From: Ilumatobacteraceae bacterium
Lineage (GTDB): Bacteria; Actinomycetota; Acidimicrobiia; Acidimicrobiales; Ilumatobacteraceae
Length of the DNA: 64,000 nt
NCBI GenBank assembly: GCA_018401375.1
Contig: JAGYKR010000001.1
Coordinates: 248,001 to 312,000 of the forward strand
Direction: 5' to 3'
Of this stretch, positions 1 through 64,000 are shown one piece after another. Below the pieces are notes generated by a model. The model was not told where the DNA came from. It saw only the letters and a list, made by a program, of their open reading frames with translations, and searched no databases. Every line of letters starts with the position of its first letter. Positions within the stretch are counted from its first letter, which is position 1. The translations under genes and the position numbers were made by a program.

Positions 1-14
1 CTCAGAGGAGAATC

Positions 15-1508
15 ATGTCATCCCCTACCGCCGACCCCCAGACCGCTGACTCTCACGCCGCCCGGCGCGATTTCCGAGTGGCCGATCTGTCACTCGCCCC
101 TTTTGGTCGCAAGGAAATGCACCTCGCCGAACACGAGATGCCCGGGCTGCTGGCGATTCGCGCCGAGTACGGCCCGTCCAAGCCGCTCGCTGGAGCCCGG
201 ATCTCCGGGTCGCTCCACATGACGATCCAAACGGCTGTGCTGATTGAGACCCTGACCGAACTCGGTGCTGAAGTGCGCTGGGCCTCTTGCAACATTTTCT
301 CCACCCAGGATCATGCCGCCGCGGCGGTCGTGGTGGGACCCCACGGGACTGTCGAAGATCCCCAAGGGGTTCCGGTGTTTGCGTGGAAGGGTGAGACCCT
401 CGAGGAGTACTGGTGGGCCACTGAGCAGATGATGACCTGGCCCGGATATGACGGGCCGAACATGATCCTCGATGATGGTGGGGACGCAACGATGCTCCTC
501 CATAAAGGCGTGGAGTTTGAAAAGGCCGGTCGAGTCCCCGATCCGGGCGAAGCGGGTAACGCCGAGATGGCGATCGTGCTCGGTTTGCTGCAGCGTTCCT
601 TGCGTAACGATCCGAATAAGTGGACCCGGATGGCCAGCCACATCAAAGGCGTCACCGAAGAGACCACGACAGGGGTGAAGCGTCTCTACAAGATGGCCGC
701 AGACGGTGAACTGTTGTTCCCGGCCATCAACGTCAATGACTCGGTCACAAAATCCAAGTTCGACAATCTGTACGGCTGCCGGCATTCGCTCGTGGATGCG
801 ATCTCACGGGCCACCGATGTGATGCTCGGCGGCAAGACCGCTGTGGTGCTCGGTTACGGCGATGTTGGTAAAGGTTGTGTGCAGTCGCTGCGGGGCCAAG
901 GAGCCCGAGTGATCGTTACTGAAATTGACCCGATCAACGCCCTTCAAGCCGCGATGGAAGGTTTGCAGGTGTTGCGGATGGAAGATGTGGTGGACACCGC
1001 CGACATCTTCGTCACTGCGAGCGGCAATGCCGATCTGATCACTGTGGACCACATGCACCAGATGAAGCACAACGCGATCATCTGCAACATCGGCCACTTT
1101 GACAACGAGATCGATATGGCGGGTCTCGCCCGCTCCGGAGCCACCCGCGATGAGCTGAAGCCCGGTACTGACCTGTGGACGTTCCCGGCTGCGGACGGGC
1201 GTGGGAGCCATGCGGTGATCGTGCTCGCTGAGGGGCGCCTCGTGAACCTCGGCTGCGCGACCGGGCACCCGAGTTTCGTGATGAGTTGTTCGTTCTCCAA
1301 TCAGGTCATCGCCCAGGTGGAGCTGTTCACGAAGACCGATCAGTATCCGATCGGGGTGTACGTGTTACCGAAACATCTCGATGAAAAGGTGGCTCGATTC
1401 CATCTCGAGGCCCTTGGGGTGCGACTCACACAGCTCACTGACGAGCAGGCCGAGTACATCGGTATCGAGCCGTCGGGTCCGTTTAAGTCCGACCAGTACC
1501 GTTATTAG
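15..1508 (+). CDS. ahcY: Adenosylhomocysteinase (S-adenosyl-L-homocysteine hydrolase)
   Basis: This 497-residue cytosolic enzyme hydrolyses S-adenosylhomocysteine reversibly to adenosine and homocysteine, relieving product inhibition of methyltransferases in the methyl cycle. The sequence shows the family blocks QDHAAAA near residue 100, the NAD-binding Rossmann stretch [11 protein letters not shown] in the middle, and the C-terminal ending KSDQYRY that is typical of the family. Length fits actinobacterial members. The ATG at 15 is preceded by AGAGGAG at 4-10, a good ribosome binding site. The oleA gene follows 40 bases downstream on the same strand, so read-through is possible, although no functional link is obvious. 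Identification is very secure. Confidence 0.97.
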
Positions 1509-1548
1509 CCCCGGCTTGCGAGAGCGATCCCCAGCCAGAAAGGTTGCC

Positions 1549-2589
1549 ATGGCACAGGTACCCAAGCCACAAATCTCGGTGTTTCGGCATCACAACAGCG
1601 GTGTCTTGAGCCTCGCCGCAGTGGAACCTACCGAGGTGGTCACATCGGACTGGATCGATGAGCAACTCGCCGAGACCTATGCCCGCAACGGCTTGAAAGC
1701 TGGGCTGCTGGCCGGGTTGGCCGGGATCGAGGAACGCCGTTGGTGGGCGCCTGACGTTGGCTTTGCCGATGTAGCCGCCAAAGCCGGAGAAAAGGCGATT
1801 GAAGCGGCCGGGATTGATCGGTCAGAGATTGGCCTGATGATCTCCACCTCAGTGTGCAAAGACCATCTGGAACCTTCCATGGCATGTGCGGTTCACGACC
1901 GGCTCGGCCTTGGTCCGGCATGTTTGAACTTTGATATCGGCAACGCCTGTTTGGGATTTGTTAACGCGATGCATTTGGCAGCCGCAATGCTGGACTCGGG
2001 TGTGATCCGTTATGCGTTGATCGTGGATGGCGAAGGCAGTCGTTACACCCAACAGACCACCTTGGACCGTCTCCGTCGCCCCGAAACCACCGCCGGCGAC
2101 GTGTTCAGCGAATTTGCGTCCTTGACTCTCGGTTCGGGTGGCGCAGCGATGGTGATGACCCAAATGGATCTCCACCCTGAAGCCCATCGTCTCGTTGGTG
2201 GGGTGGGCCGGGCGGCCACTCAGCACAACACGCTGTGCATCGGTGATTTGGACAAGATGACCACCGATACCCACGGACTGCTGGTCGCGGGATTGGACTT
2301 GGCCGAGGAGGCCTGGACTGCCTCAGCAGAAGTCTTCGACTGGTCTGTGGGGGTGGACTGGTTCATTATCCACCAGGTTTCCAAGGTGCACACCACCTTG
2401 TTGTGTGACCGGTTGGGGATCGACGCCACAAAGGTGCCGTTGACGTTCCCGTATCTCGGCAACGTGGGCCCGGCGGCGGTCCCGATGACTCTCGCCAGTG
2501 TGCAGGATCAGATGACGAGCGGCCAACGGGTGTTGTGCATGGGGATCGGCTCGGGGCTGAACACCTCGTTTTCTGAGATCCAGTGGTGA
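1549..2589 (+). CDS. oleA: OleA, thiolase-fold acyl-CoA condensing enzyme for long-chain olefin synthesis
   Basis: OleA carries out the head-to-head, non-decarboxylative Claisen condensation of two fatty acyl-CoAs to a 2-alkyl-3-oxoalkanoate, the first step of long-chain olefin synthesis. The protein (346 residues) is a FabH/KAS III-type thiolase fold. The nucleophilic Cys134 lies in GNACLGFVNA, a Glu sits in HLEPS near residue 108, and the His and Asn ligands are in FIIHQVS and YLGNVGP. I chose the ATG at 1549 because it follows GAAAGG and gives the normal family length; the frame is open further upstream into ahcY. The assignment as OleA rather than FabH rests on the following oleBC and oleD genes, 9 bases away and then overlapping, which form the diagnostic cluster. 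Confidence 0.92.
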   Translation: MAQVPKPQISVFRHHNSGVLSLAAVEPTEVVTSDWIDEQLAETYARNGLKAGLLAGLAGIEERRWWAPDVGFADVAAKAGEKAIEAAGIDRSEIGLMISTSVCKDHLEPSMACAVHDRLGLGPACLNFDIGNACLGFVNAMHLAAAMLDSGVIRYALIVDGEGSRYTQQTTLDRLRRPETTAGDVFSEFASLTLGSGGAAMVMTQMDLHPEAHRLVGGVGRAATQHNTLCIGDLDKMTTDTHGLLVAGLDLAEEAWTASAEVFDWSVGVDWFIIHQVSKVHTTLLCDRLGIDATKVPLTFPYLGNVGPAAVPMTLASVQDQMTSGQRVLCMGIGSGLNTSFSEIQW

Positions 2590-2598
2590 ACTGACTCC

Positions 2599-5148
2599 AT
2601 GACCGGCGACCGCTTCTTACTGCCCGAGCATCGGCAGATCGAGGTGGAGACCCCATCTGGAATCCACTCGTGGAATCTGATCGACCGGCCCGGCACCGAT
2701 CCGGAGGCCCCGGTGTTGGTCTGTTTGCACGGCAATCCGACCTGGTCGATTGTGTGGAGCCGGCTCGTGAGCGAACTGGACCCGCGATATCGGGTGATTG
2801 CCCCCGATCATCTACAAATGGGTTGGTCCAAGGCCGCTGATCCGCACACCCTGCGGCCATATGCCCAGCGTGTTGAGGATCTGACTGGACTGTTGGACGC
2901 TCTTGAACTGAGCGAACCGGTGTGGCTGGTCGGCCAAGACTGGGGTGGAGCGATCGCGATGGGTTGGGCGGTGGCCCATCCGGACCGGGTGGCGGGCATG
3001 GTGTTGTCCAACACGGGGATTGCGATCCCGACCCGGCGCACGGCACCACGCTTGATCCGTCTGGCAGCGAGTCCACTCATCGGGGATCTGTTGACCCGCC
3101 GGACCGGCATCTTTGTGGCCGGGGCATCACGCCTCCCAGGACTCGGCCTGAGCCGTGACCAACGCAGGGCGCTCGCAGCCCCGTACACCTCGGCGGCGCG
3201 TCGGATAGGTGTAGCCGGATTCGTGGCCGATGTTCCTTTTACGGGGGATCATCCTTCAGCGGCAGTCATCGCCGAGGTAGCCGAACGGATCTCTGATCTG
3301 GCGATTCCGGTGCGATTGCTGTGGGGGCCGAAGGATCCTGTGTTTGATGATTCCTTTGCCGAAGATCTGCGCGGCCGGTTTCGTGACGTGCAGCTGCATC
3401 GGATCTCCGGGGCCGGCCATCTGGCCGTGCTCGAAGCTTCGATCGCCGACATGGTGCACGAGGCGATCGGTGAGGCCGCGTCACCCGCACGCGGTCAGGT
3501 GATCGCAGATGCACCTCCCGTGCCGTTGTGGTCTGCGATTGATGCCCGAGCCGCAGATCCCACGCCAGCGATCTGTGACCTAGCCGGCGATGAGCAGGTC
3601 AGTTTCGCGGAGTTCGCCGAACGGGTGCGCACGGTCATGGCACATCTGCAGGCCCGTCGGGTGGCGGCAGGGGACCGGGTCGCGATGCTGATCCCACCGG
3701 GAGTGGACCTGATCGCTGTGGTGTACGCCTGCTGGAGACTCGGTGCGGTGACGGTGATCGCAGATCGTGGCCTCGGCCTCGGTGGTCTCGGTAGGGCAGT
3801 GCGTTCAGCCCGGGTAGATCATGTGGTGGGTCCGACCAAAGCGCTGGTGGCGGCGAAGGCTTTGCGGTGGGCTCCGGGAGCGGCGCAGATCGCAGTGGAA
3901 GATCTGCGACGCAGCGCCCCGCCAGCCAAAGCGGCTCCGAATCCGCAGCCCGGCGATCTGGCGGCAGTGCTGTTTACCTCCGGGGCAACCGGGCCGGCCA
4001 AAGGGGTGCGTTACACCCATGGTCAGTTATCTGCCCAGCGCGATGCCTTGGCCGCCACGTATGCGATTACGGAGGCCGATGCTTTCGTTGCGGCGTTCGC
4101 TCCGTTTGCGCTGTATGGCCCGGCGCTCGGGATCACCACTGCGTTGCCGGATATGGACGTCACCGCACCCGCCACCTTGACGGCCGCGGCATTAGCCGCA
4201 GCCTGCAAAAAGGTGTCGGCCTCCATGGTGTTTGCGTCCCCGACGGCTCTCGCGAACGTACTCGCCACAGCCGCTGATACTGACCGGAGTGCGTTTGGGA
4301 ACCTGCGTCTCGTGATGTCGGCCGGTGCTCCGGTCCCGATCACGGTGTTGCGTGAGATGGCAGCTTTGTGCCCGAACGCGCAGCTGCGCACTCCCTATGG
4401 CATGACCGAGGTGTTGCCCGTGGCTGATGTGGATCTCGTGGCTCGTGAAGGAGTTGGTGCAGGTCGCGGGGTGTGTGTGGGCCGCCCGGTTCCGGGTTGT
4501 GAGGTAGTGGTGATTCCCGTTGCGCCTGCTGAGCCGAGGATCTGTGCGGTAGGCGAAACCGGTGAGGTGCTGATCTCAGCGGCTTGGATGTCTGATGGCT
4601 ACGACCGTTTGTGGCATACGGAACGGCGTGCCCGGGGTGCCTCACCGCTGGACTTCGGTCCCGACGGGACCGGCGCTCGATGGCATCGATCCGGCGATGT
4701 CGGCCATCTCGACGCCCACGGCAACCTGTGGATTGAGGGTCGGGTCGCTCATCTGATTTATACCGCGCAGGGCCCTGTGACCCCGGTGCCTTTGGAGATC
4801 GCCGCAGAGACAGTGGCGGATGTGATTCGCGCCGCAGCGGTCGGGGTGGGTCCGGTGGGGATCGCTCAGGTGGTGGTGGTCCTCGAATCAGCAACGAACA
4901 CCACTCAGGGTGCGGCCCCGTTAGAGGTACGTGATGCGGTACGCGCCGCGATCGCATCGGCCACCGCAAATTATCCGGATGGTCCGGTCTCGGTGGCGGC
5001 CGTATGGAATGTTGCCAGCCTCCCCGTGGACATTCGCCATAACGCGAAGATTGATCGGGCGGCGGTGTCAGCCCAGATGGAACAGGTCTTATCGGGTGCC
5101 TCTTTGAGCAGACCAGGCAGATCACGGCGATTGGTGCGGGGACGATGA
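2599..5148 (+). CDS. oleBC: OleBC fusion: beta-lactone decarboxylase domain plus beta-lactone synthetase domain
   Basis: This single 849-residue protein joins two enzymes of olefin synthesis. Residues 1-290 are an OleB-type alpha/beta hydrolase of the haloalkane-dehalogenase kind, with HGN at 44-46, the nucleophile Asp114 in GQDWGG, and His274 in GAGHLA. It decarboxylates a cis-beta-lactone to the cis-olefin. Residues 310-849 are an OleC-type member of the acyl-AMP ligase superfamily, with the phosphate loop TSGATGPAKG at 460-469 and the YGMTE block. It uses ATP to close the beta-hydroxy acid into the beta-lactone. Such fusions are known from actinobacterial ole clusters. The stop overlaps the oleD start by 4 bases, so translation is coupled. 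Confidence 0.92.
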   Translation: MTGDRFLLPEHRQIEVETPSGIHSWNLIDRPGTDPEAPVLVCLHGNPTWSIVWSRLVSELDPRYRVIAPDHLQMGWSKAADPHTLRPYAQRVEDLTGLLDALELSEPVWLVGQDWGGAIAMGWAVAHPDRVAGMVLSNTGIAIPTRRTAPRLIRLAASPLIGDLLTRRTGIFVAGASRLPGLGLSRDQRRALAAPYTSAARRIGVAGFVADVPFTGDHPSAAVIAEVAERISDLAIPVRLLWGPKDPVFDDSFAEDLRGRFRDVQLHRISGAGHLAVLEASIADMVHEAIGEAASPARGQVIADAPPVPLWSAIDARAADPTPAICDLAGDEQVSFAEFAERVRTVMAHLQARRVAAGDRVAMLIPPGVDLIAVVYACWRLGAVTVIADRGLGLGGLGRAVRSARVDHVVGPTKALVAAKALRWAPGAAQIAVEDLRRSAPPAKAAPNPQPGDLAAVLFTSGATGPAKGVRYTHGQLSAQRDALAATYAITEADAFVAAFAPFALYGPALGITTALPDMDVTAPATLTAAALAAACKKVSASMVFASPTALANVLATAADTDRSAFGNLRLVMSAGAPVPITVLREMAALCPNAQLRTPYGMTEVLPVADVDLVAREGVGAGRGVCVGRPVPGCEVVVIPVAPAEPRICAVGETGEVLISAAWMSDGYDRLWHTERRARGASPLDFGPDGTGARWHRSGDVGHLDAHGNLWIEGRVAHLIYTAQGPVTPVPLEIAAETVADVIRAAAVGVGPVGIAQVVVVLESATNTTQGAAPLEVRDAVRAAIASATANYPDGPVSVAAVWNVASLPVDIRHNAKIDRAAVSAQMEQVLSGASLSRPGRSRRLVRGR

Positions 5149-6140
5149 AGGTTCTCGTCACCGGTGCGCGCAGCGCTCTGATGGGTCAAATCGCGGCCGC
5201 ACTTATCGGTCGCGGCGATGAGGTGGTGTGCTTACAACGCGGGCCTGCCGAGTTCAACGGATCTGACAGCGCCACACAGGTGCTCGGTGATATCCGTGAG
5301 ATGGAGACAGTTCGCACTGCGGTCACTAGTTGTGACGCGGTCATCCACGGTGCGGCCAAAGTGGGGGTGGTCGGATCCTGGGAGGACTATCGCAGTATCA
5401 ATGTGGATGGAACCACCAACCTGTTGACGGCAGCTCGCGACATCGGAGTGAGCCGGTTTGTCCATGTGTCCACTCCCTCTGTGGCTCATCTCGGCGAGGC
5501 CCTCGTCGGTGGAGCAGCGGATCCTGCGGTGGTGCGAGCCGAAGGGGCGCATTACCCGCGTTCTAAAGCCATGGCGGAAGAGTTGGCCCTCAACGCGAAT
5601 AGTGCTGAGTGTGCGGTGATGGCCGTGCGGCCACATCTCGTGTGGGGGCCTGGTGATACCCAACTCGTGGGTCGGATCGTGGAACGCGCCCGGGCCGGCC
5701 GGTTGGTGATGGTCGGTGATGGTTCTGCACTCGTGGATTCCACTTATGTGGATAACGCGGTCAGCGCTCATCTCGCCGCTCTTGATGCCCTTGTTCCGGG
5801 GGCAAGGTGCGCCGGACGGGCCTATGTGATCTCCAATGGTGAGCCTCGTCCGGTGACCGAACTGATTGAGGGCATCTGTACTGCGGCTCAGGTGCCTTTT
5901 TCTCCGCGACGGGTTCCTGTGCGAGTGGCGACCACAATCGGTTCGGTAGTGGAAAAGCTGTGGCCGCGACTGCGTGAGGGTGAACCGCCGATCACCCGGT
6001 TCGTGGCTGAACAACTCGCAACTGCCCACTGGTTTGATCAACGTGAGGTGCAGGCCGATCTGAACTGGCGGCCAGAAGTCAGTCTGGCCGAGGGATTTGA
6101 GCGGTTAGCGCAGTGGTTCAGTCGCGAGGCGTGTCGCTGA
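5145..6140 (+). CDS. oleD: OleD, NADPH-dependent 2-alkyl-3-oxoalkanoate reductase
   Basis: OleD reduces the beta-keto acid made by OleA to a 2-alkyl-3-hydroxyalkanoate, which is then the substrate of the OleC domain. The protein (331 residues) is an extended short-chain dehydrogenase of the NAD-dependent epimerase family. It has an N-terminal Rossmann stretch starting MKVLVTGARSALMG and a catalytic Tyr-x3-Lys in HYPRSKAMAEE. The ATG at 5145 overlaps the oleBC stop by 4 bases, and the 3' end overlaps the convergent DUF3039 gene by 23 bases. Together oleA, oleBC and oleD make a complete olefin pathway in three genes. Confidence 0.92.
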   Translation: MKVLVTGARSALMGQIAAALIGRGDEVVCLQRGPAEFNGSDSATQVLGDIREMETVRTAVTSCDAVIHGAAKVGVVGSWEDYRSINVDGTTNLLTAARDIGVSRFVHVSTPSVAHLGEALVGGAADPAVVRAEGAHYPRSKAMAEELALNANSAECAVMAVRPHLVWGPGDTQLVGRIVERARAGRLVMVGDGSALVDSTYVDNAVSAHLAALDALVPGARCAGRAYVISNGEPRPVTELIEGICTAAQVPFSPRRVPVRVATTIGSVVEKLWPRLREGEPPITRFVAEQLATAHWFDQREVQADLNWRPEVSLAEGFERLAQWFSREACR

Positions 6141-6405
6141 GGCCGTCGTTCAGCCCTCGATACATCTCGTAGATCTCTTTGCAAGCCTGACAGACCGGGA
6201 GTTGTTTCGGATCCCGAGATGGCACCCAGACATGACCGCATAACGCTTCGAGCGGGGTCCCCATGACCCGCGCCTCGAGCACTTTGGCGGCCGCGGTTTC
6301 ACCACGCTTGGTTTTGACGATGTGAGCCACCAGCGGTTTGCCGGTTTCGGTCTCGGTATCAGACAGCGGAATGGTCTGAGCGGGCAATGTCTCGAGATCC
6401 GACAT
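6118..6405 (-). CDS. DUF3039 family protein
   Basis: This 95-residue protein belongs to DUF3039, a small family seen mostly in Actinobacteria whose function is unknown. The recognisable core is the C-terminal half, with ALCGHVWVPSRDP followed by PVCQACKEIYE. The three cysteines in this core suggest a metal-binding knuckle, which is inference. The start at 6405 gives MSDLETLPAQ; a more upstream start would run into the M20 peptidase gene. It lies 4 bases after the M20 peptidase stop on the same strand, so the two are probably co-transcribed. Confidence 0.8.
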   Translation of the reverse strand: MSDLETLPAQTIPLSDTETETGKPLVAHIVKTKRGETAAAKVLEARVMGTPLEALCGHVWVPSRDPKQLPVCQACKEIYEMYRGLNDGLSDTPRD

Positions 6406-6409
6406 GATT

Positions 6410-7744
6410 TCAGTCAAGCAGATCGGTGGCCACATGCAGCCACAGGTCGGTGGCTAAGGCAAGGCTTTCCACATCGATGCGTTCATCGTTGCCGTGGAAA
6501 CGCTCTCCGAAGGTGGACATGTCCATCGCCGAAGAGAACAGTCCCGCTCCGTACGCCACCGAACCGTGTTCTCGGTAGAAGCGGGCGTCAGTGCCACCGA
6601 CAACGAGACCTGGCACGAGTTCGGCGCCCGGATAGGCCACCTGGGTGCCACGGCGCAAGGCATCCCACAACGGGGTGTGGGCGGCTGACTGAGTGGGATC
6701 AGAATGCTGCAAAACGCTGATCTCCACCAGCGGATAGAGGTCGCCGAGGGCTTCTCGCAACATCAGATCCACATCGGTGGCGGTGGTGCCCGGCGTGGTC
6801 CGGATGTCCACATCTAAGTCCACGACACCAGGGATGATGTTCGTTTTTTGGCCGCCGTGCACCACATTCGGTGAGATGGTCGTGTGGCACAGCGCATGGC
6901 AGCTGCGCGCCACCCGGACCGGCAAGGTCTCAAGGGTTTCCCAGACTCGGGCCGGGTCAACGAGGGCTGCTTTCATCTCGGGGGTGAACGCCATGGTGTC
7001 CACTTGGGCCCGCCATATCTCGCCGATGTGGGCAGCCGGCCGAAAGGTGCTGAGGCGACGCACCACCTCTGCTGTGGTGACGAGGGCATTGTCGCTGCCA
7101 AAGGGCATCGAACCGTGACCAGGAGTTCCATGGATCCGGATTCGGCGCCACGCCAGCCCTTTTTCTCCAGTGTTCACGGTGATCCTGCGGACTCCGTCTG
7201 AACCCTGTGTGGACCAGCCCCCCAGCTCTGTCAGCACATAGTCCGCAGCGATGGCCTCACGATGGTGCTCAAACATCCATTCCGCGCCCCAAGTGCCCCC
7301 GGCCTCCTCATCGGCGACTCCAAAAAAGATGAGGGTCCCCTTGGGTTGGAATCCGGTGCGGGCCAGATGGCGAAAGGCAACCGCCATCGAACTGGTGAGG
7401 TTCAACATGTCGATCGCTCCACGACCCCAGACCTCGCCGTCGACTAACTCACCACCGAACGGATCACGGGTCCAAGTGTCCGGGTTAGCCGGGACCACAT
7501 CGGTATGGCCCATGAGGCACAAACTCGGGGCCGATGGATCGGAACCCTCGATACGCGCCACCACCGACTGGCGTCCCGGTCGAGATTCGTAGCGTTCGAT
7601 CTCGAGGCCGCTGCCTTCGAGAAAATGGGTCAGCACATCTGCGTTGCGGGTCTCATAGCCAGAATCAGGGGTGCCGTCGTTAACACAGGCCGACTGAATC
7701 ATGGTCTGCAACAGTTCGGTGGTTTCGCCCAGCAGTGCGCTCAT
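6410..7744 (-). CDS. M20/M25/M40 family metallopeptidase
   Basis: This 444-residue cytosolic hydrolase of the M20 family probably cleaves an N-acyl amino acid or dipeptide with a co-catalytic zinc pair. The metal-site motifs are LMGHTDVVP near residue 82, with its catalytic Asp, and GVADEEAGGTWG with the catalytic Glu near residues 150-160. A dimerisation domain lies in the middle. The ATG at 7744 (MSALLGE) was preferred to a TTG 9 bases upstream. The substrate cannot be told from sequence; family members include ArgE, DapE and carboxypeptidases. It is divergent from the malic enzyme gene across a 305-base gap. Confidence 0.88.
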   Translation of the reverse strand: MSALLGETTELLQTMIQSACVNDGTPDSGYETRNADVLTHFLEGSGLEIERYESRPGRQSVVARIEGSDPSAPSLCLMGHTDVVPANPDTWTRDPFGGELVDGEVWGRGAIDMLNLTSSMAVAFRHLARTGFQPKGTLIFFGVADEEAGGTWGAEWMFEHHREAIAADYVLTELGGWSTQGSDGVRRITVNTGEKGLAWRRIRIHGTPGHGSMPFGSDNALVTTAEVVRRLSTFRPAAHIGEIWRAQVDTMAFTPEMKAALVDPARVWETLETLPVRVARSCHALCHTTISPNVVHGGQKTNIIPGVVDLDVDIRTTPGTTATDVDLMLREALGDLYPLVEISVLQHSDPTQSAAHTPLWDALRRGTQVAYPGAELVPGLVVGGTDARFYREHGSVAYGAGLFSSAMDMSTFGERFHGNDERIDVESLALATDLWLHVATDLLD

Positions 7745-8049
7745 AGATCCCAATCGTAGGTCACGGCGGAGATCTGGGCTCGATGCGTCATATCTCCGCT
7801 GATCTGCCCTAACCTATGGCCCGTGACTCTTGTTGTAGCACTCGCATCGATTCACATGACTCGCCGTCGATTTGTCCGTCTCATCAGTTTCGCAGCTGCA
7901 GCAGCAGTACGCGTCCCCGCCGCCGTACCGATCAGGGTCCGGTCCAGGCGGGGCATCCGAGTGGTCCGCACCCGCTGACCACCGAGTACCTCGTCTGCCG
8001 GATCGGCAGGCCACTCTGCCGGCATCTGGCCCCACCCACTGGAGTTGCC
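7745..8049. other. Intergenic leader between M20 peptidase and malic enzyme
   Basis: This 305-base gap between divergent genes must hold promoters for both. It contains a perfect 8-base inverted repeat, GCGGAGAT at 7766-7773 and ATCTCCGC at 7792-7799, and a perfect 6-bp hairpin with a 3-base loop, CTGCCGGATCGGCAG, at 7995-8009, about 40 bases before the malic enzyme start. The malic enzyme frame is open back to 7816, and a 40-codon Arg-rich ORF starts at 7857. Neither looks like a protein family I know. I cannot match the leader to a riboswitch class. Confidence 0.5.
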
Positions 8050-9480
8050 ATGTCGAACACCTCATCTTCTGAATCTGCCCCCGAGGGCTCTGGGATCGCG
8101 AGTCGTCCCACCGCTGGGTATTCGCTCACGATTACCTTGCGGGTAGACGACGCTGACCTTGGTCGCGTCCTCGGGCTCATATCGGGCACGGGCGCAGAAA
8201 TTCGGAGCCTGATCACCCCCGAGGAGGCCGGCCATCCCGGTCTGCGACGGATGCATGTGGCCTGTAGCGGTGTGGCCCAGCAAAATGCGGTGCGGTCTGC
8301 TTTGGCTCGGGAATCGGACGTGAAGGTGGAGGACTCCACGTTTGCTCTGCACGAGAACGGGAAGTTGGTGGTGCAAGCCACTGCTGCGTTGAGCGGCCCC
8401 TCCGATCTCGCAATGGCGTACACCCCCGGTGTGGGTCGGGTGTCGAGCGCAATCGCCGAGAACGTGGACCTGGTGTGGAAATACACCGGTCGGGCTAACG
8501 CTGTGGCGGTTTTGTCCAACGGAACCGCAGTGCTTGGCCTCGGTGACATTGGCCCCGAAGCGGCGATGCCGGTGATGGAAGGAAAGGCGGTGCTGTTTAA
8601 GCAGTTCGCCAATGTGGACGCGTATCCGGTGTGTGTGCGAGCTCGCACCGTGGACGAAATGGTGGCACTCGGTAAGGCTCTCGCCCCGACCTTCGGTGGC
8701 ATCAACCTAGAAGACATCAAGGCCCCGGAGTGCTTTGAGATCGAGGAGCGCCTGCAGGCCGAACTCGATATTCCGGTGTTTCATGACGATCAACACGGCA
8801 CCGCAATCGTGGTACTTGCGGCAGTGCAGAACGCCGCTGAAGTGGTGGGTAAGAAGATGAGCGATCTGACGGTGACCGTGGTGGGCACCGGGGCCGCTGG
8901 CGTGGCATGTGCACAGTTGTTGCATCACGTCGGGGTGCGTGACGTGATCGGTGTGGATTCGGTGGGCATCTTGCACGCCGGACGTGAGGGGTTGACCCCT
9001 ACGAAGCAGTGGTTCGTGGACCACGGCAATCGTGATAACCGCACCGGAGGGGTGCGCGAGTCCATGCAAGGTGTTGATGTGTTGCTCGGTCTGTCAGGAC
9101 CGGGCATCATCGACGCCGCCTGGTGCGAGGAGATGGCCAAGGACGCCATCGTGTTCGCAATGGCGAACCCGGTGCCCGAGATCATGCCGGAAGAGATCGG
9201 GACCAATGTGGCCGTGGTGGCTACCGGCCGGAGCGATTACCCCAACCAGATCAACAACGTGTTGGCCTTCCCGGGCGTGTTCCGGGGTTTGCTTGATGTT
9301 CGAGCCACCCGTTGCACCATCGAAATGAAGCTTGCGGCCGCGCAGGCCCTCGCCGATATGGTGCCCCACCCCAACCCCGAACGGATCATTCCTGGTGCGT
9401 TCGAGGAGGGTGTGGCCGAGGCTGTGGCTGCAGCGGTCGCAAAGATGGCGACCTCGCAGGGATTCACCCGCGAAATCTGA
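8050..9480 (+). CDS. NAD-dependent malic enzyme with N-terminal ACT-like domain
   Basis: The enzyme oxidatively decarboxylates malate to pyruvate with reduction of NAD(P), linking the TCA cycle to pyruvate. The 476-residue protein has an ACT-like regulatory domain at about 22-95 and then the malic enzyme core, with SDLAMAYTPGVG, the catalytic region around NLEDIKAPECFEIE, and FHDDQHGTAIVV. The NAD domain contains TVVGTGAAGVAC. The ATG at 8050 was chosen because the ACT-like domain starts soon after it, whereas the upstream open frame (7816-8049) encodes Cys-, Ser- and Arg-rich sequence with no resemblance to the family. The ACT-like domain suggests allosteric control by an amino acid, which is inference. 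Confidence 0.93.
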   Translation: MSNTSSSESAPEGSGIASRPTAGYSLTITLRVDDADLGRVLGLISGTGAEIRSLITPEEAGHPGLRRMHVACSGVAQQNAVRSALARESDVKVEDSTFALHENGKLVVQATAALSGPSDLAMAYTPGVGRVSSAIAENVDLVWKYTGRANAVAVLSNGTAVLGLGDIGPEAAMPVMEGKAVLFKQFANVDAYPVCVRARTVDEMVALGKALAPTFGGINLEDIKAPECFEIEERLQAELDIPVFHDDQHGTAIVVLAAVQNAAEVVGKKMSDLTVTVVGTGAAGVACAQLLHHVGVRDVIGVDSVGILHAGREGLTPTKQWFVDHGNRDNRTGGVRESMQGVDVLLGLSGPGIIDAAWCEEMAKDAIVFAMANPVPEIMPEEIGTNVAVVATGRSDYPNQINNVLAFPGVFRGLLDVRATRCTIEMKLAAAQALADMVPHPNPERIIPGAFEEGVAEAVAAAVAKMATSQGFTREI

Positions 9481-9508
9481 CCAGCCAGATCGATTCAGCC
9501 GGATCTAG

Positions 9509-9955
9509 TTACCAGGCAGCCTCCTCCCCAGCGAGTTCTCGGGGAGAGAAGGCTCGCCCGGTACCAAAGAACTCCTCGGTGAGCACGAACCAGTCAGCGA
9601 TTTCGATGCCGTAACCATCGGCGAGGTCTTGCAGGGTCCACCAGATCAACGCATCATCGATGCAGGCTGGCATCCCGGGTCTCATGGAGGCCAAAACAAC
9701 TGATTCCACAGCAGTGTCGGTGCTGACCTGCAAGATGCTCTGTAACACCTCCACGACGTGGTCGGGCTCGACTGTGTCGGTGACGACGAGCATCATCAGC
9801 ATCTGTTGTTGCCCGTTGCGGGCGATCAATAGGACTTCAGGGGTGGCCGGACGGCTCAACCCTTGATCGAACACCGACAATGCGTCGGATGCCGATGTGA
9901 CCAGTGGTCCGAAGTGGATATCGCCTTCGGCGGACGGAAGTAATCCGGACATCAT
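9509..9955 (-). CDS. Protein of unknown function, 148 residues
   Basis: I do not recognise this protein with confidence. It is soluble, acidic and has no signal peptide or membrane segment. The pattern of a hydrophobic strand (PEVLLIARNG), a helix and a second strand (AVESVVLASMRPG), followed by a stretch ending GIEIADWFVL, loosely recalls the JAB/RadC fold. The His-x-His metal ligands of that family are absent, so any relationship would be to a non-catalytic version. Translation probably starts at one of two adjacent ATG codons (9955 or 9952) after GGGGAA. It is convergent with the malic enzyme and lies downstream of the molybdenum-hydroxylase gene on the same strand. Confidence 0.6.
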   Translation of the reverse strand: MMSGLLPSAEGDIHFGPLVTSASDALSVFDQGLSRPATPEVLLIARNGQQQMLMMLVVTDTVEPDHVVEVLQSILQVSTDTAVESVVLASMRPGMPACIDDALIWWTLQDLADGYGIEIADWFVLTEEFFGTGRAFSPRELAGEEAAW

Positions 9956-10029
9956 GTTCCCCGTATCTGTGCCGGCTGGACGCCGGACACCTCGTGATGA
10001 GTGGTGTTGACGGGGGAGGTCGTGATGTT

Positions 10030-10047
10030 CACCCTAAAGAAGGGGTG
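10030..10047 (-). terminator. Possible terminator hairpin after the molybdenum-hydroxylase gene
   Basis: On the minus strand CACCCC and AGGGTG can pair across a 6-base loop (plus strand CACCCT, AAAGAA, GGGGTG). The hairpin begins 17 bases after the hydroxylase stop codon. There is no T-run, as is often true in high-GC bacteria, so this is only a candidate. Confidence 0.35.
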
Positions 10048-10064
10048 TCACAGTCATGTGTGGT

Positions 10065-12470
10065 TCAGATATCTACTTCACCCGAGCCAGAATCTGGCGG
10101 AGCCGCCCCGGCTGGACCAGCTGCCGCCGCAGTGAAAACCTCGGGCGGATCGCTCCACACCGGCAGTGGTGTCCCGGCTTGAGCGGCGGCTAAGGCCGCC
10201 CAGATGCGCTCAGGTGTACAGGGCATGTCGAGATGGGTGATCCCGAACTCGGCGAGCGCGTCGATTACGGCGTTTTGTACCGCCGGTGTGGACCCGATCG
10301 TGGCCGCCTCTCCGATGCCCTTAGCTCCGAGAGGGTTATGCGGGCTCGGGGTCTCGGTGGAATGGGTGTGATAGGTGATCGTCTCAGCAGCCGAAACGAT
10401 GGCGTAATCGGCCAGATTGGAAGTGATCGGATTCCCGTCGGTATCGAAGCAGACCTGCTCGTATAACGCTTGACCAATCCCCGAGGCGATGCCGCCATGT
10501 TGTTGGCCTTCCACGAGCATCGGGTTGATGACGGTTCCGCAATCGTCCACGGCCACGTGGGCACAGATCGTGACCTTGCCGGTCTCGATGTCCACTTCCA
10601 CCACGCTGATGTGGGCACCGAAGGGGAAAGTGGCCTGAGGCTGAGCGAAGACAGTGTCTGCGGTCAATGATTCGCCGCCACCTTCGCGATGGGATCGGGT
10701 CACTAGATCTGACCAGGTCAGCGACATCGCCGGTACACCCGCCACGGACAATGTGCCGGTCATTGGATCGATCACCACGTCGGCGGCATCCGCTTCGAGG
10801 TAGGAGGCCGCTAACGCGCGGGCTGCCTCCACGAGTTCGGTTGTGGCCTCAGAGACCGCAGATCCCGCTAACTGCAAAGAACGTGAGCCGCCGGTACCGC
10901 CGCCGCTCGGAATCTGATCGGTGTCACCGTCCACGAGACGGATTCGGTCCATGGGAATCCCTGTCTGATCAGCGACCAACATCGCGTAGGCGGTTTGGTG
11001 GCCCTGGCCGTGGGAGGCGGTCCCAGCGAACACGGTGGCCGAACCGTCGGCATGCACCTCCACCCGGGCGTACTCGCTCATCTGGCCGCCAGCGGTGATC
11101 TCCACATAGGCCGCCACCCCGATCCCGATCCGACGGGTGTCACCCGACTCGCGGCGCAGGCGTTGACGGGCCCGCCACGTCTCATACTCGGCGATTTCCG
11201 CAGCGGTGGTGAGCGCATGGGCATAGCGGCCCGAGTCATAGGTTTGGCCGCTGTGGGTGCGAAATGGGAACTGCTCATCACGCACGAAGTTACGAATCCG
11301 GAACTCGATTGGATCGATGCCGAGTTGCCTCGCCGCCATGTCCACGATCCGTTCAATCAGCGCAGTTGCTTCTGGTCGTCCCGCCCCGCGATAGGCACCC
11401 ATCGGCGTGGTGGTGGTCACCGCCACGGCGACGTCACATCCGATCACGGGAATGTTGTAGTTACCCTGGGCCATACGTTTGGTGCCGGCGGGTAGCATCG
11501 CCCCCACCGTTGGATGGGCCCCAGCATCACCGACGAGGCGGATCCTGAGCCCGGTGATCAGGCCGTTTTCGTCGCAGCCGAGTTCCACGTATTGGATCTG
11601 GCCTCGGCTGTGCGGCATGGTCTTCATGTCCTCAGAGCGCGAGGGCACCCAGACCACTGGCCGTCCGAGCGCCCGAGCCCCAGCAGCCACGATCGCATAT
11701 TCGGGATGCAGCCCGGCCTTACCGCCAAATCCTCCGCCCACTTGAGGGGTGACCACATGGATGTCGGTGGCGGGGATCTTCAAGGCGGCAGCCATCTGGG
11801 TATGCAGCACATGCGGCATCTGGGTGGAGGCCGACACGAGCAAACGGCCATCTGGTAGCGGCGCTGCAGCACAGCTATCGGGTTCCATGGCCACCACGGC
11901 CAGACGCTGATTCTCAAACCGGCCCCGGATCACGTGCCTGCTGATGGCCTCGAGGTCCACGGGTGGATCGAGCGAGATCACAGCCTGATTGTGGCCGATC
12001 TCCGGGAAGATGATCGGGGCCCCTGGCGATAGCGCAGCGACGGGATCCACTACAGCTGGCAAAATCTCATAATCAACCCAGATCACCGCCGCGGCATCGC
12101 TCGCCGCGGTGAGGGTTTCAGCGAAGATGACGGCGATCCCTTCACCGACAAAACGCACCCGATCGGTGGCGAGCGGGCTGCGGAGAAAGTCTCCGACCTT
12201 GACGAACCCAGGATGGGCATCGATTCCGAGTTCGGCCGCAGTCCACACGGCCACCACCCCGGGAATGGATCGTGCCTCCTCGAGATGGATCTCACGAATC
12301 AGTCCGTGGGCCACATCGGAGCGCAGGATCACTGCCTGCAAGGCGGGTTCGGGATGCTCAAAATGCAGGTCAGCCACATAGCGACCATCCCCGGTCAAAA
12401 GTTCGGGATCCTCGGTGCGTATGACGCGGGTGCCCAAAATTGAACCGGGAGTCGATGTGGTTGCAGTCAT
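10065..12470 (-). CDS. Molybdopterin-binding large subunit of a xanthine dehydrogenase/CO dehydrogenase-type hydroxylase (form II-like)
   Basis: This 801-residue protein is the molybdenum-cofactor subunit of the xanthine oxidase family. It shows GGGFGGK at 245-251 and the active-site loop AYRGAGR at 359-365. That loop is the one called form II in CoxL-like proteins; true carbon monoxide dehydrogenases carry AYXCSFR. The C-terminal GIGEAA holds the likely catalytic Glu. The substrate is therefore probably an aldehyde or heterocycle rather than carbon monoxide, which is inference. No FAD subunit (coxM-like) or [2Fe-2S] subunit (coxS-like) is present in the window, which is unusual. Its ATG overlaps the stop of the MFS gene by 4 bases, so it is second in a two-gene operon. 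Confidence 0.9.
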   Translation of the reverse strand: MTATTSTPGSILGTRVIRTEDPELLTGDGRYVADLHFEHPEPALQAVILRSDVAHGLIREIHLEEARSIPGVVAVWTAAELGIDAHPGFVKVGDFLRSPLATDRVRFVGEGIAVIFAETLTAASDAAAVIWVDYEILPAVVDPVAALSPGAPIIFPEIGHNQAVISLDPPVDLEAISRHVIRGRFENQRLAVVAMEPDSCAAAPLPDGRLLVSASTQMPHVLHTQMAAALKIPATDIHVVTPQVGGGFGGKAGLHPEYAIVAAGARALGRPVVWVPSRSEDMKTMPHSRGQIQYVELGCDENGLITGLRIRLVGDAGAHPTVGAMLPAGTKRMAQGNYNIPVIGCDVAVAVTTTTPMGAYRGAGRPEATALIERIVDMAARQLGIDPIEFRIRNFVRDEQFPFRTHSGQTYDSGRYAHALTTAAEIAEYETWRARQRLRRESGDTRRIGIGVAAYVEITAGGQMSEYARVEVHADGSATVFAGTASHGQGHQTAYAMLVADQTGIPMDRIRLVDGDTDQIPSGGGTGGSRSLQLAGSAVSEATTELVEAARALAASYLEADAADVVIDPMTGTLSVAGVPAMSLTWSDLVTRSHREGGGESLTADTVFAQPQATFPFGAHISVVEVDIETGKVTICAHVAVDDCGTVINPMLVEGQQHGGIASGIGQALYEQVCFDTDGNPITSNLADYAIVSAAETITYHTHSTETPSPHNPLGAKGIGEAATIGSTPAVQNAVIDALAEFGITHLDMPCTPERIWAALAAAQAGTPLPVWSDPPEVFTAAAAGPAGAAPPDSGSGEVDI

Positions 12471-13636
12471 GAGGTTCCTTTGTTGTGCGGGGATTCCGGC
12501 AGATGCCAGATCGCCGTGACGATCGCAGCGAATCCTCCCAGTAGTAACAGTGCCCCCGAGCGAGTGGTCAAGTCGCTGAGTGCACCCATCACCGGGGAAG
12601 AGACCAAGATGCCCATTCTGGCTCCAGCGGAGAACAGCGAGACGCCTTGTGCTCCGGGAAGTAGTTCTCCAGACCGTCGCACCGAGATCGGAAACAGGGT
12701 GGATCCACCCAGGCCAGCGATCACAAATCCGAGCAAACTGACCGCTACGACGGGCCCTGTGGTGGCGATCAGGATCCCTACGGCTGCGATGAGGGCGCTC
12801 GTACGCCGCATCTGTTCGCCACCAAAACGGTCCACCACCTTGTCCCCTCCGGCGCGGCCGATGACCATCCCGAGGGTGAAGCCGATAAACCCGAGGCCTG
12901 CTGGCCCGGGGGACAGACCAAAGCGTTCGGCCATCAGCAGCGCCGCCCAGTCGGTGGCCGGGATTTCAATCAGCACGGTCAAGATGCCGATCCCGAACAC
13001 GGCCAACCAGATGCGACCTCGGGCACCGGAACTGCGCGGGATCAGGTGATGATCAGGGATGTGGCGGGCTTCGGGGATGAGTCGGGTGCCAGCGGTGACA
13101 GTGGCGGCGATCAAGATCACCGAGGTCACTGTGAGTTGGGTGCCGAGACTGATCTGAAAGGTGGCGGCCAGACTGGACCCGATCCCCCCGGTCAATGTGC
13201 CGATGGACCAGATTGCATGCATCCGATTGATGACTGAGCGGTGCAGGGAATCTTGGAACTGCAGGGCCTGGGTGTTCATGGCGACATCGGTCAAACCGTC
13301 CATGATCCCGATGCCGATGAGCACGAGGAACAAGATCGCCGCCACCGGAGCAACCGCGATGAGGGGCAGCATCGCAGCGAGGGTGACGGAGGTAACGATG
13401 GTGGCGCGTCGCGATCCGATCCGGTTAATGATCCGGCTCCCGGCCAGACTCATGAGCACCCCGCCACACCCACTGCCGAGCAAGGTCAGGCCGAGGGCCG
13501 TGTCACTCAGGCTGAGATTCTCTCTGATTTCACCGAGTCGTGGAATCCAGGACGCGAACGAAGCACCGTTGGCGAAGAAGAAGGTCCCGATCGCAAGTGC
13601 TCGGACTCGGTCTGTTGGTCTAGTCTGGGTGGCCAT
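12467..13636 (-). CDS. MFS transporter
   Basis: This 389-residue membrane protein has about 12 predicted hydrophobic segments and the loop GSRIINRIGSRRA after the second of them, typical of the major facilitator superfamily. It resembles MFS members of the YbjJ type. It is translationally coupled to the following molybdenum-hydroxylase large subunit through a 4-base overlap, so it may import the substrate of that enzyme or export its product; this is inference. Its start codon at 13636 overlaps, in the opposite direction, the start codon of the ArsC-family gene at 13635, so each leader lies inside the other gene. A later start cannot be excluded. Confidence 0.85.
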   Translation of the reverse strand: MATQTRPTDRVRALAIGTFFFANGASFASWIPRLGEIRENLSLSDTALGLTLLGSGCGGVLMSLAGSRIINRIGSRRATIVTSVTLAAMLPLIAVAPVAAILFLVLIGIGIMDGLTDVAMNTQALQFQDSLHRSVINRMHAIWSIGTLTGGIGSSLAATFQISLGTQLTVTSVILIAATVTAGTRLIPEARHIPDHHLIPRSSGARGRIWLAVFGIGILTVLIEIPATDWAALLMAERFGLSPGPAGLGFIGFTLGMVIGRAGGDKVVDRFGGEQMRRTSALIAAVGILIATTGPVVAVSLLGFVIAGLGGSTLFPISVRRSGELLPGAQGVSLFSAGARMGILVSSPVMGALSDLTTRSGALLLLGGFAAIVTAIWHLPESPHNKGTS

Positions 13637-13991
13637 GAGTGCAGTGAGGATCTATCACAACCAGCATTGAAATTCTTCGGTCAATGCCGTGCGCATTGCA
13701 GAGGAACTGGGAGTGGACCACGAGGTGATCTTGTACATCAAGACTCCGCCTGACGCAGACACCGTTCGTGAGATCATCTCCAAACTGGAAGATCCCCCCA
13801 CCGATTTGGTTCGGCGGGACAGTACTTGGAAAAAACTTGGTCTCACAGAAGATGACGCCCAGAGTGTGGATCAGATCGTGGAGTTATTAGTGCGCCACAA
13901 GACGTTGTTACAACGTCCGATTGTTGTCACTGATACTGCAGCGATCGTGGGGCGCCCCAAAGAACGCATTCGCGAACTTCTGTCTCGCTGA
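13635..13991 (+). CDS. ArsC-family thioredoxin-fold selenoprotein (Sec at residue 12, encoded by TGA)
   Basis: Read through the TGA at 13668-13670, this frame gives a 118-residue ArsC/YffB-type protein of normal family length. The start reads MSAVRIYHNQH, then TGA, then NSSVNAV. ArsC proteins have IYHNPxC at this place, so the TGA is exactly at the catalytic cysteine. The rest is intact: LVRR near residue 57, RPIVVT near 95 and GRPKER near 108 supply the three arginines that bind the oxyanion in ArsC. A stem-loop at 13682-13698 has the position and loop expected of a bacterial SECIS element. Selenocysteine explains all of this better than a nonsense mutation. Without recoding, only the part from the GTG at 13689 would be called and the active site lost. 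The substrate may be arsenate or another thiol/disulfide partner. Confidence 0.85.
13668..13698 (+). promoter_or_regulatory. UGA codon and SECIS-like stem-loop of the ArsC-family gene
   Basis: The TGA occupies 13668-13670. The 17-base hairpin CAATGC-CGTGC-GCATTG covers 13682-13698: six perfect pairs with a 5-base loop CGUGC. The stem starts at +12 and the first loop G is at +19 after the UGA. Bacterial SECIS elements are known to lie within the coding region just after UGA, with a G-U in the apical loop about 16-37 bases downstream. The second selenoprotein gene in this window has a stem-loop with the same start position and loop core. Confidence 0.8.
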
Positions 13992-14786
13992 TCAGCGTTC
14001 GAAGACGAGCACAAACTCGAGCTTCCCTTCGTCCTCCACGGCAATCCCGCTGATCGATGGGTTAGCGATCAGATAGTCGGCGAACAGGATCGAAATCTCT
14101 CCGAGGACTCCAATCCGAGTGTCGGAATGCTGGGCGGTGACCTCAAATGTGACCGGCCGGGTCTCCCCGCGCAGGGTCAACTCCCCGACGGCGGTGGCGG
14201 TGATCTGTTCCCCGGCCGTGGGGAGCGAGCCGAGTTCGATGGGAGCGGTCAGTTCAAAACGCGCCGTTGGGAACTCGGCGGTGTTCATGATTCGGCCTCG
14301 AAATTGTCCATCGCGGCGACTGTCGTCGGAGCGGATAGAGGCCACTTCCACCTCAAATGACGCAGTCGTGATCGCAGTTTGTGTGATGACGAGTTCGCCG
14401 GCGATCTGGTTGGTGCGTCCGACGCCTTGAGTCACGACACCAAAAAGCACCTCGTCTACCCGGTAGCCGAGTTCGGAATCCTCGGTGGCTCGCCACCTGC
14501 CCTCAAGACCGACGGGCAACGTAGTGGTCGGTGCGGCCACCACGGTTGTGACAGATGCGGTGTCGTTGGCGCTGGTGGTGGCCGTCACCGCCTGATTGAG
14601 ATCGGCGGTGGTCAAGGCGGCTTCCGGGTCGTTAATGAAGTTCGCATAGACAAAGATCGCCCCGTAGCCGAGCACCACGACGCCCACCACAGCGATGATG
14701 ATTTTGATGAGTCGGGAGCGGAACGGGCCCGAACGGTCCGGAGTTATGGGTTCAGGAGTCAAACTCTGTGTGGGGTCCATGGCCAT
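13992..14786 (-). CDS. YceI family protein with N-terminal membrane anchor
   Basis: This 264-residue protein has a cytoplasmic N-terminus of about 27 residues, one transmembrane helix (IIIAVVGVVVLGYGAIFVYA, about 29-48), a Thr/Ala-rich linker to about residue 95, and a C-terminal YceI-like lipocalin domain. The domain shows the expected pattern around SDDSRRDGQFRGRIMNTAEFPTARFELT and GELTLRGETRPVTFEV. YceI domains bind isoprenoid or other lipophilic ligands in a beta-barrel. Here it would face the outside of the cell. The stop lies directly against the stop of the ArsC-family gene (13991/13992), so the two are convergent with no gap. Confidence 0.85.
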   Translation of the reverse strand: MAMDPTQSLTPEPITPDRSGPFRSRLIKIIIAVVGVVVLGYGAIFVYANFINDPEAALTTADLNQAVTATTSANDTASVTTVVAAPTTTLPVGLEGRWRATEDSELGYRVDEVLFGVVTQGVGRTNQIAGELVITQTAITTASFEVEVASIRSDDSRRDGQFRGRIMNTAEFPTARFELTAPIELGSLPTAGEQITATAVGELTLRGETRPVTFEVTAQHSDTRIGVLGEISILFADYLIANPSISGIAVEDEGKLEFVLVFER

Positions 14787-14867
14787 ATGAAGTCTACGGA
14801 CCCCTTCGTGAACCAGATTGGCCTTCGCTGGGAACCAGACCGGTGAGATGAGCGACCATGCAATGCG

Positions 14868-15725
14868 ATGAGGCTCATCTTTGCAGACAGTTCGGCTCGT
14901 ATTTGTGCCGCCATATGTGGGGTACTGGCCCTATCAGGGTGCGGGGGCACTGTCCGAACTGCTGAAACTGCTGGCACTGCTGGCACTGTTGGGACTGTTG
15001 GCACGGAGAGCGACAGTCCGGTGGTTGAGTCATCGGTGGGCGCAGTGACTGGTGTGGACCTCTGGGTGCGGATGCCAGCGGTAGGCCAAACAGTGGCGGC
15101 TTCCTATGGACACATCACGAATGGAACGGAACGTGAGGTCACAGTGAGGTCGGTGCGGTCAGCGCTCGGACGGGCAGAACTGCACGAAACCACAGGGGAC
15201 GCGCAGGGGGTGATGCGGATGAGGGAACGTACCGACGGGTTTGTGCTCGCACCGGGAGCCACCTTGACCTTTGAGCCGGGTGGGGCCCACGTGATGTTGT
15301 TTGATGTTGACATGCTCGGTCTGCGTCTTGCGCAGACCGTGAAACTCGAATTTGAGATCATCGGCTGGGGGTCGCTGGAGATCTCTGCCCCGGTTCGCGA
15401 ACTCGATGACGGCAATCACGGCGATCACGGCGATCACATGACCGGTGTGCCCGGTGAGGCACTCGATGTCGGAGCGCTTCATCGCCTTGATGATGATCTT
15501 CACGCTGGCATCTTTGATCCCGAGACCCAACGCCAGGTGGTGGCCGATGCACTCGCCACTCTTGAGGTGATGGAGGTTCCTGCTGGATTCGATCGAGATG
15601 CACTGATCGCAGCCCTAGACAACCTGGATCAGGCTTTGATCGAGCAAGACATTGAGGCTGCCGCAGAGTGGGCATTCATCGTTCACGATTTGGCTCATGC
15701 TCTCGAACCGCTCCACTCGCACTAG
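14868..15725 (+). CDS. Lipoprotein with PCu(A)C copper-chaperone domain and His-rich linker
   Basis: The 285-residue protein begins with a lipoprotein signal (lipobox LSGC, Cys near residue 25), followed by a Thr/Gly/Ala-rich linker encoded by near-perfect 9-base repeats around 14955-15005. A PCu(A)C domain spans about 60-180. It has the metal motif with His and Met residues in ELHETT, GVMRMRER and GGAHVMLFD, which matches the H-M-x10-M-x21-H-x-M pattern of copper(I) chaperones feeding cytochrome oxidase. After it comes a His/Asp-rich stretch, GNHGDHGDH, also made of 9-base repeats, and a helical C-terminal domain of about 85 residues with several His that I do not recognise. Function in extracytoplasmic copper delivery is inferred from the domain. 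Confidence 0.85.
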   Translation: MRLIFADSSARICAAICGVLALSGCGGTVRTAETAGTAGTVGTVGTESDSPVVESSVGAVTGVDLWVRMPAVGQTVAASYGHITNGTEREVTVRSVRSALGRAELHETTGDAQGVMRMRERTDGFVLAPGATLTFEPGGAHVMLFDVDMLGLRLAQTVKLEFEIIGWGSLEISAPVRELDDGNHGDHGDHMTGVPGEALDVGALHRLDDDLHAGIFDPETQRQVVADALATLEVMEVPAGFDRDALIAALDNLDQALIEQDIEAAAEWAFIVHDLAHALEPLHSH

Positions 15726-15747
15726 TCGAGAGAGATCGCTGCGGCGG

Positions 15748-16560
15748 TCAGCGGGTGTCGAGATACAGGCTTTGTACGCTGCGGCCCATCGGGCCGGTCT
15801 CGTCAAATAGGGCGGATTCGGCCATACCGATCCCGATTCCGGTGGCGTGAGTGACGGTGGACATCCCGATCCATTCACCTTCGGGTGGCCGGGACAGATG
15901 CACTGTGAGGTCTGGGTTAATAAACAGGTACTGATCCCAGGGCAACACGTTGGAGACCCCGTTACCGAAATCTGCGGCGGCCGCAGCGCGCTGGGCCCCG
16001 GTGGGGGTTTCCTCGGCGATCACCGGGACGAGCAGACGGATCCATACCTGCACCGGTCCGAGTTCGGTCCAACTGCTGGCGGCGAAACGGTGCTCACAGG
16101 CAGAAGTGGCAAAAGAGATTGTGCCGGGCTCGGCCGAAGGCATCACGGCATGCTCGCTATCGGCAACCGGGCGCACCAGGCTGCCGGCGGGTACCACCGT
16201 GTCAGAGGGAATCTCAAGGTCGGTCATGCGGATCCGTAGTCCTCGGGCACGGGCCACTTCGGTGTCGCCTGCAAACAGGCTGGCGGTGACGAGCGATACC
16301 TTGCGACCGCTGCGTTCGGTAGCGGTGGATAACCGCAACCCCACGCCCACGGGCACGGGTCGCATCAGTTCCACTGTCATTCGTGCCAAATGCCAATCCA
16401 CCTCACCGGGATCGGTGCGTTCCAGGCTGCGGGCGAGCAGTGCCGAGACCGGCCCACCGTGACAATGGGCGGGATCCCACGGACCCATCGACTGAGCGGT
16501 GGGCACAAAGATGTCGGTGTCGACGTTCTCAAACAGGCTGATGGGCGGGCGTGAAGTCAA
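15748..16560 (-). CDS. TesB-like acyl-CoA thioesterase family protein
   Basis: This 270-residue cytosolic protein has the layout of a double hotdog thioesterase: an N-terminal half with GPWDPAHCHGGPVSALLARSLER, typical of the first hotdog helix, and a C-terminal half with NPDLTVHLSRPPEGEWIGM. These are marks of the TesB-like acyl-CoA thioesterase group found widely in actinobacteria, which hydrolyse acyl-CoA to free acid and CoA. The exact chain-length preference cannot be read from sequence. It lies 7 bases after the LLM oxidoreductase stop on the same strand, suggesting one transcript. Confidence 0.82.
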   Translation of the reverse strand: MTSRPPISLFENVDTDIFVPTAQSMGPWDPAHCHGGPVSALLARSLERTDPGEVDWHLARMTVELMRPVPVGVGLRLSTATERSGRKVSLVTASLFAGDTEVARARGLRIRMTDLEIPSDTVVPAGSLVRPVADSEHAVMPSAEPGTISFATSACEHRFAASSWTELGPVQVWIRLLVPVIAEETPTGAQRAAAAADFGNGVSNVLPWDQYLFINPDLTVHLSRPPEGEWIGMSTVTHATGIGIGMAESALFDETGPMGRSVQSLYLDTR

Positions 16561-16567
16561 GGCTCTC

Positions 16568-17491
16568 TCAGTTCTCGATGGGGGAAATCATCTCGGCTGC
16601 CTCACCGAGATGGGTGATCCAGTCCTCCACACCGGCGGGTTCCGAAACCGGCAGGATCACGAACTTGGACGTGCCGACGTCGATGAAGGACCTGATGAGG
16701 CGTTCCAGACCGTCCCAGCCTTCAGCCACGAGTTGGCTCGGGTCAGCCAGATCGGGCCGTCGGGTGGCGAGCGTGGCTAGCAGTGGTTCAGGGATAGCGC
16801 CCATCGTGTACGGGATCAACACCCCGTAGTGGTCATCATCGATGGCCCGGTCATGTTCGGAGCAGACCTGTTCGATGGTCGTGCGCCCGGCGGCCGCATC
16901 AGCGGGGGTGATGAACGAGGGCAGCCAGCCATCGGCGAGGCGTCCCACACGCTTCAGTTCCGATGGGGCGATCCCGCCCAGCCAGACCTCCATCCGCTTT
17001 GGGGCGGGCTGCACCCGCACCCCTTCGTACTGGAACCGCTCCCCGTGATGATCAAACTTTTGTCCGGTCCAACATTTACGCATCACGGTGAGCGCCTCGT
17101 CAAAGAGTTTGGCTCTTTCGGTGCGCTGCACCCCGAAGGCTTGTTGTTCGATCGGCTCCACAGCTCCGAGACCGAAAGCCGGCAGCAGGCGTCCGCCCGA
17201 CATCGTGGCCAAGGTCGCGAGTTCTTTGGCGAGCACCACCGGATTACGGCCGGGCAGCACCATCACGCTCATCCCAAACTTGAGCTTGGTGGTCCGGCCG
17301 GCCCCGTAGGCCATGGCCACGGTCGGGTCGGGGGCTTCTCCGCTGATGCGCTCCGACAGCCACAACGAGTCAAAGCCGAGCCGTTCGAGTTCGTCCACCA
17401 CGAGCCCGTACTCGGGGCCGTGGAGACGGGTCCTGGTCCCGAGTCCCATCCCGACACGAACCTTGATTGCGGGGGATGCAGGGCTGCTCAT
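16568..17491 (-). CDS. LLM class (luciferase-like) oxidoreductase, probably F420-dependent
   Basis: This 307-residue protein has the bacterial luciferase-like TIM-barrel pattern: GMGLGTRT at the start, LGFDSLWLSERI near residue 45, GMSVMVLPGRNPVVLAKELATLATMSGGRLLPAFGLG near 90-130 and WLGGIAPSELKRVGRLADGWLP in the second half. Members in actinobacteria usually take hydride from coenzyme F420; use of FMN is the alternative. The ATG at 17491 (MSSPASP) was chosen because the open frame upstream to 17710 encodes unrelated sequence and overlaps the divergent SDR gene. The substrate is unknown. Confidence 0.87.
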   Translation of the reverse strand: MSSPASPAIKVRVGMGLGTRTRLHGPEYGLVVDELERLGFDSLWLSERISGEAPDPTVAMAYGAGRTTKLKFGMSVMVLPGRNPVVLAKELATLATMSGGRLLPAFGLGAVEPIEQQAFGVQRTERAKLFDEALTVMRKCWTGQKFDHHGERFQYEGVRVQPAPKRMEVWLGGIAPSELKRVGRLADGWLPSFITPADAAAGRTTIEQVCSEHDRAIDDDHYGVLIPYTMGAIPEPLLATLATRRPDLADPSQLVAEGWDGLERLIRSFIDVGTSKFVILPVSEPAGVEDWITHLGEAAEMISPIEN

Positions 17492-17565
17492 GATGTGATG
17501 CTGACACAGACAAGGTGATGGGAGCGGATTTTGCAGTTTCGTGATCTGTCCGTCATGCTGCGGTG

Positions 17566-18345
17566 ATGTCGCAGTTTCCCGCATCTTCTGCTCTTGACCT
17601 GTTCCGTTGTGATGGCCGCGTTGCGCTGGTGACGGGAGCGTCTTCGGGACTAGGTGAACGATTCGCACGGGTGCTCCATGCTGCGGGAGCCACAGTGGTG
17701 GTGGCAGCACGGCGATTGGACCGGCTCGAATCTCTCGTAGCTGATCTGCCTGGGGCGATTGCGATTCAGGCCGATCTCTCTGAAGCCGAGGATCGTGAGC
17801 GTTTGGCGAGCGAAGCGGAGCGTCTCGCAGGACCGGTGCGGATCCTCGTGAACAACGCAGGGATCGGTGGGGTGGGCGGGATCGAATCCGAAGAGCTGGA
17901 TCTGTTCCGGCGGGTGATGGAACTGAATGTGACTGCGGTCTGGCATCTGTCCAAGCTGTGCGCCCCAGCCATGATCGCCGCTGGGGGCGGGTCCATCATC
18001 AACATTGCGTCCATGCTTGGCCACGTGGGAGCTACCCCGGTGAAGCAGGCGAATTACTGCGCCTCGAAGGGGGCGGTAGTGAACCTGACCCGGGAAATGG
18101 CCTTGCAATGGGCCCGGAAATTGGTGACCGTGAACGCGTTGTGCCCGGGATGGTTTCCGTCGGAGATGACCGAGGGAATGGAATCTGATGAGGGCTCCCA
18201 ACGCTTCATCACCGCTAACTCCCCAATCCCTCGAATGGGTGAAGCCCATGAGCTCGATGGTGCACTGTTGCTGTTGGCCTCCGCAGCGGGGACGTTCATC
18301 ACCGGTCAGAGTCTGATCGTGGACGGCGGCTGGACCGCCCGCTAG
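17566..18345 (+). CDS. SDR family NAD(P)-dependent oxidoreductase
   Basis: This 259-residue classical short-chain dehydrogenase has the cofactor motif TGASSGLG near residue 24, NNAGIGG near 95, a catalytic Ser in INIASMLG and the Tyr-x3-Lys pair in YCASKGAVV. It ends with the usual FITGQSLIVDGGW. An Arg pair after the second strand (VVVAARRLDR) hints at NADP, which is inference. The start may be the GTG at 17563 or the ATG at 17566. It is divergent from the LLM oxidoreductase gene across 74 bases. Confidence 0.9.
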   Translation: MSQFPASSALDLFRCDGRVALVTGASSGLGERFARVLHAAGATVVVAARRLDRLESLVADLPGAIAIQADLSEAEDRERLASEAERLAGPVRILVNNAGIGGVGGIESEELDLFRRVMELNVTAVWHLSKLCAPAMIAAGGGSIINIASMLGHVGATPVKQANYCASKGAVVNLTREMALQWARKLVTVNALCPGWFPSEMTEGMESDEGSQRFITANSPIPRMGEAHELDGALLLLASAAGTFITGQSLIVDGGWTAR

Positions 18346-18365
18346 CAATCGGCCAAGAAATCGAT

Positions 18366-18383
18366 CTGGCTCAGCCGAGCCAG
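18366..18383. terminator. Possible bidirectional terminator hairpin
   Basis: CTGGCTC and GAGCCAG form a perfect 7-bp stem with a 4-base loop, AGCC. The site is where the convergent SDR and flavoprotein genes end, overlapping the last codons of the flavoprotein gene. No T-run follows on either side, so the call is tentative. Confidence 0.35.
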
Positions 18384-19819
18384 CGTGATAGCCGTGCGAG
18401 GGGCCGTAACCGGCGGTACCGGGCAATGGACGCCTCGGCGGCCACCTGTGCAATCCCGGTGGAATAGGTGGGGTAGAGGTGCACGAAGCGGGAGAGATCG
18501 GTGATTTTGAGTCCGAGCGTGATCGCCATCGAGAGTTCATGGATCAGATCACCGGCCGTCGGCCCGAGACAGTGGGCACCCATGAGACGTCCTCGCACGG
18601 TCACGAGGATGATCGCTCCTTCGGTACGGCCCTCGGTGCGGGCCCGATCGTTGTGAGCAAACTCATGGCGGTGCACCTGCACCCGACGACCCGGATGGAT
18701 CTCCCGGGCGGCCGCTGCGGTCAGGCCCACATGGGCCAGTTCGGGGTCGGTGTAGGTACACCAGGGCGAGGTGGCTAACGCCCGGCCCCGACCGGGAAAG
18801 AACATGTCGCGGATCGCCAGCGCTGCGTCATGGGCGGCGGTGTGGGTGAAGCGGCCTCTACCGGCAGCGACATCACCGACCGCATAGATACTCGGCACCA
18901 GTGTCCGACTGCGCGCATCCACGGTCACCCCCGCAGCAGTGGCCTGGATGCCGAAGCGGTCCAAGCCGAGGGTTTCCATGTTGGGGGTGCGGCCCGTGGC
19001 GAGGAGCACCGCTGCGGCACTGACCTCGAGATCGCTGGTGATCACTCGTGCGCCCCGAGGCCCGAGTCCGCTGGCCGGCGCCACCTCGGTGACCGTCTGA
19101 GAGAGATGGACCTGCACCCCATCGGCACGCAACGCAGCCAGCAGACGTTCGGAGAGTTCGGGTTCTTCTCGGGGGAGTAGGCGCGGGCTGCGGCCGATGA
19201 CTGTGACCTCGGTACCAATCCGGGCGAGTCCTTGAGCGAGTTCCGTTGCCACGGGACCGCCGCCGACGATCACGATGGACGGGGGAGGAGCGTCCAAATC
19301 AAAAATGGTTTCGGTGGTCAGATAGTCCACATCGGCGAGGCCGATGATCGGGGGGATCGCAGGCCGGCTTCCGGTGCACACCAAGATAAACCGGCCACTG
19401 ATCGGGCGGGGACCGGTGTCGGTCTCCACGACTACGTCCCTCCCGCCAATGATCGTGGCCTCGCCCCGAATGACCTCCACACCATGAGCGGCGAGGGTGT
19501 CGGGATTGTCATCGGTCAGGGCAAACTCGGCGCGCACCGAATGGATGTGGCGCCATACGGCCGCCGGATCCACAGCGCCCATCGGCTGGGGCACGCGTAC
19601 GCCATGGTCTGCGGCGGTGGCGATCAGATGGGCCACCCGGGCGGAGTGGGCGAGAGTTTTGGAAGGCACGCAGCCGGTCCACAAGCAGTCCCCACCCACC
19701 CGGTCACGTTCGATGGCCGCCACTTTGAGACCGAGGTCCCGGCTGGCGAGTTTGGCTGCGGTGAGCCCCGCAGAACCCAGTCCGATCACGATCAGATCAA
19801 AGCTCTGGCGTTGCCCCAT
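18371..19819 (-). CDS. FAD-dependent pyridine nucleotide-disulfide oxidoreductase (mercuric/lipoamide reductase-like)
   Basis: The 482-residue flavoenzyme begins with an FAD-binding Rossmann motif (VIGLGSAGLTAA) followed by the redox disulfide in GGDCLWTGCVPSKT near residues 43-53. A second dinucleotide motif, IVIVGGGPVATELAQGL, lies near 195-210, and VYAVGDVAAG is the FAD ribityl-binding block near 305. The C-terminal dimerisation domain has the His-Glu-type region. The lack of an N-terminal heavy-metal domain and of the paired C-terminal cysteines argues against a true mercuric reductase. Dihydrolipoamide dehydrogenase-like or other disulfide reductase activity is likely, with substrate unknown. 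Confidence 0.87.
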   Translation of the reverse strand: MGQRQSFDLIVIGLGSAGLTAAKLASRDLGLKVAAIERDRVGGDCLWTGCVPSKTLAHSARVAHLIATAADHGVRVPQPMGAVDPAAVWRHIHSVRAEFALTDDNPDTLAAHGVEVIRGEATIIGGRDVVVETDTGPRPISGRFILVCTGSRPAIPPIIGLADVDYLTTETIFDLDAPPPSIVIVGGGPVATELAQGLARIGTEVTVIGRSPRLLPREEPELSERLLAALRADGVQVHLSQTVTEVAPASGLGPRGARVITSDLEVSAAAVLLATGRTPNMETLGLDRFGIQATAAGVTVDARSRTLVPSIYAVGDVAAGRGRFTHTAAHDAALAIRDMFFPGRGRALATSPWCTYTDPELAHVGLTAAAAREIHPGRRVQVHRHEFAHNDRARTEGRTEGAIILVTVRGRLMGAHCLGPTAGDLIHELSMAITLGLKITDLSRFVHLYPTYSTGIAQVAAEASIARYRRLRPLARLSRWLG

Positions 19820-19852
19820 CCATCTGAAGGTAGCGGGTGGGGCCTCTGACGT

Positions 19853-21004
19853 GTGGGCGCAGCCGCAATCAGGTTCAATAGGAGGGTGCGTCTACCGACT
19901 CGTTTCCGTTCTGCTGGCGCGCTTGCGGTAGGCCTCATGCTGGCGGTCACCACCACTGTGGCCTGTGGACCCTCGGAACCAACGGTGGTGGGCACCCTCG
20001 ACGGCGTGGGAGATCTGCCCGGGGAACTGAGTGCCGATCGCGGGCTTGGCGCCCTCGCTGATCTTGATCGCGCTGAACTGCTGGCGGCACGACCCGAGAT
20101 CGGTATGGCCGATGTGGTGGGGGGGCCACGGGTCATGGTGATCGGGGATTCCATCTTCGCTTCGGCCTCGCGGCGTTATGGCGGGGAGATCTGTGCGGCG
20201 TTGACCCCCCAAGGCTTTGATGTGGAGGTCAACGCCGAGGTGGGGCGGTTCGTAGATTTCGGTGAACGGGTCCTTGAACGTCGTCTGCGCCCTAATGCTG
20301 GAGTGGACTGGGATGCGGTGGTGATCTCCCTCGGCAGCAATTTCGGTGGGGACCTGAGCGCGTATCGGACCCGTCTGATCCGGATTCTTGACAAGTTGGA
20401 ACCGCGCCCGGTGCTGTTGTTCACGGTGTCGGAGTTTCGTCCCGACCGGATCAAACTCAACGATGTCATCGTGGAGATGGTCCGGATGTACCCGAATGTG
20501 TTTGTGGTGGAATGGTCAGCGATCGTGGCCCGAGATTCCTCGCTTTTACAGCGCGACCGTTTGCATTTGACCCAGGAGGGTCGCGACCGGATGGCAGCAG
20601 AGATGGCCCGTGCGCTCGGTACCTACTCGACCTCACAGCCGGGCCGATGTTTACCCACCGAGTTCAGTGATGACTCGGCGATCGCCGGAGTGGAGGACGC
20701 AACAGTGGTCACCCCACCGCGTTCGGATAATGGATCTGTGACGACATCTCCGTCAACAACTCTGGCAACTTCGGCTCCGGACACCGATGCGGATGATCCT
20801 GAGGCGGAGGCTGACCCGACTACGACGACAACCACGACCACAACTACAACCACGACTACGACTACACCTGTGTCGAGTACGAGCACGACCACGACCACAC
20901 CTGTGTCGAGTACGAGCACGAGTACGAGCACGAGTACGAGCACGAGTACAACCAGTACAACCAGTCCAGTACCAACCAGTTCACCCACGACCAGCGCTCC
21001 GTGA
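19853..21004 (+). CDS. Exported SGNH/GDSL-type hydrolase with Ser/Thr-rich C-terminal tail
   Basis: The 383-residue protein starts with a basic N-terminus and hydrophobic signal segment ending TTVACG, which may be a lipoprotein cleavage site. The SGNH-like domain (about 75-265) has GDSIFASASRRYG for the catalytic Ser block, ISLGSNFGG for the Gly-x-Asn block and DRLHLTQEGRD for the Asp-x2-His block. The family hydrolyses or transfers acyl groups on cell-wall or exopolysaccharide components. The last 80 or so residues are almost all Thr and Ser with Pro-Val-Ser-Ser repeats, probably a glycosylated extracellular stalk. The start is uncertain: GTG at 19853 has GGTGGGG upstream, and another GTG lies at 19886. 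Confidence 0.8.
   Translation: MGAAAIRFNRRVRLPTRFRSAGALAVGLMLAVTTTVACGPSEPTVVGTLDGVGDLPGELSADRGLGALADLDRAELLAARPEIGMADVVGGPRVMVIGDSIFASASRRYGGEICAALTPQGFDVEVNAEVGRFVDFGERVLERRLRPNAGVDWDAVVISLGSNFGGDLSAYRTRLIRILDKLEPRPVLLFTVSEFRPDRIKLNDVIVEMVRMYPNVFVVEWSAIVARDSSLLQRDRLHLTQEGRDRMAAEMARALGTYSTSQPGRCLPTEFSDDSAIAGVEDATVVTPPRSDNGSVTTSPSTTLATSAPDTDADDPEAEADPTTTTTTTTTTTTTTTTPVSSTSTTTTTPVSSTSTSTSTSTSTSTTSTTSPVPTSSPTTSAP
20817..20975 (+). repeat. Low-complexity Thr/Ser codon repeat inside the SGNH hydrolase gene
   Basis: The DNA is a run of ACN and AGY codons (ACG, ACA, ACC, AGT, AGC). It includes two copies of a block reading CACCTGTGTCGAGTACGAGC, followed by a hexamer-like ACGAGT/ACGAGC array. Such tracts change length by slippage, so tail length may vary between strains. 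The reading frame is kept throughout. Confidence 0.8.
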
Positions 21005-21020
21005 CCGTAGCCTGACCCGT

Positions 21021-22646
21021 ATGTTGCAAGCTCAGGGATTAACCGTGGAGGTGGGCGGCCGCGTCGTCGTGGCCAACGCCAACTTCACGGTGATGCCCCG
21101 AGATAAGGTCGGCATCGTTGGCCGTAACGGGGCCGGCAAGACCTCAATGTTTAAGGTTCTCGGCGGGGAATCTGAGCCCTCGGCTGGCAAGGTGCTGCGT
21201 AAGGGTGGCTTTGGCTACCTGCCTCAGGACCCGCGGATCGCCCATGTTCTTGACGGCCGCACTGCGGTCACTCACGTGTTGTCGGGACGTGGAATCGATG
21301 CGGAGATGGAACGCATCGAAAAGCCCGGATTGGCGGAGGAACGCCCCGACGAACGCAATGTGGGATCGCCACACCCGCGCTGAGGAGGCCTTTCTTCGTG
21401 TCAGGCGTTGCGGCTCAGAATCCGGTAGCTCGTTCTGCTCGCCGTCGGTCTTGGCCTAACGGCGGACCGTTTGGATTTGCAGATCGGCGTGTTATCAGGC
21501 GGGAGCGGCGCTGCGGAAACTGGCGCGATCTTGCTTGCCGGGGAGTGATGTCTTGTGTCTGGACGAACCGACCAACCACCCGACATCGACGCCAAGACCC
21601 GGCTAATGGGGTTCTTGCGTCAATATCGCTTAAAAGCGCTGCTCGTGATCAGCCACGACCTGATCTGCTCGATGAGGCGATCACCCGCGTTACATCTGGA
21701 TCGGCCGTTTGAGGATTCGGTGGGTGAGGTGGTAGTGGAGCATCAAGAATTACAGCCAGTATCAGACGGCGTAAGGAAGATGAGCGACGCCTCGCCAAAA
21801 AGGCGGCCCAACAGACCAAAGAGATCGCCCGTCTTCAAGAGGTGGTGGATCGCTGCGCCAAAGCCACCAAGGCAGCGATGCCCACAACATGGAAAAAGCG
21901 AATCGCTCGCCTCGCGCTGACAAAGTGACCGCCCCGCAACACAACAAGCATTTGAGGTGCGGTTCCCGGATCCGCCGCCGTGTGGACGCACCAGGGTGAC
22001 CGCTGAGCATCTCTGGTAAGGGGTATGGCGGACCACCGGTATTTGAGCGTGATGTGGTTTTGATCTCGCCGCGGGGAGCGCCTGCTCGTCCTGGCTTAAA
22101 CGGTGCCGGCAAAACCTCGTTGCTACGGATTTTGGCGGGGAGACCACTGCGGATCTCGGAGATTTCTCTTTGGCCATCAGGTCACTTCCGGCTACTACGC
22201 CCAAGAGCACGACAATCCAATGTGTATGCCACCTTTGATTGACAACATGCGCATTGCGGTGCCGCCTTCGATCAATCTCAGTGAAACCCAGTTACGCGGC
22301 TTGCCTGGCATGTTCGGCCTGACCGGGGACAAGGCCTTTCAAGAGGCCGGCACATTGTCGGCGGGGAGAAACCAAACTGCACTTGCGATGCTGATGGTGG
22401 GTCGCAATAACCTGCTGCTCCTTGACGAACCACACCCAGATCCTGGCCGTGCACCGCGCAGCCGAAGCCCTCAGCGCATGGCCATGTGGGCAATCATTTT
22501 ACAGTCACGACTCAGAGTTCAGTGGAAGGTCTGCACCCACCAAGGTCTTGCAAATGCCTGACGGTGCCGTGGATTACTTCAGTCCGGATTGGCTGGAGTT
22601 AGTCAGTTCGCCTGAAACTGGCCTGTGGGCTACGGTCCGAGCATGA
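21021..22646 (+). pseudogene. Frameshifted ABC-F family ATPase (EttA/Uup type)
   Basis: Translations in shifting frames line up as one ABC-F protein, a ribosome-associated ATPase with two nucleotide-binding domains. The first 120 codons (21021-21383) are intact, with Walker A GRNGAGKTS and YLPQDPRI. After that the frame breaks repeatedly, yet CLDEPTNH near 21550, MGFLRQYR near 21610, a second Walker A LNGAGKTS near 22100, MLMVGRNNLLLLDEP near 22390 and an end like PDGAVDYFSPDWLELV near 22580 are all recognisable and in order. At least eight frame changes are needed. The protein sequence is otherwise well kept, so the decay is recent or the local assembly is poor. No other gene around here shows this pattern. 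Confidence 0.82.
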
Positions 22647-22664
22647 CCGGATATTTCTGCAGGT

Positions 22665-23105
22665 AGCCCCAATGACGGCACGGTAGTATGCAGGACCGCA
22701 GAAGCCGCCCATGGTTTCATGCCGATGGGTTCGCAATGCCTTGGGCCCCACAGATCTTTGGCCATGACGCTGACCTTGCTGGCCTTGATCAAGGTGAGGT
22801 ACCCGAGATTGAACTCGGTACTTCGGTGCCCACCCCATCCGTGCCATCCGGATGATGCTTGCCCAGCAATGTCTGACGGTAAACGTGCTGCTTCGGCGGG
22901 CCGATTGTGTTTGGGGATTGCGGAGGCTCAGGTCACTGAGGATCTGCTGGTGGAAGGGGATCTGTTTAACGCACTGTTGAGCGACCCCCAAGGCCGCGCT
23001 GCGATGGCCCAGTTCCTCACCTCAGGCGGCCAGACCCCTGAAGGGGAGCGACGCCTAGGAGAGTTGGCTGGAAAATTAGCTGGAGAGCTCGCTGAATCCG
23101 GTTGA
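22665..23105 (+). pseudogene. Possible relic of a crotonase/enoyl-CoA hydratase-like gene
   Basis: Between the ABC-F relic and the DUF4143 gene, coding-like sequence switches frames. Pieces such as GEVPEIELGT, then AHPIRAIRMMLAQQCL, then GIAEAQVTEDLLVEGDLFNAL follow one another in order and end at a stop at 23105. The last piece, about 50 residues, resembles the C-terminal helices of crotonase-family enzymes. An ORF runs from 22719 to 23105, but its first part does not look like protein. I treat the stretch as a decayed gene. The family call is weak. Confidence 0.35.
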
Positions 23106-23120
23106 CGGTTGAAGGTCTGC

Positions 23121-24407
23121 TCAGGGTCCAAGAAGCGCTAACGGAACCACTCCGATGCCGTCGGGGCGACGGTAAGCGAATCGTCCGGTGGTAAGAACGA
23201 TGGCATCGATCAGGTCATCGCCAATCTTTTTTGAGAGCCAGCGGAGATGCTCGACATCTGAGTCCTCCACGGTCTCTGAAAGTTTGACCTCGACGGCGAG
23301 GATGCGGCCACCATCGCCCTCGACGATGAGATCCACCTCGCGTTCTCCGGCACGAGTGCGGAAATGAGATACCTGAGCAGAGGCCGGCTGAGCAAAGACC
23401 CGCAGGCTGAGCGTGGCAAGTGACTCAAAGAGTGCGCCGAGGAACGCGCCGTCGCGTGCGATGGCCGTCGGCCCCTTGCCGTCAAGGAGGGTGGAGGCAT
23501 TAACCCCGAGGAGCCGAGCCGCAAGCGCTGGATCTGTGAGGTGATGCTTTGGGGATTGAACCATTCGGCTGAGGTGATTGCGAGAGGGAAGCCACGCCGG
23601 GAGTGGCTCAAGAATCCACAGCCTTTCCAGAGCCTCTCGATAGGGGATAGTTGTGGTTTTGGCAGGCTTGTTATCGATACCAGCAGTGGCTGCATCTCGA
23701 ATCCGCTCGTATGAGGCCGTGGTCCCGGTCGCCGCTGCGTAGGCACTCAACCACCGGCGGAGCGTGCTCGGGTGGCGCACTTCGACGCCAATCTCGGGGA
23801 GGTCAGCGTCAACGATGCGCGAGATGTAGCCATCAAGAAAGCGCCGTTGAAGGCGGGGTGTGTCCACTTGCATTCCGGGAAATCCGCCCGTCACAATTTC
23901 GGTGACGTAGTCCTCGAGGCCGATCGACGTGGAACCCTCGAGCTCACCGCGTCCGCCGTTGAGGAGCTGTTCAAGAGAGACGGTTGGCGATTCCGTGCCG
24001 CGTTCGCACAAAGTGAGCGGACGCATTCGCAGACTGACGATCCGGCCAGCCCCTGAGTGAGTGGCCCGTTGTGACGGAGTCGCTGATCCAGTGAGGAGGA
24101 ATCTCCCGGGTCTGCGATCGTCATCGATGGAGCGTCGGATCGCATCCCAAGATGGTTCATATCGTTGCCACTCGTCGACAAGAATCGGTTCATCCCCGCC
24201 CAGGATGCGGGAGTGGCCGGCTCGCACCACTTCAAGGGTTGTCGGATCATCAAGGCGATAAACGGTGCGCGCCCGTTGCAGTGCAGTGGCTGTTTTGCCG
24301 ACACCTTTAGGCCCTTCCAAACTGATGGCGGGGAGCCCAGAAAGCATGTCGTCGAGTTCGGTGTCCACCACGCGGCGGCGGTAGTGGTCTATTTCGTGGG
24401 CTACCAT
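23121..24407 (-). CDS. AAA+ ATPase with DUF4143 C-terminal domain
   Basis: The 428-residue protein has Walker A GPKGVGKTAT near residue 34, Walker B ILVDEWQ near 76 and the arginine/sensor block FLLTGSATPSQRATHSGAGR near 105. The C-terminal DUF4143 part contains a PD-(D/E)xK-like stretch, REVDLIVEGDGGRILAVEVKLS, near 360-380. Such ATPases are common, patchily distributed accessory genes of unknown role, often suspected in mobile-element or defence biology. The ATG at 24407 is directly abutted by three 23-base repeats. It sits beside a decayed zone, which fits an accessory or invading gene. Confidence 0.85.
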   Translation of the reverse strand: MVAHEIDHYRRRVVDTELDDMLSGLPAISLEGPKGVGKTATALQRARTVYRLDDPTTLEVVRAGHSRILGGDEPILVDEWQRYEPSWDAIRRSIDDDRRPGRFLLTGSATPSQRATHSGAGRIVSLRMRPLTLCERGTESPTVSLEQLLNGGRGELEGSTSIGLEDYVTEIVTGGFPGMQVDTPRLQRRFLDGYISRIVDADLPEIGVEVRHPSTLRRWLSAYAAATGTTASYERIRDAATAGIDNKPAKTTTIPYREALERLWILEPLPAWLPSRNHLSRMVQSPKHHLTDPALAARLLGVNASTLLDGKGPTAIARDGAFLGALFESLATLSLRVFAQPASAQVSHFRTRAGEREVDLIVEGDGGRILAVEVKLSETVEDSDVEHLRWLSKKIGDDLIDAIVLTTGRFAYRRPDGIGVVPLALLGP

Positions 24408-24476
24408 GGACCCCTACGCTACCATTTGCCGGACCCCTGCGCTACCGTTTGCCGGAGCGCTACGCTACCGTTTGCC
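24408..24476 (-). repeat. Three 23-bp direct repeats abutting the DUF4143 ATPase start
   Basis: The units are 24408-24430, 24431-24453 and 24454-24476. On the plus strand they begin GGACCCCTACGCTACC or a close variant and end TTTGCC. Unit two differs from unit one at two positions; unit three differs in bases 4-6 and in one later base. The repeats are head to tail with no spacers and fill the whole gap between the ATPase start and the fumarase stop. They look like iterons or a stacked operator rather than a CRISPR. Confidence 0.85.
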
Positions 24477-24482
24477 GGAAAA

Positions 24483-26141
24483 TCAGCTGAGGCTGACCCG
24501 GGTGGCAGCGACCTCAGCTTTGACCATTTCAAAGAAGTCATTGCCCTTATCGTCCACCACGATGAAGGCCGGGAAGTCCACCACATCGATCTTCCACACC
24601 GCTTCCATGCCGAGTTCGGGATATTCGAGCACCTCGACATGGGTGATGTTGTCAAGGGCCAGACGGGCAGCCGGCCCGCCGATGGAACCGAGGTAGAACC
24701 CGCCGTGGGTCTGACAGGCTTTGGTCACCTGCGGGGAACGATTCCCTTTGGCCAACATCACCAAACTGCCTCCGGCTGCTTGGAACTCCTCCACGTAGGC
24801 ATCCATGCGGCCAGCCGTGGTGGGACCAAAAGACCCTGATGCATAACCCTCGGGAGTTTTGGCGGGACCGGCGTAATAGACGCACATCTCGCGCAGGTAT
24901 TCAGGCATCGGTTCGCCGGCGTCAAGGCGTTCTTTGATTTTGGCGTGGGCGATGTCTCGAGCTACCACCATCGGGCCGGTCAACATCACCCGGGTCCGTA
25001 CTGGATAGGTAGACAACTGCGCTCGGATCTCTGACATCGGTCGTGTGAGATCGATGTGCACCACCTCGGTGTCATCGAGATCGGCCTCGGTGACCTCAGG
25101 CAGGAACTGTGCTGGGTCGTGTTCGAGCTGTTCGAGGAACACGCCGTCTGCGGTGATTTTGCCCAGGGCTTGGCGGTCAGCGGAACATGACACAGCCATC
25201 GCCACCGGACAGGAGGCCCCGTGCCGTGGGAGGCGGATCACGCGGACGTCGTGACAGAAGTATTTGCCGCCGAACTGGGCGCCGATCCCGGTGGTCTGGG
25301 CGAGGTGCAGCACCTTGGCCTCCAGATCAAGGTCACGGAAACCATGGCCGAGCTTGGATCCTTCGGTGGGGAGCGCATCGAGGTAGCGGGCCGAAGCCAG
25401 TTTCGCGGTCTCCACGGCCATCTCGGCGGAGGTTCCACCGATCACGACGGCGAGGTGATAGGGCGGACAGGCTGAGGTGCCGAGCGATTGCAACTTCTCG
25501 AACAGCCAGGGCAGAAGCTTGGCTTCGGTGAGCAGCGCCTTGGTTTCTTGGAACAGGTAGCTCTTATTGGCTGAGCCGCCGCCTTTGGCCATGAACAAAA
25601 ACTTGTAGGCATCACCGTCAGTGGCGGCGATTTTGATTTCGGCAGGCAGGTTGGTGCCGGTGTTGACCTCGGTGTACATGTCGAGGGGTGCCATCTGGCT
25701 ATAGCGCAGGTTGCTGGTCAGATAGGTCTGTTGCACCCCGGTCGCGATCGCTAATTCATCTCCGCCACCGGTCCAGATGCGCTGGCCTTTTTTGGCTTTG
25801 ATGATCGCGGTACCGGTGTCTTGGCACATCGGCAAAATCCCGCCCGCCGAGATCGCCGCGTTCTTTAACAAGTCGGTGGCCACAAACCGGTCATTGGGCG
25901 AGGCTTCGGGGTCATCGAGGATGTTGCGCAACTGCTGCAGGTGACTGGTGCGCAGATAGTGCGCAATCTCAAACATCGCCGTGGCTGTCAGTGCAGTGAT
26001 CGCAGCCGGCTCCACCCTGACGAACTCGCCCAATGGTGTCTCCACGCGCGAGACCCCTTCGGTGGTCAGCAGTCGATACTGCGTGGTGTCGGGGCCGAGG
26101 GGAAGGATCTCGGTGAAGTCGATATCGGGAGCGTCAGCCAT
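24483..26141 (-). CDS. Fumarate hydratase, class I ([4Fe-4S] type)
   Basis: The 552-residue enzyme interconverts fumarate and malate in the TCA cycle using an oxygen-sensitive [4Fe-4S] cluster. The N-terminal domain has [20 protein letters not shown] near residue 98 and [20 protein letters not shown] near 220, each with a cluster cysteine. The C-terminal domain has [13 protein letters not shown] near 450, a class I hallmark, and [13 protein letters not shown]. It supplies the malate that the malic enzyme at 8050 could use. The start MADAPDIDF at 26141 gives normal length. Confidence 0.95.
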
Positions 26142-26169
26142 ACCGGGAACCCTATGCCTCCCGGGTTGA

Positions 26170-26913
26170 TCAGGTGAATTCTTCGATCAACAGAGCGATC
26201 GAACTGAGTGCGCACACGGTGAGCACTGCTGGTCGGATCGATTCGGGTCGGATCCGTTTCGCAAACACCTGAGCCAGACCGAACCCGATCGCTACAGCAG
26301 GTAACAACAATGCACCGAGTTGGACTTGTCGGGTGCCGATCGCCCCGGACACTGCGAGGCCGATGATCGACATGCAGGCCCCGATCAAGAAAAAGGCCGA
26401 GACCGTGGACCGCATCACCGCTGGGTCAGCATGCTGATAGGTCATGGCCATCGGTGGCCCTCCCACCCCGGTGCTGGTACCCATAAATCCCGAGACTAAG
26501 CCGGCCGTAAAGAGCGTGCGGGGGGCAGTGGTGAAGCGAACCCTTGTCATCGATAAGGCCACGGAGGCGAGCACGGTGGATCCAACGAGAACAACAAGGA
26601 ATCGTTCACTTGCGATTGCGATCGCCCATGCGCCGAGAATCACCCCGGGGAGGCGACCGATCAATGCGAGACCCACCCCGCGGTAATCGATACCGGAGCG
26701 TTCACGCGCCGCAATCGCGAAGGTCATCGGCAAAATCACAATCAGGATCGCTCCGGGAACAAATGCCCGGTCCGCAAGGGTGAGTAGTGGCCCAGCCAAC
26801 ATGCCGAGACCGATCCCGAGGGTGCTTTGGACCATCGACCCAAACACCACCGCCGCCATCGCGATCATCAATAACCCGGTCGGAATATCAAGAATTGTTG
26901 CGGGCAGGTTCAT
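26170..26913 (-). CDS. TauE/SafE family membrane protein
   Basis: This 247-residue integral membrane protein has about 7-8 hydrophobic segments, with the repeat-like motifs [23 protein letters not shown] near the N-terminus and [20 protein letters not shown] in the middle that mark the TauE/SafE (TSUP) family. Members are proposed to export sulfite, sulfoacetate or other organic anions; the substrate here is unknown. The ATG at 26913 (MNLPATIL) overlaps the HrpB stop by 4 bases, so it is translated after hrpB. An upstream start at 27000 would overlap hrpB deeply and was rejected. Confidence 0.85.
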
Positions 26914-29366
26914 GACGCGGTCCTCGGATCGAGCGGCCAATGATGCTTCGGGTAGCGCCCCGCCATTTCCTTGCGGACCTCGGCCCAACTGCCGGACCAA
27001 AAGCCGGGCAGATCAGCAGTGATCTGGACCGGACGATCCGCCGGTGACAGCAGATGAATGCTGATCGGGACGCCCGCCACTACCGGATGGGTGGTCACCC
27101 CGAAGAGGTCTTGGACGCGGGCTCGCAGATGCGGCGGTTCAGTGGAGTAGTCAATCGGTGCTGATCGTCGCCCGAGATTCCAGGTAGCGGGAGCGAGGTC
27201 ATCAAGTTCGGCGCCGACTTCCCAGGGTAAACCCGAACGCAGAACCATCACGAGATCAACAGATTCGATTTCGCTGCGGCGAGTGATACCGATCAGGTAC
27301 GGGGCGAGCCAGTTTTCTAGATCTTTGAGCAATGCTGGCATTGACCAGTCCGGCCAGGGATCGCCCACATGCCGATGCATGAACTCCACTCGGGCCCGCA
27401 GGCTGAGTGCCGCTTCGCTCCAATCAAGCGCCGCACCACCGGTGGATCGGATCCGTTGCAGCCAGCGTTCGGTGACGGCCTCGCTCGGGGCAGGGGGACC
27501 CTGCCGGGTGCCGAGGCGCATCGATCCGAGGCGGCGCTCGGTTTGTTCCACGAGGTCGTCAAGGTCACGGTCCCAGGTCAGCGTGCGGGTCACGTCGATC
27601 TGATCGCCGAAGCGGGCGATCACTTCATCCACGCTGATCGCTGCTGCGAGTCGGATCCGGGCTCGATCCCGTTTACCGTCCAGAGTGGCCGCCACGATGA
27701 ACTCCTCGGTGGCGAGCGGATCGGTGTCGTCCATCATCGCTGCAGACCCGGTGCGCATCTGAAACTGTCCGGGTCGGCGTCGGGCTGCGAGCCGGTCCGG
27801 GTAGGCCTCAAGCAGCACCGACCCGGCCTGCTCCGGGTTCACATCGGAGAGGTCAAAAGAGATCCGTGCCCGTTGGGCGATCTCTTGGGCCTGGCGCATA
27901 AGGCGCGCTGCGAGACCGGTGTCCATGCCCTCATGGCGCAGACCGTGGGCGAGGATCTGGAGCCGTAGCCCAAGGTCACTTGAGGGGTGTGATGTGCTGC
28001 GCAACAGGTCGCGTTCCTCGATGATTGCCGCCATGACGCAGGCCAAGGATCCGGGGTGCGCAGCGATCATCCGGGCGAGCCGGGGATGCACGGGCAGACC
28101 GAGCATCTCTTCGCCGATCGGGCTCAACTGTAAACCGGGCCCGGGCATCAGCGCGCCGAGGTCTCCTAAGAGGTCTCTTGCGGCGCGCACCGCTTTGGCT
28201 GGTGGTGGATCAATCCAGGTCAAGTCTTCGATCGATGTTCCCCAGGCAGCGATCTCCAGCATCAGGCCTGCCAGATCGGTTTCGGTGATCTCGGGGCTCG
28301 GATAGGCACTGCGGCTGCCGTGTTCGATTTTGGACCACAACCGGTAGCAGGATCCGGGCGCCACACGGCCGGCCCGCCCGGCGCGTTGTTCGGCAGAAGA
28401 CCGCGAGGTGGTCACCGTGGTCAAACGGCTCATCCCGGTCCCGGTGTCGAATCTCGGCGCCCGCGCCAGACCCGAATCCACGACGATCCGCACCCCTTCT
28501 ACGGTAAGGGAGGTTTCGGCGATATCGGTGGCGAGGACCACCCGGCGCCGACCCGGCGCTGATCCTTCCAGCGCCTGATCTTGTTCGGCGAGGCTGAGCG
28601 CCCCTGCCAGACCGAAGACGTCCACGTTGTCGGGAAGTACCTGGCGCAGAAGTTCTTGCACCCTGCGGATCTCACCGATCCCGGGGAGAAACACCAAGAG
28701 GTCGCCGCCGTCGGGTCCGGAATCACGCAAGGCCGTTTGCACCGCAGCCACGACCGCCGGCTCGAGGCGCTGATTGCGTTGACGTGGGAGCCAGTTCATT
28801 TCCACGGGGTGGCTTCGACCCTCGCTGATCAGCACCGGAGCCGCCACACCCTCAACAGCCAAGATCTCGGGGAGACGTTTGTGATCAGCAGTGGCGGACA
28901 TGGCGATGATGCGCAGGTCTGGTCGCAGTGCAGCGGCGGCATCGAGGGTGAATGCCAAACCCAGATCGGTGGGCAGGTTGCGTTCGTGGATCTCATCAAA
29001 GATCACCGCCGCGATGCCGGTGAGAGCCGGATCATTTTGGATCCGGCGGGTCAGCACCCCTTCGGTGACTACTTCGATTTCGGTGTCAGGTCCGATCCGG
29101 CGTTCCTCACGGGTCTGATAGCCAACGATGCCACCGACCTGATCGCCAAGGAGTTCAGCCATCCGACGTGCAGCGGCCCGGGTGGCGAGACGGCGCGGCT
29201 CGAGCATCACAATCCGCCCGCCGTTACGCCATGGTGCACTTCGTAAGGCGAGCGGTACCAGAGTGGTTTTACCGGCTCCCGGAGGGGCGATGATCACCGC
29301 TCGGGGATGGTGGATCAAACTGGCCGTGATCTGATCAAGGATCTGATCGATCGGCAGTTCAGGCAC
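26910..29366 (-). CDS. hrpB: ATP-dependent helicase HrpB
   Basis: The 818-residue DEAH-box helicase shows GPPGAGKTTLVPLAL-type Walker A (APPGAGKTT near residue 28), the DEIHERNL box near 125, SATADH near 156, and QRAGRAGRVAPGSCYRLW near 330, followed by the HA2 and HrpB C-terminal domains (motif PLDPRTA at the end). HrpB is thought to act on RNA but its cellular job is unclear. The C-terminal GFWSGSWAEVRKEMAGRYPKHHWP is typical. It precedes the TauE/SafE gene with a 4-base overlap. Confidence 0.94.
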   Translation of the reverse strand: MPELPIDQILDQITASLIHHPRAVIIAPPGAGKTTLVPLALRSAPWRNGGRIVMLEPRRLATRAAARRMAELLGDQVGGIVGYQTREERRIGPDTEIEVVTEGVLTRRIQNDPALTGIAAVIFDEIHERNLPTDLGLAFTLDAAAALRPDLRIIAMSATADHKRLPEILAVEGVAAPVLISEGRSHPVEMNWLPRQRNQRLEPAVVAAVQTALRDSGPDGGDLLVFLPGIGEIRRVQELLRQVLPDNVDVFGLAGALSLAEQDQALEGSAPGRRRVVLATDIAETSLTVEGVRIVVDSGLARAPRFDTGTGMSRLTTVTTSRSSAEQRAGRAGRVAPGSCYRLWSKIEHGSRSAYPSPEITETDLAGLMLEIAAWGTSIEDLTWIDPPPAKAVRAARDLLGDLGALMPGPGLQLSPIGEEMLGLPVHPRLARMIAAHPGSLACVMAAIIEERDLLRSTSHPSSDLGLRLQILAHGLRHEGMDTGLAARLMRQAQEIAQRARISFDLSDVNPEQAGSVLLEAYPDRLAARRRPGQFQMRTGSAAMMDDTDPLATEEFIVAATLDGKRDRARIRLAAAISVDEVIARFGDQIDVTRTLTWDRDLDDLVEQTERRLGSMRLGTRQGPPAPSEAVTERWLQRIRSTGGAALDWSEAALSLRARVEFMHRHVGDPWPDWSMPALLKDLENWLAPYLIGITRRSEIESVDLVMVLRSGLPWEVGAELDDLAPATWNLGRRSAPIDYSTEPPHLRARVQDLFGVTTHPVVAGVPISIHLLSPADRPVQITADLPGFWSGSWAEVRKEMAGRYPKHHWPLDPRTAS

Positions 29367-29381
29367 AGAGCGAGATACAGA

Positions 29382-29900
29382 TCAGCCGAGGGCGGGAGAA
29401 CCGTGGAATGATCCAGGGTCACCCGAGCTGGGAATGGTGGGCGGGATCCAACTGGTGGCCTCTGCGATCTGGCTGGCCACGTCACGCCATTCGGCAGGAA
29501 CCCAGCCCTCGGCTTTTGCTGCCAGGGACCCATCCACCCGCACAAACACGAAAGCGGGTAGCGCCTCGAGTTCATAGGCCTTAACAAAGGCACGATCCGG
29601 ATCACAAAAGGTCAAGAACTGCTGGGCGTAGGGCCCTAAGAAGGCCGCAGTGTCATCCTCATCGGCGGTGACGAGCAGGTTCACTCGGGCGTCACAGCCG
29701 CGCAAAGCCTCGAGAATCTTGGTGGCCGTCTTGAGGATCCACGAGCTCTCGTTGGTGTAGGGATCGAGCACCACGGTGGCCAGATGGAAGGTGGTTAGCC
29801 ATTCGGCCAGCGGCCTTTTTTGGGCGCCGAGCGGGGAGAGCACCAGGTCAGAAACTGAGTTTGCAGCCACGAGAGGTGATGGTAGCGAGATCTTGGGCAT
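29382..29900 (-). CDS. Thioredoxin-fold protein without a CxxC motif
   Basis: This 172-residue protein appears to have a thioredoxin fold. A strand VNLLVTADEDD is followed by a helix, then FCDPDRAFVKAYELEALPAFVFVRVDGSLAAKAEGW, where the Pro before the third strand matches the cis-Pro of thioredoxins. No CxxC motif is present, so it is unlikely to be a disulfide oxidoreductase. The start MPKISLP at 29900 was chosen because the upstream open frame to 30215 is Arg-rich and antisense to the divergent eIF2B-like gene. It lies 15 bases upstream of hrpB on the same strand. Confidence 0.7.
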   Translation of the reverse strand: MPKISLPSPLVAANSVSDLVLSPLGAQKRPLAEWLTTFHLATVVLDPYTNESSWILKTATKILEALRGCDARVNLLVTADEDDTAAFLGPYAQQFLTFCDPDRAFVKAYELEALPAFVFVRVDGSLAAKAEGWVPAEWRDVASQIAEATSWIPPTIPSSGDPGSFHGSPALG

Positions 29901-29941
29901 TCGGCCCAACACCGATCCTGAGCAGCAAGTAGGTTCATGGC

Positions 29942-30688
29942 ATGCACCCGATCGAACATCTGCGTTATATCGCACGTGCTCGCGGGGCGGACCCGCGTGA
30001 TCTGGTCCGTGAGACGGCCTACGCACTCGAGGCTTTGCACTGCGGCCCGGCCGAGAAGTTGGTGGCCTGCCGGCGGATTTTGGAACGACACGCCGATTGC
30101 GCACCGTTGTGGTGGCTGTGTTCTCACCTGGTCTGCGGTCATGACGATGCCGCCGATCTGATCGATGCGGACACCACCGATCGCCTACTCGCTGATGCCC
30201 TCGCAGCCGAGGCAAAGGTGCTCACCTTGGCCGGTGGCGCCACGGTGGCGGCCGGGCTTGGCCGACGCGGCGACCTGCAGGTGTTTGTCACCGATTCGCG
30301 TCATTACGGATCGGCCACCATTCAGTATCTGGAACGCCGTGATGTGCCCTGTGAACCAGTCCAACCTGAAGCGATCGCCGGCGCATTGAGCGAGGTGGAT
30401 CTTGTGGTCATCGAAGCTGATGCGATCTCGCCCACCCGGGCCATCACCCGGATTGGGGGTCAGGTGTTGGCGATCGTCGCTCAGGCCGTTGGTGTACCGG
30501 TGTGGCTGGTGGCCCCGACCGGCACCGGTTTGGCCGATCAGGTGCTGACCGCGATCAATAGCCATTTGCGTGCTGAGGGTGTGGCGAGTTGGGATCTTGA
30601 TCACGAAATCTGCGACCTGAGCCTGTTTGATCGGGTGATCGCAGGTGGGGTGATCGCCCCGTTCGCTCCCGAACTCATCAGCCGCTAA
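29942..30688 (+). CDS. eIF-2B/ribose-1,5-bisphosphate isomerase-like protein
   Basis: The 248-residue protein has a helical N-terminus and a Rossmann-like C-terminal half reminiscent of the IF-2B family. That family includes MtnA, R15P isomerase and eIF2B subunits. The recognisable parts are LQVFVTDSRHYGSA, where the family has its strand-turn, DLVVIEADAISPTRAI, and GVPVWLVAPTGTG near the C-terminus. It is shorter than MtnA and lacks the clear catalytic cysteine motif GTNATI. Whether it binds a sugar phosphate or nucleotide is unknown. Family placement is moderately secure. Confidence 0.65.
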   Translation: MHPIEHLRYIARARGADPRDLVRETAYALEALHCGPAEKLVACRRILERHADCAPLWWLCSHLVCGHDDAADLIDADTTDRLLADALAAEAKVLTLAGGATVAAGLGRRGDLQVFVTDSRHYGSATIQYLERRDVPCEPVQPEAIAGALSEVDLVVIEADAISPTRAITRIGGQVLAIVAQAVGVPVWLVAPTGTGLADQVLTAINSHLRAEGVASWDLDHEICDLSLFDRVIAGGVIAPFAPELISR

Positions 30689-30764
30689 TGACGTGCTGGT
30701 CACAGGCGCTGATCTCCTTGGCAGGTCCATGACTCCGCATGATGATGAGTGGACGACAAATGCT

Positions 30765-30784
30765 GTACCACTGAGGCGTGGTAC
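30765..30784. promoter_or_regulatory. Inverted repeat upstream of the VapBC-type pair (candidate operator)
   Basis: GTACCAC at 30765-30771 and GTGGTAC at 30778-30784 form a perfect 7-base inverted repeat with a 6-base spacer. It lies 11 bases before the likely antitoxin start. Antitoxins of this type usually repress their own promoter by binding such palindromes. Confidence 0.55.
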
Positions 30785-30794
30785 GGTGCTGGTT

Positions 30795-31208
30795 GTGGAT
30801 GACTTGGCGGCCCTCGACGAACTCAACCGGCTCCTTGACGCGGAGGATACGGAGACCGTAAATACCTCCATGCGGCTGTCGGTCTCCTTGCGTGATGCTG
30901 CCGCGCTCGCTGTGGAGCACTTCAGCGCTGCTCCGTCAGCGACCTCGATGGCGGCCGCTGCGCTGCGTCGGAGCCTCGAGACCCTCGCCATGGAGATGGC
31001 GCTGCACCTTCACTACCGCGAGCACCCCGAAGCTCGGCCGAGCCTGGCCGAGATTGCCCACGCCCTCGCCGTTCAAGACGGCTCTGCGCTCGCGGAGCGG
31101 CCCGACCTGCTCGCCGCCGCGGCGTCTGCCGTAGTCAAACGACGCCCCACCGCTGACGCCGATGACGTGCTGTTGTGGGCAGAAGCACAACTCGCGGTGT
31201 CTGTGTGA
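30795..31208 (+). CDS. Putative antitoxin of a VapBC-type module
   Basis: This protein of about 137 residues precedes a PIN toxin and overlaps it by 4 bases, the usual antitoxin-toxin order. The central part, TSMRLSVSLRDAAALAVEHF, resembles a ribbon-helix-helix or similar DNA-binding segment, and the rest is helical and Ala-rich. The frame is open from 30693. I favour a GTG at 30795, or the GTG at 30786, because the perfect palindrome at 30765-30784 would otherwise lie inside the gene; an ATG at 30870 is also possible. The family is not one I can name. Confidence 0.65.
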   Translation: MDDLAALDELNRLLDAEDTETVNTSMRLSVSLRDAAALAVEHFSAAPSATSMAAAALRRSLETLAMEMALHLHYREHPEARPSLAEIAHALAVQDGSALAERPDLLAAAASAVVKRRPTADADDVLLWAEAQLAVSV

Positions 31209-31615
31209 GGGCGGTGGTCCTTGACAACGAGGCCATTCAAGCTCTCACGGACTCAACACACGCAAAGCACCGCACCGTTGTCGCTCATCTCGCTGGCGCA
31301 GTTTCGCGCCGCCGTCGCGGAACCGTCGTGGACGCCGTCGTGCCGACCACCGTGCGTGTTGAGGCCGGCTGGGACCGCAGTACGCCGGGGGCAGCGGCCA
31401 TCAACCGCTTCCGTGTCCGCGACCACGTCCTTGACGCACCGGTAGCGAACCTGGCTGCGAGTATCCAGGAGCGCTGCGGCCTCGGATCCGCTGACGCCCA
31501 CATCGGCGCATTGGTGAGGTCCGTTTCATCTGGTGACGTTGTCGTGCTCACCAGCGATCCCACCGACATCGCCTTGGTGTGCGCGCCGAGGACGCCCCGG
31601 ATCGTTCGGATTTAA
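31205..31615 (+). CDS. PIN-domain ribonuclease toxin (VapC-type)
   Basis: This 136-residue PIN-domain protein would cleave RNA when free of its antitoxin. The acidic metal-binding residues are visible: Asp in VVLDNEAIQAL near residue 7, Glu in VRVEAGWD, Asp in SADAHIGALV and Asp in LTSDPTDI. The GTG start at 31205 overlaps the antitoxin stop by 4 bases (GTGA), giving coupled translation. An upstream start at 31175 inside the antitoxin was rejected. Confidence 0.82.
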   Translation: MRAVVLDNEAIQALTDSTHAKHRTVVAHLAGAVSRRRRGTVVDAVVPTTVRVEAGWDRSTPGAAAINRFRVRDHVLDAPVANLAASIQERCGLGSADAHIGALVRSVSSGDVVVLTSDPTDIALVCAPRTPRIVRI

Positions 31616-31686
31616 AGACAACCATTCGAGGCGCCGTCTCAGGACCCCAGGCCACTGCGCGTCTTGCCGGCCTGATGGCGTGCCGA

Positions 31687-31971
31687 TCACATGCCCTGAT
31701 GGGCGGGCGGGTAGCCGGTGATCTCTTCGATGGCCGCTTCGGCTTCAGCGAGACGGGGTTCCATCACATAGATCCGGGCCATCGGCTCACGGGCCCCAAA
31801 CCGGTAGTGCGAGGTGTGATCCTCAGACATCACTGACGGGATTTCGCGTTCCCACAGTTCATGCAAAACGAGTTGGGCCTGCCACAGCGGCAGCCAGGCC
31901 GCCTCGGCGGAGCGCTCAGGATCCGGTGGGCGTGGCTCATGTTTTCCGAAGATCCAGTGCCATAACCCCAT
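31687..31971 (-). CDS. Small protein of unknown function
   Basis: I do not recognise this 94-residue protein. It begins MGLWHWIFGKHEPRPP and has a Trp-rich helix AAWLPLWQAQLVLHELWE, then an Arg/Glu-rich region, EPRLAEAEAAIEEITG. No signal peptide is seen. The start could also be a GTG at 31989. It is divergent from the dihydropyrimidinase gene, with a gap of about 40 bases, and its frame looks protein-like because the hydrophobic and charged residues fall in amphipathic helices. Confidence 0.55.
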   Translation of the reverse strand: MGLWHWIFGKHEPRPPDPERSAEAAWLPLWQAQLVLHELWEREIPSVMSEDHTSHYRFGAREPMARIYVMEPRLAEAEAAIEEITGYPPAHQGM

Positions 31972-32012
31972 GGCCACTGATTCTGACACGGTCTGGCGCG
32001 TATCGTGTGTCC

Positions 32013-33452
32013 ATGTCCGTTGAATCCGGTTCCGCCGATCGGTTGTTCATCACCGGTGGCACGCTCGTGTCGGGTGAGGGACGCATGCTCGCTGATGTGT
32101 TGTGTGAGGCCGGTCGGATCACCGCCATCTTGGCCCCCGGCCACGCTGATGCCCTCGGTGTAACGGCTGGCCAGGTGATCGACGCGACGGGTAGATATGT
32201 GATTCCCGGGGGCGTGGACGTGCACACCCATATGGAGGTGCCCTTTGGTGACACCACCTCCTCAGACACGTTTACCACCGGGACCATCGCTGCGGCCTGG
32301 GGTGGGACCACCACCATCGTGGACTTTTCCTGCCAACGCAAAGGAGAGGATCTGCGCGATTCCCTTGAGACCTGGCATGCCAAAGCCGCCGGGCACTGTG
32401 CGATCGATTACGGATTCCATCAAATCATCGGCGATGTGGACGAGACATCCTTGGCGGCGATGCGCCATCTCGTGGACCATGAGGGAATCACGAGTTTCAA
32501 GTTGTTCATGGCCTATCCGGATGTCTATTACTCCGATGACGGCCAGATTCTGCGGGCCATGCAGACCGCCGGGGATCTCGGGGCGATGGTGATGATGCAC
32601 GCCGAAAACGGGATCGCGATCGATGTTCTGATCGCCCAATCCCTTGCTCGCGGTGACACCGCACCGCGGTTTCATTCACTGACCCGGCCGTCAATTTTGG
32701 AAGGTGAGGCCACCCATCGGGCGATCGCCCTCGCCAAGGTGGCCGGCAACGTGCCGCTCTACATCGTGCACATGTCGGCTTCGGAGGCCCTCGCCGAGGT
32801 GGCGGAGGCCCGTCATGACGGCTTCAACGTGTTCGCCGAGACCTGCCCGCAGTATCTGTATTTGAGCCTTGAGGAACATCTCTCCCAACCCGGATTTGAG
32901 GGTGCCAAGTGGGTGGCTTCTCCACCGTTGCGGTCACACCATGAACATCACCACCGCGATCTGTGGCGGGGGTTGAAACTCAACGAACTCGCTGTGGTCT
33001 CCACCGATCACTGCCCGTTTTGTCTGAGGGATCAAAAAGAGGCCGGACTTAATGATTTCTCGGCGATCCCGAACGGGATCGGTGGTGTGGAGCATCGGAT
33101 GGAACTGATGTATCAAGGGGTGGTGGATGGGCATATCTCTCTGGAACGCTGGGTGGAGACCTGCTGCACCACCCCCGCGAAACTGTTTGGGCTCTATCCG
33201 ACCAAAGGCACGCTGTCTGTCGGATCTGACGCGGACATCGTGATCTGGGATCCAGTCGGTCGCACACGGATCGGGATTGATCACAAGCACCATATGAACA
33301 TGGATTACTCGGCCTATGAAGGCATGGATCTGTCGGGTCGAGTGGAGACCGTGATCAGCCGCGGACAGATCATCATCGATAATGATCAGTTTCTCGGTCG
33401 GGTTGGTCACGGTCATTATCTGCCCCGGACGCTGTCGAATTATCTGTACTGA
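32013..33452 (+). CDS. hydA: Dihydropyrimidinase
   Basis: This 479-residue amidohydrolase opens the ring of dihydrouracil or dihydrothymine (or hydantoins) in reductive pyrimidine degradation. It has the metal motif GGVDVHTHMEVPF near residue 65, the carboxylated Lys region SFKLFMAYPD near 155, His ligands in YIVHMSASEA near 245, and the catalytic Asp in STDHCPF near 330. The ATG at 32013 (MSVESG) gives the family length; the frame is open upstream to 31926. It is followed 3 bases later by the semialdehyde dehydrogenase, so both are one operon. Confidence 0.93.
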   Translation: MSVESGSADRLFITGGTLVSGEGRMLADVLCEAGRITAILAPGHADALGVTAGQVIDATGRYVIPGGVDVHTHMEVPFGDTTSSDTFTTGTIAAAWGGTTTIVDFSCQRKGEDLRDSLETWHAKAAGHCAIDYGFHQIIGDVDETSLAAMRHLVDHEGITSFKLFMAYPDVYYSDDGQILRAMQTAGDLGAMVMMHAENGIAIDVLIAQSLARGDTAPRFHSLTRPSILEGEATHRAIALAKVAGNVPLYIVHMSASEALAEVAEARHDGFNVFAETCPQYLYLSLEEHLSQPGFEGAKWVASPPLRSHHEHHHRDLWRGLKLNELAVVSTDHCPFCLRDQKEAGLNDFSAIPNGIGGVEHRMELMYQGVVDGHISLERWVETCCTTPAKLFGLYPTKGTLSVGSDADIVIWDPVGRTRIGIDHKHHMNMDYSAYEGMDLSGRVETVISRGQIIIDNDQFLGRVGHGHYLPRTLSNYLY

Positions 33453-33455
33453 AAG

Positions 33456-34955
33456 ATGAGCATCATGAACCGAATCGGACATTGGATTGACGGCCGCCAT
33501 GTGGCGGGCACCTCGGGTCGCACTGCGTCGGTCTATGACCCCGCCCGTGGAGTGGTTTCGGGCGAAGTGGATCTGGCCACCATCGAAGAGGTGAACCATG
33601 CCGTCGCGACAGCACAGGCGGCCTTCCCGGCCTGGCGGGCCACGCCACTGGCTCGGCGCGCCGAGATCATGTTCACCTTGCGCGAAATGCTCAATGCTCG
33701 CCGCCTCGAGATCGCTGAAGCAGTGTCTGCTGAGCACGGCAAAGTGGTGTCGGATGCAATGGGCGAGGTGGCCCGAGGTCTCGAGAACGTGGAGTTTGCC
33801 TGCGGGATCCCACAACTCTTAAAGGGAGGCTTCTCTGAGCAGGTAGCCAGTGGAGTGGATGTGTGGTCGATTCGTCAACCGCTCGGCGTGGTGGCCGGGA
33901 TCACCCCGTTTAACTTCCCGGCCATGGTGCCGATGTGGATGCTCGCTAACGCCTTAGCTTGCGGAAACACCTTCGTGTTGAAACCTTCGGAAAAGGACCC
34001 ATCGGTGAGTTTGTTACTCGCTGAGATCATTGCGGCCGCCGGGGTGCCGGCCGGGGTGTTTAACGTCATCCAAGGTGACGCCGTAGCCGTTAACGCAATC
34101 CTTGAGCATCGCGACATCGCGGCGGTGTCATTTGTCGGGTCCACACCGGTGGCCAAGTACATCTATGAGACCGGCACCCGGCACAACAAGCGGGTGCAGG
34201 CCCTCGGCGGGGCGAAGAATCACATGTTGGTGCTCGCCGATGCCGATCTCGATATGGCGGCCGATGCGGCCATCTCGGCCGGTTACGGTTCGGCGGGAGA
34301 GCGGTGTATGGCGATCTCGGTGGTGCTCGCCGCTGAAGCGATCGCCGATGATCTTGTGGCGCGAATCGCTGAGCGGATCCCTTCGATCACCATCGGTATC
34401 GGTAGTGATCCGGCTGCGCAGATGGGTCCGCTGATCACATCTGAACATCGCGCCCGCGTGGCCAGTTATGTGGCCGGTGCCGCAGAAGATGGGGCCGAAG
34501 TGGTGGTGGACGGCCGGGCCAGCCACGGACTTCCCACCGAAGGGTTTTTCTTGGGTGCCTCGCTGATTGACAAGGTGCGTCCCGGGATGGCCTGTTATGA
34601 CGACGAGATCTTTGGGCCGGTGCTGAGCGTGGTGCGGGTAGCCGGGTATGCCGAAGGTGTGGAGATGATCAACGCCAATCCGTACGGCAACGGCACGGCA
34701 CTGTTTACCCGCGATGGCGGTGCAGCTCGACAGTTTGGCTTTGACGTAGAAGTGGGCATGGTCGGGATCAACGTGCCGATCCCGGTGCCGGTGAGCTACT
34801 ACTCCTTTGGCGGGTGGAAGGCCAGCCTGTTTGGCGACACCCACATGTACGGACCCGAAGGCATCAACTTTTACACCCGCGGCAAAGTCGTTACCTCACG
34901 GTGGCCTGACCCGGCCCAGTCAGTGATCGATCTCGGGTTCCCCCAAAACCGCTAG
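33456..34955 (+). CDS. mmsA: CoA-acylating (methyl)malonate-semialdehyde dehydrogenase
   Basis: The 499-residue aldehyde dehydrogenase converts malonate or methylmalonate semialdehyde plus CoA to acetyl- or propionyl-CoA, with CO2 release and NAD reduction. The family marks are TPFNFPAMVPMWM near residue 150, FVGSTPVAKYIY near 230, LGGAKNHMLVLADAD near 255, and the catalytic Cys in GSAGERCMAIS near 286, followed by PYGNGTALFTRDGGAAR. It lies directly after the dihydropyrimidinase gene and faces a class III aminotransferase, which fits beta-alanine catabolism. Confidence 0.94.
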   Translation: MSIMNRIGHWIDGRHVAGTSGRTASVYDPARGVVSGEVDLATIEEVNHAVATAQAAFPAWRATPLARRAEIMFTLREMLNARRLEIAEAVSAEHGKVVSDAMGEVARGLENVEFACGIPQLLKGGFSEQVASGVDVWSIRQPLGVVAGITPFNFPAMVPMWMLANALACGNTFVLKPSEKDPSVSLLLAEIIAAAGVPAGVFNVIQGDAVAVNAILEHRDIAAVSFVGSTPVAKYIYETGTRHNKRVQALGGAKNHMLVLADADLDMAADAAISAGYGSAGERCMAISVVLAAEAIADDLVARIAERIPSITIGIGSDPAAQMGPLITSEHRARVASYVAGAAEDGAEVVVDGRASHGLPTEGFFLGASLIDKVRPGMACYDDEIFGPVLSVVRVAGYAEGVEMINANPYGNGTALFTRDGGAARQFGFDVEVGMVGINVPIPVPVSYYSFGGWKASLFGDTHMYGPEGINFYTRGKVVTSRWPDPAQSVIDLGFPQNR

Positions 34956-34959
34956 TCGT

Positions 34960-36294
34960 TTAACTCCCGGTGTAATACCCGTCCGCCACTGCGAGGGCCT
35001 CATCGATAATCGCGAGACCTTCGAGGGCATCGGCCTCAGAGATCACGATCGGCGGGACCACATGGATCCGGTTCGCGCCCATAAACGGCCACAGTCCGCG
35101 CTCTTTTAACGCTGCACCGAGAGCGTTCATCGGCGCGTTATCGGCACCTTGAGCGTTAAACGGCACCAGTGGTGCGTGGGTAGCACGGTCGGTGACGAGC
35201 TCGATCGCCCAGAACACGCCGAGCCCGCGGACCTCACCTACGCTTGGATGCTTGGCGGCGATCTCGGCCAACTTGGGTCCGATCACATCGGTACCGAGCC
35301 AGCGGGCGTGCTCAATAATCCCGTCGCGTTCAAAGATGTTCATTGAGGCCACCGCTGATGCGCAGGCCAATGGGTGACCGGAATAGGTGAGACCTCCGGG
35401 ATACGCCCTCTCGGCGAAGGTGTCAGCGATCTTTTGGCTGATCACCACACCGCCGAGCGGCAGGTAGCCCGAGTTGACTCCCTTCGCGAAGCAGATCAGA
35501 TCCGGGGTGACACCCCAATGATCGATCGCGAACCATTCCCCGCATCTCCCAAATCCGGCCATCACTTCATCGGCGATCAGCATGATCCCGTGGCGGTCAC
35601 AGAGTTCACGCACCCCGGCCAGATAGCCGGGTGGGGGGACCAAAATGCCGTTGGTGCCCACCACTGATTCGAGCATGATCGCCGCCACGTTGTGGGCCCC
35701 TTCCACCATCAAGGTGTCAGCGAGATGCGCGAGGGCCCGCTCAGTTTCTTGTTCGGGACTGTCCGAATGAAATGGTGAGCGATACGGGTACGGACCCCAA
35801 AACTTGACGGCCCCCGAGGTGCCTGGCTCTGATCCCCACCGCCGGGGTTCGCCGGTGTAGGTGATCGCACCAGCGGTGGCCCCGTGATAGCTGCGATAGG
35901 CAGTGAGCACCTTGTGGCGGCCGGTGTGGATGCGGGCCATCCGTACTGCGTTCTCCACCGCCTCGGCCCCACCATTAGTGAAGAACACCATGTTTAAGTC
36001 CCCGGGCGCATGAGACGCGATCAGTCGGGCGGCTTCTGAGCGCATGTCGTTCGCAAACATCGGACCAACGGTGCACAGCCGATCGGCCTGCTCTTTGATC
36101 GCCGCGATCATCTCGGGATGCTGATGACCGATGTTGACATTCACCAGCATCGAGGAGAAGTCCAGGTACTTCCGACCGCTCTCATCCCAAAACCGTGACC
36201 CTTCGGCTCCAGCGATTACCACGGGGCTGATCATCTTTTGTGCTGACCACGAGTGGAACACGTGGGTGCGGTCGTTGGTGTAGGCAGTGCTCAT
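34960..36294 (-). CDS. Class III aminotransferase, probably beta-alanine:pyruvate type
   Basis: This 444-residue PLP enzyme has the class III pattern: FTNGGAEAVENAVRMAR near residue 100, AYRSYHGATAGAITYTG near 135, LIADEVMAGFGRCGEW near 235 with the Asp that binds the pyridine nitrogen, and the PLP Lys in ICFAKGVNSGYLPLGG near 270. By context with hydA and mmsA it most likely moves the amino group of beta-alanine to give malonate semialdehyde; specificity itself cannot be read. The ATG at 36294 (MSTAYTND) is chosen. It is convergent with mmsA, only 4 bases apart. Confidence 0.88.
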   Translation of the reverse strand: MSTAYTNDRTHVFHSWSAQKMISPVVIAGAEGSRFWDESGRKYLDFSSMLVNVNIGHQHPEMIAAIKEQADRLCTVGPMFANDMRSEAARLIASHAPGDLNMVFFTNGGAEAVENAVRMARIHTGRHKVLTAYRSYHGATAGAITYTGEPRRWGSEPGTSGAVKFWGPYPYRSPFHSDSPEQETERALAHLADTLMVEGAHNVAAIMLESVVGTNGILVPPPGYLAGVRELCDRHGIMLIADEVMAGFGRCGEWFAIDHWGVTPDLICFAKGVNSGYLPLGGVVISQKIADTFAERAYPGGLTYSGHPLACASAVASMNIFERDGIIEHARWLGTDVIGPKLAEIAAKHPSVGEVRGLGVFWAIELVTDRATHAPLVPFNAQGADNAPMNALGAALKERGLWPFMGANRIHVVPPIVISEADALEGLAIIDEALAVADGYYTGS

Positions 36295-36334
36295 CTCCGA
36301 ATCGTAGACATTGAGAGCGGCTACGGTGAGAGCC

Positions 36335-37012
36335 ATGGGAGAAATGGTGACCTTTGCAAGTAATGGTGGAACCGCGAGTGGATATCTCGCCCTGCCGGCC
36401 TCGGGGACCGGGCCGGGGGTGATCGTGATCCAAGAATGGTGGGGTCTCGTGCCTCACATCATTGAGGTGGCTGACCGATTGGCAGCAACCGGCTTTGTGG
36501 CTCTCGCCCCGGATCTGTACCACGGTGAGTCCTCCACTGAGCCTGATGGGGCCGGCAAGTTGATGATGGGTCTGAATGTCGGTCAAGCCGCCAAAGACAT
36601 GTCGGGGGCAGTGGACTATGTGATCGAAAACACCGGCCGCACCAAAGTGGGTGTGGTCGGGTTTTGTATGGGAGGCGGTTTGGCTCTGGTGCTCGCTTGT
36701 CATCGCCCTGATGCTGTGGCGGTGGCTGCGCCTTATTACGGGGTGATTCCGTGGCCGACCGCGCAGCCTGACTGGTCACAGTTGTCTGCTGTCGTGGTGG
36801 GCGAATATGCCGAACACGATGATTTCGCGTCACCTGAGGCCACCCGGGCCCTTGAGTCACAGTTGCGTGATCTCGGCAAAGACGTGACCATGCACATCCA
36901 CCCGGGCACTCAGCACGCGTTCTATAACGACACTCGACCCGATGTGTATGACGCGGATGCCTCCAAGGTGGCGTGGATGCGCACCATGAACGCGTTCGCT
37001 GCCAACCTGTGA
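36335..37012 (+). CDS. Dienelactone hydrolase family protein
   Basis: The 225-residue alpha/beta hydrolase has a Glu in VIQEWWGL near residue 36, the nucleophilic Cys in GFCMGGGLAL near 115, an Asp in EHDDFAS near 165 and the His in PGTQHAFYN near 200. This Cys-Asp-His arrangement is that of dienelactone hydrolase, which opens dienelactones to maleylacetate. In genomes without aromatic-degradation genes nearby, as here, the substrate is unknown. The ATG at 36335 has GGTGAG upstream. The stop overlaps the next gene's ATG by one base. Confidence 0.88.
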   Translation: MGEMVTFASNGGTASGYLALPASGTGPGVIVIQEWWGLVPHIIEVADRLAATGFVALAPDLYHGESSTEPDGAGKLMMGLNVGQAAKDMSGAVDYVIENTGRTKVGVVGFCMGGGLALVLACHRPDAVAVAAPYYGVIPWPTAQPDWSQLSAVVVGEYAEHDDFASPEATRALESQLRDLGKDVTMHIHPGTQHAFYNDTRPDVYDADASKVAWMRTMNAFAANL

Positions 37013-37692
37013 TGCCGGCGCCCTTTGAGGCATACCTGTTTGATGCCGGTGGGGTCCTCGTCTTACCGGATCCGACAGTGCTCGGCCCGTTACTTTCCCC
37101 TTATGGCGGATCAGTAGATGCCGAACATCATCGCCGGGCCCATTACGCCGGGATGGCCGCTAAGGCGGCAGTAGAGGCCGATGAACGCACCTGGCATCAC
37201 TATGACGGTGCCTATGTGCACCATCTCGGTGTGGATGAATCCGATCACGGCGAAGCAGCGATGCTGCTCGGTCGGACCCGGAGTCCGCATCTATGGCGCT
37301 ACCCGATCCATGAATCGGTGAGCGCACTGTCTGCGTTTGAGGCGGCGGGCATCCCGATCGGGGTGGTCTCTAATGCGAGTGGGCAGATTGAAGCCACGCT
37401 CACCCGCGCCCGGATCTGCCAAGTGGGGCCAGGCCCCGGGGCCGAAGTGTTGTGCATCGTGGATTCTGAAGTGGTGGGTGTCGCTAAGCCGGATCCGTTG
37501 ATCTTCGAGTTCGCGCTGCGGCACCTCGGATCGATCCCACGGCACCGGATTGCCTACATCGGTGATTCGATGACCATGGATGTGGCCGGTTCACGGGCCG
37601 CTGGGCTCACACCGATCCTGATCGACCCGTTCGATGACCACGCAGCGGCCGATGTCCAACGCATCGCGTCATTGCACGACCTGCTCATCTGA
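37012..37692 (+). CDS. HAD-like hydrolase
   Basis: This 226-residue protein has the haloacid-dehalogenase motifs: LFDAGGVLV near residue 8, with the first Asp and an Ala in place of the second Asp, a Ser/Thr block in GVVSNASGQ near 120, Lys in VAKPDPLIFEFAL near 165, and IGDSMTMDVAGSRAAG near 185. Loss of the second Asp in motif I (DAGG, not DxD) is a common variation of HAD subfamilies acting on carbon-halogen bonds or as phosphatases with altered proton donors. The substrate is unknown. Its start overlaps the dienelactone hydrolase stop. Confidence 0.85.
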   Translation: MPAPFEAYLFDAGGVLVLPDPTVLGPLLSPYGGSVDAEHHRRAHYAGMAAKAAVEADERTWHHYDGAYVHHLGVDESDHGEAAMLLGRTRSPHLWRYPIHESVSALSAFEAAGIPIGVVSNASGQIEATLTRARICQVGPGPGAEVLCIVDSEVVGVAKPDPLIFEFALRHLGSIPRHRIAYIGDSMTMDVAGSRAAGLTPILIDPFDDHAAADVQRIASLHDLLI

Positions 37693-37707
37693 TGCTATGA
37701 TTAGGTC

Positions 37708-37730
37708 ATACTATGATTTGCTCATAGTAT
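37708..37730. promoter_or_regulatory. Perfect inverted repeat before the AAA ATPase gene (candidate operator)
   Basis: ATACTATGA at 37708-37716 and TCATAGTAT at 37722-37730 are a perfect 9-base inverted repeat with a 5-base spacer. CTATGATT also recurs at 37695-37702 and 37711-37718. The site is AT-rich compared with its surroundings and lies 35-57 bases before the ATPase start. It could be an operator or a promoter element of that gene. Confidence 0.55.
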
Positions 37731-37764
37731 TGCTCGCCCTTAGTGGCTATGGTCCATTGCGGAG

Positions 37765-39237
37765 ATGGGCTTCATTGTGGAGATGGGAGGTGGTGCGGTG
37801 TATCGCGAAGTTGTCGCTAATTTCCTTGACACATCGGTTCAGCGTCCGCTCCTTGGTCTCGTCTACGGCCGGCGGCGCATAGGTAAATCCACTCTGCTAG
37901 TCACGGAGACTGAGCGGCGTAAGGGTTTCTACTTTGAAGCGACACGGGTCGCATCTCGTGTTCAACTTGACAGGCTCGGCGACCAACTTGGTGACCACCT
38001 TGGTGTCGGGCGGCTTTCGTTTGAGTCGTGGGAGGATGCGTTGAACTCGCTGATGGCTCTCGGTTCGAAAGCGCCGATTCCCGTGGTCATCGATGAGTTC
38101 GGATACGTGCTTGAAGCAGATCGCTCGATCGACTCCTCAATTGCCGCTGCCTTTGGGCCGGGTGCTCAACGCACTATGACCCGACACAGAGGGAATAGTC
38201 AGAGCCGCTTGATCCTGTGCGGATCGGCGATCTCGGTCATGCGGGGCCTGACAATCGGTGAGGCACCACTGCGAGGTCGAGCGGGCATGGAACTGATCAT
38301 GTACGCCGATGACTTTCGGGCTGCCACTCTCCATCTTCGCGATCCAGACGACCTGCGTACGGCGGTGCAGGTGTTTGCGGTCATCGGGGGAGTGGTGGGT
38401 TACGCAACCGAAATGGTCAACTTTGACCTGCCTAAAAACAGTAAGGACATCGATCGCTGGATCGTTCAGCGGATCCTTTCTCCCGGCGCAACAATGCGCA
38501 ATGAGGCCGTTGCCCTTCTCGCTGAAGACCCGGTGATGTCGGGTTCGGGGGCGCTACTCCTCAACAGCATCCTCACTGCGATAGGGAACGGGTCGGTCAG
38601 TGCCGGTGCAATCTCCAAGAGAGTGGGCAAGCCTGTCTCCAACCTTTCAGCGGCCCTCAATCGGCTCGTGGAGGCAGGGTTCGTGATCCGCATGGAGGAC
38701 CCGATTCGCGAACAGCGACCGTTGTACATGCTTGATGATCCCTTTTTGCAGTTCCACTTTGCCGTCCTGCATCCTCACGGGGCGCTATTGCGTGACCGAC
38801 CGCCAGCAGAGGTGTGGAGGACACGACTCCGAGCAATTTTTGACTCGCAGGTGCGCGGCCCCGTGTTTGAGGCGATGGCCCTGACCTGGGCACGGCGGTT
38901 CTCTTCTGCGGAAACCTTGCGACCCGACTGCCACATCGGCCCGTCCAGCGTGACCATTGGCGGTGTTGAACATCAACTTGACCTCGTGGCTGCTGCCCCG
39001 GGGCAGATTCCGATGGAACGGAAAATCGAAGCAATAGGCGAAGCCAAAGCCGGCCAAAGGCTCGAACTCCGTCATCTCCAGCATCTGGAACGGGCACGCG
39101 TTGGGTTCGGCCCCCGGGCGGCGGATGCGAAACTCCTGCTCTTTGGAACAGATATTGACTCGCGGCTCTCAGTGGTTGCGGAGCAGCGCTCTGACGTAGA
39201 GATCATCGACCTCAATCGTCTCTATCACGGGGACTAA
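37765..39237 (+). CDS. AAA ATPase of the archaeal-type/DUF234 group
   Basis: The 490-residue protein has Walker A GRRRIGKSTLL near residue 36, Walker B VVIDEFGYVL near 98 and a sensor region SRLILCGSAISVMRGL near 150. A winged-helix-like segment, SAGAISKRVGKPVSNLSAALNRLVEAGFV, lies near 285-310, and a C-terminal nuclease-like domain near 390-460 includes IEAIGEAKAG. This is the same general kind of accessory ATPase as the DUF4143 protein at 23121. These genes are widespread, patchily distributed and of unknown role. The start could also be the ATG at 37783. The gene is followed by degraded sequence. Confidence 0.82.
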   Translation: MGFIVEMGGGAVYREVVANFLDTSVQRPLLGLVYGRRRIGKSTLLVTETERRKGFYFEATRVASRVQLDRLGDQLGDHLGVGRLSFESWEDALNSLMALGSKAPIPVVIDEFGYVLEADRSIDSSIAAAFGPGAQRTMTRHRGNSQSRLILCGSAISVMRGLTIGEAPLRGRAGMELIMYADDFRAATLHLRDPDDLRTAVQVFAVIGGVVGYATEMVNFDLPKNSKDIDRWIVQRILSPGATMRNEAVALLAEDPVMSGSGALLLNSILTAIGNGSVSAGAISKRVGKPVSNLSAALNRLVEAGFVIRMEDPIREQRPLYMLDDPFLQFHFAVLHPHGALLRDRPPAEVWRTRLRAIFDSQVRGPVFEAMALTWARRFSSAETLRPDCHIGPSSVTIGGVEHQLDLVAAAPGQIPMERKIEAIGEAKAGQRLELRHLQHLERARVGFGPRAADAKLLLFGTDIDSRLSVVAEQRSDVEIIDLNRLYHGD

Positions 39238-39248
39238 TAGGGGTCTTT

Positions 39249-39655
39249 TCAGGTGTGGCGTGGCCGTCGTGTCAGTGTGAGGATGCCGCCGAGTGCAAGG
39301 CCGAATAGGGCCCAGGTGAGTAGGCGGTTCGGGTTGGTGCAGGGTGTGATCTCCGGCGGTGATGTCTTGTCCGATGGGGAGCAGTCCGTCGAAGCTGCCG
39401 TCAGGTTGTACGAGTAGGGCGCCGAGATAGGTTGGTGTGGAGAGCAGTCAGACGTCTACTTCGGTGCCGAGGAGGCTCATCACGAAATCCTCGCCTCGGA
39501 CTTGTAGCGCAGTGTCGTCGACGATTTCGATGACTACTTGAGCAGGTCGACCGTCCACTAGTAGCAGTGATTCACCGGCCCGCAGGGCGGGTAGCGGGCC
39601 TTCAGGTCTCGGCACAGGGACTGGCTGAGGCGTCCTTCAAGGAAGACGCATAGTT
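39249..39655 (-). pseudogene. Relic of the C-terminal part of a cell-surface protein
   Basis: Minus-strand translation gives a continuous stretch, from PVPVPRPEGPLPALRAGESLLL to MSLLGTEVDV, a TGA where a Trp is expected, then LLSTPTYLGALLVQPDGSF and ITAGDHTL. A frameshift then leads to a membrane-spanning end, LLTWALFGLALGGILTLTRR. This is the pattern of actinobacterial surface proteins with immunoglobulin-like repeats and a C-terminal anchor. The start, one Trp codon and the last frame are broken, so it is a fragment. Confidence 0.65.
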
Positions 39656-39672
39656 GTCTGAGCGCCTGATCA

Positions 39673-39860
39673 CTCAACGGCGAGGACTTTCCAGATCCTG
39701 TAACAGTGCGTCGAGGAGATCAGGCTGCGCAGTAGGTGATTGAACGAGAGTGATGCTTGTGCCGAGCGCAGCAAGTACCCGTAAGGCGATACCAACCTCG
39801 CCATGAGGATTTCCCCGCTCGAGGCCGATCACATCACAGCAGCAGATCTCGGGTGTTGCA
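39673..39860 (-). pseudogene. Relic of an XRE/HipB-type regulator
   Basis: The minus strand encodes DVIGLERGNPHGEVGIALRV, then LAALGTSITLVQSPT and LLDALLQDLE to a stop. This is the C-terminal half of a Cro/C1-type helix-turn-helix antitoxin, as found next to HipA. There is no N-terminal half and no start codon, and no hipA follows, so it is a fragment. Confidence 0.6.
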
Positions 39861-39870
39861 GTGTGGCGCT

Positions 39871-41499
39871 TTAGTTGGCGTCAGAGACCAGTTTGCGGGC
39901 GATCACCTTGAGGCAGAGCGTCTCATCGGCGCCCTCAAAGATCGATAGCACCCGGGCGTCCACAAACAGTCGGCTCACCGAGTACTCCTCGGCGTAGCCC
40001 ATGCCGCCGTGGATCTGCATCGCCTCACGGGTCACCCATTCTGCAGCCTTACAGACGTAGGCCTTGACCATTGAGGCTTCCATTGCGCCTTGGCCCTTAG
40101 CCATCAGGGTGGCCACCGCATAGGAGAACTGCCGGCCGGCCTGAGTGAGGACAGCCATGCGGCCGAGCTTGGCTTGGGTGAGCTGATAGTCGATGATGTT
40201 GGAGCCAAATACGGCCCGGTTCTGGGCGTAATCAACAGCGGCTTCATAGGCGGCTTGCATCACGCCAACGGCACGAGCTGCGGTCTGCAGACGGCCGTTC
40301 TCGAAGCCTTCCATCTGGTAGTAGAAGCCCCGGCCAAGACCTTCTTGTTCACCGATCAGGTTCTCGGCGGGCACCCACCAGTCTTCGAGGGCAATCTCAT
40401 AGGAGTGCATGCCCCGGTAACCAATGGTGTCGATGGGGCGGCCTTCCATTTTGCCGGGACGACCAGGGACCTCATCTTGGCTAAACATGAACCCGTGCGC
40501 ATCGCCACGAGGCTTGGGCACGATGAACAGCGATAAGCCGCGGTGGGTTTTGGTGCGGTCGGGATCGGTGCGGGCCAAAAGGGCCAACACATCGGCCCGA
40601 GCCCCAAAGGTGCACCAGGTCTTGACGCCGTTGATCACATAACCGGGTGCGCCACCGGGGCCTTCGGCGGGCGTGGCGGTGACTTTGATCCCGGCCACAT
40701 CACTGCCGTAATCCGGCTCGGTGACCGCCACTGCCGGCATCACTTCAGCTACCGCCAACTTGGGAAGCCAGGTTTGCTTCTGGGCTTCGGTGCCACCTTT
40801 GACGAGGGCCCGGGTGAGAATCTCGGGCCGGGTGATCAGCGATCCGCCGATTCCGAGGCTGGCCTTGGAGAGTTCCTCGGTGGCTACCACCATCGCGGTG
40901 TACTCGTCATCTCCGCCAGCGGAGAATCCGCCGTACTCCTCGGGGACGCTCAGACCAAATGCGCCGACTTCAGCGAGGCCGGTGATGATCTCTTCGGGCA
41001 CATCAGCATTGGCCCGGTGAACGTGTTCAGCGTGTGGGGCAATCACGTTGGCGGCGAAGGAACGGAAGGTGTCTTGCACCATCTCCATGTCATCATCAAG
41101 ATGGCGGGGCCCGGGCTGAGTGGCGAGCGAAGCCAAAAAGGCCGGATCTCGATAGGTGGCCATGAACCCGTGGGCCGCAGCCAATGGATTGACCTCAAGT
41201 CCCCATAACTGTTCACGGCCGGTGAGCCGGGTGAACAAGTCATGGACCATGTCCGCCACAAATGCGCAGGCGATCGCGCCTTCAGCATCGCCCTTGGCAC
41301 CGTAATCCAGCAGCGAACGAGCCGTAGCCACAGCAGAGGCCGCATGGGCGAGGTCGTAGCCAAGCACTTGGTGCTCATCGGGTCCACCGATCTGAGCGAG
41401 GTGCCGAATCGCCTTACCGACCACCCGTTCGGCGAGATCGATGATGTCCGCAGCGGTGGGCATGTCGGGGTGGGGAAGGTCCTGAACGTTCGTGGCCAT
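39871..41499 (-). CDS. Acyl-CoA dehydrogenase with N-terminal extension
   Basis: This 542-residue FAD enzyme introduces a trans-2 double bond into acyl-CoA. A helical N-terminal domain of about 125 residues precedes the standard fold. Dehydrogenase marks include AVTEPDYGSDVAGIKVTATP near residue 265, GYVINGVKTWCTFGARADV near 290, and in the C-terminal domain QNRAVFGSNIIDYQLTQAKLG and QIHGGMGYAEEYSVSRLFVDARVLSIFEGADE. The substrate chain length is unknown. The extension is longer than that of the usual 380-residue enzymes and may be a homodimer or interaction domain, which is inference. It is divergent from the flippase-like gene at 41571. Confidence 0.9.
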   Translation of the reverse strand: MATNVQDLPHPDMPTAADIIDLAERVVGKAIRHLAQIGGPDEHQVLGYDLAHAASAVATARSLLDYGAKGDAEGAIACAFVADMVHDLFTRLTGREQLWGLEVNPLAAAHGFMATYRDPAFLASLATQPGPRHLDDDMEMVQDTFRSFAANVIAPHAEHVHRANADVPEEIITGLAEVGAFGLSVPEEYGGFSAGGDDEYTAMVVATEELSKASLGIGGSLITRPEILTRALVKGGTEAQKQTWLPKLAVAEVMPAVAVTEPDYGSDVAGIKVTATPAEGPGGAPGYVINGVKTWCTFGARADVLALLARTDPDRTKTHRGLSLFIVPKPRGDAHGFMFSQDEVPGRPGKMEGRPIDTIGYRGMHSYEIALEDWWVPAENLIGEQEGLGRGFYYQMEGFENGRLQTAARAVGVMQAAYEAAVDYAQNRAVFGSNIIDYQLTQAKLGRMAVLTQAGRQFSYAVATLMAKGQGAMEASMVKAYVCKAAEWVTREAMQIHGGMGYAEEYSVSRLFVDARVLSIFEGADETLCLKVIARKLVSDAN

Positions 41500-41570
41500 A
41501 CGGGTAAGTTACTGGCCGGTCTGGATCTGGTGCATCTCCAGCGAGGATCTAATGCGTAGAGTTGAGCAGC

Positions 41571-42779
41571 GTGAGCAACGCATCGGGCGAGCAGGATCTG
41601 CCCACCGGCGATCTGCCGGCATTGCCATTTGACCCGACCCGGCCGATTCCGCGCCGCCGCCCGGTCAAGTTCTCCTTGCGGATCGTGTTATTTGCGATCG
41701 TCGTCTACTTCTTAATTCTTCCCCAGATTCCCGGTTTCCGTCAGGCTGCGAGTGATCTCAGTCGGGTGCAGCCGCTGTTGTTGCTGGTCGGACTGGTGCT
41801 CGCTCTCGGATCAGTGATGTGTTATTCGGGTCTGACTCGCGCTGCTCTCGGGCCGGCCGGCAGTCACATCACGGTGTGGCGGATGTTTCGAATCCAGATC
41901 TCTACTCGAGCGCTCGCCAACATTGTTCCCGGCGGATCTGCGGCCGGGTCGGCTCTCGGTTATCGGCTTTTGACCCTGTCAGGGGTAGGCGGGCCCGATG
42001 CCGGTTTCGCGTTAGCTACCGCAGCGCTGAGCTCGGCGATCGTGCTCAACATGGTGTTGTGGCTGGGCTTGTTGATCTCGATCCCGATCCGCGGGATGAA
42101 TGCGCTGTATGTGGTCGGGGCGGTAGCGGGAATCATCATCATGGTGATTGCTGTGGTGTTGGTGGTCGGTTTGATCGACGGCAACGGCCGCTCCGAACGT
42201 GCGGTGCGCTGGCTGGCTAAGAAGTTCCATCTTGATGGTGACCGTTGGGCGTCTGTTCTCCGTCAGCTTGGCAGCCGGGTTGAGGATCTGATTCGCGACC
42301 GTGAACTTCTCAAAAAGGTGGGGAAGTGGGCAGCGGCTCAATGGGCCCTCGATATGGCCGCCCTCTGGGTATTCATTCGCGCCTTTGGCCAAAGTGTGGA
42401 TCTCGACGCACTAATCGTGGTTTCTGGACTTGCCAACATTTTGGCTGCGATCCCGATCACCCCTGGTGGTATCGGCATCGTGGAGGGCGTGTACATCGGC
42501 ACCTTGGTGGGGTTTGGGATCCCGCGTCGGGCCGCCACGTTAGGGGTCGCGTCCTATCGAATCGCGCAGTACTTTTTCCCGATCGTGCTCGGTGGGCTGA
42601 TGTATTTGACCTTGCGGGTGGGACCGTGGAGTATCGAACGGCGAGACCGTTTGCTGCGCCTGCGTGAACTCGCAGGCGCAGACCCAACCGAATCGCGAGT
42701 GGATTTCTTGTTGCGGTTCACGCGTGAACGAGAGCAAACACAGCCAGAACAACCACCGCGAGATCAACCAGAGCGATAA
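41571..42779 (+). CDS. Flippase-like/lysylphosphatidylglycerol synthase-type membrane protein
   Basis: The protein, about 402 residues, has seven or eight hydrophobic helices and matches the YbhN/LPG synthetase transmembrane family (flippase-like domain). Marks include GSVMCYSGLTRAAL, IVPGGSAAGSALGYRLLT near residue 125 and ITPGGIGIVEGVYIGTLVGFGIPR near 305. The N-terminal 30 and last 40 residues are hydrophilic. Family members move or modify lipids or lipid-linked sugars, with no known substrate here. The start is uncertain: a TTG at 41562 or the GTG at 41571. A MaoC dehydratase gene follows on the same strand. Confidence 0.82.
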   Translation: MSNASGEQDLPTGDLPALPFDPTRPIPRRRPVKFSLRIVLFAIVVYFLILPQIPGFRQAASDLSRVQPLLLLVGLVLALGSVMCYSGLTRAALGPAGSHITVWRMFRIQISTRALANIVPGGSAAGSALGYRLLTLSGVGGPDAGFALATAALSSAIVLNMVLWLGLLISIPIRGMNALYVVGAVAGIIIMVIAVVLVVGLIDGNGRSERAVRWLAKKFHLDGDRWASVLRQLGSRVEDLIRDRELLKKVGKWAAAQWALDMAALWVFIRAFGQSVDLDALIVVSGLANILAAIPITPGGIGIVEGVYIGTLVGFGIPRRAATLGVASYRIAQYFFPIVLGGLMYLTLRVGPWSIERRDRLLRLRELAGADPTESRVDFLLRFTREREQTQPEQPPRDQPER

Positions 42780-42805
42780 GGGTTCTGACCGCTAATGTCA
42801 CGGCC

Positions 42806-43333
42806 ATGAGTGACACAGAACCCCAGGTGCACGAGCGTCCCTTTGGTCGCTATCTCGAGGATTTCCATGTTGGTGATGTGCTGCGGCATTGGCCCGGCAA
42901 GACCATCACCGAATATGACGATCATCTGTTTTGCATGATCACGATGAACCATCATCCGCTGCACACCAACGATTGGTTCGCTGCGGAAAGTGTGCAAGGT
43001 CGCAACGTGGTGGTAGGGAACCTCGTCTACTCGCTTGTGCTCGGCATGAGCGTGCCCGATGTCAGCGGTGCAGCCATCGCGAATCTTGAGGTGGAGACCC
43101 TGCAACACAAGTTCCCGACCTTTCACGGGGACACCATTCACGCCGAAACGCGGGTGCTTGAGGTCAAAGAGTCCTCCTCCAAGCCTGATCGTGGGATCGT
43201 GACCGTGGAAACCAAGGGTTTCAATCAAGACGGCAAAGAGGTCTGTTATTTCCGCCGTCGGGTGCTGATTTGGAAGCGCGAATCCGCTCCGGCCCGCAAG
43301 CGCCCGTATGACGGCCAGCAGGTCTGGGATTGA
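42806..43333 (+). CDS. MaoC family dehydratase
   Basis: The 175-residue hotdog-fold protein has FGRYLEDFHVGDVLRHWPGKTITEYDDHLFCMITMNHHPLH in the N-terminal half, including the Asp and His of the hydratase motif, and VVVGNLVYSLVLGMSVPDVSGAAIANLEVE in the middle. MaoC-like enzymes hydrate enoyl-CoA or dehydrate hydroxyacyl-CoA, for example mesaconyl-CoA hydratase or beta-methylmalyl-CoA dehydratase. The exact substrate is unknown. Its end overlaps the start of the mutY gene by 26 bases. Confidence 0.87.
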   Translation: MSDTEPQVHERPFGRYLEDFHVGDVLRHWPGKTITEYDDHLFCMITMNHHPLHTNDWFAAESVQGRNVVVGNLVYSLVLGMSVPDVSGAAIANLEVETLQHKFPTFHGDTIHAETRVLEVKESSSKPDRGIVTVETKGFNQDGKEVCYFRRRVLIWKRESAPARKRPYDGQQVWD

Positions 43334-44156
43334 TCAGCCTGCGGTCCTGAACTGGGGCCGCGATCGCCTGCGCGATCTGCCTTGGCGCGCGGTGCGCGAT
43401 CCGTGGCGGATCCTCATTTCTGAGGTCATGTCCCAGCAGACCACGATCTCGCGGGTGGTGGAACGCTGGCGGATCTGCGTGGCTACCTACCCGACCCCAG
43501 CAGATCTCGCTGCGGCGCCGCTCGGCGACCTGTTGCGTCTGTGGGAAGGGCTCGGTTATCCGCGTCGGGCCCGGAATCTGCACGCTGCGGCCGGGGTGAT
43601 CGCCAGCGAACATGAGGGCCAAGTCCCCGATGATCTGAATGCGCTGTTGGCCCTACCAGGCGTCGGTCCGTACACCGCGCGGGCGGTGCTGGCCTTCGCG
43701 TTTGAACGCGATGTCGGGGTCGTGGATGCGAACACCTCGCGGGTACTGGCCCGCGTCACCGGCCAGCGACTCGGGCCATTGCAGGCTCAGGTCCTCGCTG
43801 ATCAGTGGGTGCCCACCGGTGAAGGGTGGGCCTGGAATCAGATCTTGATGGATCTCGGTAATGCGCTATGTCGACCGGTGCCGCGTTGTGAACAGTGCCC
43901 GATCGCAACGGAGTGTGCCTGGCATCACTCCGGTCATCGTGCACCTGACCCGGCTACCGGTTCAGCAGGGGTATCTAAACCTCAGGCCCGATTTGAGGGC
44001 AGTCTGCGCCAACGGCGCGGCCAAGTGCTGAAGCAAGTGGCACGGACAGAAATGACTCGTAGCGAACTCGGCGTTGATGATCAGGTGATTGACTCGCTGA
44101 TCGCCGACGGGCTGCTCAGCGAGGATCAAGGTCTCCTGCGGTTACCTGGGAGATGA
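43308..44156 (+). CDS. mutY: A/G-specific adenine glycosylase (MutY-like)
   Basis: The 282-residue DNA glycosylase removes adenine mispaired with 8-oxoguanine. It has the catalytic Glu in ISEVMSQQTTISRVV near residue 40, the helix-hairpin-helix ALPGVGPYTARAVL near 115, the catalytic Asp in GVVDANTSRVLARV near 140, and the [4Fe-4S] cluster cysteines in LCRPVPRCEQCPIATEC near 190-205. The C-terminal NUDIX-like domain of long MutY proteins is absent, as in many actinobacterial versions. The start overlaps the maoC end by 26 bases, and its stop overlaps the convergent UGSC gene by 41 bases. It needs an Fe-S cluster, so it depends on the Suf system. Confidence 0.88.
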   Translation: MTASRSGIDQPAVLNWGRDRLRDLPWRAVRDPWRILISEVMSQQTTISRVVERWRICVATYPTPADLAAAPLGDLLRLWEGLGYPRRARNLHAAAGVIASEHEGQVPDDLNALLALPGVGPYTARAVLAFAFERDVGVVDANTSRVLARVTGQRLGPLQAQVLADQWVPTGEGWAWNQILMDLGNALCRPVPRCEQCPIATECAWHHSGHRAPDPATGSAGVSKPQARFEGSLRQRRGQVLKQVARTEMTRSELGVDDQVIDSLIADGLLSEDQGLLRLPGR

Positions 44157-44652
44157 TCTGGTCAAAGGCCGCATCGGCGTAGGCGATCATCTCGGCGTCG
44201 GTCCGGTCTTGGATGGGATGCGGGGTGAATACCCGGGCCATCGCCGAGTAGCCCAAAGCCTTGGTTTGGGATTCCGCGGCCGTCACAAACTCATGTGACG
44301 CGACGAACACGCCCGGTACACCTCGGAGTTCAAGATCGCTGATGTCATGCACACTGCACGACGTGCAACTGCCTCAATCAGCTAAGGCCTCAATGACCAC
44401 CTGGCATTCCATGGAGATTTTTTGGCGCAGATCCACGGGGGCCGGCTTGGTGAAGGTGGGTTTGCGATAGCGGTTCACCTTGGCGCCGATCCCGGTCAGA
44501 CGCTCCTCGAGACGGTTCAAAAAGATGTCGCCACGCGGCTTGGAGATGTCGAGCAATCCAACGGTCATACCGTCGAGGCTCATCGGTCGAGCCAAACGGG
44601 CCCGCTCGGCGGGAACGATCTCACTCGTGGGATCAAGGATGACGCGTGTCAT
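44116..44652 (-). CDS. UGSC family selenoprotein (Sec at residue 93, encoded by TGA)
   Basis: Read through the TGA at 44374-44376 (minus strand), the frame gives a 178-residue protein. Residues 1-92 (MTRVILDPTSEIV to VVIEALAD) run into TGA then Gly-Ser-Cys-Thr-Ser-Cys-Ser-Val, and the frame stays open for another 85 residues (HDISDLELRGVPGVF to GDLDPR). Sec-Gly-Ser-Cys is the defining motif of the UGSC family, in which the first position is Sec or Cys. Naive calling would split the gene into ORFs of 92 and 78 residues. A stem-loop at 44344-44362 fits a SECIS element. The start overlaps the thioredoxin-domain gene by 20 bases, with GAGGTGAG upstream. Biochemical function of the family is not known to me; a redox role is inferred. 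Confidence 0.9.
44344..44376 (-). promoter_or_regulatory. UGA codon and SECIS-like stem-loop of the UGSC gene
   Basis: The TGA is at 44376-44374. On the minus strand GTCGTGC (+12 to +18) pairs with GCATGAC (+24 to +30) across loop AGUGU: seven pairs, one of them G-U. The first loop G is at +20 after the UGA. The ArsC-family gene has a hairpin starting at the same +12 with loop CGUGC. An alternative, smaller hairpin TGCAC-GTC-GTGCA at +7 to +19 overlaps it and would compete. Confidence 0.75.
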
Positions 44653-46069
44653 ATCTCACCTCTCGGGTTACGGGCGTGGAGCCGACAGTACCATTCGCCC
44701 ATCCGCCGATGAGGGCCGTAAAGAGCCCGGCCCCGCCGCCGGCGTAGGTGATCAATAATCCGTCCGGCCCAAACTTGGGGATCTCCTGATCGCTCAGATG
44801 TTCGGGGATGCCTTCGGTGATCCCGCGGGCCCCACGAATCATCTCTGATCCCGGTCGGGTGGTGCGGGCTCGCAGTTCGCTGATCAATCGCTCGCGATCC
44901 CATCCGTCATCAGCAAACACCCGAGCATGTTCGGGTCCGATGACGAGCACCGCATCAAAGGCGAGAGCGAGTTTGGAGTGATGCATGGCCTGCAAACTGA
45001 GGGCGAGCGAGTTCGCCAAACTGTCAGCGGTCCGCGATAACTGATCAACGATGGTGTGGGGACTTTCGCCGGCAAACACTGTCACCGCATCCACACCTTC
45101 GGGGAGACCGCGGCTCGCTGCGAGTGATCCGAACGGTGATTCGGCATCGTTTTCTGCGAAACAAAAACTGAGTTTGCCCGGATTGCCGTGGGTGCCACGG
45201 TCCACTTCACCGGGCCGGCCACCGCCGAAGTTGCGCACGACTAGTTGTACCGCACGGCCGATGGTCATCGTGGCGCGATTGCCTTGGCCGAGGGCGTTCA
45301 TCCCCGAGTTCATGCCGATCGCCCGGGTGCCGGGTCCCGAGCAGATGATGACGGGCCCGACGGCCATCGTGGTGCATAACACGCCGTGCATGTTGAAGGT
45401 GTCGTTACAGACCGCCTCGAGCGCGGTCAGCACCCACGGCATGTATTCGGGTAGGCAGCCAGCCATCACTGCTGCGATCGCGACTTTTTCTACTGTGACT
45501 TCCACGAGATCAGGAGGGATGACCGCCACGATGTCGGCCGGGTTGCGGGTGGTGCCGGTCAGCATTTTCAGCACTCGTTCGGGAGTGGGCGGGATCACGG
45601 GGAGCCCGTCGGTCCAGCCCCGCTGAAACATCATTTCGTGCTCGTCATCGAGGTCCGCGAGTTCGATCTGGCGTGAGGCCAAGACCCCTCCGCCAAAGCG
45701 AACCCGCAGCGCATCCACCAGATCCGGATCCACGCTCATCGACCCGCATCCCGGGCGCATGACGGGCAGGTCTGGTCCGAGACCAGCCACCCCGGTGATC
45801 TGTTCCCAGTCAGCGCGTGACCAGCCAACGGTGCGGGCCACTTCAACACCGTCCACCACTTTGATCAGGGTCGGCACCGTTTCGATCTCGTGATGCCAAC
45901 TCACCGACAGATCCTCATCATGAATCGGAGCCAAGGTGGCCGGAAACCCGGGATCATCTTGGGTGTACACGGTGAGACCGGTGAGTTGCTCAAGTACCGG
46001 CACCACCATCTGGCAGGTCTCGCATTCGCGTTTCACGATCACGGTTAACCCGTTAGCTAACTGGCTCAT
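44633..46069 (-). CDS. Thioredoxin-domain protein linked to the UGSC selenoprotein
   Basis: The 478-residue protein has an N-terminal thioredoxin-like domain (about 1-105) with Cys16-Glu-Thr-Cys19 in VKRECETCQMVV and a cis-Pro region in IETVPTLIKVVDG. The larger C-terminal domain (about 145-475) has conserved-looking motifs WTDGLPVIPPTPERV, AAVMAGCLPEYMPWV, GPVIICSGPGTRAIGMNSGMNALGQG and NPGKLSFCFAENDAESP. I do not know that domain's function. The ATG at 46069 overlaps the hydrolase stop by 4 bases; its own end overlaps the UGSC start by 20 bases. The three genes form a tight operon, so the protein is a likely redox partner of the selenoprotein. Confidence 0.75.
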   Translation of the reverse strand: MSQLANGLTVIVKRECETCQMVVPVLEQLTGLTVYTQDDPGFPATLAPIHDEDLSVSWHHEIETVPTLIKVVDGVEVARTVGWSRADWEQITGVAGLGPDLPVMRPGCGSMSVDPDLVDALRVRFGGGVLASRQIELADLDDEHEMMFQRGWTDGLPVIPPTPERVLKMLTGTTRNPADIVAVIPPDLVEVTVEKVAIAAVMAGCLPEYMPWVLTALEAVCNDTFNMHGVLCTTMAVGPVIICSGPGTRAIGMNSGMNALGQGNRATMTIGRAVQLVVRNFGGGRPGEVDRGTHGNPGKLSFCFAENDAESPFGSLAASRGLPEGVDAVTVFAGESPHTIVDQLSRTADSLANSLALSLQAMHHSKLALAFDAVLVIGPEHARVFADDGWDRERLISELRARTTRPGSEMIRGARGITEGIPEHLSDQEIPKFGPDGLLITYAGGGAGLFTALIGGWANGTVGSTPVTREVRYDTRHP

Positions 46070-46941
46070 GAGAGGTGCTCCAAAATCAGTGCGTTGACCA
46101 CAGCGGGTTGTTCCAGTTGGGTGAAATGCCCGGCATCGTCGATCATCTCCCAACGGATTGTCCCATCTGGCGCCATGGACTGGGCGAGTTCAGCCACCTC
46201 AGCGCCGATGCACCCATCGTTGCGACCATGGATGTACAGCGTGGGTTGGCTCGGATACGCACTTGTCCCGGCTTGGATGTGATCGAGGGCTGGATCCTTG
46301 TAGCCATCGCCGAGGGTGGCACGGTAGTAGCCAAGTGCCGCAGCGAGATGGGCGGGTTCGCCGATCGCAGCGCGGACGTGATCCACGTCGAGGCTTGCGT
46401 CGTAGCCCGGTGACCAGTCCCGCCAGATCATCTCTATGAAGGCCATCTGCTCATGGGACACCACAGGTTCGGCGAGGCCGTGCTGAAAGAAGAACATGTA
46501 CCAGGACCGTTTGAGTTGGTCGAGGTTGGTTAAGAAACTGATCCCCATCGCTGGTCCGGGGGGCACAGCCATGCCCACCACTTTGGCCCAGCGCTCCGGT
46601 GCCGCATTGGCCGCCCCGTAGGTCGCGGGCGCGCCCCAATCATGACCGATGATCACTGCAGACTCATCGGCCCCAAGGGCCTCATGGATTGCGTTTGCGT
46701 CAAGGGCTAACGCGGCGGTCTGATAGCGACCGTCTGCGGGAATGGCGCTCGGGGCATAGCCCCGCATGAACGGTGCAACCGCTCGATAACCGGCGGCTGC
46801 GAGTTCGGGCATCAGATGCCGCCAGGTGTGAGCGGTGTCGGGGAATCCGTGCAGGCACAACGCAAGCGGTCCGTCCCCTCCTGAATCCAGACAGTGGATT
46901 TCGGTCTGGTTCACCTGAAGCAACAGTGTCCGGAGTGGCAT
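46066..46941 (-). CDS. Alpha/beta hydrolase, epoxide hydrolase/haloalkane dehalogenase-like
   Basis: The 291-residue hydrolase has HGFPDTAHTWRHL for the oxyanion loop near residue 33, the nucleophilic Asp in IGHDWGAPATYGAAN near 100, an acid in GRNDGCIGAEV near 235 and the His in DAGHFTQLEQP near 268. An Asp nucleophile in HDWGA is typical of epoxide hydrolases and dehalogenases and unlike esterases. It is the first gene of the operon that contains the thioredoxin-domain protein and the UGSC selenoprotein. The ATG at 46941 (MPLRTLLL) is preferred; 46962 is possible. Confidence 0.85.
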   Translation of the reverse strand: MPLRTLLLQVNQTEIHCLDSGGDGPLALCLHGFPDTAHTWRHLMPELAAAGYRAVAPFMRGYAPSAIPADGRYQTAALALDANAIHEALGADESAVIIGHDWGAPATYGAANAAPERWAKVVGMAVPPGPAMGISFLTNLDQLKRSWYMFFFQHGLAEPVVSHEQMAFIEMIWRDWSPGYDASLDVDHVRAAIGEPAHLAAALGYYRATLGDGYKDPALDHIQAGTSAYPSQPTLYIHGRNDGCIGAEVAELAQSMAPDGTIRWEMIDDAGHFTQLEQPAVVNALILEHLS

Positions 46942-47008
46942 GAGGTGCAGGTTATGCGACATGTGTCACCTGATTGGACTTTCCCGCGGGTCATCGAGGG
47001 CGTAGCGT

Positions 47009-47890
47009 TTGGGAATCGGGGAACAGTCGCTGTCACTGACGTTTCATGGTGTGCGGGGTTCCACCCCCTGTCATGGACGCGAGATCGCACGTTATGGGGG
47101 CAACACCTCCTGCGTGTCTTTTGCAGTACCCGGCCACGATCCGGTGCTGTGTGACCTCGGTACCGGGCTGCGCTATTTCGGTCTCGGATGTGATCCCGAT
47201 GCTGTCTTCCAAGGAACCTGCTTGCTCAGCCATTTGCATTGGGACCATGTCCAAGGCCTGCCCTTCTTTTCTCCGCTCCTTCGCCCGGGCTCCCATCTCA
47301 CCGTCTACTCCCCGCATCCTGAACATGGCGGCAGCGTTGCCGAGGTGATGGCGGACACGATTAAGCCGCCGTTGTTCCCGGTGACCCTTGAGCAACTTCC
47401 CGGATCGATCTCTTTTGTGGAAGCCACCGATACCGAGTTCACCTTGCACGGTCGGCATCCCGAAGTAGAACCGATCGAGGTGATGACCCGGTTGATCCCT
47501 CATGTTGGAGCGACCTCCGGATATCGACTCACCTGGAAAAATATCTCGGTCAGTTATTTGAGTGATCACCAACAACCCATCGATGGCTCGATGACTGTCA
47601 CCCCGGGTGCACTCGAACTGTGCTCGGGTGCTGATGTGGTGATTCACGATGCGCAGTACACACCCGAGGAGTTCGCCACCAAGCGCGACTGGGGCCACTG
47701 CAGCATCGAGTACGCGATCAATGTGGCGGTGCAGGCCAAAGCTCGGATGCTTGTGTTGTTTCATCATGACCCGGCCCATCACGACGATCTCGTCGATGAA
47801 CTCGCTGCCGAAGCCGCCGCCCAAGGGCGCGAATGTGGCCTTGAAGTGGTGGCAGCGTTTGAGGGCATGACCCTGCATCTGCCGTGCTGA
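47009..47890 (+). CDS. MBL fold metallo-hydrolase
   Basis: The 293-residue metallo-beta-lactamase-fold protein has the zinc motif SHLHWDHVQGLPFF near residue 74 and further ligands in IHDAQYT near 213 and LVLFHHDPAHHDD near 250. The opening LTFHGVRGSTPCHGREIARYGGNTSCVSF is typical of a group annotated as cAMP phosphodiesterase-like or RNase Z-like. The start appears to be a TTG at 47009, with GAGGG at 46996-47000 and no ATG in reach. It overlaps the next gene, a MauE-like membrane protein, by 7 bases. Confidence 0.8.
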   Translation: MGIGEQSLSLTFHGVRGSTPCHGREIARYGGNTSCVSFAVPGHDPVLCDLGTGLRYFGLGCDPDAVFQGTCLLSHLHWDHVQGLPFFSPLLRPGSHLTVYSPHPEHGGSVAEVMADTIKPPLFPVTLEQLPGSISFVEATDTEFTLHGRHPEVEPIEVMTRLIPHVGATSGYRLTWKNISVSYLSDHQQPIDGSMTVTPGALELCSGADVVIHDAQYTPEEFATKRDWGHCSIEYAINVAVQAKARMLVLFHHDPAHHDDLVDELAAEAAAQGRECGLEVVAAFEGMTLHLPC

Positions 47891-48276
47891 TTTTTGTTAG
47901 CCTAAAAGTGATCAGCACCGTTCTGCTCGGCGGGGCGATGCTCGTAGCTGGAGCGGCCAAAGTCGTGGCCCGCGATCAGTGGCCAGCACAGGCCCGTGAC
48001 ATGGGTGCGCCAGCGTGGGCGATTCCGACTCTGCCCTGGGTGGAACTCGTGATCGGCGCTGCGCTCATCGTTGGTACCGGCGATGTGCGACGGATCGCCG
48101 CCACCGCAGCGGCGCTCCTGCTCGCCGTGTTCAGCGTGCAGATCGCAAGGATCTTGCGCCGTGGCCAACGTCCGGTGTGCGCGTGTTTTGGGTCTTGGTC
48201 AGCGCGTCCACTCGGAGTCCGTCACCTCGGTCGTAACCTCGGCTTGGTCCTGCTTGCTGTGGTCGTTATCTGGTGA
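47884..48276 (+). CDS. MauE/DoxX-like membrane protein
   Basis: This 130-residue membrane protein has four hydrophobic segments and the sequence RRGQRPVCACFG between the third and fourth. The CxCFG motif is the mark of the MauE-like, DoxX-related group, proposed to handle disulfides during maturation of secreted proteins. The GTG at 47884 overlaps the MBL gene stop. The 3' end overlaps the convergent oligopeptidase gene by 11 bases. There is no MauD-like partner in view. Confidence 0.78.
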   Translation: MLIFVSLKVISTVLLGGAMLVAGAAKVVARDQWPAQARDMGAPAWAIPTLPWVELVIGAALIVGTGDVRRIAATAAALLLAVFSVQIARILRRGQRPVCACFGSWSARPLGVRHLGRNLGLVLLAVVVIW

Positions 48277-50296
48277 GCACGCTCAACAAGAAGCTGAGCA
48301 CCCGGGCCTCATCACGCCAAGATTCGTAGCGGCCGCTCGGCCCGCCATGACCGGCACCCATTTCGATCCGCATCAATAACGGTTCGTCATTGGTCCGCAG
48401 CAGACGCAACTTCGCGATCCATTTGGCGGGCTCGTGATAACTGACCCGGGGATCATTGAGGCCGGCGGTGATATAGATCGCCGGATAGTCCGCGGGCACC
48501 GTGTTGTCATAGGGGGAGTAGCTCTCCATGTAACTGGCGAAGGGTTCCATGCGGGGGTCACCCCATTCTTCCCATTCGGTCACGGTCAACGGCAGGGTCG
48601 GATCCGACATCGTGGAAACGATGTCCACGAAGGGCACTTCCGCTACCGCAGCCCGCCATAGATCGGGACGCATCGTCACACAGGCCCCAACCATCAATCC
48701 GCCTGCGGAACCACCGCGCACGGCGAGACCGTCGGGGGTGCAGATCCCGGCTGCGATCAGGTGCTCACCCACAGCGATCATGTCGGTGAACGTTGTGGCC
48801 TTGTTCAGTAACTTGCCTTGGAGGTACCAGTTGCGACCAAGTTCGCCGCCGCCACGGGGATGGGCGAGCGCCCACGTCACCCCACGGTCAATCAAGGACA
48901 ATCTGGCCACCGAAAACCATGGTGGCAAGGAGGCCTCATAGGCGCCGTAGCCATAGAGGACTACCGGTGTTGGGCCGTGGGTGTCGCGATGGCGAATCAG
49001 ATCCACCGGCACCTGTGCCCCATCAGCGGCGGTCACCCAGATCCGCTCGGCGCGATACATGTTCAGGTCAACATTGGGTGTCGGGGTGGTCTTGATGATG
49101 GTCTGGGCCCGGGTATCAAGATCGAGTTCAGCCACTGTGGCTGGCTGGGTGAGGGACTGATAGCCGATCCGCAACCTTCGTGAAGTCCATTCCGGATTGG
49201 GTCCGAGTCCTGCGTCATGGGGTTCATCCATCACCGGCACCGACCAGGTCTCTCCGGAACGCTCCCTGATCACAAGTCCGGGCTGAGCGTTGGTCCAGCG
49301 ATGGATCACGAGATGGGAGGCAAAAGTTTCCACCCCGGTGATGCGTTGGCCGGGCTCATGGGAGATCAGGGTGGTCCATGTACCGGGAGCATCTAGGGGG
49401 GCGGTCATCACCTGAAAGTCCAGCGCATCGAGGTTGGTGAGGATCACGAACTGATCCCCCCAATGGTCGAGTTCGTATTCCAGATCCTCGGTGCGCGGCC
49501 GCACACAAATCGGGTCAGCGAGCGGTTGGTCGGCGGGGATCAGCCACTGTTCAGCCGATGTTTTGGAGCCGGCGTGGATCACGATCCATTCGTCACTGCG
49601 GGTGGTGCCGATCCCTAAGAAGAACCGTTCGTCTTCCTCGGTAAAGATGCATTGATCGGCGGTGACTGGATCGCCGATCCGGTGCCGCCACACCTTAAAC
49701 GGGCGTTCTTGAGCATCCGCGGTCACATAAAACAGGTACTGCCCGTCACGGGACCAGGCTGATCCCGCCCACGTGGTGTCGGGGATCTCATCTGTGAGAT
49801 CCACACCGGTAGACAGATCGCGGATGCGCATCGTGTAGTGCTCATCGCCGTTAATGTCGGCGCTCCATGCCGCATGGCTGTGGTCGGGACTGAGATCAAA
49901 GACCCCAAGGTCAAAGTACTCGTGGCCTTCGGCTTCGAGGTTTTGGTCCAACATGATTTCGGCTTGGGCCGGATCATTGGCCTCTTGGGCTGTGCGGGCC
50001 CGACAGTGGATCGGGTAGGACTGACCTTCCACTGTGCGGGTCACGTACCACCAGCCGTGATGCTCCACCGGAGGAGACATGTCGGTTTCTTGGACCCGGG
50101 ACTTGATCTCGCCGAACAGCGATTCCACGAGGTCGGCCCGCTCGGCAAACCATTCGGTGCTATGCGCGTTCTCGGCTTCGAGATAGGCGATGGTGGCGGG
50201 ATCAGATTTCTCCCTGATCCAGGCAAACGGATCGCTGACCTGTCCTGTTGGACGTTGCCAAATGTGGGGGATGTGTTGGGCAGCAGGGCCTGACAT
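48266..50296 (-). CDS. ptrB: S9 family oligopeptidase B
   Basis: This 676-residue serine peptidase has a beta-propeller N-terminal domain (about 70-400) and a C-terminal alpha/beta hydrolase domain. The nucleophilic Ser lies in AVRGGSAGGLMVGACV near residue 523, and the His is near the end in EMGAGHGGPSGRYE. YGYGAYEASLPPWFS and HPRGGGELGRNWY are oligopeptidase B marks, which cleaves peptides after Arg or Lys. The start MSGPAAQHIP at 50296 gives the normal length. It is divergent from the ferredoxin gene, 32 bases away. Confidence 0.92.
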   Translation of the reverse strand: MSGPAAQHIPHIWQRPTGQVSDPFAWIREKSDPATIAYLEAENAHSTEWFAERADLVESLFGEIKSRVQETDMSPPVEHHGWWYVTRTVEGQSYPIHCRARTAQEANDPAQAEIMLDQNLEAEGHEYFDLGVFDLSPDHSHAAWSADINGDEHYTMRIRDLSTGVDLTDEIPDTTWAGSAWSRDGQYLFYVTADAQERPFKVWRHRIGDPVTADQCIFTEEDERFFLGIGTTRSDEWIVIHAGSKTSAEQWLIPADQPLADPICVRPRTEDLEYELDHWGDQFVILTNLDALDFQVMTAPLDAPGTWTTLISHEPGQRITGVETFASHLVIHRWTNAQPGLVIRERSGETWSVPVMDEPHDAGLGPNPEWTSRRLRIGYQSLTQPATVAELDLDTRAQTIIKTTPTPNVDLNMYRAERIWVTAADGAQVPVDLIRHRDTHGPTPVVLYGYGAYEASLPPWFSVARLSLIDRGVTWALAHPRGGGELGRNWYLQGKLLNKATTFTDMIAVGEHLIAAGICTPDGLAVRGGSAGGLMVGACVTMRPDLWRAAVAEVPFVDIVSTMSDPTLPLTVTEWEEWGDPRMEPFASYMESYSPYDNTVPADYPAIYITAGLNDPRVSYHEPAKWIAKLRLLRTNDEPLLMRIEMGAGHGGPSGRYESWRDEARVLSFLLSVLTR

Positions 50297-50328
50297 CGTT
50301 GGCAGGGTAGGCGGTAGCGTGCCGATTG

Positions 50329-50634
50329 ATGCGCGTTTGGATCGATCAAGACCTCTGCACGGGAGATGGTTTGTGTGTAGATCTATGCCCTGATGTGTTT
50401 GTGCAGCTTGAGGACGGGATCGCGTATGTAGCCGAATACGGGCTGCCGCTCAACGATCCGGGTGGATCCCGCAGCCTCGCTTATGTGCCGCCGCGGTCCT
50501 ACGGCGAGGTGATTCAGGCCGCTGATGTATGCCCCGGGGAGTGCATTTTCATCGAGGTTCTCGATGAGGTGGTTCCTGAGCCGGTGGATTGTTACTATGG
50601 CGGTAGTGATAATTACGACGGGAGCCTGCGATGA
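50329..50634 (+). CDS. Ferredoxin of the 3Fe-4S/4Fe-4S type
   Basis: The 101-residue ferredoxin has the cluster cysteines in [15 protein letters not shown] near residue 10 and a distal Cys in [13 protein letters not shown] near 69. The spacing C-x5-C-x3-C-P with a remote C-P is usual for single-cluster actinobacterial ferredoxins. The central insertion around [20 protein letters not shown] and the acidic tail are unusual. The ATG at 50329 is preceded by a TTG in frame at 50326. It overlaps sufB by 4 bases (ATGA), so this ferredoxin is the first gene of the Suf operon; it might donate electrons for cluster assembly, which is inference. Confidence 0.85.
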
Positions 50635-52034
50635 CCTCATTTGACTTGGATCTCAGCAAGTACAGCCTCGGTTGGAGTGACTCCGATGTGGAGTACGCCT
50701 TCGAACCGGTGAAAGGCATCAACCCTGGTGTGGTGGACCAGATCTCTTGGTGGAAGGGCGAGCCCCGCTGGATGACGCAGATGCGCCAGCGCAGTCTGCG
50801 GTTGTTTGAGAAGAAGCCGATGGCCGAGTGGTTCGCCGTCAACATGCCTGACATCGACTTTCAAGACATCTACTACTACTTGAAGCCGTCGGGTGAGCAG
50901 GTTGACGAATGGGATGATCTGCCCGAGCAGATGAAGGCCACCTACGAAAAGCTCGGGATCCCCGAGGCCGAGCGCAAGTATTTGGCCGGCGTGACCGCCC
51001 AATACGAATCCGAGGTGGTGTACCACAAGAACCGTGAGGATCTTGAGGCCCAAGGGATCATCTTCACCGACATGGACACCGCCCTGCGGGAGCATCCGGA
51101 CCTCGTGAAGAAGTACTTCGGTACCGTGATTCCTCCCGGAGATAACAAGTTCTCTGCCCTCAACACCGCAGTCTGGTCCGGTGGCTCGTTCATCTACGTG
51201 CCGCCTGGCGTGGAAGTGGAAATGCCGCTGCAGGCCTATTTCCGGATCAACTCCGAGAACGCTGGCCAGTTTGAGCGGACGCTGATCATCGCCGATGAGG
51301 GCTCCCAGGTGCACTACATCGAAGGTTGTTCGGCTCCGGTGTACACCAGTGATTCGCTGCACTCAGCGGTGGTGGAAATCATCGTCAAGCCGCACGCCCG
51401 GGTCACCTACACCACCATTCAGAACTGGTCACCGAATGTGTACAACCTCGTGACCAAGCGGGCCCGGGTGGAGTCCTATGGCCACATGGAGTGGATCGAC
51501 GGCAACATTGGTTCCAAGTTGACCATGAAGTACCCGTCTGTGTACCTCGTTGGCGAGGGCGCGACCGGCGAGGTGCTGTCGGTGGCCTATGCCGGGCCCG
51601 GGCAGCATCAAGATGCGGGCGCGAAGATGGTGCACGCCGCTCCGAACACCTCGTCCAAGATCGTCTCCAAGTCCATTTCTAAAGACGGTGGCATCACCAC
51701 CTACCGCGGTTTGGTGCGGGTGGATAAGGGTGCGACGGGCTGTAAGTCTCATGTGCAGTGCGATGCGTTGATCCTCGATGAGGAGTCGGTGTCTAAGACC
51801 TTCCCGTACATGGAAGTCGGTGAGCGCGACGCGCAGATCGGTCATGAGGCCACGGTCTCCAAGATCGCCGATGAGCAGATCTTCTATCTGATGAGTCGCG
51901 GCTTATCTGAGGAGCAGGCGATGGGGATGGTGGTCAACGGGTTCATCGAGCCGATCACCCGCACCTTGCCCATGGAGTACGCCGTGGAATGGAGCCGGTT
52001 AATCGAGCTTCAGATGGAGGGATCCGTAGGCTGA
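50631..52034 (+). CDS. sufB: Fe-S cluster assembly protein SufB
   Basis: The 467-residue SufB forms the SufBC2D scaffold that builds Fe-S clusters in the cytosol. Marks are GMNPGVV-like opening ([24 protein letters not shown]), [31 protein letters not shown] near residue 165, [24 protein letters not shown] near 345 with a beta-helix repeat, and the C-terminal [34 protein letters not shown]. No intein is present. The ATG overlaps the ferredoxin stop. A small Cys-rich gene follows after 5 bases, then sufD. Confidence 0.97.
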
Positions 52035-52039
52035 TCTCC

Positions 52040-52390
52040 ATGCCGATGCGCATGGAGTGTAAGCATTACGAATCTCGCAGCTATCCCAATGGGGACACGG
52101 TGCGGCGATGCAATCTCGATCTCGCCCCCGATGCCCCGTGGCGTTGTCCGCAGGACTGTTCGCGCTACGAGCGGCGTTTGGCTGATGTGGCCTGGACCCA
52201 TGGGTCCTTGGTCCCTCATCCAACGCCGCCCGAGCCGGCCAGTGTGACCGATGGAACTGCTGCGGCCCTGCTCGATGAAGCGGCAGAAATTATCAACGCG
52301 GTCTCTGAACAGGTCAAAGCGGAGATCGCCGCCGAACAGCTTGCTGGATCTTCTCGGTGGCGCCGGATCTTCAAGCGGCGCCGGAAGTGA
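52040..52390 (+). CDS. Small four-cysteine protein between sufB and sufD
   Basis: This 116-residue protein has four Cys at 7, 24, 36 and 40 (CKHYES, RRCNLDLAP, WRCPQDC), arranged C-x16-C-x11-C-x3-C, which would suit a zinc or Fe-S site. After residue 60 it is Pro-rich and then a helix with a basic tail, FKRRRK. I know no family name for it. It begins 5 bases after the sufB stop. Its position inside the operon suggests an accessory role in Fe-S assembly, which is inference. The ATG at 52040 gives MPMRMEC; an in-frame start lies further upstream inside sufB. Confidence 0.7.
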   Translation: MPMRMECKHYESRSYPNGDTVRRCNLDLAPDAPWRCPQDCSRYERRLADVAWTHGSLVPHPTPPEPASVTDGTAAALLDEAAEIINAVSEQVKAEIAAEQLAGSSRWRRIFKRRRK

Positions 52391-52399
52391 TCGAACGCA

Positions 52400-52426
52400 A
52401 TTAACACTATCCCCATAGTAGAATTT
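52400..52426. promoter_or_regulatory. Palindromic motif upstream of sufD (candidate regulatory site)
   Basis: The 27-base element contains the perfect palindrome ACTAT-CCCC-ATAGT at 52406-52419 and is AT-rich for this genome. A related element lies at 62220-62246, upstream of the second sufC; 21 of 27 positions are the same. The site ends 5 bases before the GTG of sufD, so it could be a promoter or an operator for an internal suf transcript. Confidence 0.5.
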
Positions 52427-52431
52427 GGTCC

Positions 52432-53502
52432 GTGTCTGTGTTATCCCCCGTGTCAATGCCCACCACCGATGAGGAGATCTGGCGCTACAGCCGGATCGAA
52501 GAACTCGATCTGAGCCGCTACGAGACGGCGGCGTCGGTGACCACGGTGCTCGATGCCGAAGGCCTCCAAGTGGAGTTCGTTGCGGTGCCCGAAGGTTTCA
52601 GTCTCCCCGACGTGTTCGCTGAACTGAATGCCGAGCACATGTCGGCCACCGTGATTAAGGTGCCGGCTCACAAGGTGGTGCAAGCCCCGGTGATCGTGAC
52701 CCACCAGGTGGATCTCGGTGGTGTGGCCACCTTTCCTCGGCTCATTATCGAGGCCGGCGAGAACTCCGAGGTGACGGTCATTGAACGCTTCGTGACCAGC
52801 GATGACCTTTCGCCCGAAGCCCTCGTGGTCCCGGTAGTGCAGGTCGTGGCCTCCCAATCGGCTCGTGTGAGGTATCTCGCCATCAACCAACTCGGTGACA
52901 AGGTGTGGCAGATCGGTCACCAGCAAGGGCTCGGTCTGAAGGATTCAGATCTGCAGATGGCCACTGTTGCGCTCGGCGGGGATTACGCCCGGATGCGTAC
53001 CGATGTGCGCGTCGCCGGCCCCGGGGCGAGCGCCAAACAGGTCGCGCTGTATTTCGCTGGTGACGATCAGATGCATGATTTCCGGACCATCCAAGATCAC
53101 GATGCGCCGTACACCCACAGCGATCTGTTGTTTAAGGGTGCGGTCCAAGGCCACGCCCGCAGCGTGTACACCGGTTTGATCAAAATCCGCGAACATGCCC
53201 GCGGTACTGCGGCTTTCCAAACCAACCGGAACCTGACCCTGTCAGAAGGATCCTGGGCCGAAAGCGTGCCGAACCTTGAGATTGAGACCAACGATGTGAA
53301 GTGTTCTCACGCTTCCACTGTGGGACCGATCGACGAGGATCAGCGGTTCTATTTGGAGAGCCGGGGGATTGACCCGTCGGTGGCTGAGCGTTTGGTGGTG
53401 CTCGGCTTCTTTGATGAGGTGCTGGCCCAACTGCCGGCCGGTGATTTGGTGGATGACTTGCGAGCCCGAGTGGCCGCAAAGCTGGGAGCTGGTGTGCGAT
53501 GA
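52432..53502 (+). CDS. sufD: Fe-S cluster assembly protein SufD
   Basis: The 356-residue SufD is the second scaffold subunit of the SufBCD complex. It has the WRYSRIEELDLSRY opening, the beta-helix region with QDHDAPYTHSDLLFKGAVQGHARSVYTGLIKI near 220-250, and TNDVKCSHASTVGPIDEDQRFYLESRGI with RLVVLGFFDEV near the C-terminus. The start may be the GTG at 52432 or the ATG at 52456. The stop overlaps the Rieske-type ferredoxin start by 4 bases. Confidence 0.95.
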   Translation: MSVLSPVSMPTTDEEIWRYSRIEELDLSRYETAASVTTVLDAEGLQVEFVAVPEGFSLPDVFAELNAEHMSATVIKVPAHKVVQAPVIVTHQVDLGGVATFPRLIIEAGENSEVTVIERFVTSDDLSPEALVVPVVQVVASQSARVRYLAINQLGDKVWQIGHQQGLGLKDSDLQMATVALGGDYARMRTDVRVAGPGASAKQVALYFAGDDQMHDFRTIQDHDAPYTHSDLLFKGAVQGHARSVYTGLIKIREHARGTAAFQTNRNLTLSEGSWAESVPNLEIETNDVKCSHASTVGPIDEDQRFYLESRGIDPSVAERLVVLGFFDEVLAQLPAGDLVDDLRARVAAKLGAGVR

Positions 53503-53807
53503 ACCCGATCTGTGAGTTAGACGAACTGGTCTCTGGTGAGGCCCGCAAGTTTGTGGTGGATGGCGAGCCCGTGGCAGTGGTGCGCATCGAGGACAAGGTG
53601 TACGCGATCGGCGACATCTGCTCCCATGCCAACGTGTCGTTGTCGGAGGGTGAGGTCTGGTGCGATGAGTTGGGCCTCGAGTGCCCGAAGCATGCTTCGG
53701 TGTTCTCCCTTGAGACCGGGGTGCCGACGACATTGCCGGCCACCCAAGCCGTCGCTGTGTATGAGGTGTCGATCGTTGACGGGAAAGTATTGGTGGGACG
53801 TTCATGA
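53499..53807 (+). CDS. Rieske-type [2Fe-2S] ferredoxin of the Suf operon
   Basis: The 102-residue protein has the Rieske ligands Cys-x-His in DICSHANVSLSEGEV near residue 43 and Cys-x2-His in ECPKHASVFSLETG near 65. This is the oxygenase-ferredoxin subfamily often found in actinobacterial suf operons between sufD and sufC. It may accept or pass electrons or serve as an early cluster client. It overlaps sufD by 4 bases at its start and sufC by 4 bases at its end, so the three are translated as one unit. Confidence 0.92.
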   Translation: MNPICELDELVSGEARKFVVDGEPVAVVRIEDKVYAIGDICSHANVSLSEGEVWCDELGLECPKHASVFSLETGVPTTLPATQAVAVYEVSIVDGKVLVGRS

Positions 53808-54610
53808 GCACATTGGAGATTCGTGGTCTGCGCGCCTCGGTGGTGGGCAAAGAGATCTTGCAAGGCATCGACCTGACCGTGTCCTCTGGTGAGGTACACG
53901 CCGTGATGGGTCCCAATGGTGCGGGCAAGTCCACGCTGTCGGCAGTGGTGATGGGTAAGCCCGGGTATCAGGTGCTCGGTGGCTCTGTCACCCTCGATGG
54001 CCGCGACATGTTGGCACTGCCCACCTGGGAGCGCGCCGTAGCCGGATTGCATCTCGTGATGCAGTATCCCTCCGAGGTGCCGGGGGTGTCGTTGATCGAT
54101 GCCATGTCGGAGGCCTTTGCCGCTCGTGGTCGTGACACCTCGGGACTTGCTGATCTGCTCGGCGCCGAGGCGGACCGGATCGGGTTTGAGCGACGGTTCC
54201 TCGAGCGGTCGCTGAACGTGGATCTTTCTGGTGGTGAAAAGAAGCGCAACGAGACCTTGCAGATGGCGGTGCTCGGACCGAAGATTGCGATCTTGGACGA
54301 ACTGGACTCGGGCCTTGATATCGACGCGTTGCGTGACTGCGCCCGCCGGGTAGAAGACATGAGTAATGAGGGCCTTGGTGTGTTGGTGATCACTCACTAC
54401 AGCCGCCTTTTGACTGAGCTGAAGCCCGACCATGTGCACATCTTGGTGAAGGGCCGCATCGTGGCCTCTGGCGGCCCCGAACTCGCTGATCAGCTGGACA
54501 CCGATGGGTATGCAGCTTTTGCCGCTCCCGAGGATCTGGTGGCCGACGCACCAACGCCCGCCCGGCCGGTGGAGCGGCCCGGCTCACTAAACGACCTGTT
54601 CGCGATCTAG
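53804..54610 (+). CDS. sufC: Fe-S cluster assembly ATPase SufC (first copy)
   Basis: The 268-residue ABC-type ATPase powers the SufBCD scaffold. It has Walker A GPNGAGKST near residue 37, the signature NVDLSGGEKKRNE near 142 and Walker B ILDELDSGLDIDALR near 163, plus the H-loop in VITHYSRLL near 195. The Walker B ending DELDSG differs from DETDSG in the second copy at 61405. A Pro/Ala-rich tail follows the family core. This copy sits with sufB and sufD. Its stop overlaps the convergent HNH gene by 4 bases. Confidence 0.94.
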   Translation: MSTLEIRGLRASVVGKEILQGIDLTVSSGEVHAVMGPNGAGKSTLSAVVMGKPGYQVLGGSVTLDGRDMLALPTWERAVAGLHLVMQYPSEVPGVSLIDAMSEAFAARGRDTSGLADLLGAEADRIGFERRFLERSLNVDLSGGEKKRNETLQMAVLGPKIAILDELDSGLDIDALRDCARRVEDMSNEGLGVLVITHYSRLLTELKPDHVHILVKGRIVASGGPELADQLDTDGYAAFAAPEDLVADAPTPARPVERPGSLNDLFAI

Positions 54611-55920
54611 ATCCCGAGTGTCTGGCCATTAGGCCGAGCCACTTTCCATGATCCAGTAGGGCTTCGATCGATCTGGTACCCCTTGGTTTTGTGGCGATTA
54701 TGCCGACCGCATAATGGTGCGCCATTGGCAGGTGAGGTATGGCCGCCAGATTCCCAACTTCGTAGATGGTCATGTTGGCAATGTGAAGAACTGACCTGAC
54801 AACCCGGCCACACACAATGGGTGGCTTGAAGTTGAACGGCATCGCGAGCAGCCCCCGTGAAGAGACGTTGTCGGCGCCCGAGGTCAGTGACCAAGGTGGG
54901 CGACTCAAAAATCACCCGGCGGATATGGCCGTGCAGGCTGCGGACTATGGCTTCCACCGGCTCCACGGCCACCCCGTCAGAGGTTTGGCAGCGCCGGAGG
55001 TGGAACGGAACCGGATTGAGATCCAAGAGGCCGTTACGTGATTGACCGGGGATTAACCGCATCCGGGTGAGAGTGGACTCATAGGTGCCGATGTCCATGA
55101 CGATGTTGAGGGTGGGAACTGGTAGTTGGGCGCCAGCCGGAGTGGACGCCGCTTGAAGGAAGATCTGGTGCAATGCGTCCCAACGTCGCTGGGAGGCGGT
55201 CCGCGGCATCAGCGCGGTGCAAGCATCAGAGCCGTGTTGTTCGGTGCAGATCGCCCAGTCCTTATCGAACTCAATCTGAGTGAACCGTTCGAGGATCTCG
55301 CGCATTTCGGTGATGTCGAGCACTCCACCGCTGCCGTGGAGAAACCCCGTGTCATCGGCGATACCCATTGCGACCCAGCGTCGGCGGTGAGCAGCCTCGG
55401 CTCGACGGGTGGCGCCATCAGGATCGGCATACATCTGCCAATGCTGCAGACAGGTCGCAAACCCGGAGTACTCCTGGTGAGTAGCGAGATCAACGAGCAT
55501 GTGGGCTGAAGCGCCAAAGTGTTGACTGGTACGGGGATGGGTGGCCGCCCCAGCGAGCATCTGGGCTTGGGTGACACCGAGCTGCCCGGTGAGCAGCGCC
55601 TCTATCACCACAGGGGCTTTAGCGACGGTGGCGGCTAATCGATTGCGATGGCGGGTTTGGGTGGGGGAGGCAGCGAGTTCGCCACGCTGCCAGGCAGTGA
55701 GGGATCGGTAGCCATCACGCCGTCCAAGGTTGCGTGTGCGGGCGCACTGCAGAGCAACACTGAACTCGGCTTCGATGCGTCGCAGATCCTGGTCAAGCGA
55801 GCGCAAGCGGTCTTCGAGTTCGGCATCGTTCAGCTCGGTGAACTGGGACACAAGCCGATCGAGTGCGGGAGTTCCCGGAATCTCCGGAGCATCAGAATCG
55901 CAGGTAGTGACGGCGGTCAT
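54607..55920 (-). CDS. DUF222 protein with C-terminal HNH endonuclease domain
   Basis: The 437-residue protein has the DUF222 (13E12-like) N-terminal domain, with RLAATVAKAPVVIEALLTGQLGVTQAQMLAGAA near residues 92-125, and an HNH nuclease domain at about 365-415 with CVWPGCQVSSSHCQHDHLRSWESGGHTSPANGAPLCGRHNRHKT. Such genes occur in many copies in actinobacteria, behave like mobile or selfish elements and have no proven function. It lies between the two Suf blocks and is convergent with sufC. The start MTAVTTCD at 55920 is preceded by no clear ribosome site. Confidence 0.87.
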   Translation of the reverse strand: MTAVTTCDSDAPEIPGTPALDRLVSQFTELNDAELEDRLRSLDQDLRRIEAEFSVALQCARTRNLGRRDGYRSLTAWQRGELAASPTQTRHRNRLAATVAKAPVVIEALLTGQLGVTQAQMLAGAATHPRTSQHFGASAHMLVDLATHQEYSGFATCLQHWQMYADPDGATRRAEAAHRRRWVAMGIADDTGFLHGSGGVLDITEMREILERFTQIEFDKDWAICTEQHGSDACTALMPRTASQRRWDALHQIFLQAASTPAGAQLPVPTLNIVMDIGTYESTLTRMRLIPGQSRNGLLDLNPVPFHLRRCQTSDGVAVEPVEAIVRSLHGHIRRVIFESPTLVTDLGRRQRLFTGAARDAVQLQATHCVWPGCQVSSSHCQHDHLRSWESGGHTSPANGAPLCGRHNRHKTKGYQIDRSPTGSWKVARPNGQTLGI

Positions 55921-55994
55921 ACCTCCATAGTATCGAACGCATGTTCGATCACAACCTGATGTCCGAAAATATTCTGGCTCGGATGTGCGAGGTT

Positions 55995-56861
55995 CTACAT
56001 CTGACGCAGCCGGCGGATCCGCTCACCGGTATCGGGGTGGGTGCTAAACAACTTCGCCACATCCACGCCACCGGTCTTACGGTGGCTGGCCTCAGCGAGG
56101 GGATTATGAATGTAGGCCTGGGCCTGAGCGGGAGCCACCGCCATCGGGGTGCGGACCGCAATCTGCTCGATCCGTTCGAGGGCCGAGGCCAAGTGCTGTC
56201 CCGATCCGAGCAGCGCCGCTGCGCCACGGTCCGCTTCGAATTCGCGGGAGCGTGAGATGGCCATTTGCATGAGCCCGGCCGCCATCGGGGCGAGGAGAGC
56301 AACAGCCAAGGCACCGATGGGATTGCCACCACGGTTGTCACGACCGCCACCGAACATGGCCGCAAACATGGCCATCTGGGCCACAAAGGAGATCGCTGTG
56401 GCAATGGCTGCGGCCACGGAGCCGATCAAAATGTCGCGGTGTTTGACGTGCATCAGTTCGTGCGCCATCACCGCTTCAACTTCGGCTTTAGAGAGGTGCT
56501 GCAAGAGTCCTTCGGTGGCGCACACCACTGCGTTATTCGGGTTGCGGCCGGTGGCGAAAGCATTCGGCTGGGCCTGCGGAGCAATGGCCACAGTGGGCAC
56601 CGGCATATTGGCCCGGGCGGCTAGTGCGGCCACCATCCCATAGAACTCGGGCGCTTCTTCGGCGGTGATGATGCGCGCCTTGGCGGACTTCAGGGCCAGT
56701 TTGTCGGAGAACCAATAGGAGCCTCCCACCATCACGAATGCGAGCACCAAACCGATGGTTAATGAGCCGCTCGATCCGCCTCCGAGGATGCCGGCCACAG
56801 CCACGATCAGGCCGCCGAGTCCTGCCAACAACACAGTGGTCTTCATGGTGTTTGCGAACAT
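55995..56861 (-). CDS. htpX: HtpX-type M48 zinc metalloprotease
   Basis: This 288-residue membrane protease degrades misfolded membrane proteins. It has two N-terminal hydrophobic segments, the zinc motif VMAHELMHVKHRD near residue 132 with its HExxH-type site, further membrane segments near 155-200, and the third ligand Glu in SREFEADRGAAALLG near 215. The ending STHPDTGERIRRLRQM is typical. The start MFANTMKT at 56861 gives the usual length. It is divergent from the pterin dehydratase gene. Confidence 0.93.
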   Translation of the reverse strand: MFANTMKTTVLLAGLGGLIVAVAGILGGGSSGSLTIGLVLAFVMVGGSYWFSDKLALKSAKARIITAEEAPEFYGMVAALAARANMPVPTVAIAPQAQPNAFATGRNPNNAVVCATEGLLQHLSKAEVEAVMAHELMHVKHRDILIGSVAAAIATAISFVAQMAMFAAMFGGGRDNRGGNPIGALAVALLAPMAAGLMQMAISRSREFEADRGAAALLGSGQHLASALERIEQIAVRTPMAVAPAQAQAYIHNPLAEASHRKTGGVDVAKLFSTHPDTGERIRRLRQM

Positions 56862-56932
56862 GGACTAAGGATATCTGGAGGGTGTTCGGGCGGATGCCGT
56901 GACTGTGACACCGTCTGGCTACGGTCACCAGA

Positions 56933-57169
56933 GTGCAATGGACCGAGCGTGAGGGAAAGCTGGAGCGTGAGTTTGTGTTCAGGGATTTCTCTGAGGCTTT
57001 TGGCTTCATGACCCGCGTCGCGCTGCTCGCCGAACAAGCGGATCACCATCCCGATTGGTCCAACTCGTGGAACCGGGTTCAGATCTCTTTGACCACTCAT
57101 GACGCCGGTTCAGTGATCACCCAGAAGGATCGGGATCTGGCCGCATCGATCGACCGGCTGATCCCATGA
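56933..57169 (+). CDS. phhB: Pterin-4a-carbinolamine dehydratase
   Basis: The 78-residue protein dehydrates 4a-hydroxytetrahydropterin, recycling pterin cofactor. The family signature is [35 protein letters not shown], with the His-His-Pro-x-Trp active site near residues 37-42. It is shorter at the N-terminus than most members (about 95-100). The start is a GTG at 56933. It overlaps the next gene, an MFS transporter, by 4 bases. No aromatic amino acid hydroxylase is visible in the window. Confidence 0.88.
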
Positions 57170-58383
57170 AGACGAACGAAAAGTTTCCCGGCTGGCGGGT
57201 GGTGACCGGCAGTTTCATCGTGCTGACGGTGACTGCAGGTCTCGGTTTTTACGGTCTCGCTGTGTTTCTTAACGCGTTCAGTCGTGAGCGTGGCTGGGAC
57301 GTGGCATCGGTGTCGTTGGCCACGACGATCTTCTTCTTAGTCTCGGGGGCCGTGGGTGTGTGGGTGGCACGCCTGATCGCTCGCACCGATGTGCGCTATG
57401 CGATCGTCGGCGGTGGAGTGGTAGGCGCTTTGGCGCTGGCGGTGCTCGGACAGGTCCAACAAAAGTGGCAGTTGTATTTGGTGTACTGCGTGTTCGCCCT
57501 CGGGTCAGCTGCGGCTGGTCTGGTGCCGGTGACCACGGTGGTGACTCGTTGGTTCCATGCCCGGCGGTCCGTGGCGTTGTCGATCGCCTCTACCGGACTG
57601 TCGGCAGGTGGGATGATCGTCACCCCGGCGGCCAAATGGCTGATTGACCGTCAAGGTCTCGAAGCCGGCACGCCGTGGCTCGCGGCGGTGTGGTTTATCG
57701 GAGTTGTGCCTGCGGCGTTGTGGTTGATCATCCCGGACCCGGCCTCTCGGGGATGGCTCCCCGATGGGGAACGCTCGGTGGTTGGGGTGGCAGCGCCGAT
57801 TGCGAAAGGTATGGCGTTCACCGAGGCGGTCAGGCATCGGTTCTTTATTGCGGTGACCATCGGGTATGTGTTGGCTCTCGGTTCTCAGGTGGGTGGTATC
57901 CAGCAGTTGGTGCGCTTGGCGGAATCGCGCACTGATCGCAATACCGCAGCGCTCGCGACCTTGGTGCTGGCAGCGATGTCGGTGATCGGAAGGCTCGTGG
58001 GCGGGCGAGTGGTGACCAAGGTGCCGATGCTCGGCTTCACCGTCACCCTGGCGGTGGTGCAAGGTGGAGCCATGGTGGGATTGGCATTTGCTGAATCCAC
58101 TCTGGCGTTGTTCCTCGTGTTGCCGATTTTTGGTTTGACGGTGGGCAATATTTTGATGCTGCAGCCTTTGTTGATCGCCGAGCGTTTCGGTGTGAAGGAT
58201 TACCCGCGACTGTTCTCACGGTCACAGTTCGTCAGCACCTTTGGAGTGGCGGGCGGCCCGTTGTTGCTCGGCTGGCTTCACGATGTAGGCGGCGGCTACC
58301 GGACCTCATACCTGGTGGCGGGATGCTGTTCGGTGGCAGGGGCCGCGATCTTGTCCTCCGCCGGCTCGGCCCGCTCCGATTGA
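57166..58383 (+). CDS. MFS transporter
   Basis: The 405-residue membrane protein has about 12 hydrophobic segments, with [17 protein letters not shown] after the second and [17 protein letters not shown] in the second half, both matching the loop signature of major facilitators. It resembles the oxalate/formate or monocarboxylate-type group, judging by the motif [28 protein letters not shown]. The substrate is unknown. It is coupled to the pterin dehydratase by a 4-base overlap (57166-57169). Confidence 0.87.
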
Positions 58384-58411
58384 CACCGGCTCGATCGGGC
58401 ATGATCGCACA

Positions 58412-58924
58412 ATGCCGAAACTGACGAGTGCTGAGGTGGATGAACTATTGATGGAGCCGGGCCTTCTGGCGCGGATCGGGACCACCGACGCGGATGGGAT
58501 GCCGCGGGTGTTGCCTCTGTGGTTCATTGTGGAAGGCCGCACCTTGTACTTCACGCCGCGTGAGCCAGCGGTGATCTGGCGCAATATCGTGCGGGACCCG
58601 CGGATCGGGATCTCCATTGATGAGGAAACCCCGCCCTATCGCAAGCTCACGATTCAGGGCACCGTCACGATTACGCATCCGCCCGGAGAGGACGATCAAT
58701 GGCGGGAGATGTATCGCCGGATCGCCGGTCGGTACACGCCGCAGAACTGGGCGGATCGATATGTGGAAGACACCGACGATCAGCCTCGGGCATTATGTGC
58801 GTTGGATCTGGATGCTCCCGGAACCAAGGTGTCCACCTGGCGGATGCCGGTGCGTGGTGAGGATCCCCGCGGGATCTGGGCCACCCGGTATTACTTACCG
58901 GGTACCAAGATGCGCGAGACCTGA
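58412..58924 (+). CDS. Pyridoxamine 5'-phosphate oxidase-fold protein
   Basis: The 170-residue protein has the split-barrel flavin-binding fold: LARIGTTDADGMPRVLPLWFIVEGRTLYFTPREPAVIWRNIVRDPRIGISIDEE in the first 75 residues, and RKLTIQGTVTI after it. Many actinobacterial members bind F420, FMN or heme rather than acting on pyridoxamine phosphate. The C-terminal part, TKVSTWRMPVRGEDPRGIWATRYY, is typical of an F420-binding subgroup, though this is a guess. It lies 28 bases downstream of the MFS gene and is convergent with the thioesterase, one base apart. Confidence 0.8.
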   Translation: MPKLTSAEVDELLMEPGLLARIGTTDADGMPRVLPLWFIVEGRTLYFTPREPAVIWRNIVRDPRIGISIDEETPPYRKLTIQGTVTITHPPGEDDQWREMYRRIAGRYTPQNWADRYVEDTDDQPRALCALDLDAPGTKVSTWRMPVRGEDPRGIWATRYYLPGTKMRET

Positions 58925-58925
58925 C

Positions 58926-59651
58926 CTAACTCTGGGTGAGGGCATTAAAGGTCGCTGGATCGATGGAGATAAAGATCGCCGAACAGCGAGCCACAACGGC
59001 CCCGGTGGCCTCCACGGTGAGCTCTCCACTCATTAGCAGTTTGCGACCTTGGCGCTCATCGAGGCGGACCCGACAACTGAGCGGCTCGCCGATGGGGGTA
59101 CCGGCCTCGTAACGGATCTTTAACTCGCCGGTGAAGCCTGGCTGTTTGTGGATGGTGAGCACAAAACCCAAGATGTCATCAAACAGCGCGGCCACAATCC
59201 CACCGTGACTGCGCAGCGGAGCGCCTTCATGGCCCGCTCGCAAGGTCACTTCGGCCACGATCTCATCGCCGTCTCGATACACCACAGGTTCAAGACCCCA
59301 TGGGCTGGCCCGCCCTGAGATGGGCCGTTCCTCGTATGAGGTCATCTCTTGACCGTCAGCGATCTCCTCGCCCCACTCAGACCCCGGTCCGGTGTCCGAA
59401 TCGGCACGTTCTTGGGAGCGGTTCTTGGTTGGGCCGGCACTGAGGACACTGACCAGTCGTTGTATCTCTGCGGTCGTGGATCGCAGTGTGTCCGCCGGGG
59501 AATGATGTCCGACGAGGGCATGACCGAGATCTCGGATCGCAGCGGCCGCATCGGCTCGGGCATCGGCGATCGCATCGGGATGATCAGACTGCGGCATCTG
59601 GACCAGCGGGTCCATGTGGTCGGTGCTGCGGTCAGGTAGGGGGGAGGTCAC
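58926..59651 (-). CDS. PaaI-type hotdog thioesterase with N-terminal extension
   Basis: The 241-residue protein has a C-terminal hotdog domain (about 130-235) with GAPLRSHGGIVAALFDDILGFVLTIHKQPGFTGELKIRYEAGTPIGEPLSCRVR, the pattern of PaaI-like acyl-CoA thioesterases. The N-terminal 110 residues, rich in Asp, Ala and Thr and helical, are not part of the domain and I do not recognise them. It follows sufU by 10 bases on the same strand and so could be in the second Suf transcript, without any clear functional link. Confidence 0.83.
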   Translation of the reverse strand: MTSPLPDRSTDHMDPLVQMPQSDHPDAIADARADAAAAIRDLGHALVGHHSPADTLRSTTAEIQRLVSVLSAGPTKNRSQERADSDTGPGSEWGEEIADGQEMTSYEERPISGRASPWGLEPVVYRDGDEIVAEVTLRAGHEGAPLRSHGGIVAALFDDILGFVLTIHKQPGFTGELKIRYEAGTPIGEPLSCRVRLDERQGRKLLMSGELTVEATGAVVARCSAIFISIDPATFNALTQS

Positions 59652-59661
59652 CCCTTGGAAA

Positions 59662-60144
59662 CTAGTTGTCGAGGGCTTGGATCAACGTGTTCCAAGCGAG
59701 GGTGGCGCATTTGATGCGGACCGGGAACTTCACCACACCTTGGAGGGCTTCAAGGTCACCGAGCGGATGAGGGTTATTGGCATCGGCCACGAGGGCGGCT
59801 TCCTCTTCGGGGGTGGGTTCGATATCGGTGTCGAGTGACAGCATCGACTTGAAGCGCCGCACTAAAGCGGTGACCTCGGGGAGAGTTTTGCCGATCACGG
59901 CTTGGCTCATCATCGAAGCCGAGGACTGAGAGATCGAACATCCTTGGCCGGAGACCTTGATGTCACGCACCACCGCCGGTGACACGGCGTCATCAACATC
60001 GATGTAGATCGTGATCTCGTCACCGCACAAAGGGTTGTGTCCCTCCGCCATCCGGGCCGGCGGCGATTCCAGTTCACCGCGATGGCGCGGCGAACGGTAG
60101 TGATCAAGAATGATTTCGCGGTAGAGGTCGTCGAGGCCCGGCAT
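59662..60144 (-). CDS. sufU: Fe-S cluster assembly sulfur-transfer protein SufU
   Basis: The 160-residue SufU takes sulfur from SufS and delivers it to the SufBCD scaffold. Its three zinc-binding cysteines are in NPLCGDEI near residue 40, GQGCSISQSSASMM near 67 and RIKCATLAWNTL near 147, and Asp is in CGDE. The insertion after ASMM is typical of SufU and absent in IscU. The ATG at 60144 follows TGGAGGAATC, a strong ribosome site. It lies 14 bases after the sufS stop. No sufE is present. Confidence 0.93.
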   Translation of the reverse strand: MPGLDDLYREIILDHYRSPRHRGELESPPARMAEGHNPLCGDEITIYIDVDDAVSPAVVRDIKVSGQGCSISQSSASMMSQAVIGKTLPEVTALVRRFKSMLSLDTDIEPTPEEEAALVADANNPHPLGDLEALQGVVKFPVRIKCATLAWNTLIQALDN

Positions 60145-60158
60145 GATTCCTCCAGAGG

Positions 60159-61404
60159 TCAAAAAGCGAAGATATCGCTGGCGCCATCGAGGGCGTCGGC
60201 GAGAGCGTCAATGTCACTGGTGTCGTTGTAGAGATAGAAACTGGCCCGGGCCGTGGCGTTGGCGCCGAGGATCCGCATCAGGGGCTTCGCGCAATGATGT
60301 CCGGCTCGCACACAGACATTGCGTTCATCGAGCACCTGGGAGATGTCGTGGGGGTGAATCTCGCCGAATGCGAAACTCAGCACCGCGCCGCGCACCGTGA
60401 GATCGGTGGGACCGTGGATCGTGATTTTGTCCCCGTAGCGATCATTCAACGTGCGCAACGCGTACTCGGTGAGGTCGTGTTCATGGGCACGGATGTGGTC
60501 CATGCCGATTGCGGAGAGGTAGTCCACGGCGGCTCCGAGCCCGATCACTTCGGTGATCGGCGGGGTGCCGGCCTCAAACTTGGCGGGGATGGGGGCGGTA
60601 GTAAAACCGTCCAAGCGCACATCGGCGATCATGTTGCCGCCACCGTTAAAGGGGGCCATCGCTTCGAGGATCTCGCTGCGGCCCCACAGCACGCCTAGCC
60701 CGGAAGGCCCGCACATTTTGTGGCTGGAGAACGCCACGAGATCGGCGTTCCAGGCCTGCACATCGGTGGGTGCATGCGGGACTGACTGGCAGGCATCCAC
60801 GATGGCGATCGCACCAGCGGCATGGGCGCGGGCAACGATCTCGGTGACCGGGGTGAACGAGCCGAGCACATTGGACATCGAGGTGAACGAAATCGCCTTT
60901 GCTCCATCGAGCAGATTGTCCAGATCGCTGAGGTCTAACTGGCCGTCATCAGTGAGCGGGACCCATCTCAAGGTGATGCCACGCTCGGCGACGAGTTGGT
61001 GCCAAGGCACGATGTTGGCGTGGTGTTCCATGTGGGTGAGCACCACCACATCGCCGGTGCGCAGATGGGTGCGACCCCATGAGTGGGCGATCAGATTCAT
61101 GGATTCAGTCGCGTTGCGAGTGAAGACGATCTCTTCGGGGCGTGGCGCATTGATGAAGCGGGCAACCTTGGCGCGGGCCCCTTCAAAGGCATCGGTAGCT
61201 TCGCCGGCGAGCCGGTAGGCCGAGCGGTTAATCGGGGCGTAACTATGCGCCATGAACTCACTCATCGCGTCGATGACTTGGCGTGGTTTTTGGGAAGTGT
61301 TGGCGGAATCTAGATAGACGATCCGAGCGCCATCGATCTCACGGCGCAGGACCGGAAAGTCCGCCCGGATCGCCGCCCAGTCAGGGCAGGAGTGAGACAC
61401 CGAA

Positions 61405-61418
<14 letters not shown>
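60159..61418 (-). CDS. sufS: Cysteine desulfurase SufS
   Basis: This PLP enzyme, about 419 residues, frees sulfur from cysteine for cluster assembly. The family marks are YLDSANTSQKPRQVIDAM near residue 38, with Ser in place of the usual Ala, the PLP Lys in VAFSSHKMCGPSGLGVLWG near 235, and the active-site Cys in VRAGHHCAKPLMRILG near 374. The start is uncertain: GTG codons at 61418, 61412 and 61400 all fit. The first overlaps the sufC end by 14 bases. The open frame further upstream inside sufC was rejected. Confidence 0.93.
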
Positions 61419-62190
<772 letters not shown>

Positions 62191-62219
62191 GGGGCCGAGT
62201 CTAGGAGAATTCCGCTCTC

Positions 62220-62246
62220 ATTAGCACTACGGCCATAGGAGAAATT
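62220..62246. promoter_or_regulatory. Palindromic motif upstream of the second sufC (candidate regulatory site)
   Basis: This 27-base element, starting ATTAGCACTAC and reaching GAGAAATT, matches the element at 52400-52426 in 21 of 27 positions. It lies 30-56 bases before the second sufC start, where an operator or promoter would be expected. It is read from the strand opposite to sufC, but the palindromic core could work both ways. The half-sites here are imperfect (ACTAC and ATAGG). Confidence 0.5.
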
Positions 62247-62271
62247 AGACACAGAGAAATATGGCTCGGAG

Positions 62272-62643
62272 TCAGCGGTGCGTGTTCAGGTCTTGCTTCC
62301 ACTCACGGAAGCGGGTGTGGCGTACTCCCGATGGTCCGAGGCCGTCGCCGTCTCCAGCGGGAAACAAACGAAAGGTGAACTGTTCAGCGATTTCCTCGCA
62401 ATGGCAGGCGAAGTAACGGGCATCAGCATCTGCAGCCGGTCCGGCCCGCCACAAGAGCCACGGTCCGAGCCGACGCTTGTATTCGGCTATCGGCTCATCG
62501 GGGAGATCTTTGCCGAGGCGCTTGAGAGCGGCCGGCGCTTCGATCCATGCGGAGGCCACGATGTTGCGATCGCGCACCGGTGTCAGGGGGAGATCTGCGG
62601 TGTGGATCGGTGTGTCATCGATCGGCCGTTCGTCGTATCGCAT
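62272..62643 (-). CDS. Protein of unknown function, 123 residues
   Basis: I do not recognise this protein. It starts MRYDERPIDDTPIHTADLPLTPVRDRNIVASAWIEAP, and has a Trp-rich centre, GPWLLWRAGPAADADARYFACHCEE, and an end, GVRHTRFREWKQDLNTHR. The centre has two Cys in a CHC motif. The start at 62643 has GGAAGG 6 bases upstream, a good ribosome site. It lies 26 bases after the MBL hydrolase stop on the same strand, so the two may be co-transcribed. Confidence 0.65.
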   Translation of the reverse strand: MRYDERPIDDTPIHTADLPLTPVRDRNIVASAWIEAPAALKRLGKDLPDEPIAEYKRRLGPWLLWRAGPAADADARYFACHCEEIAEQFTFRLFPAGDGDGLGPSGVRHTRFREWKQDLNTHR

Positions 62644-62669
62644 GTGATCCTTCCAACCGCGTCCGGTAT

Positions 62670-63299
62670 CTACCAGCCGCGATCTACCCACTCTTGCAGG
62701 TGCGGACGCTCCGCACCGATGGTTGTGTCTAGCCCGTGTCCGGGTAGCACGAGTGTGTCGGCGGGAAAGGTGAATAACTTGTCGGTGATCGAAGAAATGA
62801 TGGTGCTGAAATCCCCACCCTCAAATGAGGTGTTGCCGGGGCCGCCGGGGAACAAGGTGTCTCCGGTAAACAGCAGCGGCGTGTCAGCGAGGTGAAACGA
62901 GATCGAGCCGGGGGTGTGGCCTGGGTTGTGGATCGCATGTAATCGGAGATGGCCAAACTCGATCACTTCGAGATCGTCGATCAACACGTCGTAACCCACT
63001 TCAGCGAGCATCGGTGCGTCTGCAGCAGTGACTGCGACTTCGTAGCCGGCTTCACGCAGGGCCGGGACCGCTTGGATGTGGTCCCAGTGTCCGTGGGTTT
63101 CAAGCACTCGCCGCACCCCGAGGCTGGTGCACAGTTCAAGGAGTTGTTCGTGTTCGTTAGCCGCGTCGATGAGGACCGCCTCGCCGCTGCGGCGACAACG
63201 GATGACGAACACGTTGTTCTCATAGGGCCCCACCACAACTTTGTGGATCTCGGCATCAGCGTTGGACCAGTGCAATGTGGGTGTTTCAGCGATGCTCAT
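62670..63299 (-). CDS. MBL fold metallo-hydrolase, glyoxalase II-like
   Basis: The 209-residue zinc hydrolase has the motif LETHGHWDHIQAVPAL near residue 65, IHNPGHTPGSISFHL near 125, FTGDTLFPGG near 145 and VLPGHGLDTTIG near 190. This pattern is close to glyoxalase II-like enzymes that hydrolyse thioesters. The substrate is unknown. The ATG at 63299 overlaps the HigA gene stop by 4 bases. Confidence 0.87.
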   Translation of the reverse strand: MSIAETPTLHWSNADAEIHKVVVGPYENNVFVIRCRRSGEAVLIDAANEHEQLLELCTSLGVRRVLETHGHWDHIQAVPALREAGYEVAVTAADAPMLAEVGYDVLIDDLEVIEFGHLRLHAIHNPGHTPGSISFHLADTPLLFTGDTLFPGGPGNTSFEGGDFSTIISSITDKLFTFPADTLVLPGHGLDTTIGAERPHLQEWVDRGW

Positions 63300-63550
63300 A
63301 CGTGGCCGATCTGATCTCGTGAAATTTCGAGTTCGTAGTGTGACTGCAGATTCATCCAGAAACTCTCACTGGTTTCGAAGTAGTGGGAGAGACCTGATGC
63401 GGTGTTGGCGGTGATCGCTCGCTCGCCGTTAAGAATCTCGCCCATTGAGTCCGAAGGCACACCGATGCTTGCAGCTACTTGGTGATGCGTGAGCCCGAGG
63501 GGTTCGAGGAAGTCGGCTCTCAGAACTTCGCCGGGGTGGATCGGTCTCAT
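63296..63550 (-). CDS. higA: HigA-type addiction module antitoxin
   Basis: The 84-residue protein has MRPIHPGEVLRADFLEPLGLTHHQVAASIGVP, the helix-turn-helix of HigA antidotes, followed by GEILNGERAITANTASGLSHYFETSESFWMNLQSHYELE. HigA would repress its own promoter and neutralise a RelE-like HigB toxin. No HigB-like gene lies next to it; the next gene upstream is a PIN protein. The ATG at 63550 was preferred because the open frame up to 63697 is antisense to the PIN gene. It is translated into the MBL hydrolase through a 4-base overlap. Confidence 0.85.
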   Translation of the reverse strand: MRPIHPGEVLRADFLEPLGLTHHQVAASIGVPSDSMGEILNGERAITANTASGLSHYFETSESFWMNLQSHYELEISRDQIGHV

Positions 63551-63578
63551 CTCTGTATTCAAGCAGAGTCGGAGAATC

Positions 63579-63983
63579 TCAGGTGCTGACCACATCAAAG
63601 CCGTGGCCGAGCGCAACGGTGATTTGAGCCGGATCAAAGGTGATGAAGGTGACCGGTTCGGGGAGGCGTTCGGCGGCGGCGAGATGGATCGCATCACTGA
63701 GCCGTAACGGCTGGCTGCGCGCGAGGGCCGCAGCGCGATCTAAGCAGCGTTGATCGAGAGGGATGATGTGGAGATGATCCCAGATCAAGCGCAACGCATC
63801 TTCAAGATCGGATCGGAGAATGCTCTCATCGGTTAAGCGGTCGATCGCCGGCAGGGCTTCGGTGAGTGCCATCGCAGATGCACACCAGATCGGATCGGTC
63901 TCGAGTGCCTTAAGCACCACGGCCCGCGCCGGTCCATCCACGATCGCGGCCAGCAGGGCGCTGGTGTCAAGGGCGATAGTCAT
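63579..63983 (-). CDS. PIN-domain ribonuclease toxin (VapC-type)
   Basis: The 134-residue protein has the PIN-domain acidic residues: Asp in IALDTSALLAAI near residue 5, Glu in MALTEALPAID near 42, Asp in RLSDAIHLAAAERL near 96 and Asp in ITFDPAQITV near 115. It would cleave RNA if freed of its antitoxin. A stop codon overlapping its ATG by 4 bases marks the end of an upstream gene, most likely the antitoxin, which leaves the window. Confidence 0.85.
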   Translation of the reverse strand: MTIALDTSALLAAIVDGPARAVVLKALETDPIWCASAMALTEALPAIDRLTDESILRSDLEDALRLIWDHLHIIPLDQRCLDRAAALARSQPLRLSDAIHLAAAERLPEPVTFITFDPAQITVALGHGFDVVST

Positions 63984-64000
63984 GATCGAGCAGGCAGGTC
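63980..64000 (-). CDS. 3' end of an upstream gene, probably the antitoxin of the PIN toxin (partial)
   Basis: Only the last six codons and stop are in the window, reading DLPARS. The TGA overlaps the ATG of the PIN gene (ATGA), the usual sign of an antitoxin-toxin pair. Too little is present to name a family. Confidence 0.45.
   Translation of the reverse strand, partial: DLPARS

Follow-up and report, generated by a model that had tools for sequence, protein, structure and literature searches.

Selenocysteine (Sec)-containing members of the ArsC family have been recognized for two decades. The Sargasso Sea survey of 2005 placed a UXXS arsenate reductase among its new selenoprotein families, with 14 sequences and a predicted SECIS (PMC1088965), and the GOS survey of 2008 recorded 77 sequences of UxxS type under the name 'ArsC 1' (PMC2398784). 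A 2022 review lists the UxxS arsenate reductase selenoprotein (PMC9312934), and a 2026 review gives TIGR00014 UxxS with MBT3519430.1 as the example (PMC13188914). The survey passages that describe these proteins present metagenome sequences and name no Actinobacteria host. In the window (the whole 64,000-nucleotide stretch of DNA analyzed here), a gene from an Ilumatobacteraceae genome matches them, as far as those passages describe them, in family (COG1393 / TIGR00014), Sec position, UxxS motif and a SECIS after the UGA. It is thus a further member of a known family. The first-pass annotation is supported in its Sec mechanism, and its novelty falls away because the UxxS form has been known since 2005 (PMC1088965). 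Among open-licence papers, none was found that links this selenoprotein to Acidimicrobiia or Ilumatobacter. What is new is that the Sec form is nearly fixed in Ilumatobacteraceae and other Acidimicrobiales, that its putative SECIS is near-invariant and lost in Cys forms, and that U is strongly favoured immediately before the UGA.

Three other described groups were compared with the window protein. Glutaredoxin (Grx)-dependent ArsC (plasmid R773; PDB 1I9D, 1JZW; TIGR00014) aligns with it over the full length and shares His8, the nucleophile at position 12 and Arg60/94/107. Unlike R773 ArsC, the window protein has Sec for Cys, no ars operon, a C terminus about 20 residues shorter and a sub-equivalog score, and its lineage probably uses mycothiol rather than the glutathione of the R773-type setting. 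The arsenate reductase-like selenoprotein NF041106 also belongs to the ArsC superfamily but carries UxxC, and its profile gave no match to the window protein. Similarity to the Spx/MgsR regulators (TIGR01617) is weaker (56 bits); ArsC matches better, and all ArsC active-site arginines are present.

An ArsC-family frame with TGA at the catalytic column

With TGA read as U, the frame extends from an ATG start to a terminal TGA stop and contains a single internal TGA, at codon 12 (MSAVRIYHNQHU, NSSVNAVRIAEELG...LVRRDS...LQRPIVVTD...VGRPKERIRELLSR; in pieces, MSAVRIYHNQH-U-NSSVNAVRIAEELG... through ...GRPKERIRELLSR). Homologues at 62–75% identity start at the same Met. The protein scored 54 bits against Pfam ArsC (PF03960) and 87.4 bits over the full length of TIGR00014, which lies under the curated equivalog cut-off of 106.05 bits. 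Phmmer comparison with solved arsenate reductases gave 3rdw as the best match (E 8.7e-19) and 1jzw at E 3.4e-16, and codon 12 aligned with their catalytic Cys. Arg60, Arg94, Arg107 and His8 match positions in solved ArsC and are invariant in an 18-protein homologue alignment. The predicted fold is settled by these alignments. The motif reads U12-N13-S14-S15, so that the combination typical of the UxxS family, an ArsC domain with a catalytic Sec followed three positions later by Ser, is present, and neither the window protein nor any of 64 Sec homologues has a cysteine elsewhere. The first-pass annotation had described one in-frame TGA on the catalytic Cys column, an otherwise intact frame of normal length and a GTG-started fragment as the product of ordinary gene calling; all of this was borne out, the fragment being devoid of the active site (Table 1).

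Table 1 Features of the Sec-arsC locus and of one draft contig discussed in the text.
Feature	Position	Strand	Basis or remark
Sec-containing ArsC-family gene, 118 residues	13635..13991	+	Frame, PF03960, TIGR00014, phmmer, shared Met start
TGA codon 12, read as Sec12, catalytic Cys column	13668..13670	+	TGA in 75/80, TGC/TGT in 5 homologues
Codon preceding the Sec TGA	13665-13667	+	T-ending bias; L061-L139 homologues compared
Putative apical SECIS stem-loop, CAATGC - CGTGC - GCATTG	13682..13698	+	6 bp, 5-nt loop, G at loop position 2; conservation with TGA
Lower helix, 13673-13678 with 13701-13706	13673..13706	+	Beneath apical stem; folds in window, less conserved
Codons of arginines matching R60, R94, R107 (R773-type ArsC)	13812-13814, 13914-13916, 13953-13955	+	Invariant, 18-protein alignment
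100-residue GTG ORF from ordinary gene calling	13689..13991	+	GTG inside hairpin; active site absent
MFS transporter gene, divergent	12467..13636	-	Start codon shares two bases with arsC start (CATG, 13634-13637)
YceI-domain protein, convergent	13992..14786	-	Ends one base past arsC stop
Scrambled EF-Tu gene	L017 8175-9336 (G000:C3:68174-69335)		Intact ends, scrambled middle

Alignment at the codon-12 column, which the first-pass annotation had proposed as a check, found TGA in 75 of the best 80 homologues in the public genome collection and TGC or TGT in the other five, placing the in-frame UGA where homologues have Cys. Among 60 relatives from this family and order, close homologues have TGA at this codon in 18 genomes (19/61 counting the window's own) and TGC/TGT in some others. 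The homologues from the public collection include that of the isolate Ilumatobacter nonamiensis YM16-303, which has the TGA, together with bins labelled Verrucomicrobiota and Acidobacteriota, single labels of which may be wrong. One relative (G058) flagged with a TGA was rejected as a Sec form, as it has an ordinary Cys and simply terminates at the flagged TGA. Plasmid records held just distant Cys-type ArsC annotations.

Selection is purifying both upstream of the TGA (pN 0.21 vs pS 0.54) and downstream of the hairpin (pN 0.23 vs pS 0.67), and synonymous change is lowest across the hairpin itself (pS 0.37). The first-pass view that a nonsense mutation is unlikely agrees with a TGA shared by dozens of genomes, a hairpin kept with it and purifying selection on both sides. 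On this comparative evidence the window TGA is a recoding site, and neither a nonsense mutation nor a sequencing error can explain it in general.

The downstream hairpin and the base before the TGA

A SECIS-like hairpin had been predicted after the TGA, and its apical stem begins 14 nt past the first base of that codon. All six apical pairs are present in 57 of 65 TGA genes (window included) and in none of five Cys genes, a count from which the Verrucomicrobiota forms were left out. The remaining 8 of the 65 form a more distant group in which the exact stem is absent and other sequence lies downstream of the TGA. An alignment of 55 TGA genes from the group shows 100% of apical cells paired; the stem variants CAGTGC and TAATGC keep pairing via G-U, and the five-base loop is CGTGC or CGTGA, with G at position 2. 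The lower helix is paired in 74% of cells across the group, and its covariation is no higher than in controls.

The codons AAT and ATT are fixed within the stem although these synonymous choices are rare elsewhere in the same genes, and they are relaxed in Cys genes. When the window sequence is recoded synonymously, about 1% of the variants preserve the apical stem. The folding energy itself is unremarkable: positions 13668-13711 fold at -12.6 kcal/mol (z -1.3), and 19 of 200 shuffles were equally good. No covariation above controls was detected in the hairpin among the aligned TGA genes, and this statistic is uninformative because the stem hardly varies. The evidence for a SECIS is therefore conservation tied to the TGA rather than folding energy: a SECIS-type hairpin is predicted close to the UGA, conserved with it and carrying G early in its loop (CGUGC).

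Searching with a covariance model in the same genome and 20 relatives revealed no convincing further copy, the matches up to E 0.003 being the arsC genes themselves; the element is thus gene-specific. In the window, a weak match to the stem (CAATGCC.GCATTGC, 27328-27346, minus strand, E 3.8) has a two-base loop and was taken as chance. In a coding-potential scan of TGA-joined frames in the window, all cases other than the one at 13668 seemed to be normal gene ends or frames that do not code.

Of 64 TGA genes, 60 have T as the base immediately before that codon. Where the preceding codon encodes His, it is CAT in 34 of 34 cases, whereas elsewhere in the same genes His is CAC in 139 of 150; in Cys genes the base at that position is C in four of five. 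This bias looks like a 5' context requirement, and it may act through competition with release factors or through decoding by SelB.

Selenocysteine machinery and alternative readings of the TGA

The window's genome is a 2.2-Mb draft in 47 contigs, 90% complete. The first-pass annotation had pointed to the sel genes of the same genome, and these were recovered in part: a tRNA-Sec (selC) with UCA anticodon (66.8 bits) and selD (318 bits) are both present, while a genome search of the draft did not find selA and returned no selB over the cut-off. It had named a complete genome lacking selB and selC as contrary evidence; that is not what we observed, since this draft is incomplete and does contain selC. 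In relatives, the coordinates of selA and selB make them neighbours, so a single gap would remove both. Moreover, in the EF-Tu gene on draft contig C3 the N-terminal and C-terminal parts are intact but the sequence that joins them is nonsense. EF-Tu is essential in any bacterium. This scrambling is an assembly consensus fault and cautions against arguments from absence in this draft. Given the incompleteness of the draft, the scrambled EF-Tu and the adjacency of selA and selB, the missing pair is weak evidence.

The relatives tie the TGA to the machinery. In each of the 18 TGA-bearing relatives selA and selB both score over the cut-off, and none of 18 selA-lacking relatives has the TGA form (Fisher p 4e-4, without phylogenetic correction). 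One relative, G009, lacks selA, selB and tRNA-Sec and has TGC at codon 12; its genus mate G032 has both TGA and machinery. In two relatives, acr3 lies within about 3–6 kb of the selB-selA pair with arsC elsewhere (G018:C1:758740-767898 and G025:C40:7796-14256), which may be chance.

Three accounts dispense with Sec at this codon. That the TGA is a nonsense mutation or a sequencing or assembly error in an ordinary Cys ArsC gene might draw on the state of the draft, in which EF-Tu at least is scrambled and selA and selB are missing; we give it next to no credence, because the same TGA recurs in dozens of independently assembled genomes, the hairpin is retained in TGA genes alone and both flanks of the codon are under purifying selection. 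Reading of the TGA as Trp or another residue, through a reassigned code or a suppressor tRNA, seems equally far-fetched. The frame would indeed be open under any code that gives TGA a sense, but the same gene stops at TGA, other same-frame TGA junctions flagged in the window resemble normal gene ends or frames that do not code, close homologues without the TGA always have Cys there, and the genome has a canonical tRNA-Sec.

A real gene in a species that has lost Sec insertion, so that the locus is now a recent pseudogene or yields a truncated protein from the GTG, is very improbable. This account would explain why selA and selB were not found, and the machinery has been lost in some relatives such as G009. 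However, the genome retains intact tRNA-Sec and selD genes, the gene has a perfect hairpin and its frame is undamaged from codon 13 onward; machinery-less G009 has TGC, not TGA, no other selA-lacking genome has the TGA form, and the draft is without a proper EF-Tu as well. Judging from these comparisons, the gene very probably encodes a thioredoxin-fold ArsC-family selenoprotein whose UGA codon 12 is read as Sec through the downstream hairpin and SelB.

Predicted mechanism, substrate and distribution

The Sec/Cys column, the SECIS, the arginine pocket, tRNA-Sec and selD in this genome and selA and selB in relatives are read from the sequence, whereas SelB-dependent insertion we infer. Translation would start at the ATG, the hairpin would recruit SelB with Sec-tRNA(Sec) at UGA codon 12, and selenocysteine would be inserted; where insertion fails, an 11-residue peptide would result, and the same gene would terminate at its ordinary UGA stop. 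Sec12 would then be the nucleophile in a pocket of His8, Arg60, Arg94 and Arg107, and its selenolate may attack arsenate or another oxidized substrate. Since the protein has no other cysteine, the oxidized selenium would need an outside thiol for its resolution, possibly mycothiol with mycoredoxin, or thioredoxin. An MshC-like gene in the genome (410 bits, below its cut-off of 485) makes mycothiol plausible, though unproven.

It is the family name alone that suggests arsenate as the substrate. A selenoprotein that is not an arsenate reductase, acting instead as a general selenol-dependent reductase with mycothiol or thioredoxin, competes with the arsenate reading only, and we regard it as a substantial possibility, if a little short of even. 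No ars genes lie beside the window arsC, nor is it linked to arsenite efflux or arsR; Acr3 is absent from the draft genome, and those TGA genomes which do encode it show no linkage between it and Sec-arsC. The absence of any widely conserved neighbour among 80 loci, the score under the TIGR00014 cut-off and the MshC-like gene, even if below its own cut-off, point the same way. Against this stands the invariance of all catalytic residues of Grx-dependent ArsC (Cys/Sec12, His8 and arginines 60, 94 and 107), including the three oxyanion-binding arginines.

Owing to the overlap of the MFS and arsC starts, each promoter must lie inside the coding sequence of the opposite gene unless one of the two starts is wrongly assigned. 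L061, L111 and L118 likewise have a divergent MFS gene in this position (3 of 80 loci), and a YceI homologue occurs near arsC at 12 of 80. Other neighbours in the window are a xanthine-dehydrogenase-type subunit and a PCu(A)C protein.

In a 117-column tree of limited resolution, Cys forms are scattered among Sec forms with five state changes, for which several Sec-to-Cys conversions accompanied by hairpin loss would be the parsimonious reading. The window protein groups with that of an Ilumatobacteraceae bin (L061). Sec forms from Verrucomicrobiota bins (L125, L126, L129-L131, L133, L134, L137, L138 and L140), which have YHF or YHY followed by U-G-S-S, group with an Acidimicrobiales subgroup, and the tree makes transfer of Sec-arsC between these phyla probable.

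We tentatively propose, as a possible if somewhat doubtful picture, that Ilumatobacteraceae and other Acidimicrobiales share a conserved house-keeping selenoprotein outside arsenic resistance: a one-selenol reductase with no resolving cysteine, recharged by mycothiol and encoded with a near-invariant 17-nt SECIS and an additional requirement for U before the UGA. Standard gene calling loses such selenoprotein genes, since the ORF it reports is without the active site. A family known mainly from marine metagenomes now has a host lineage that can be identified and that includes at least one sequenced isolate, I. nonamiensis YM16-303 (locus L063), so that substrate and reductant become testable, and the natural Cys versions with eroded SECIS offer a clean comparison for the benefit of selenium to the enzyme.
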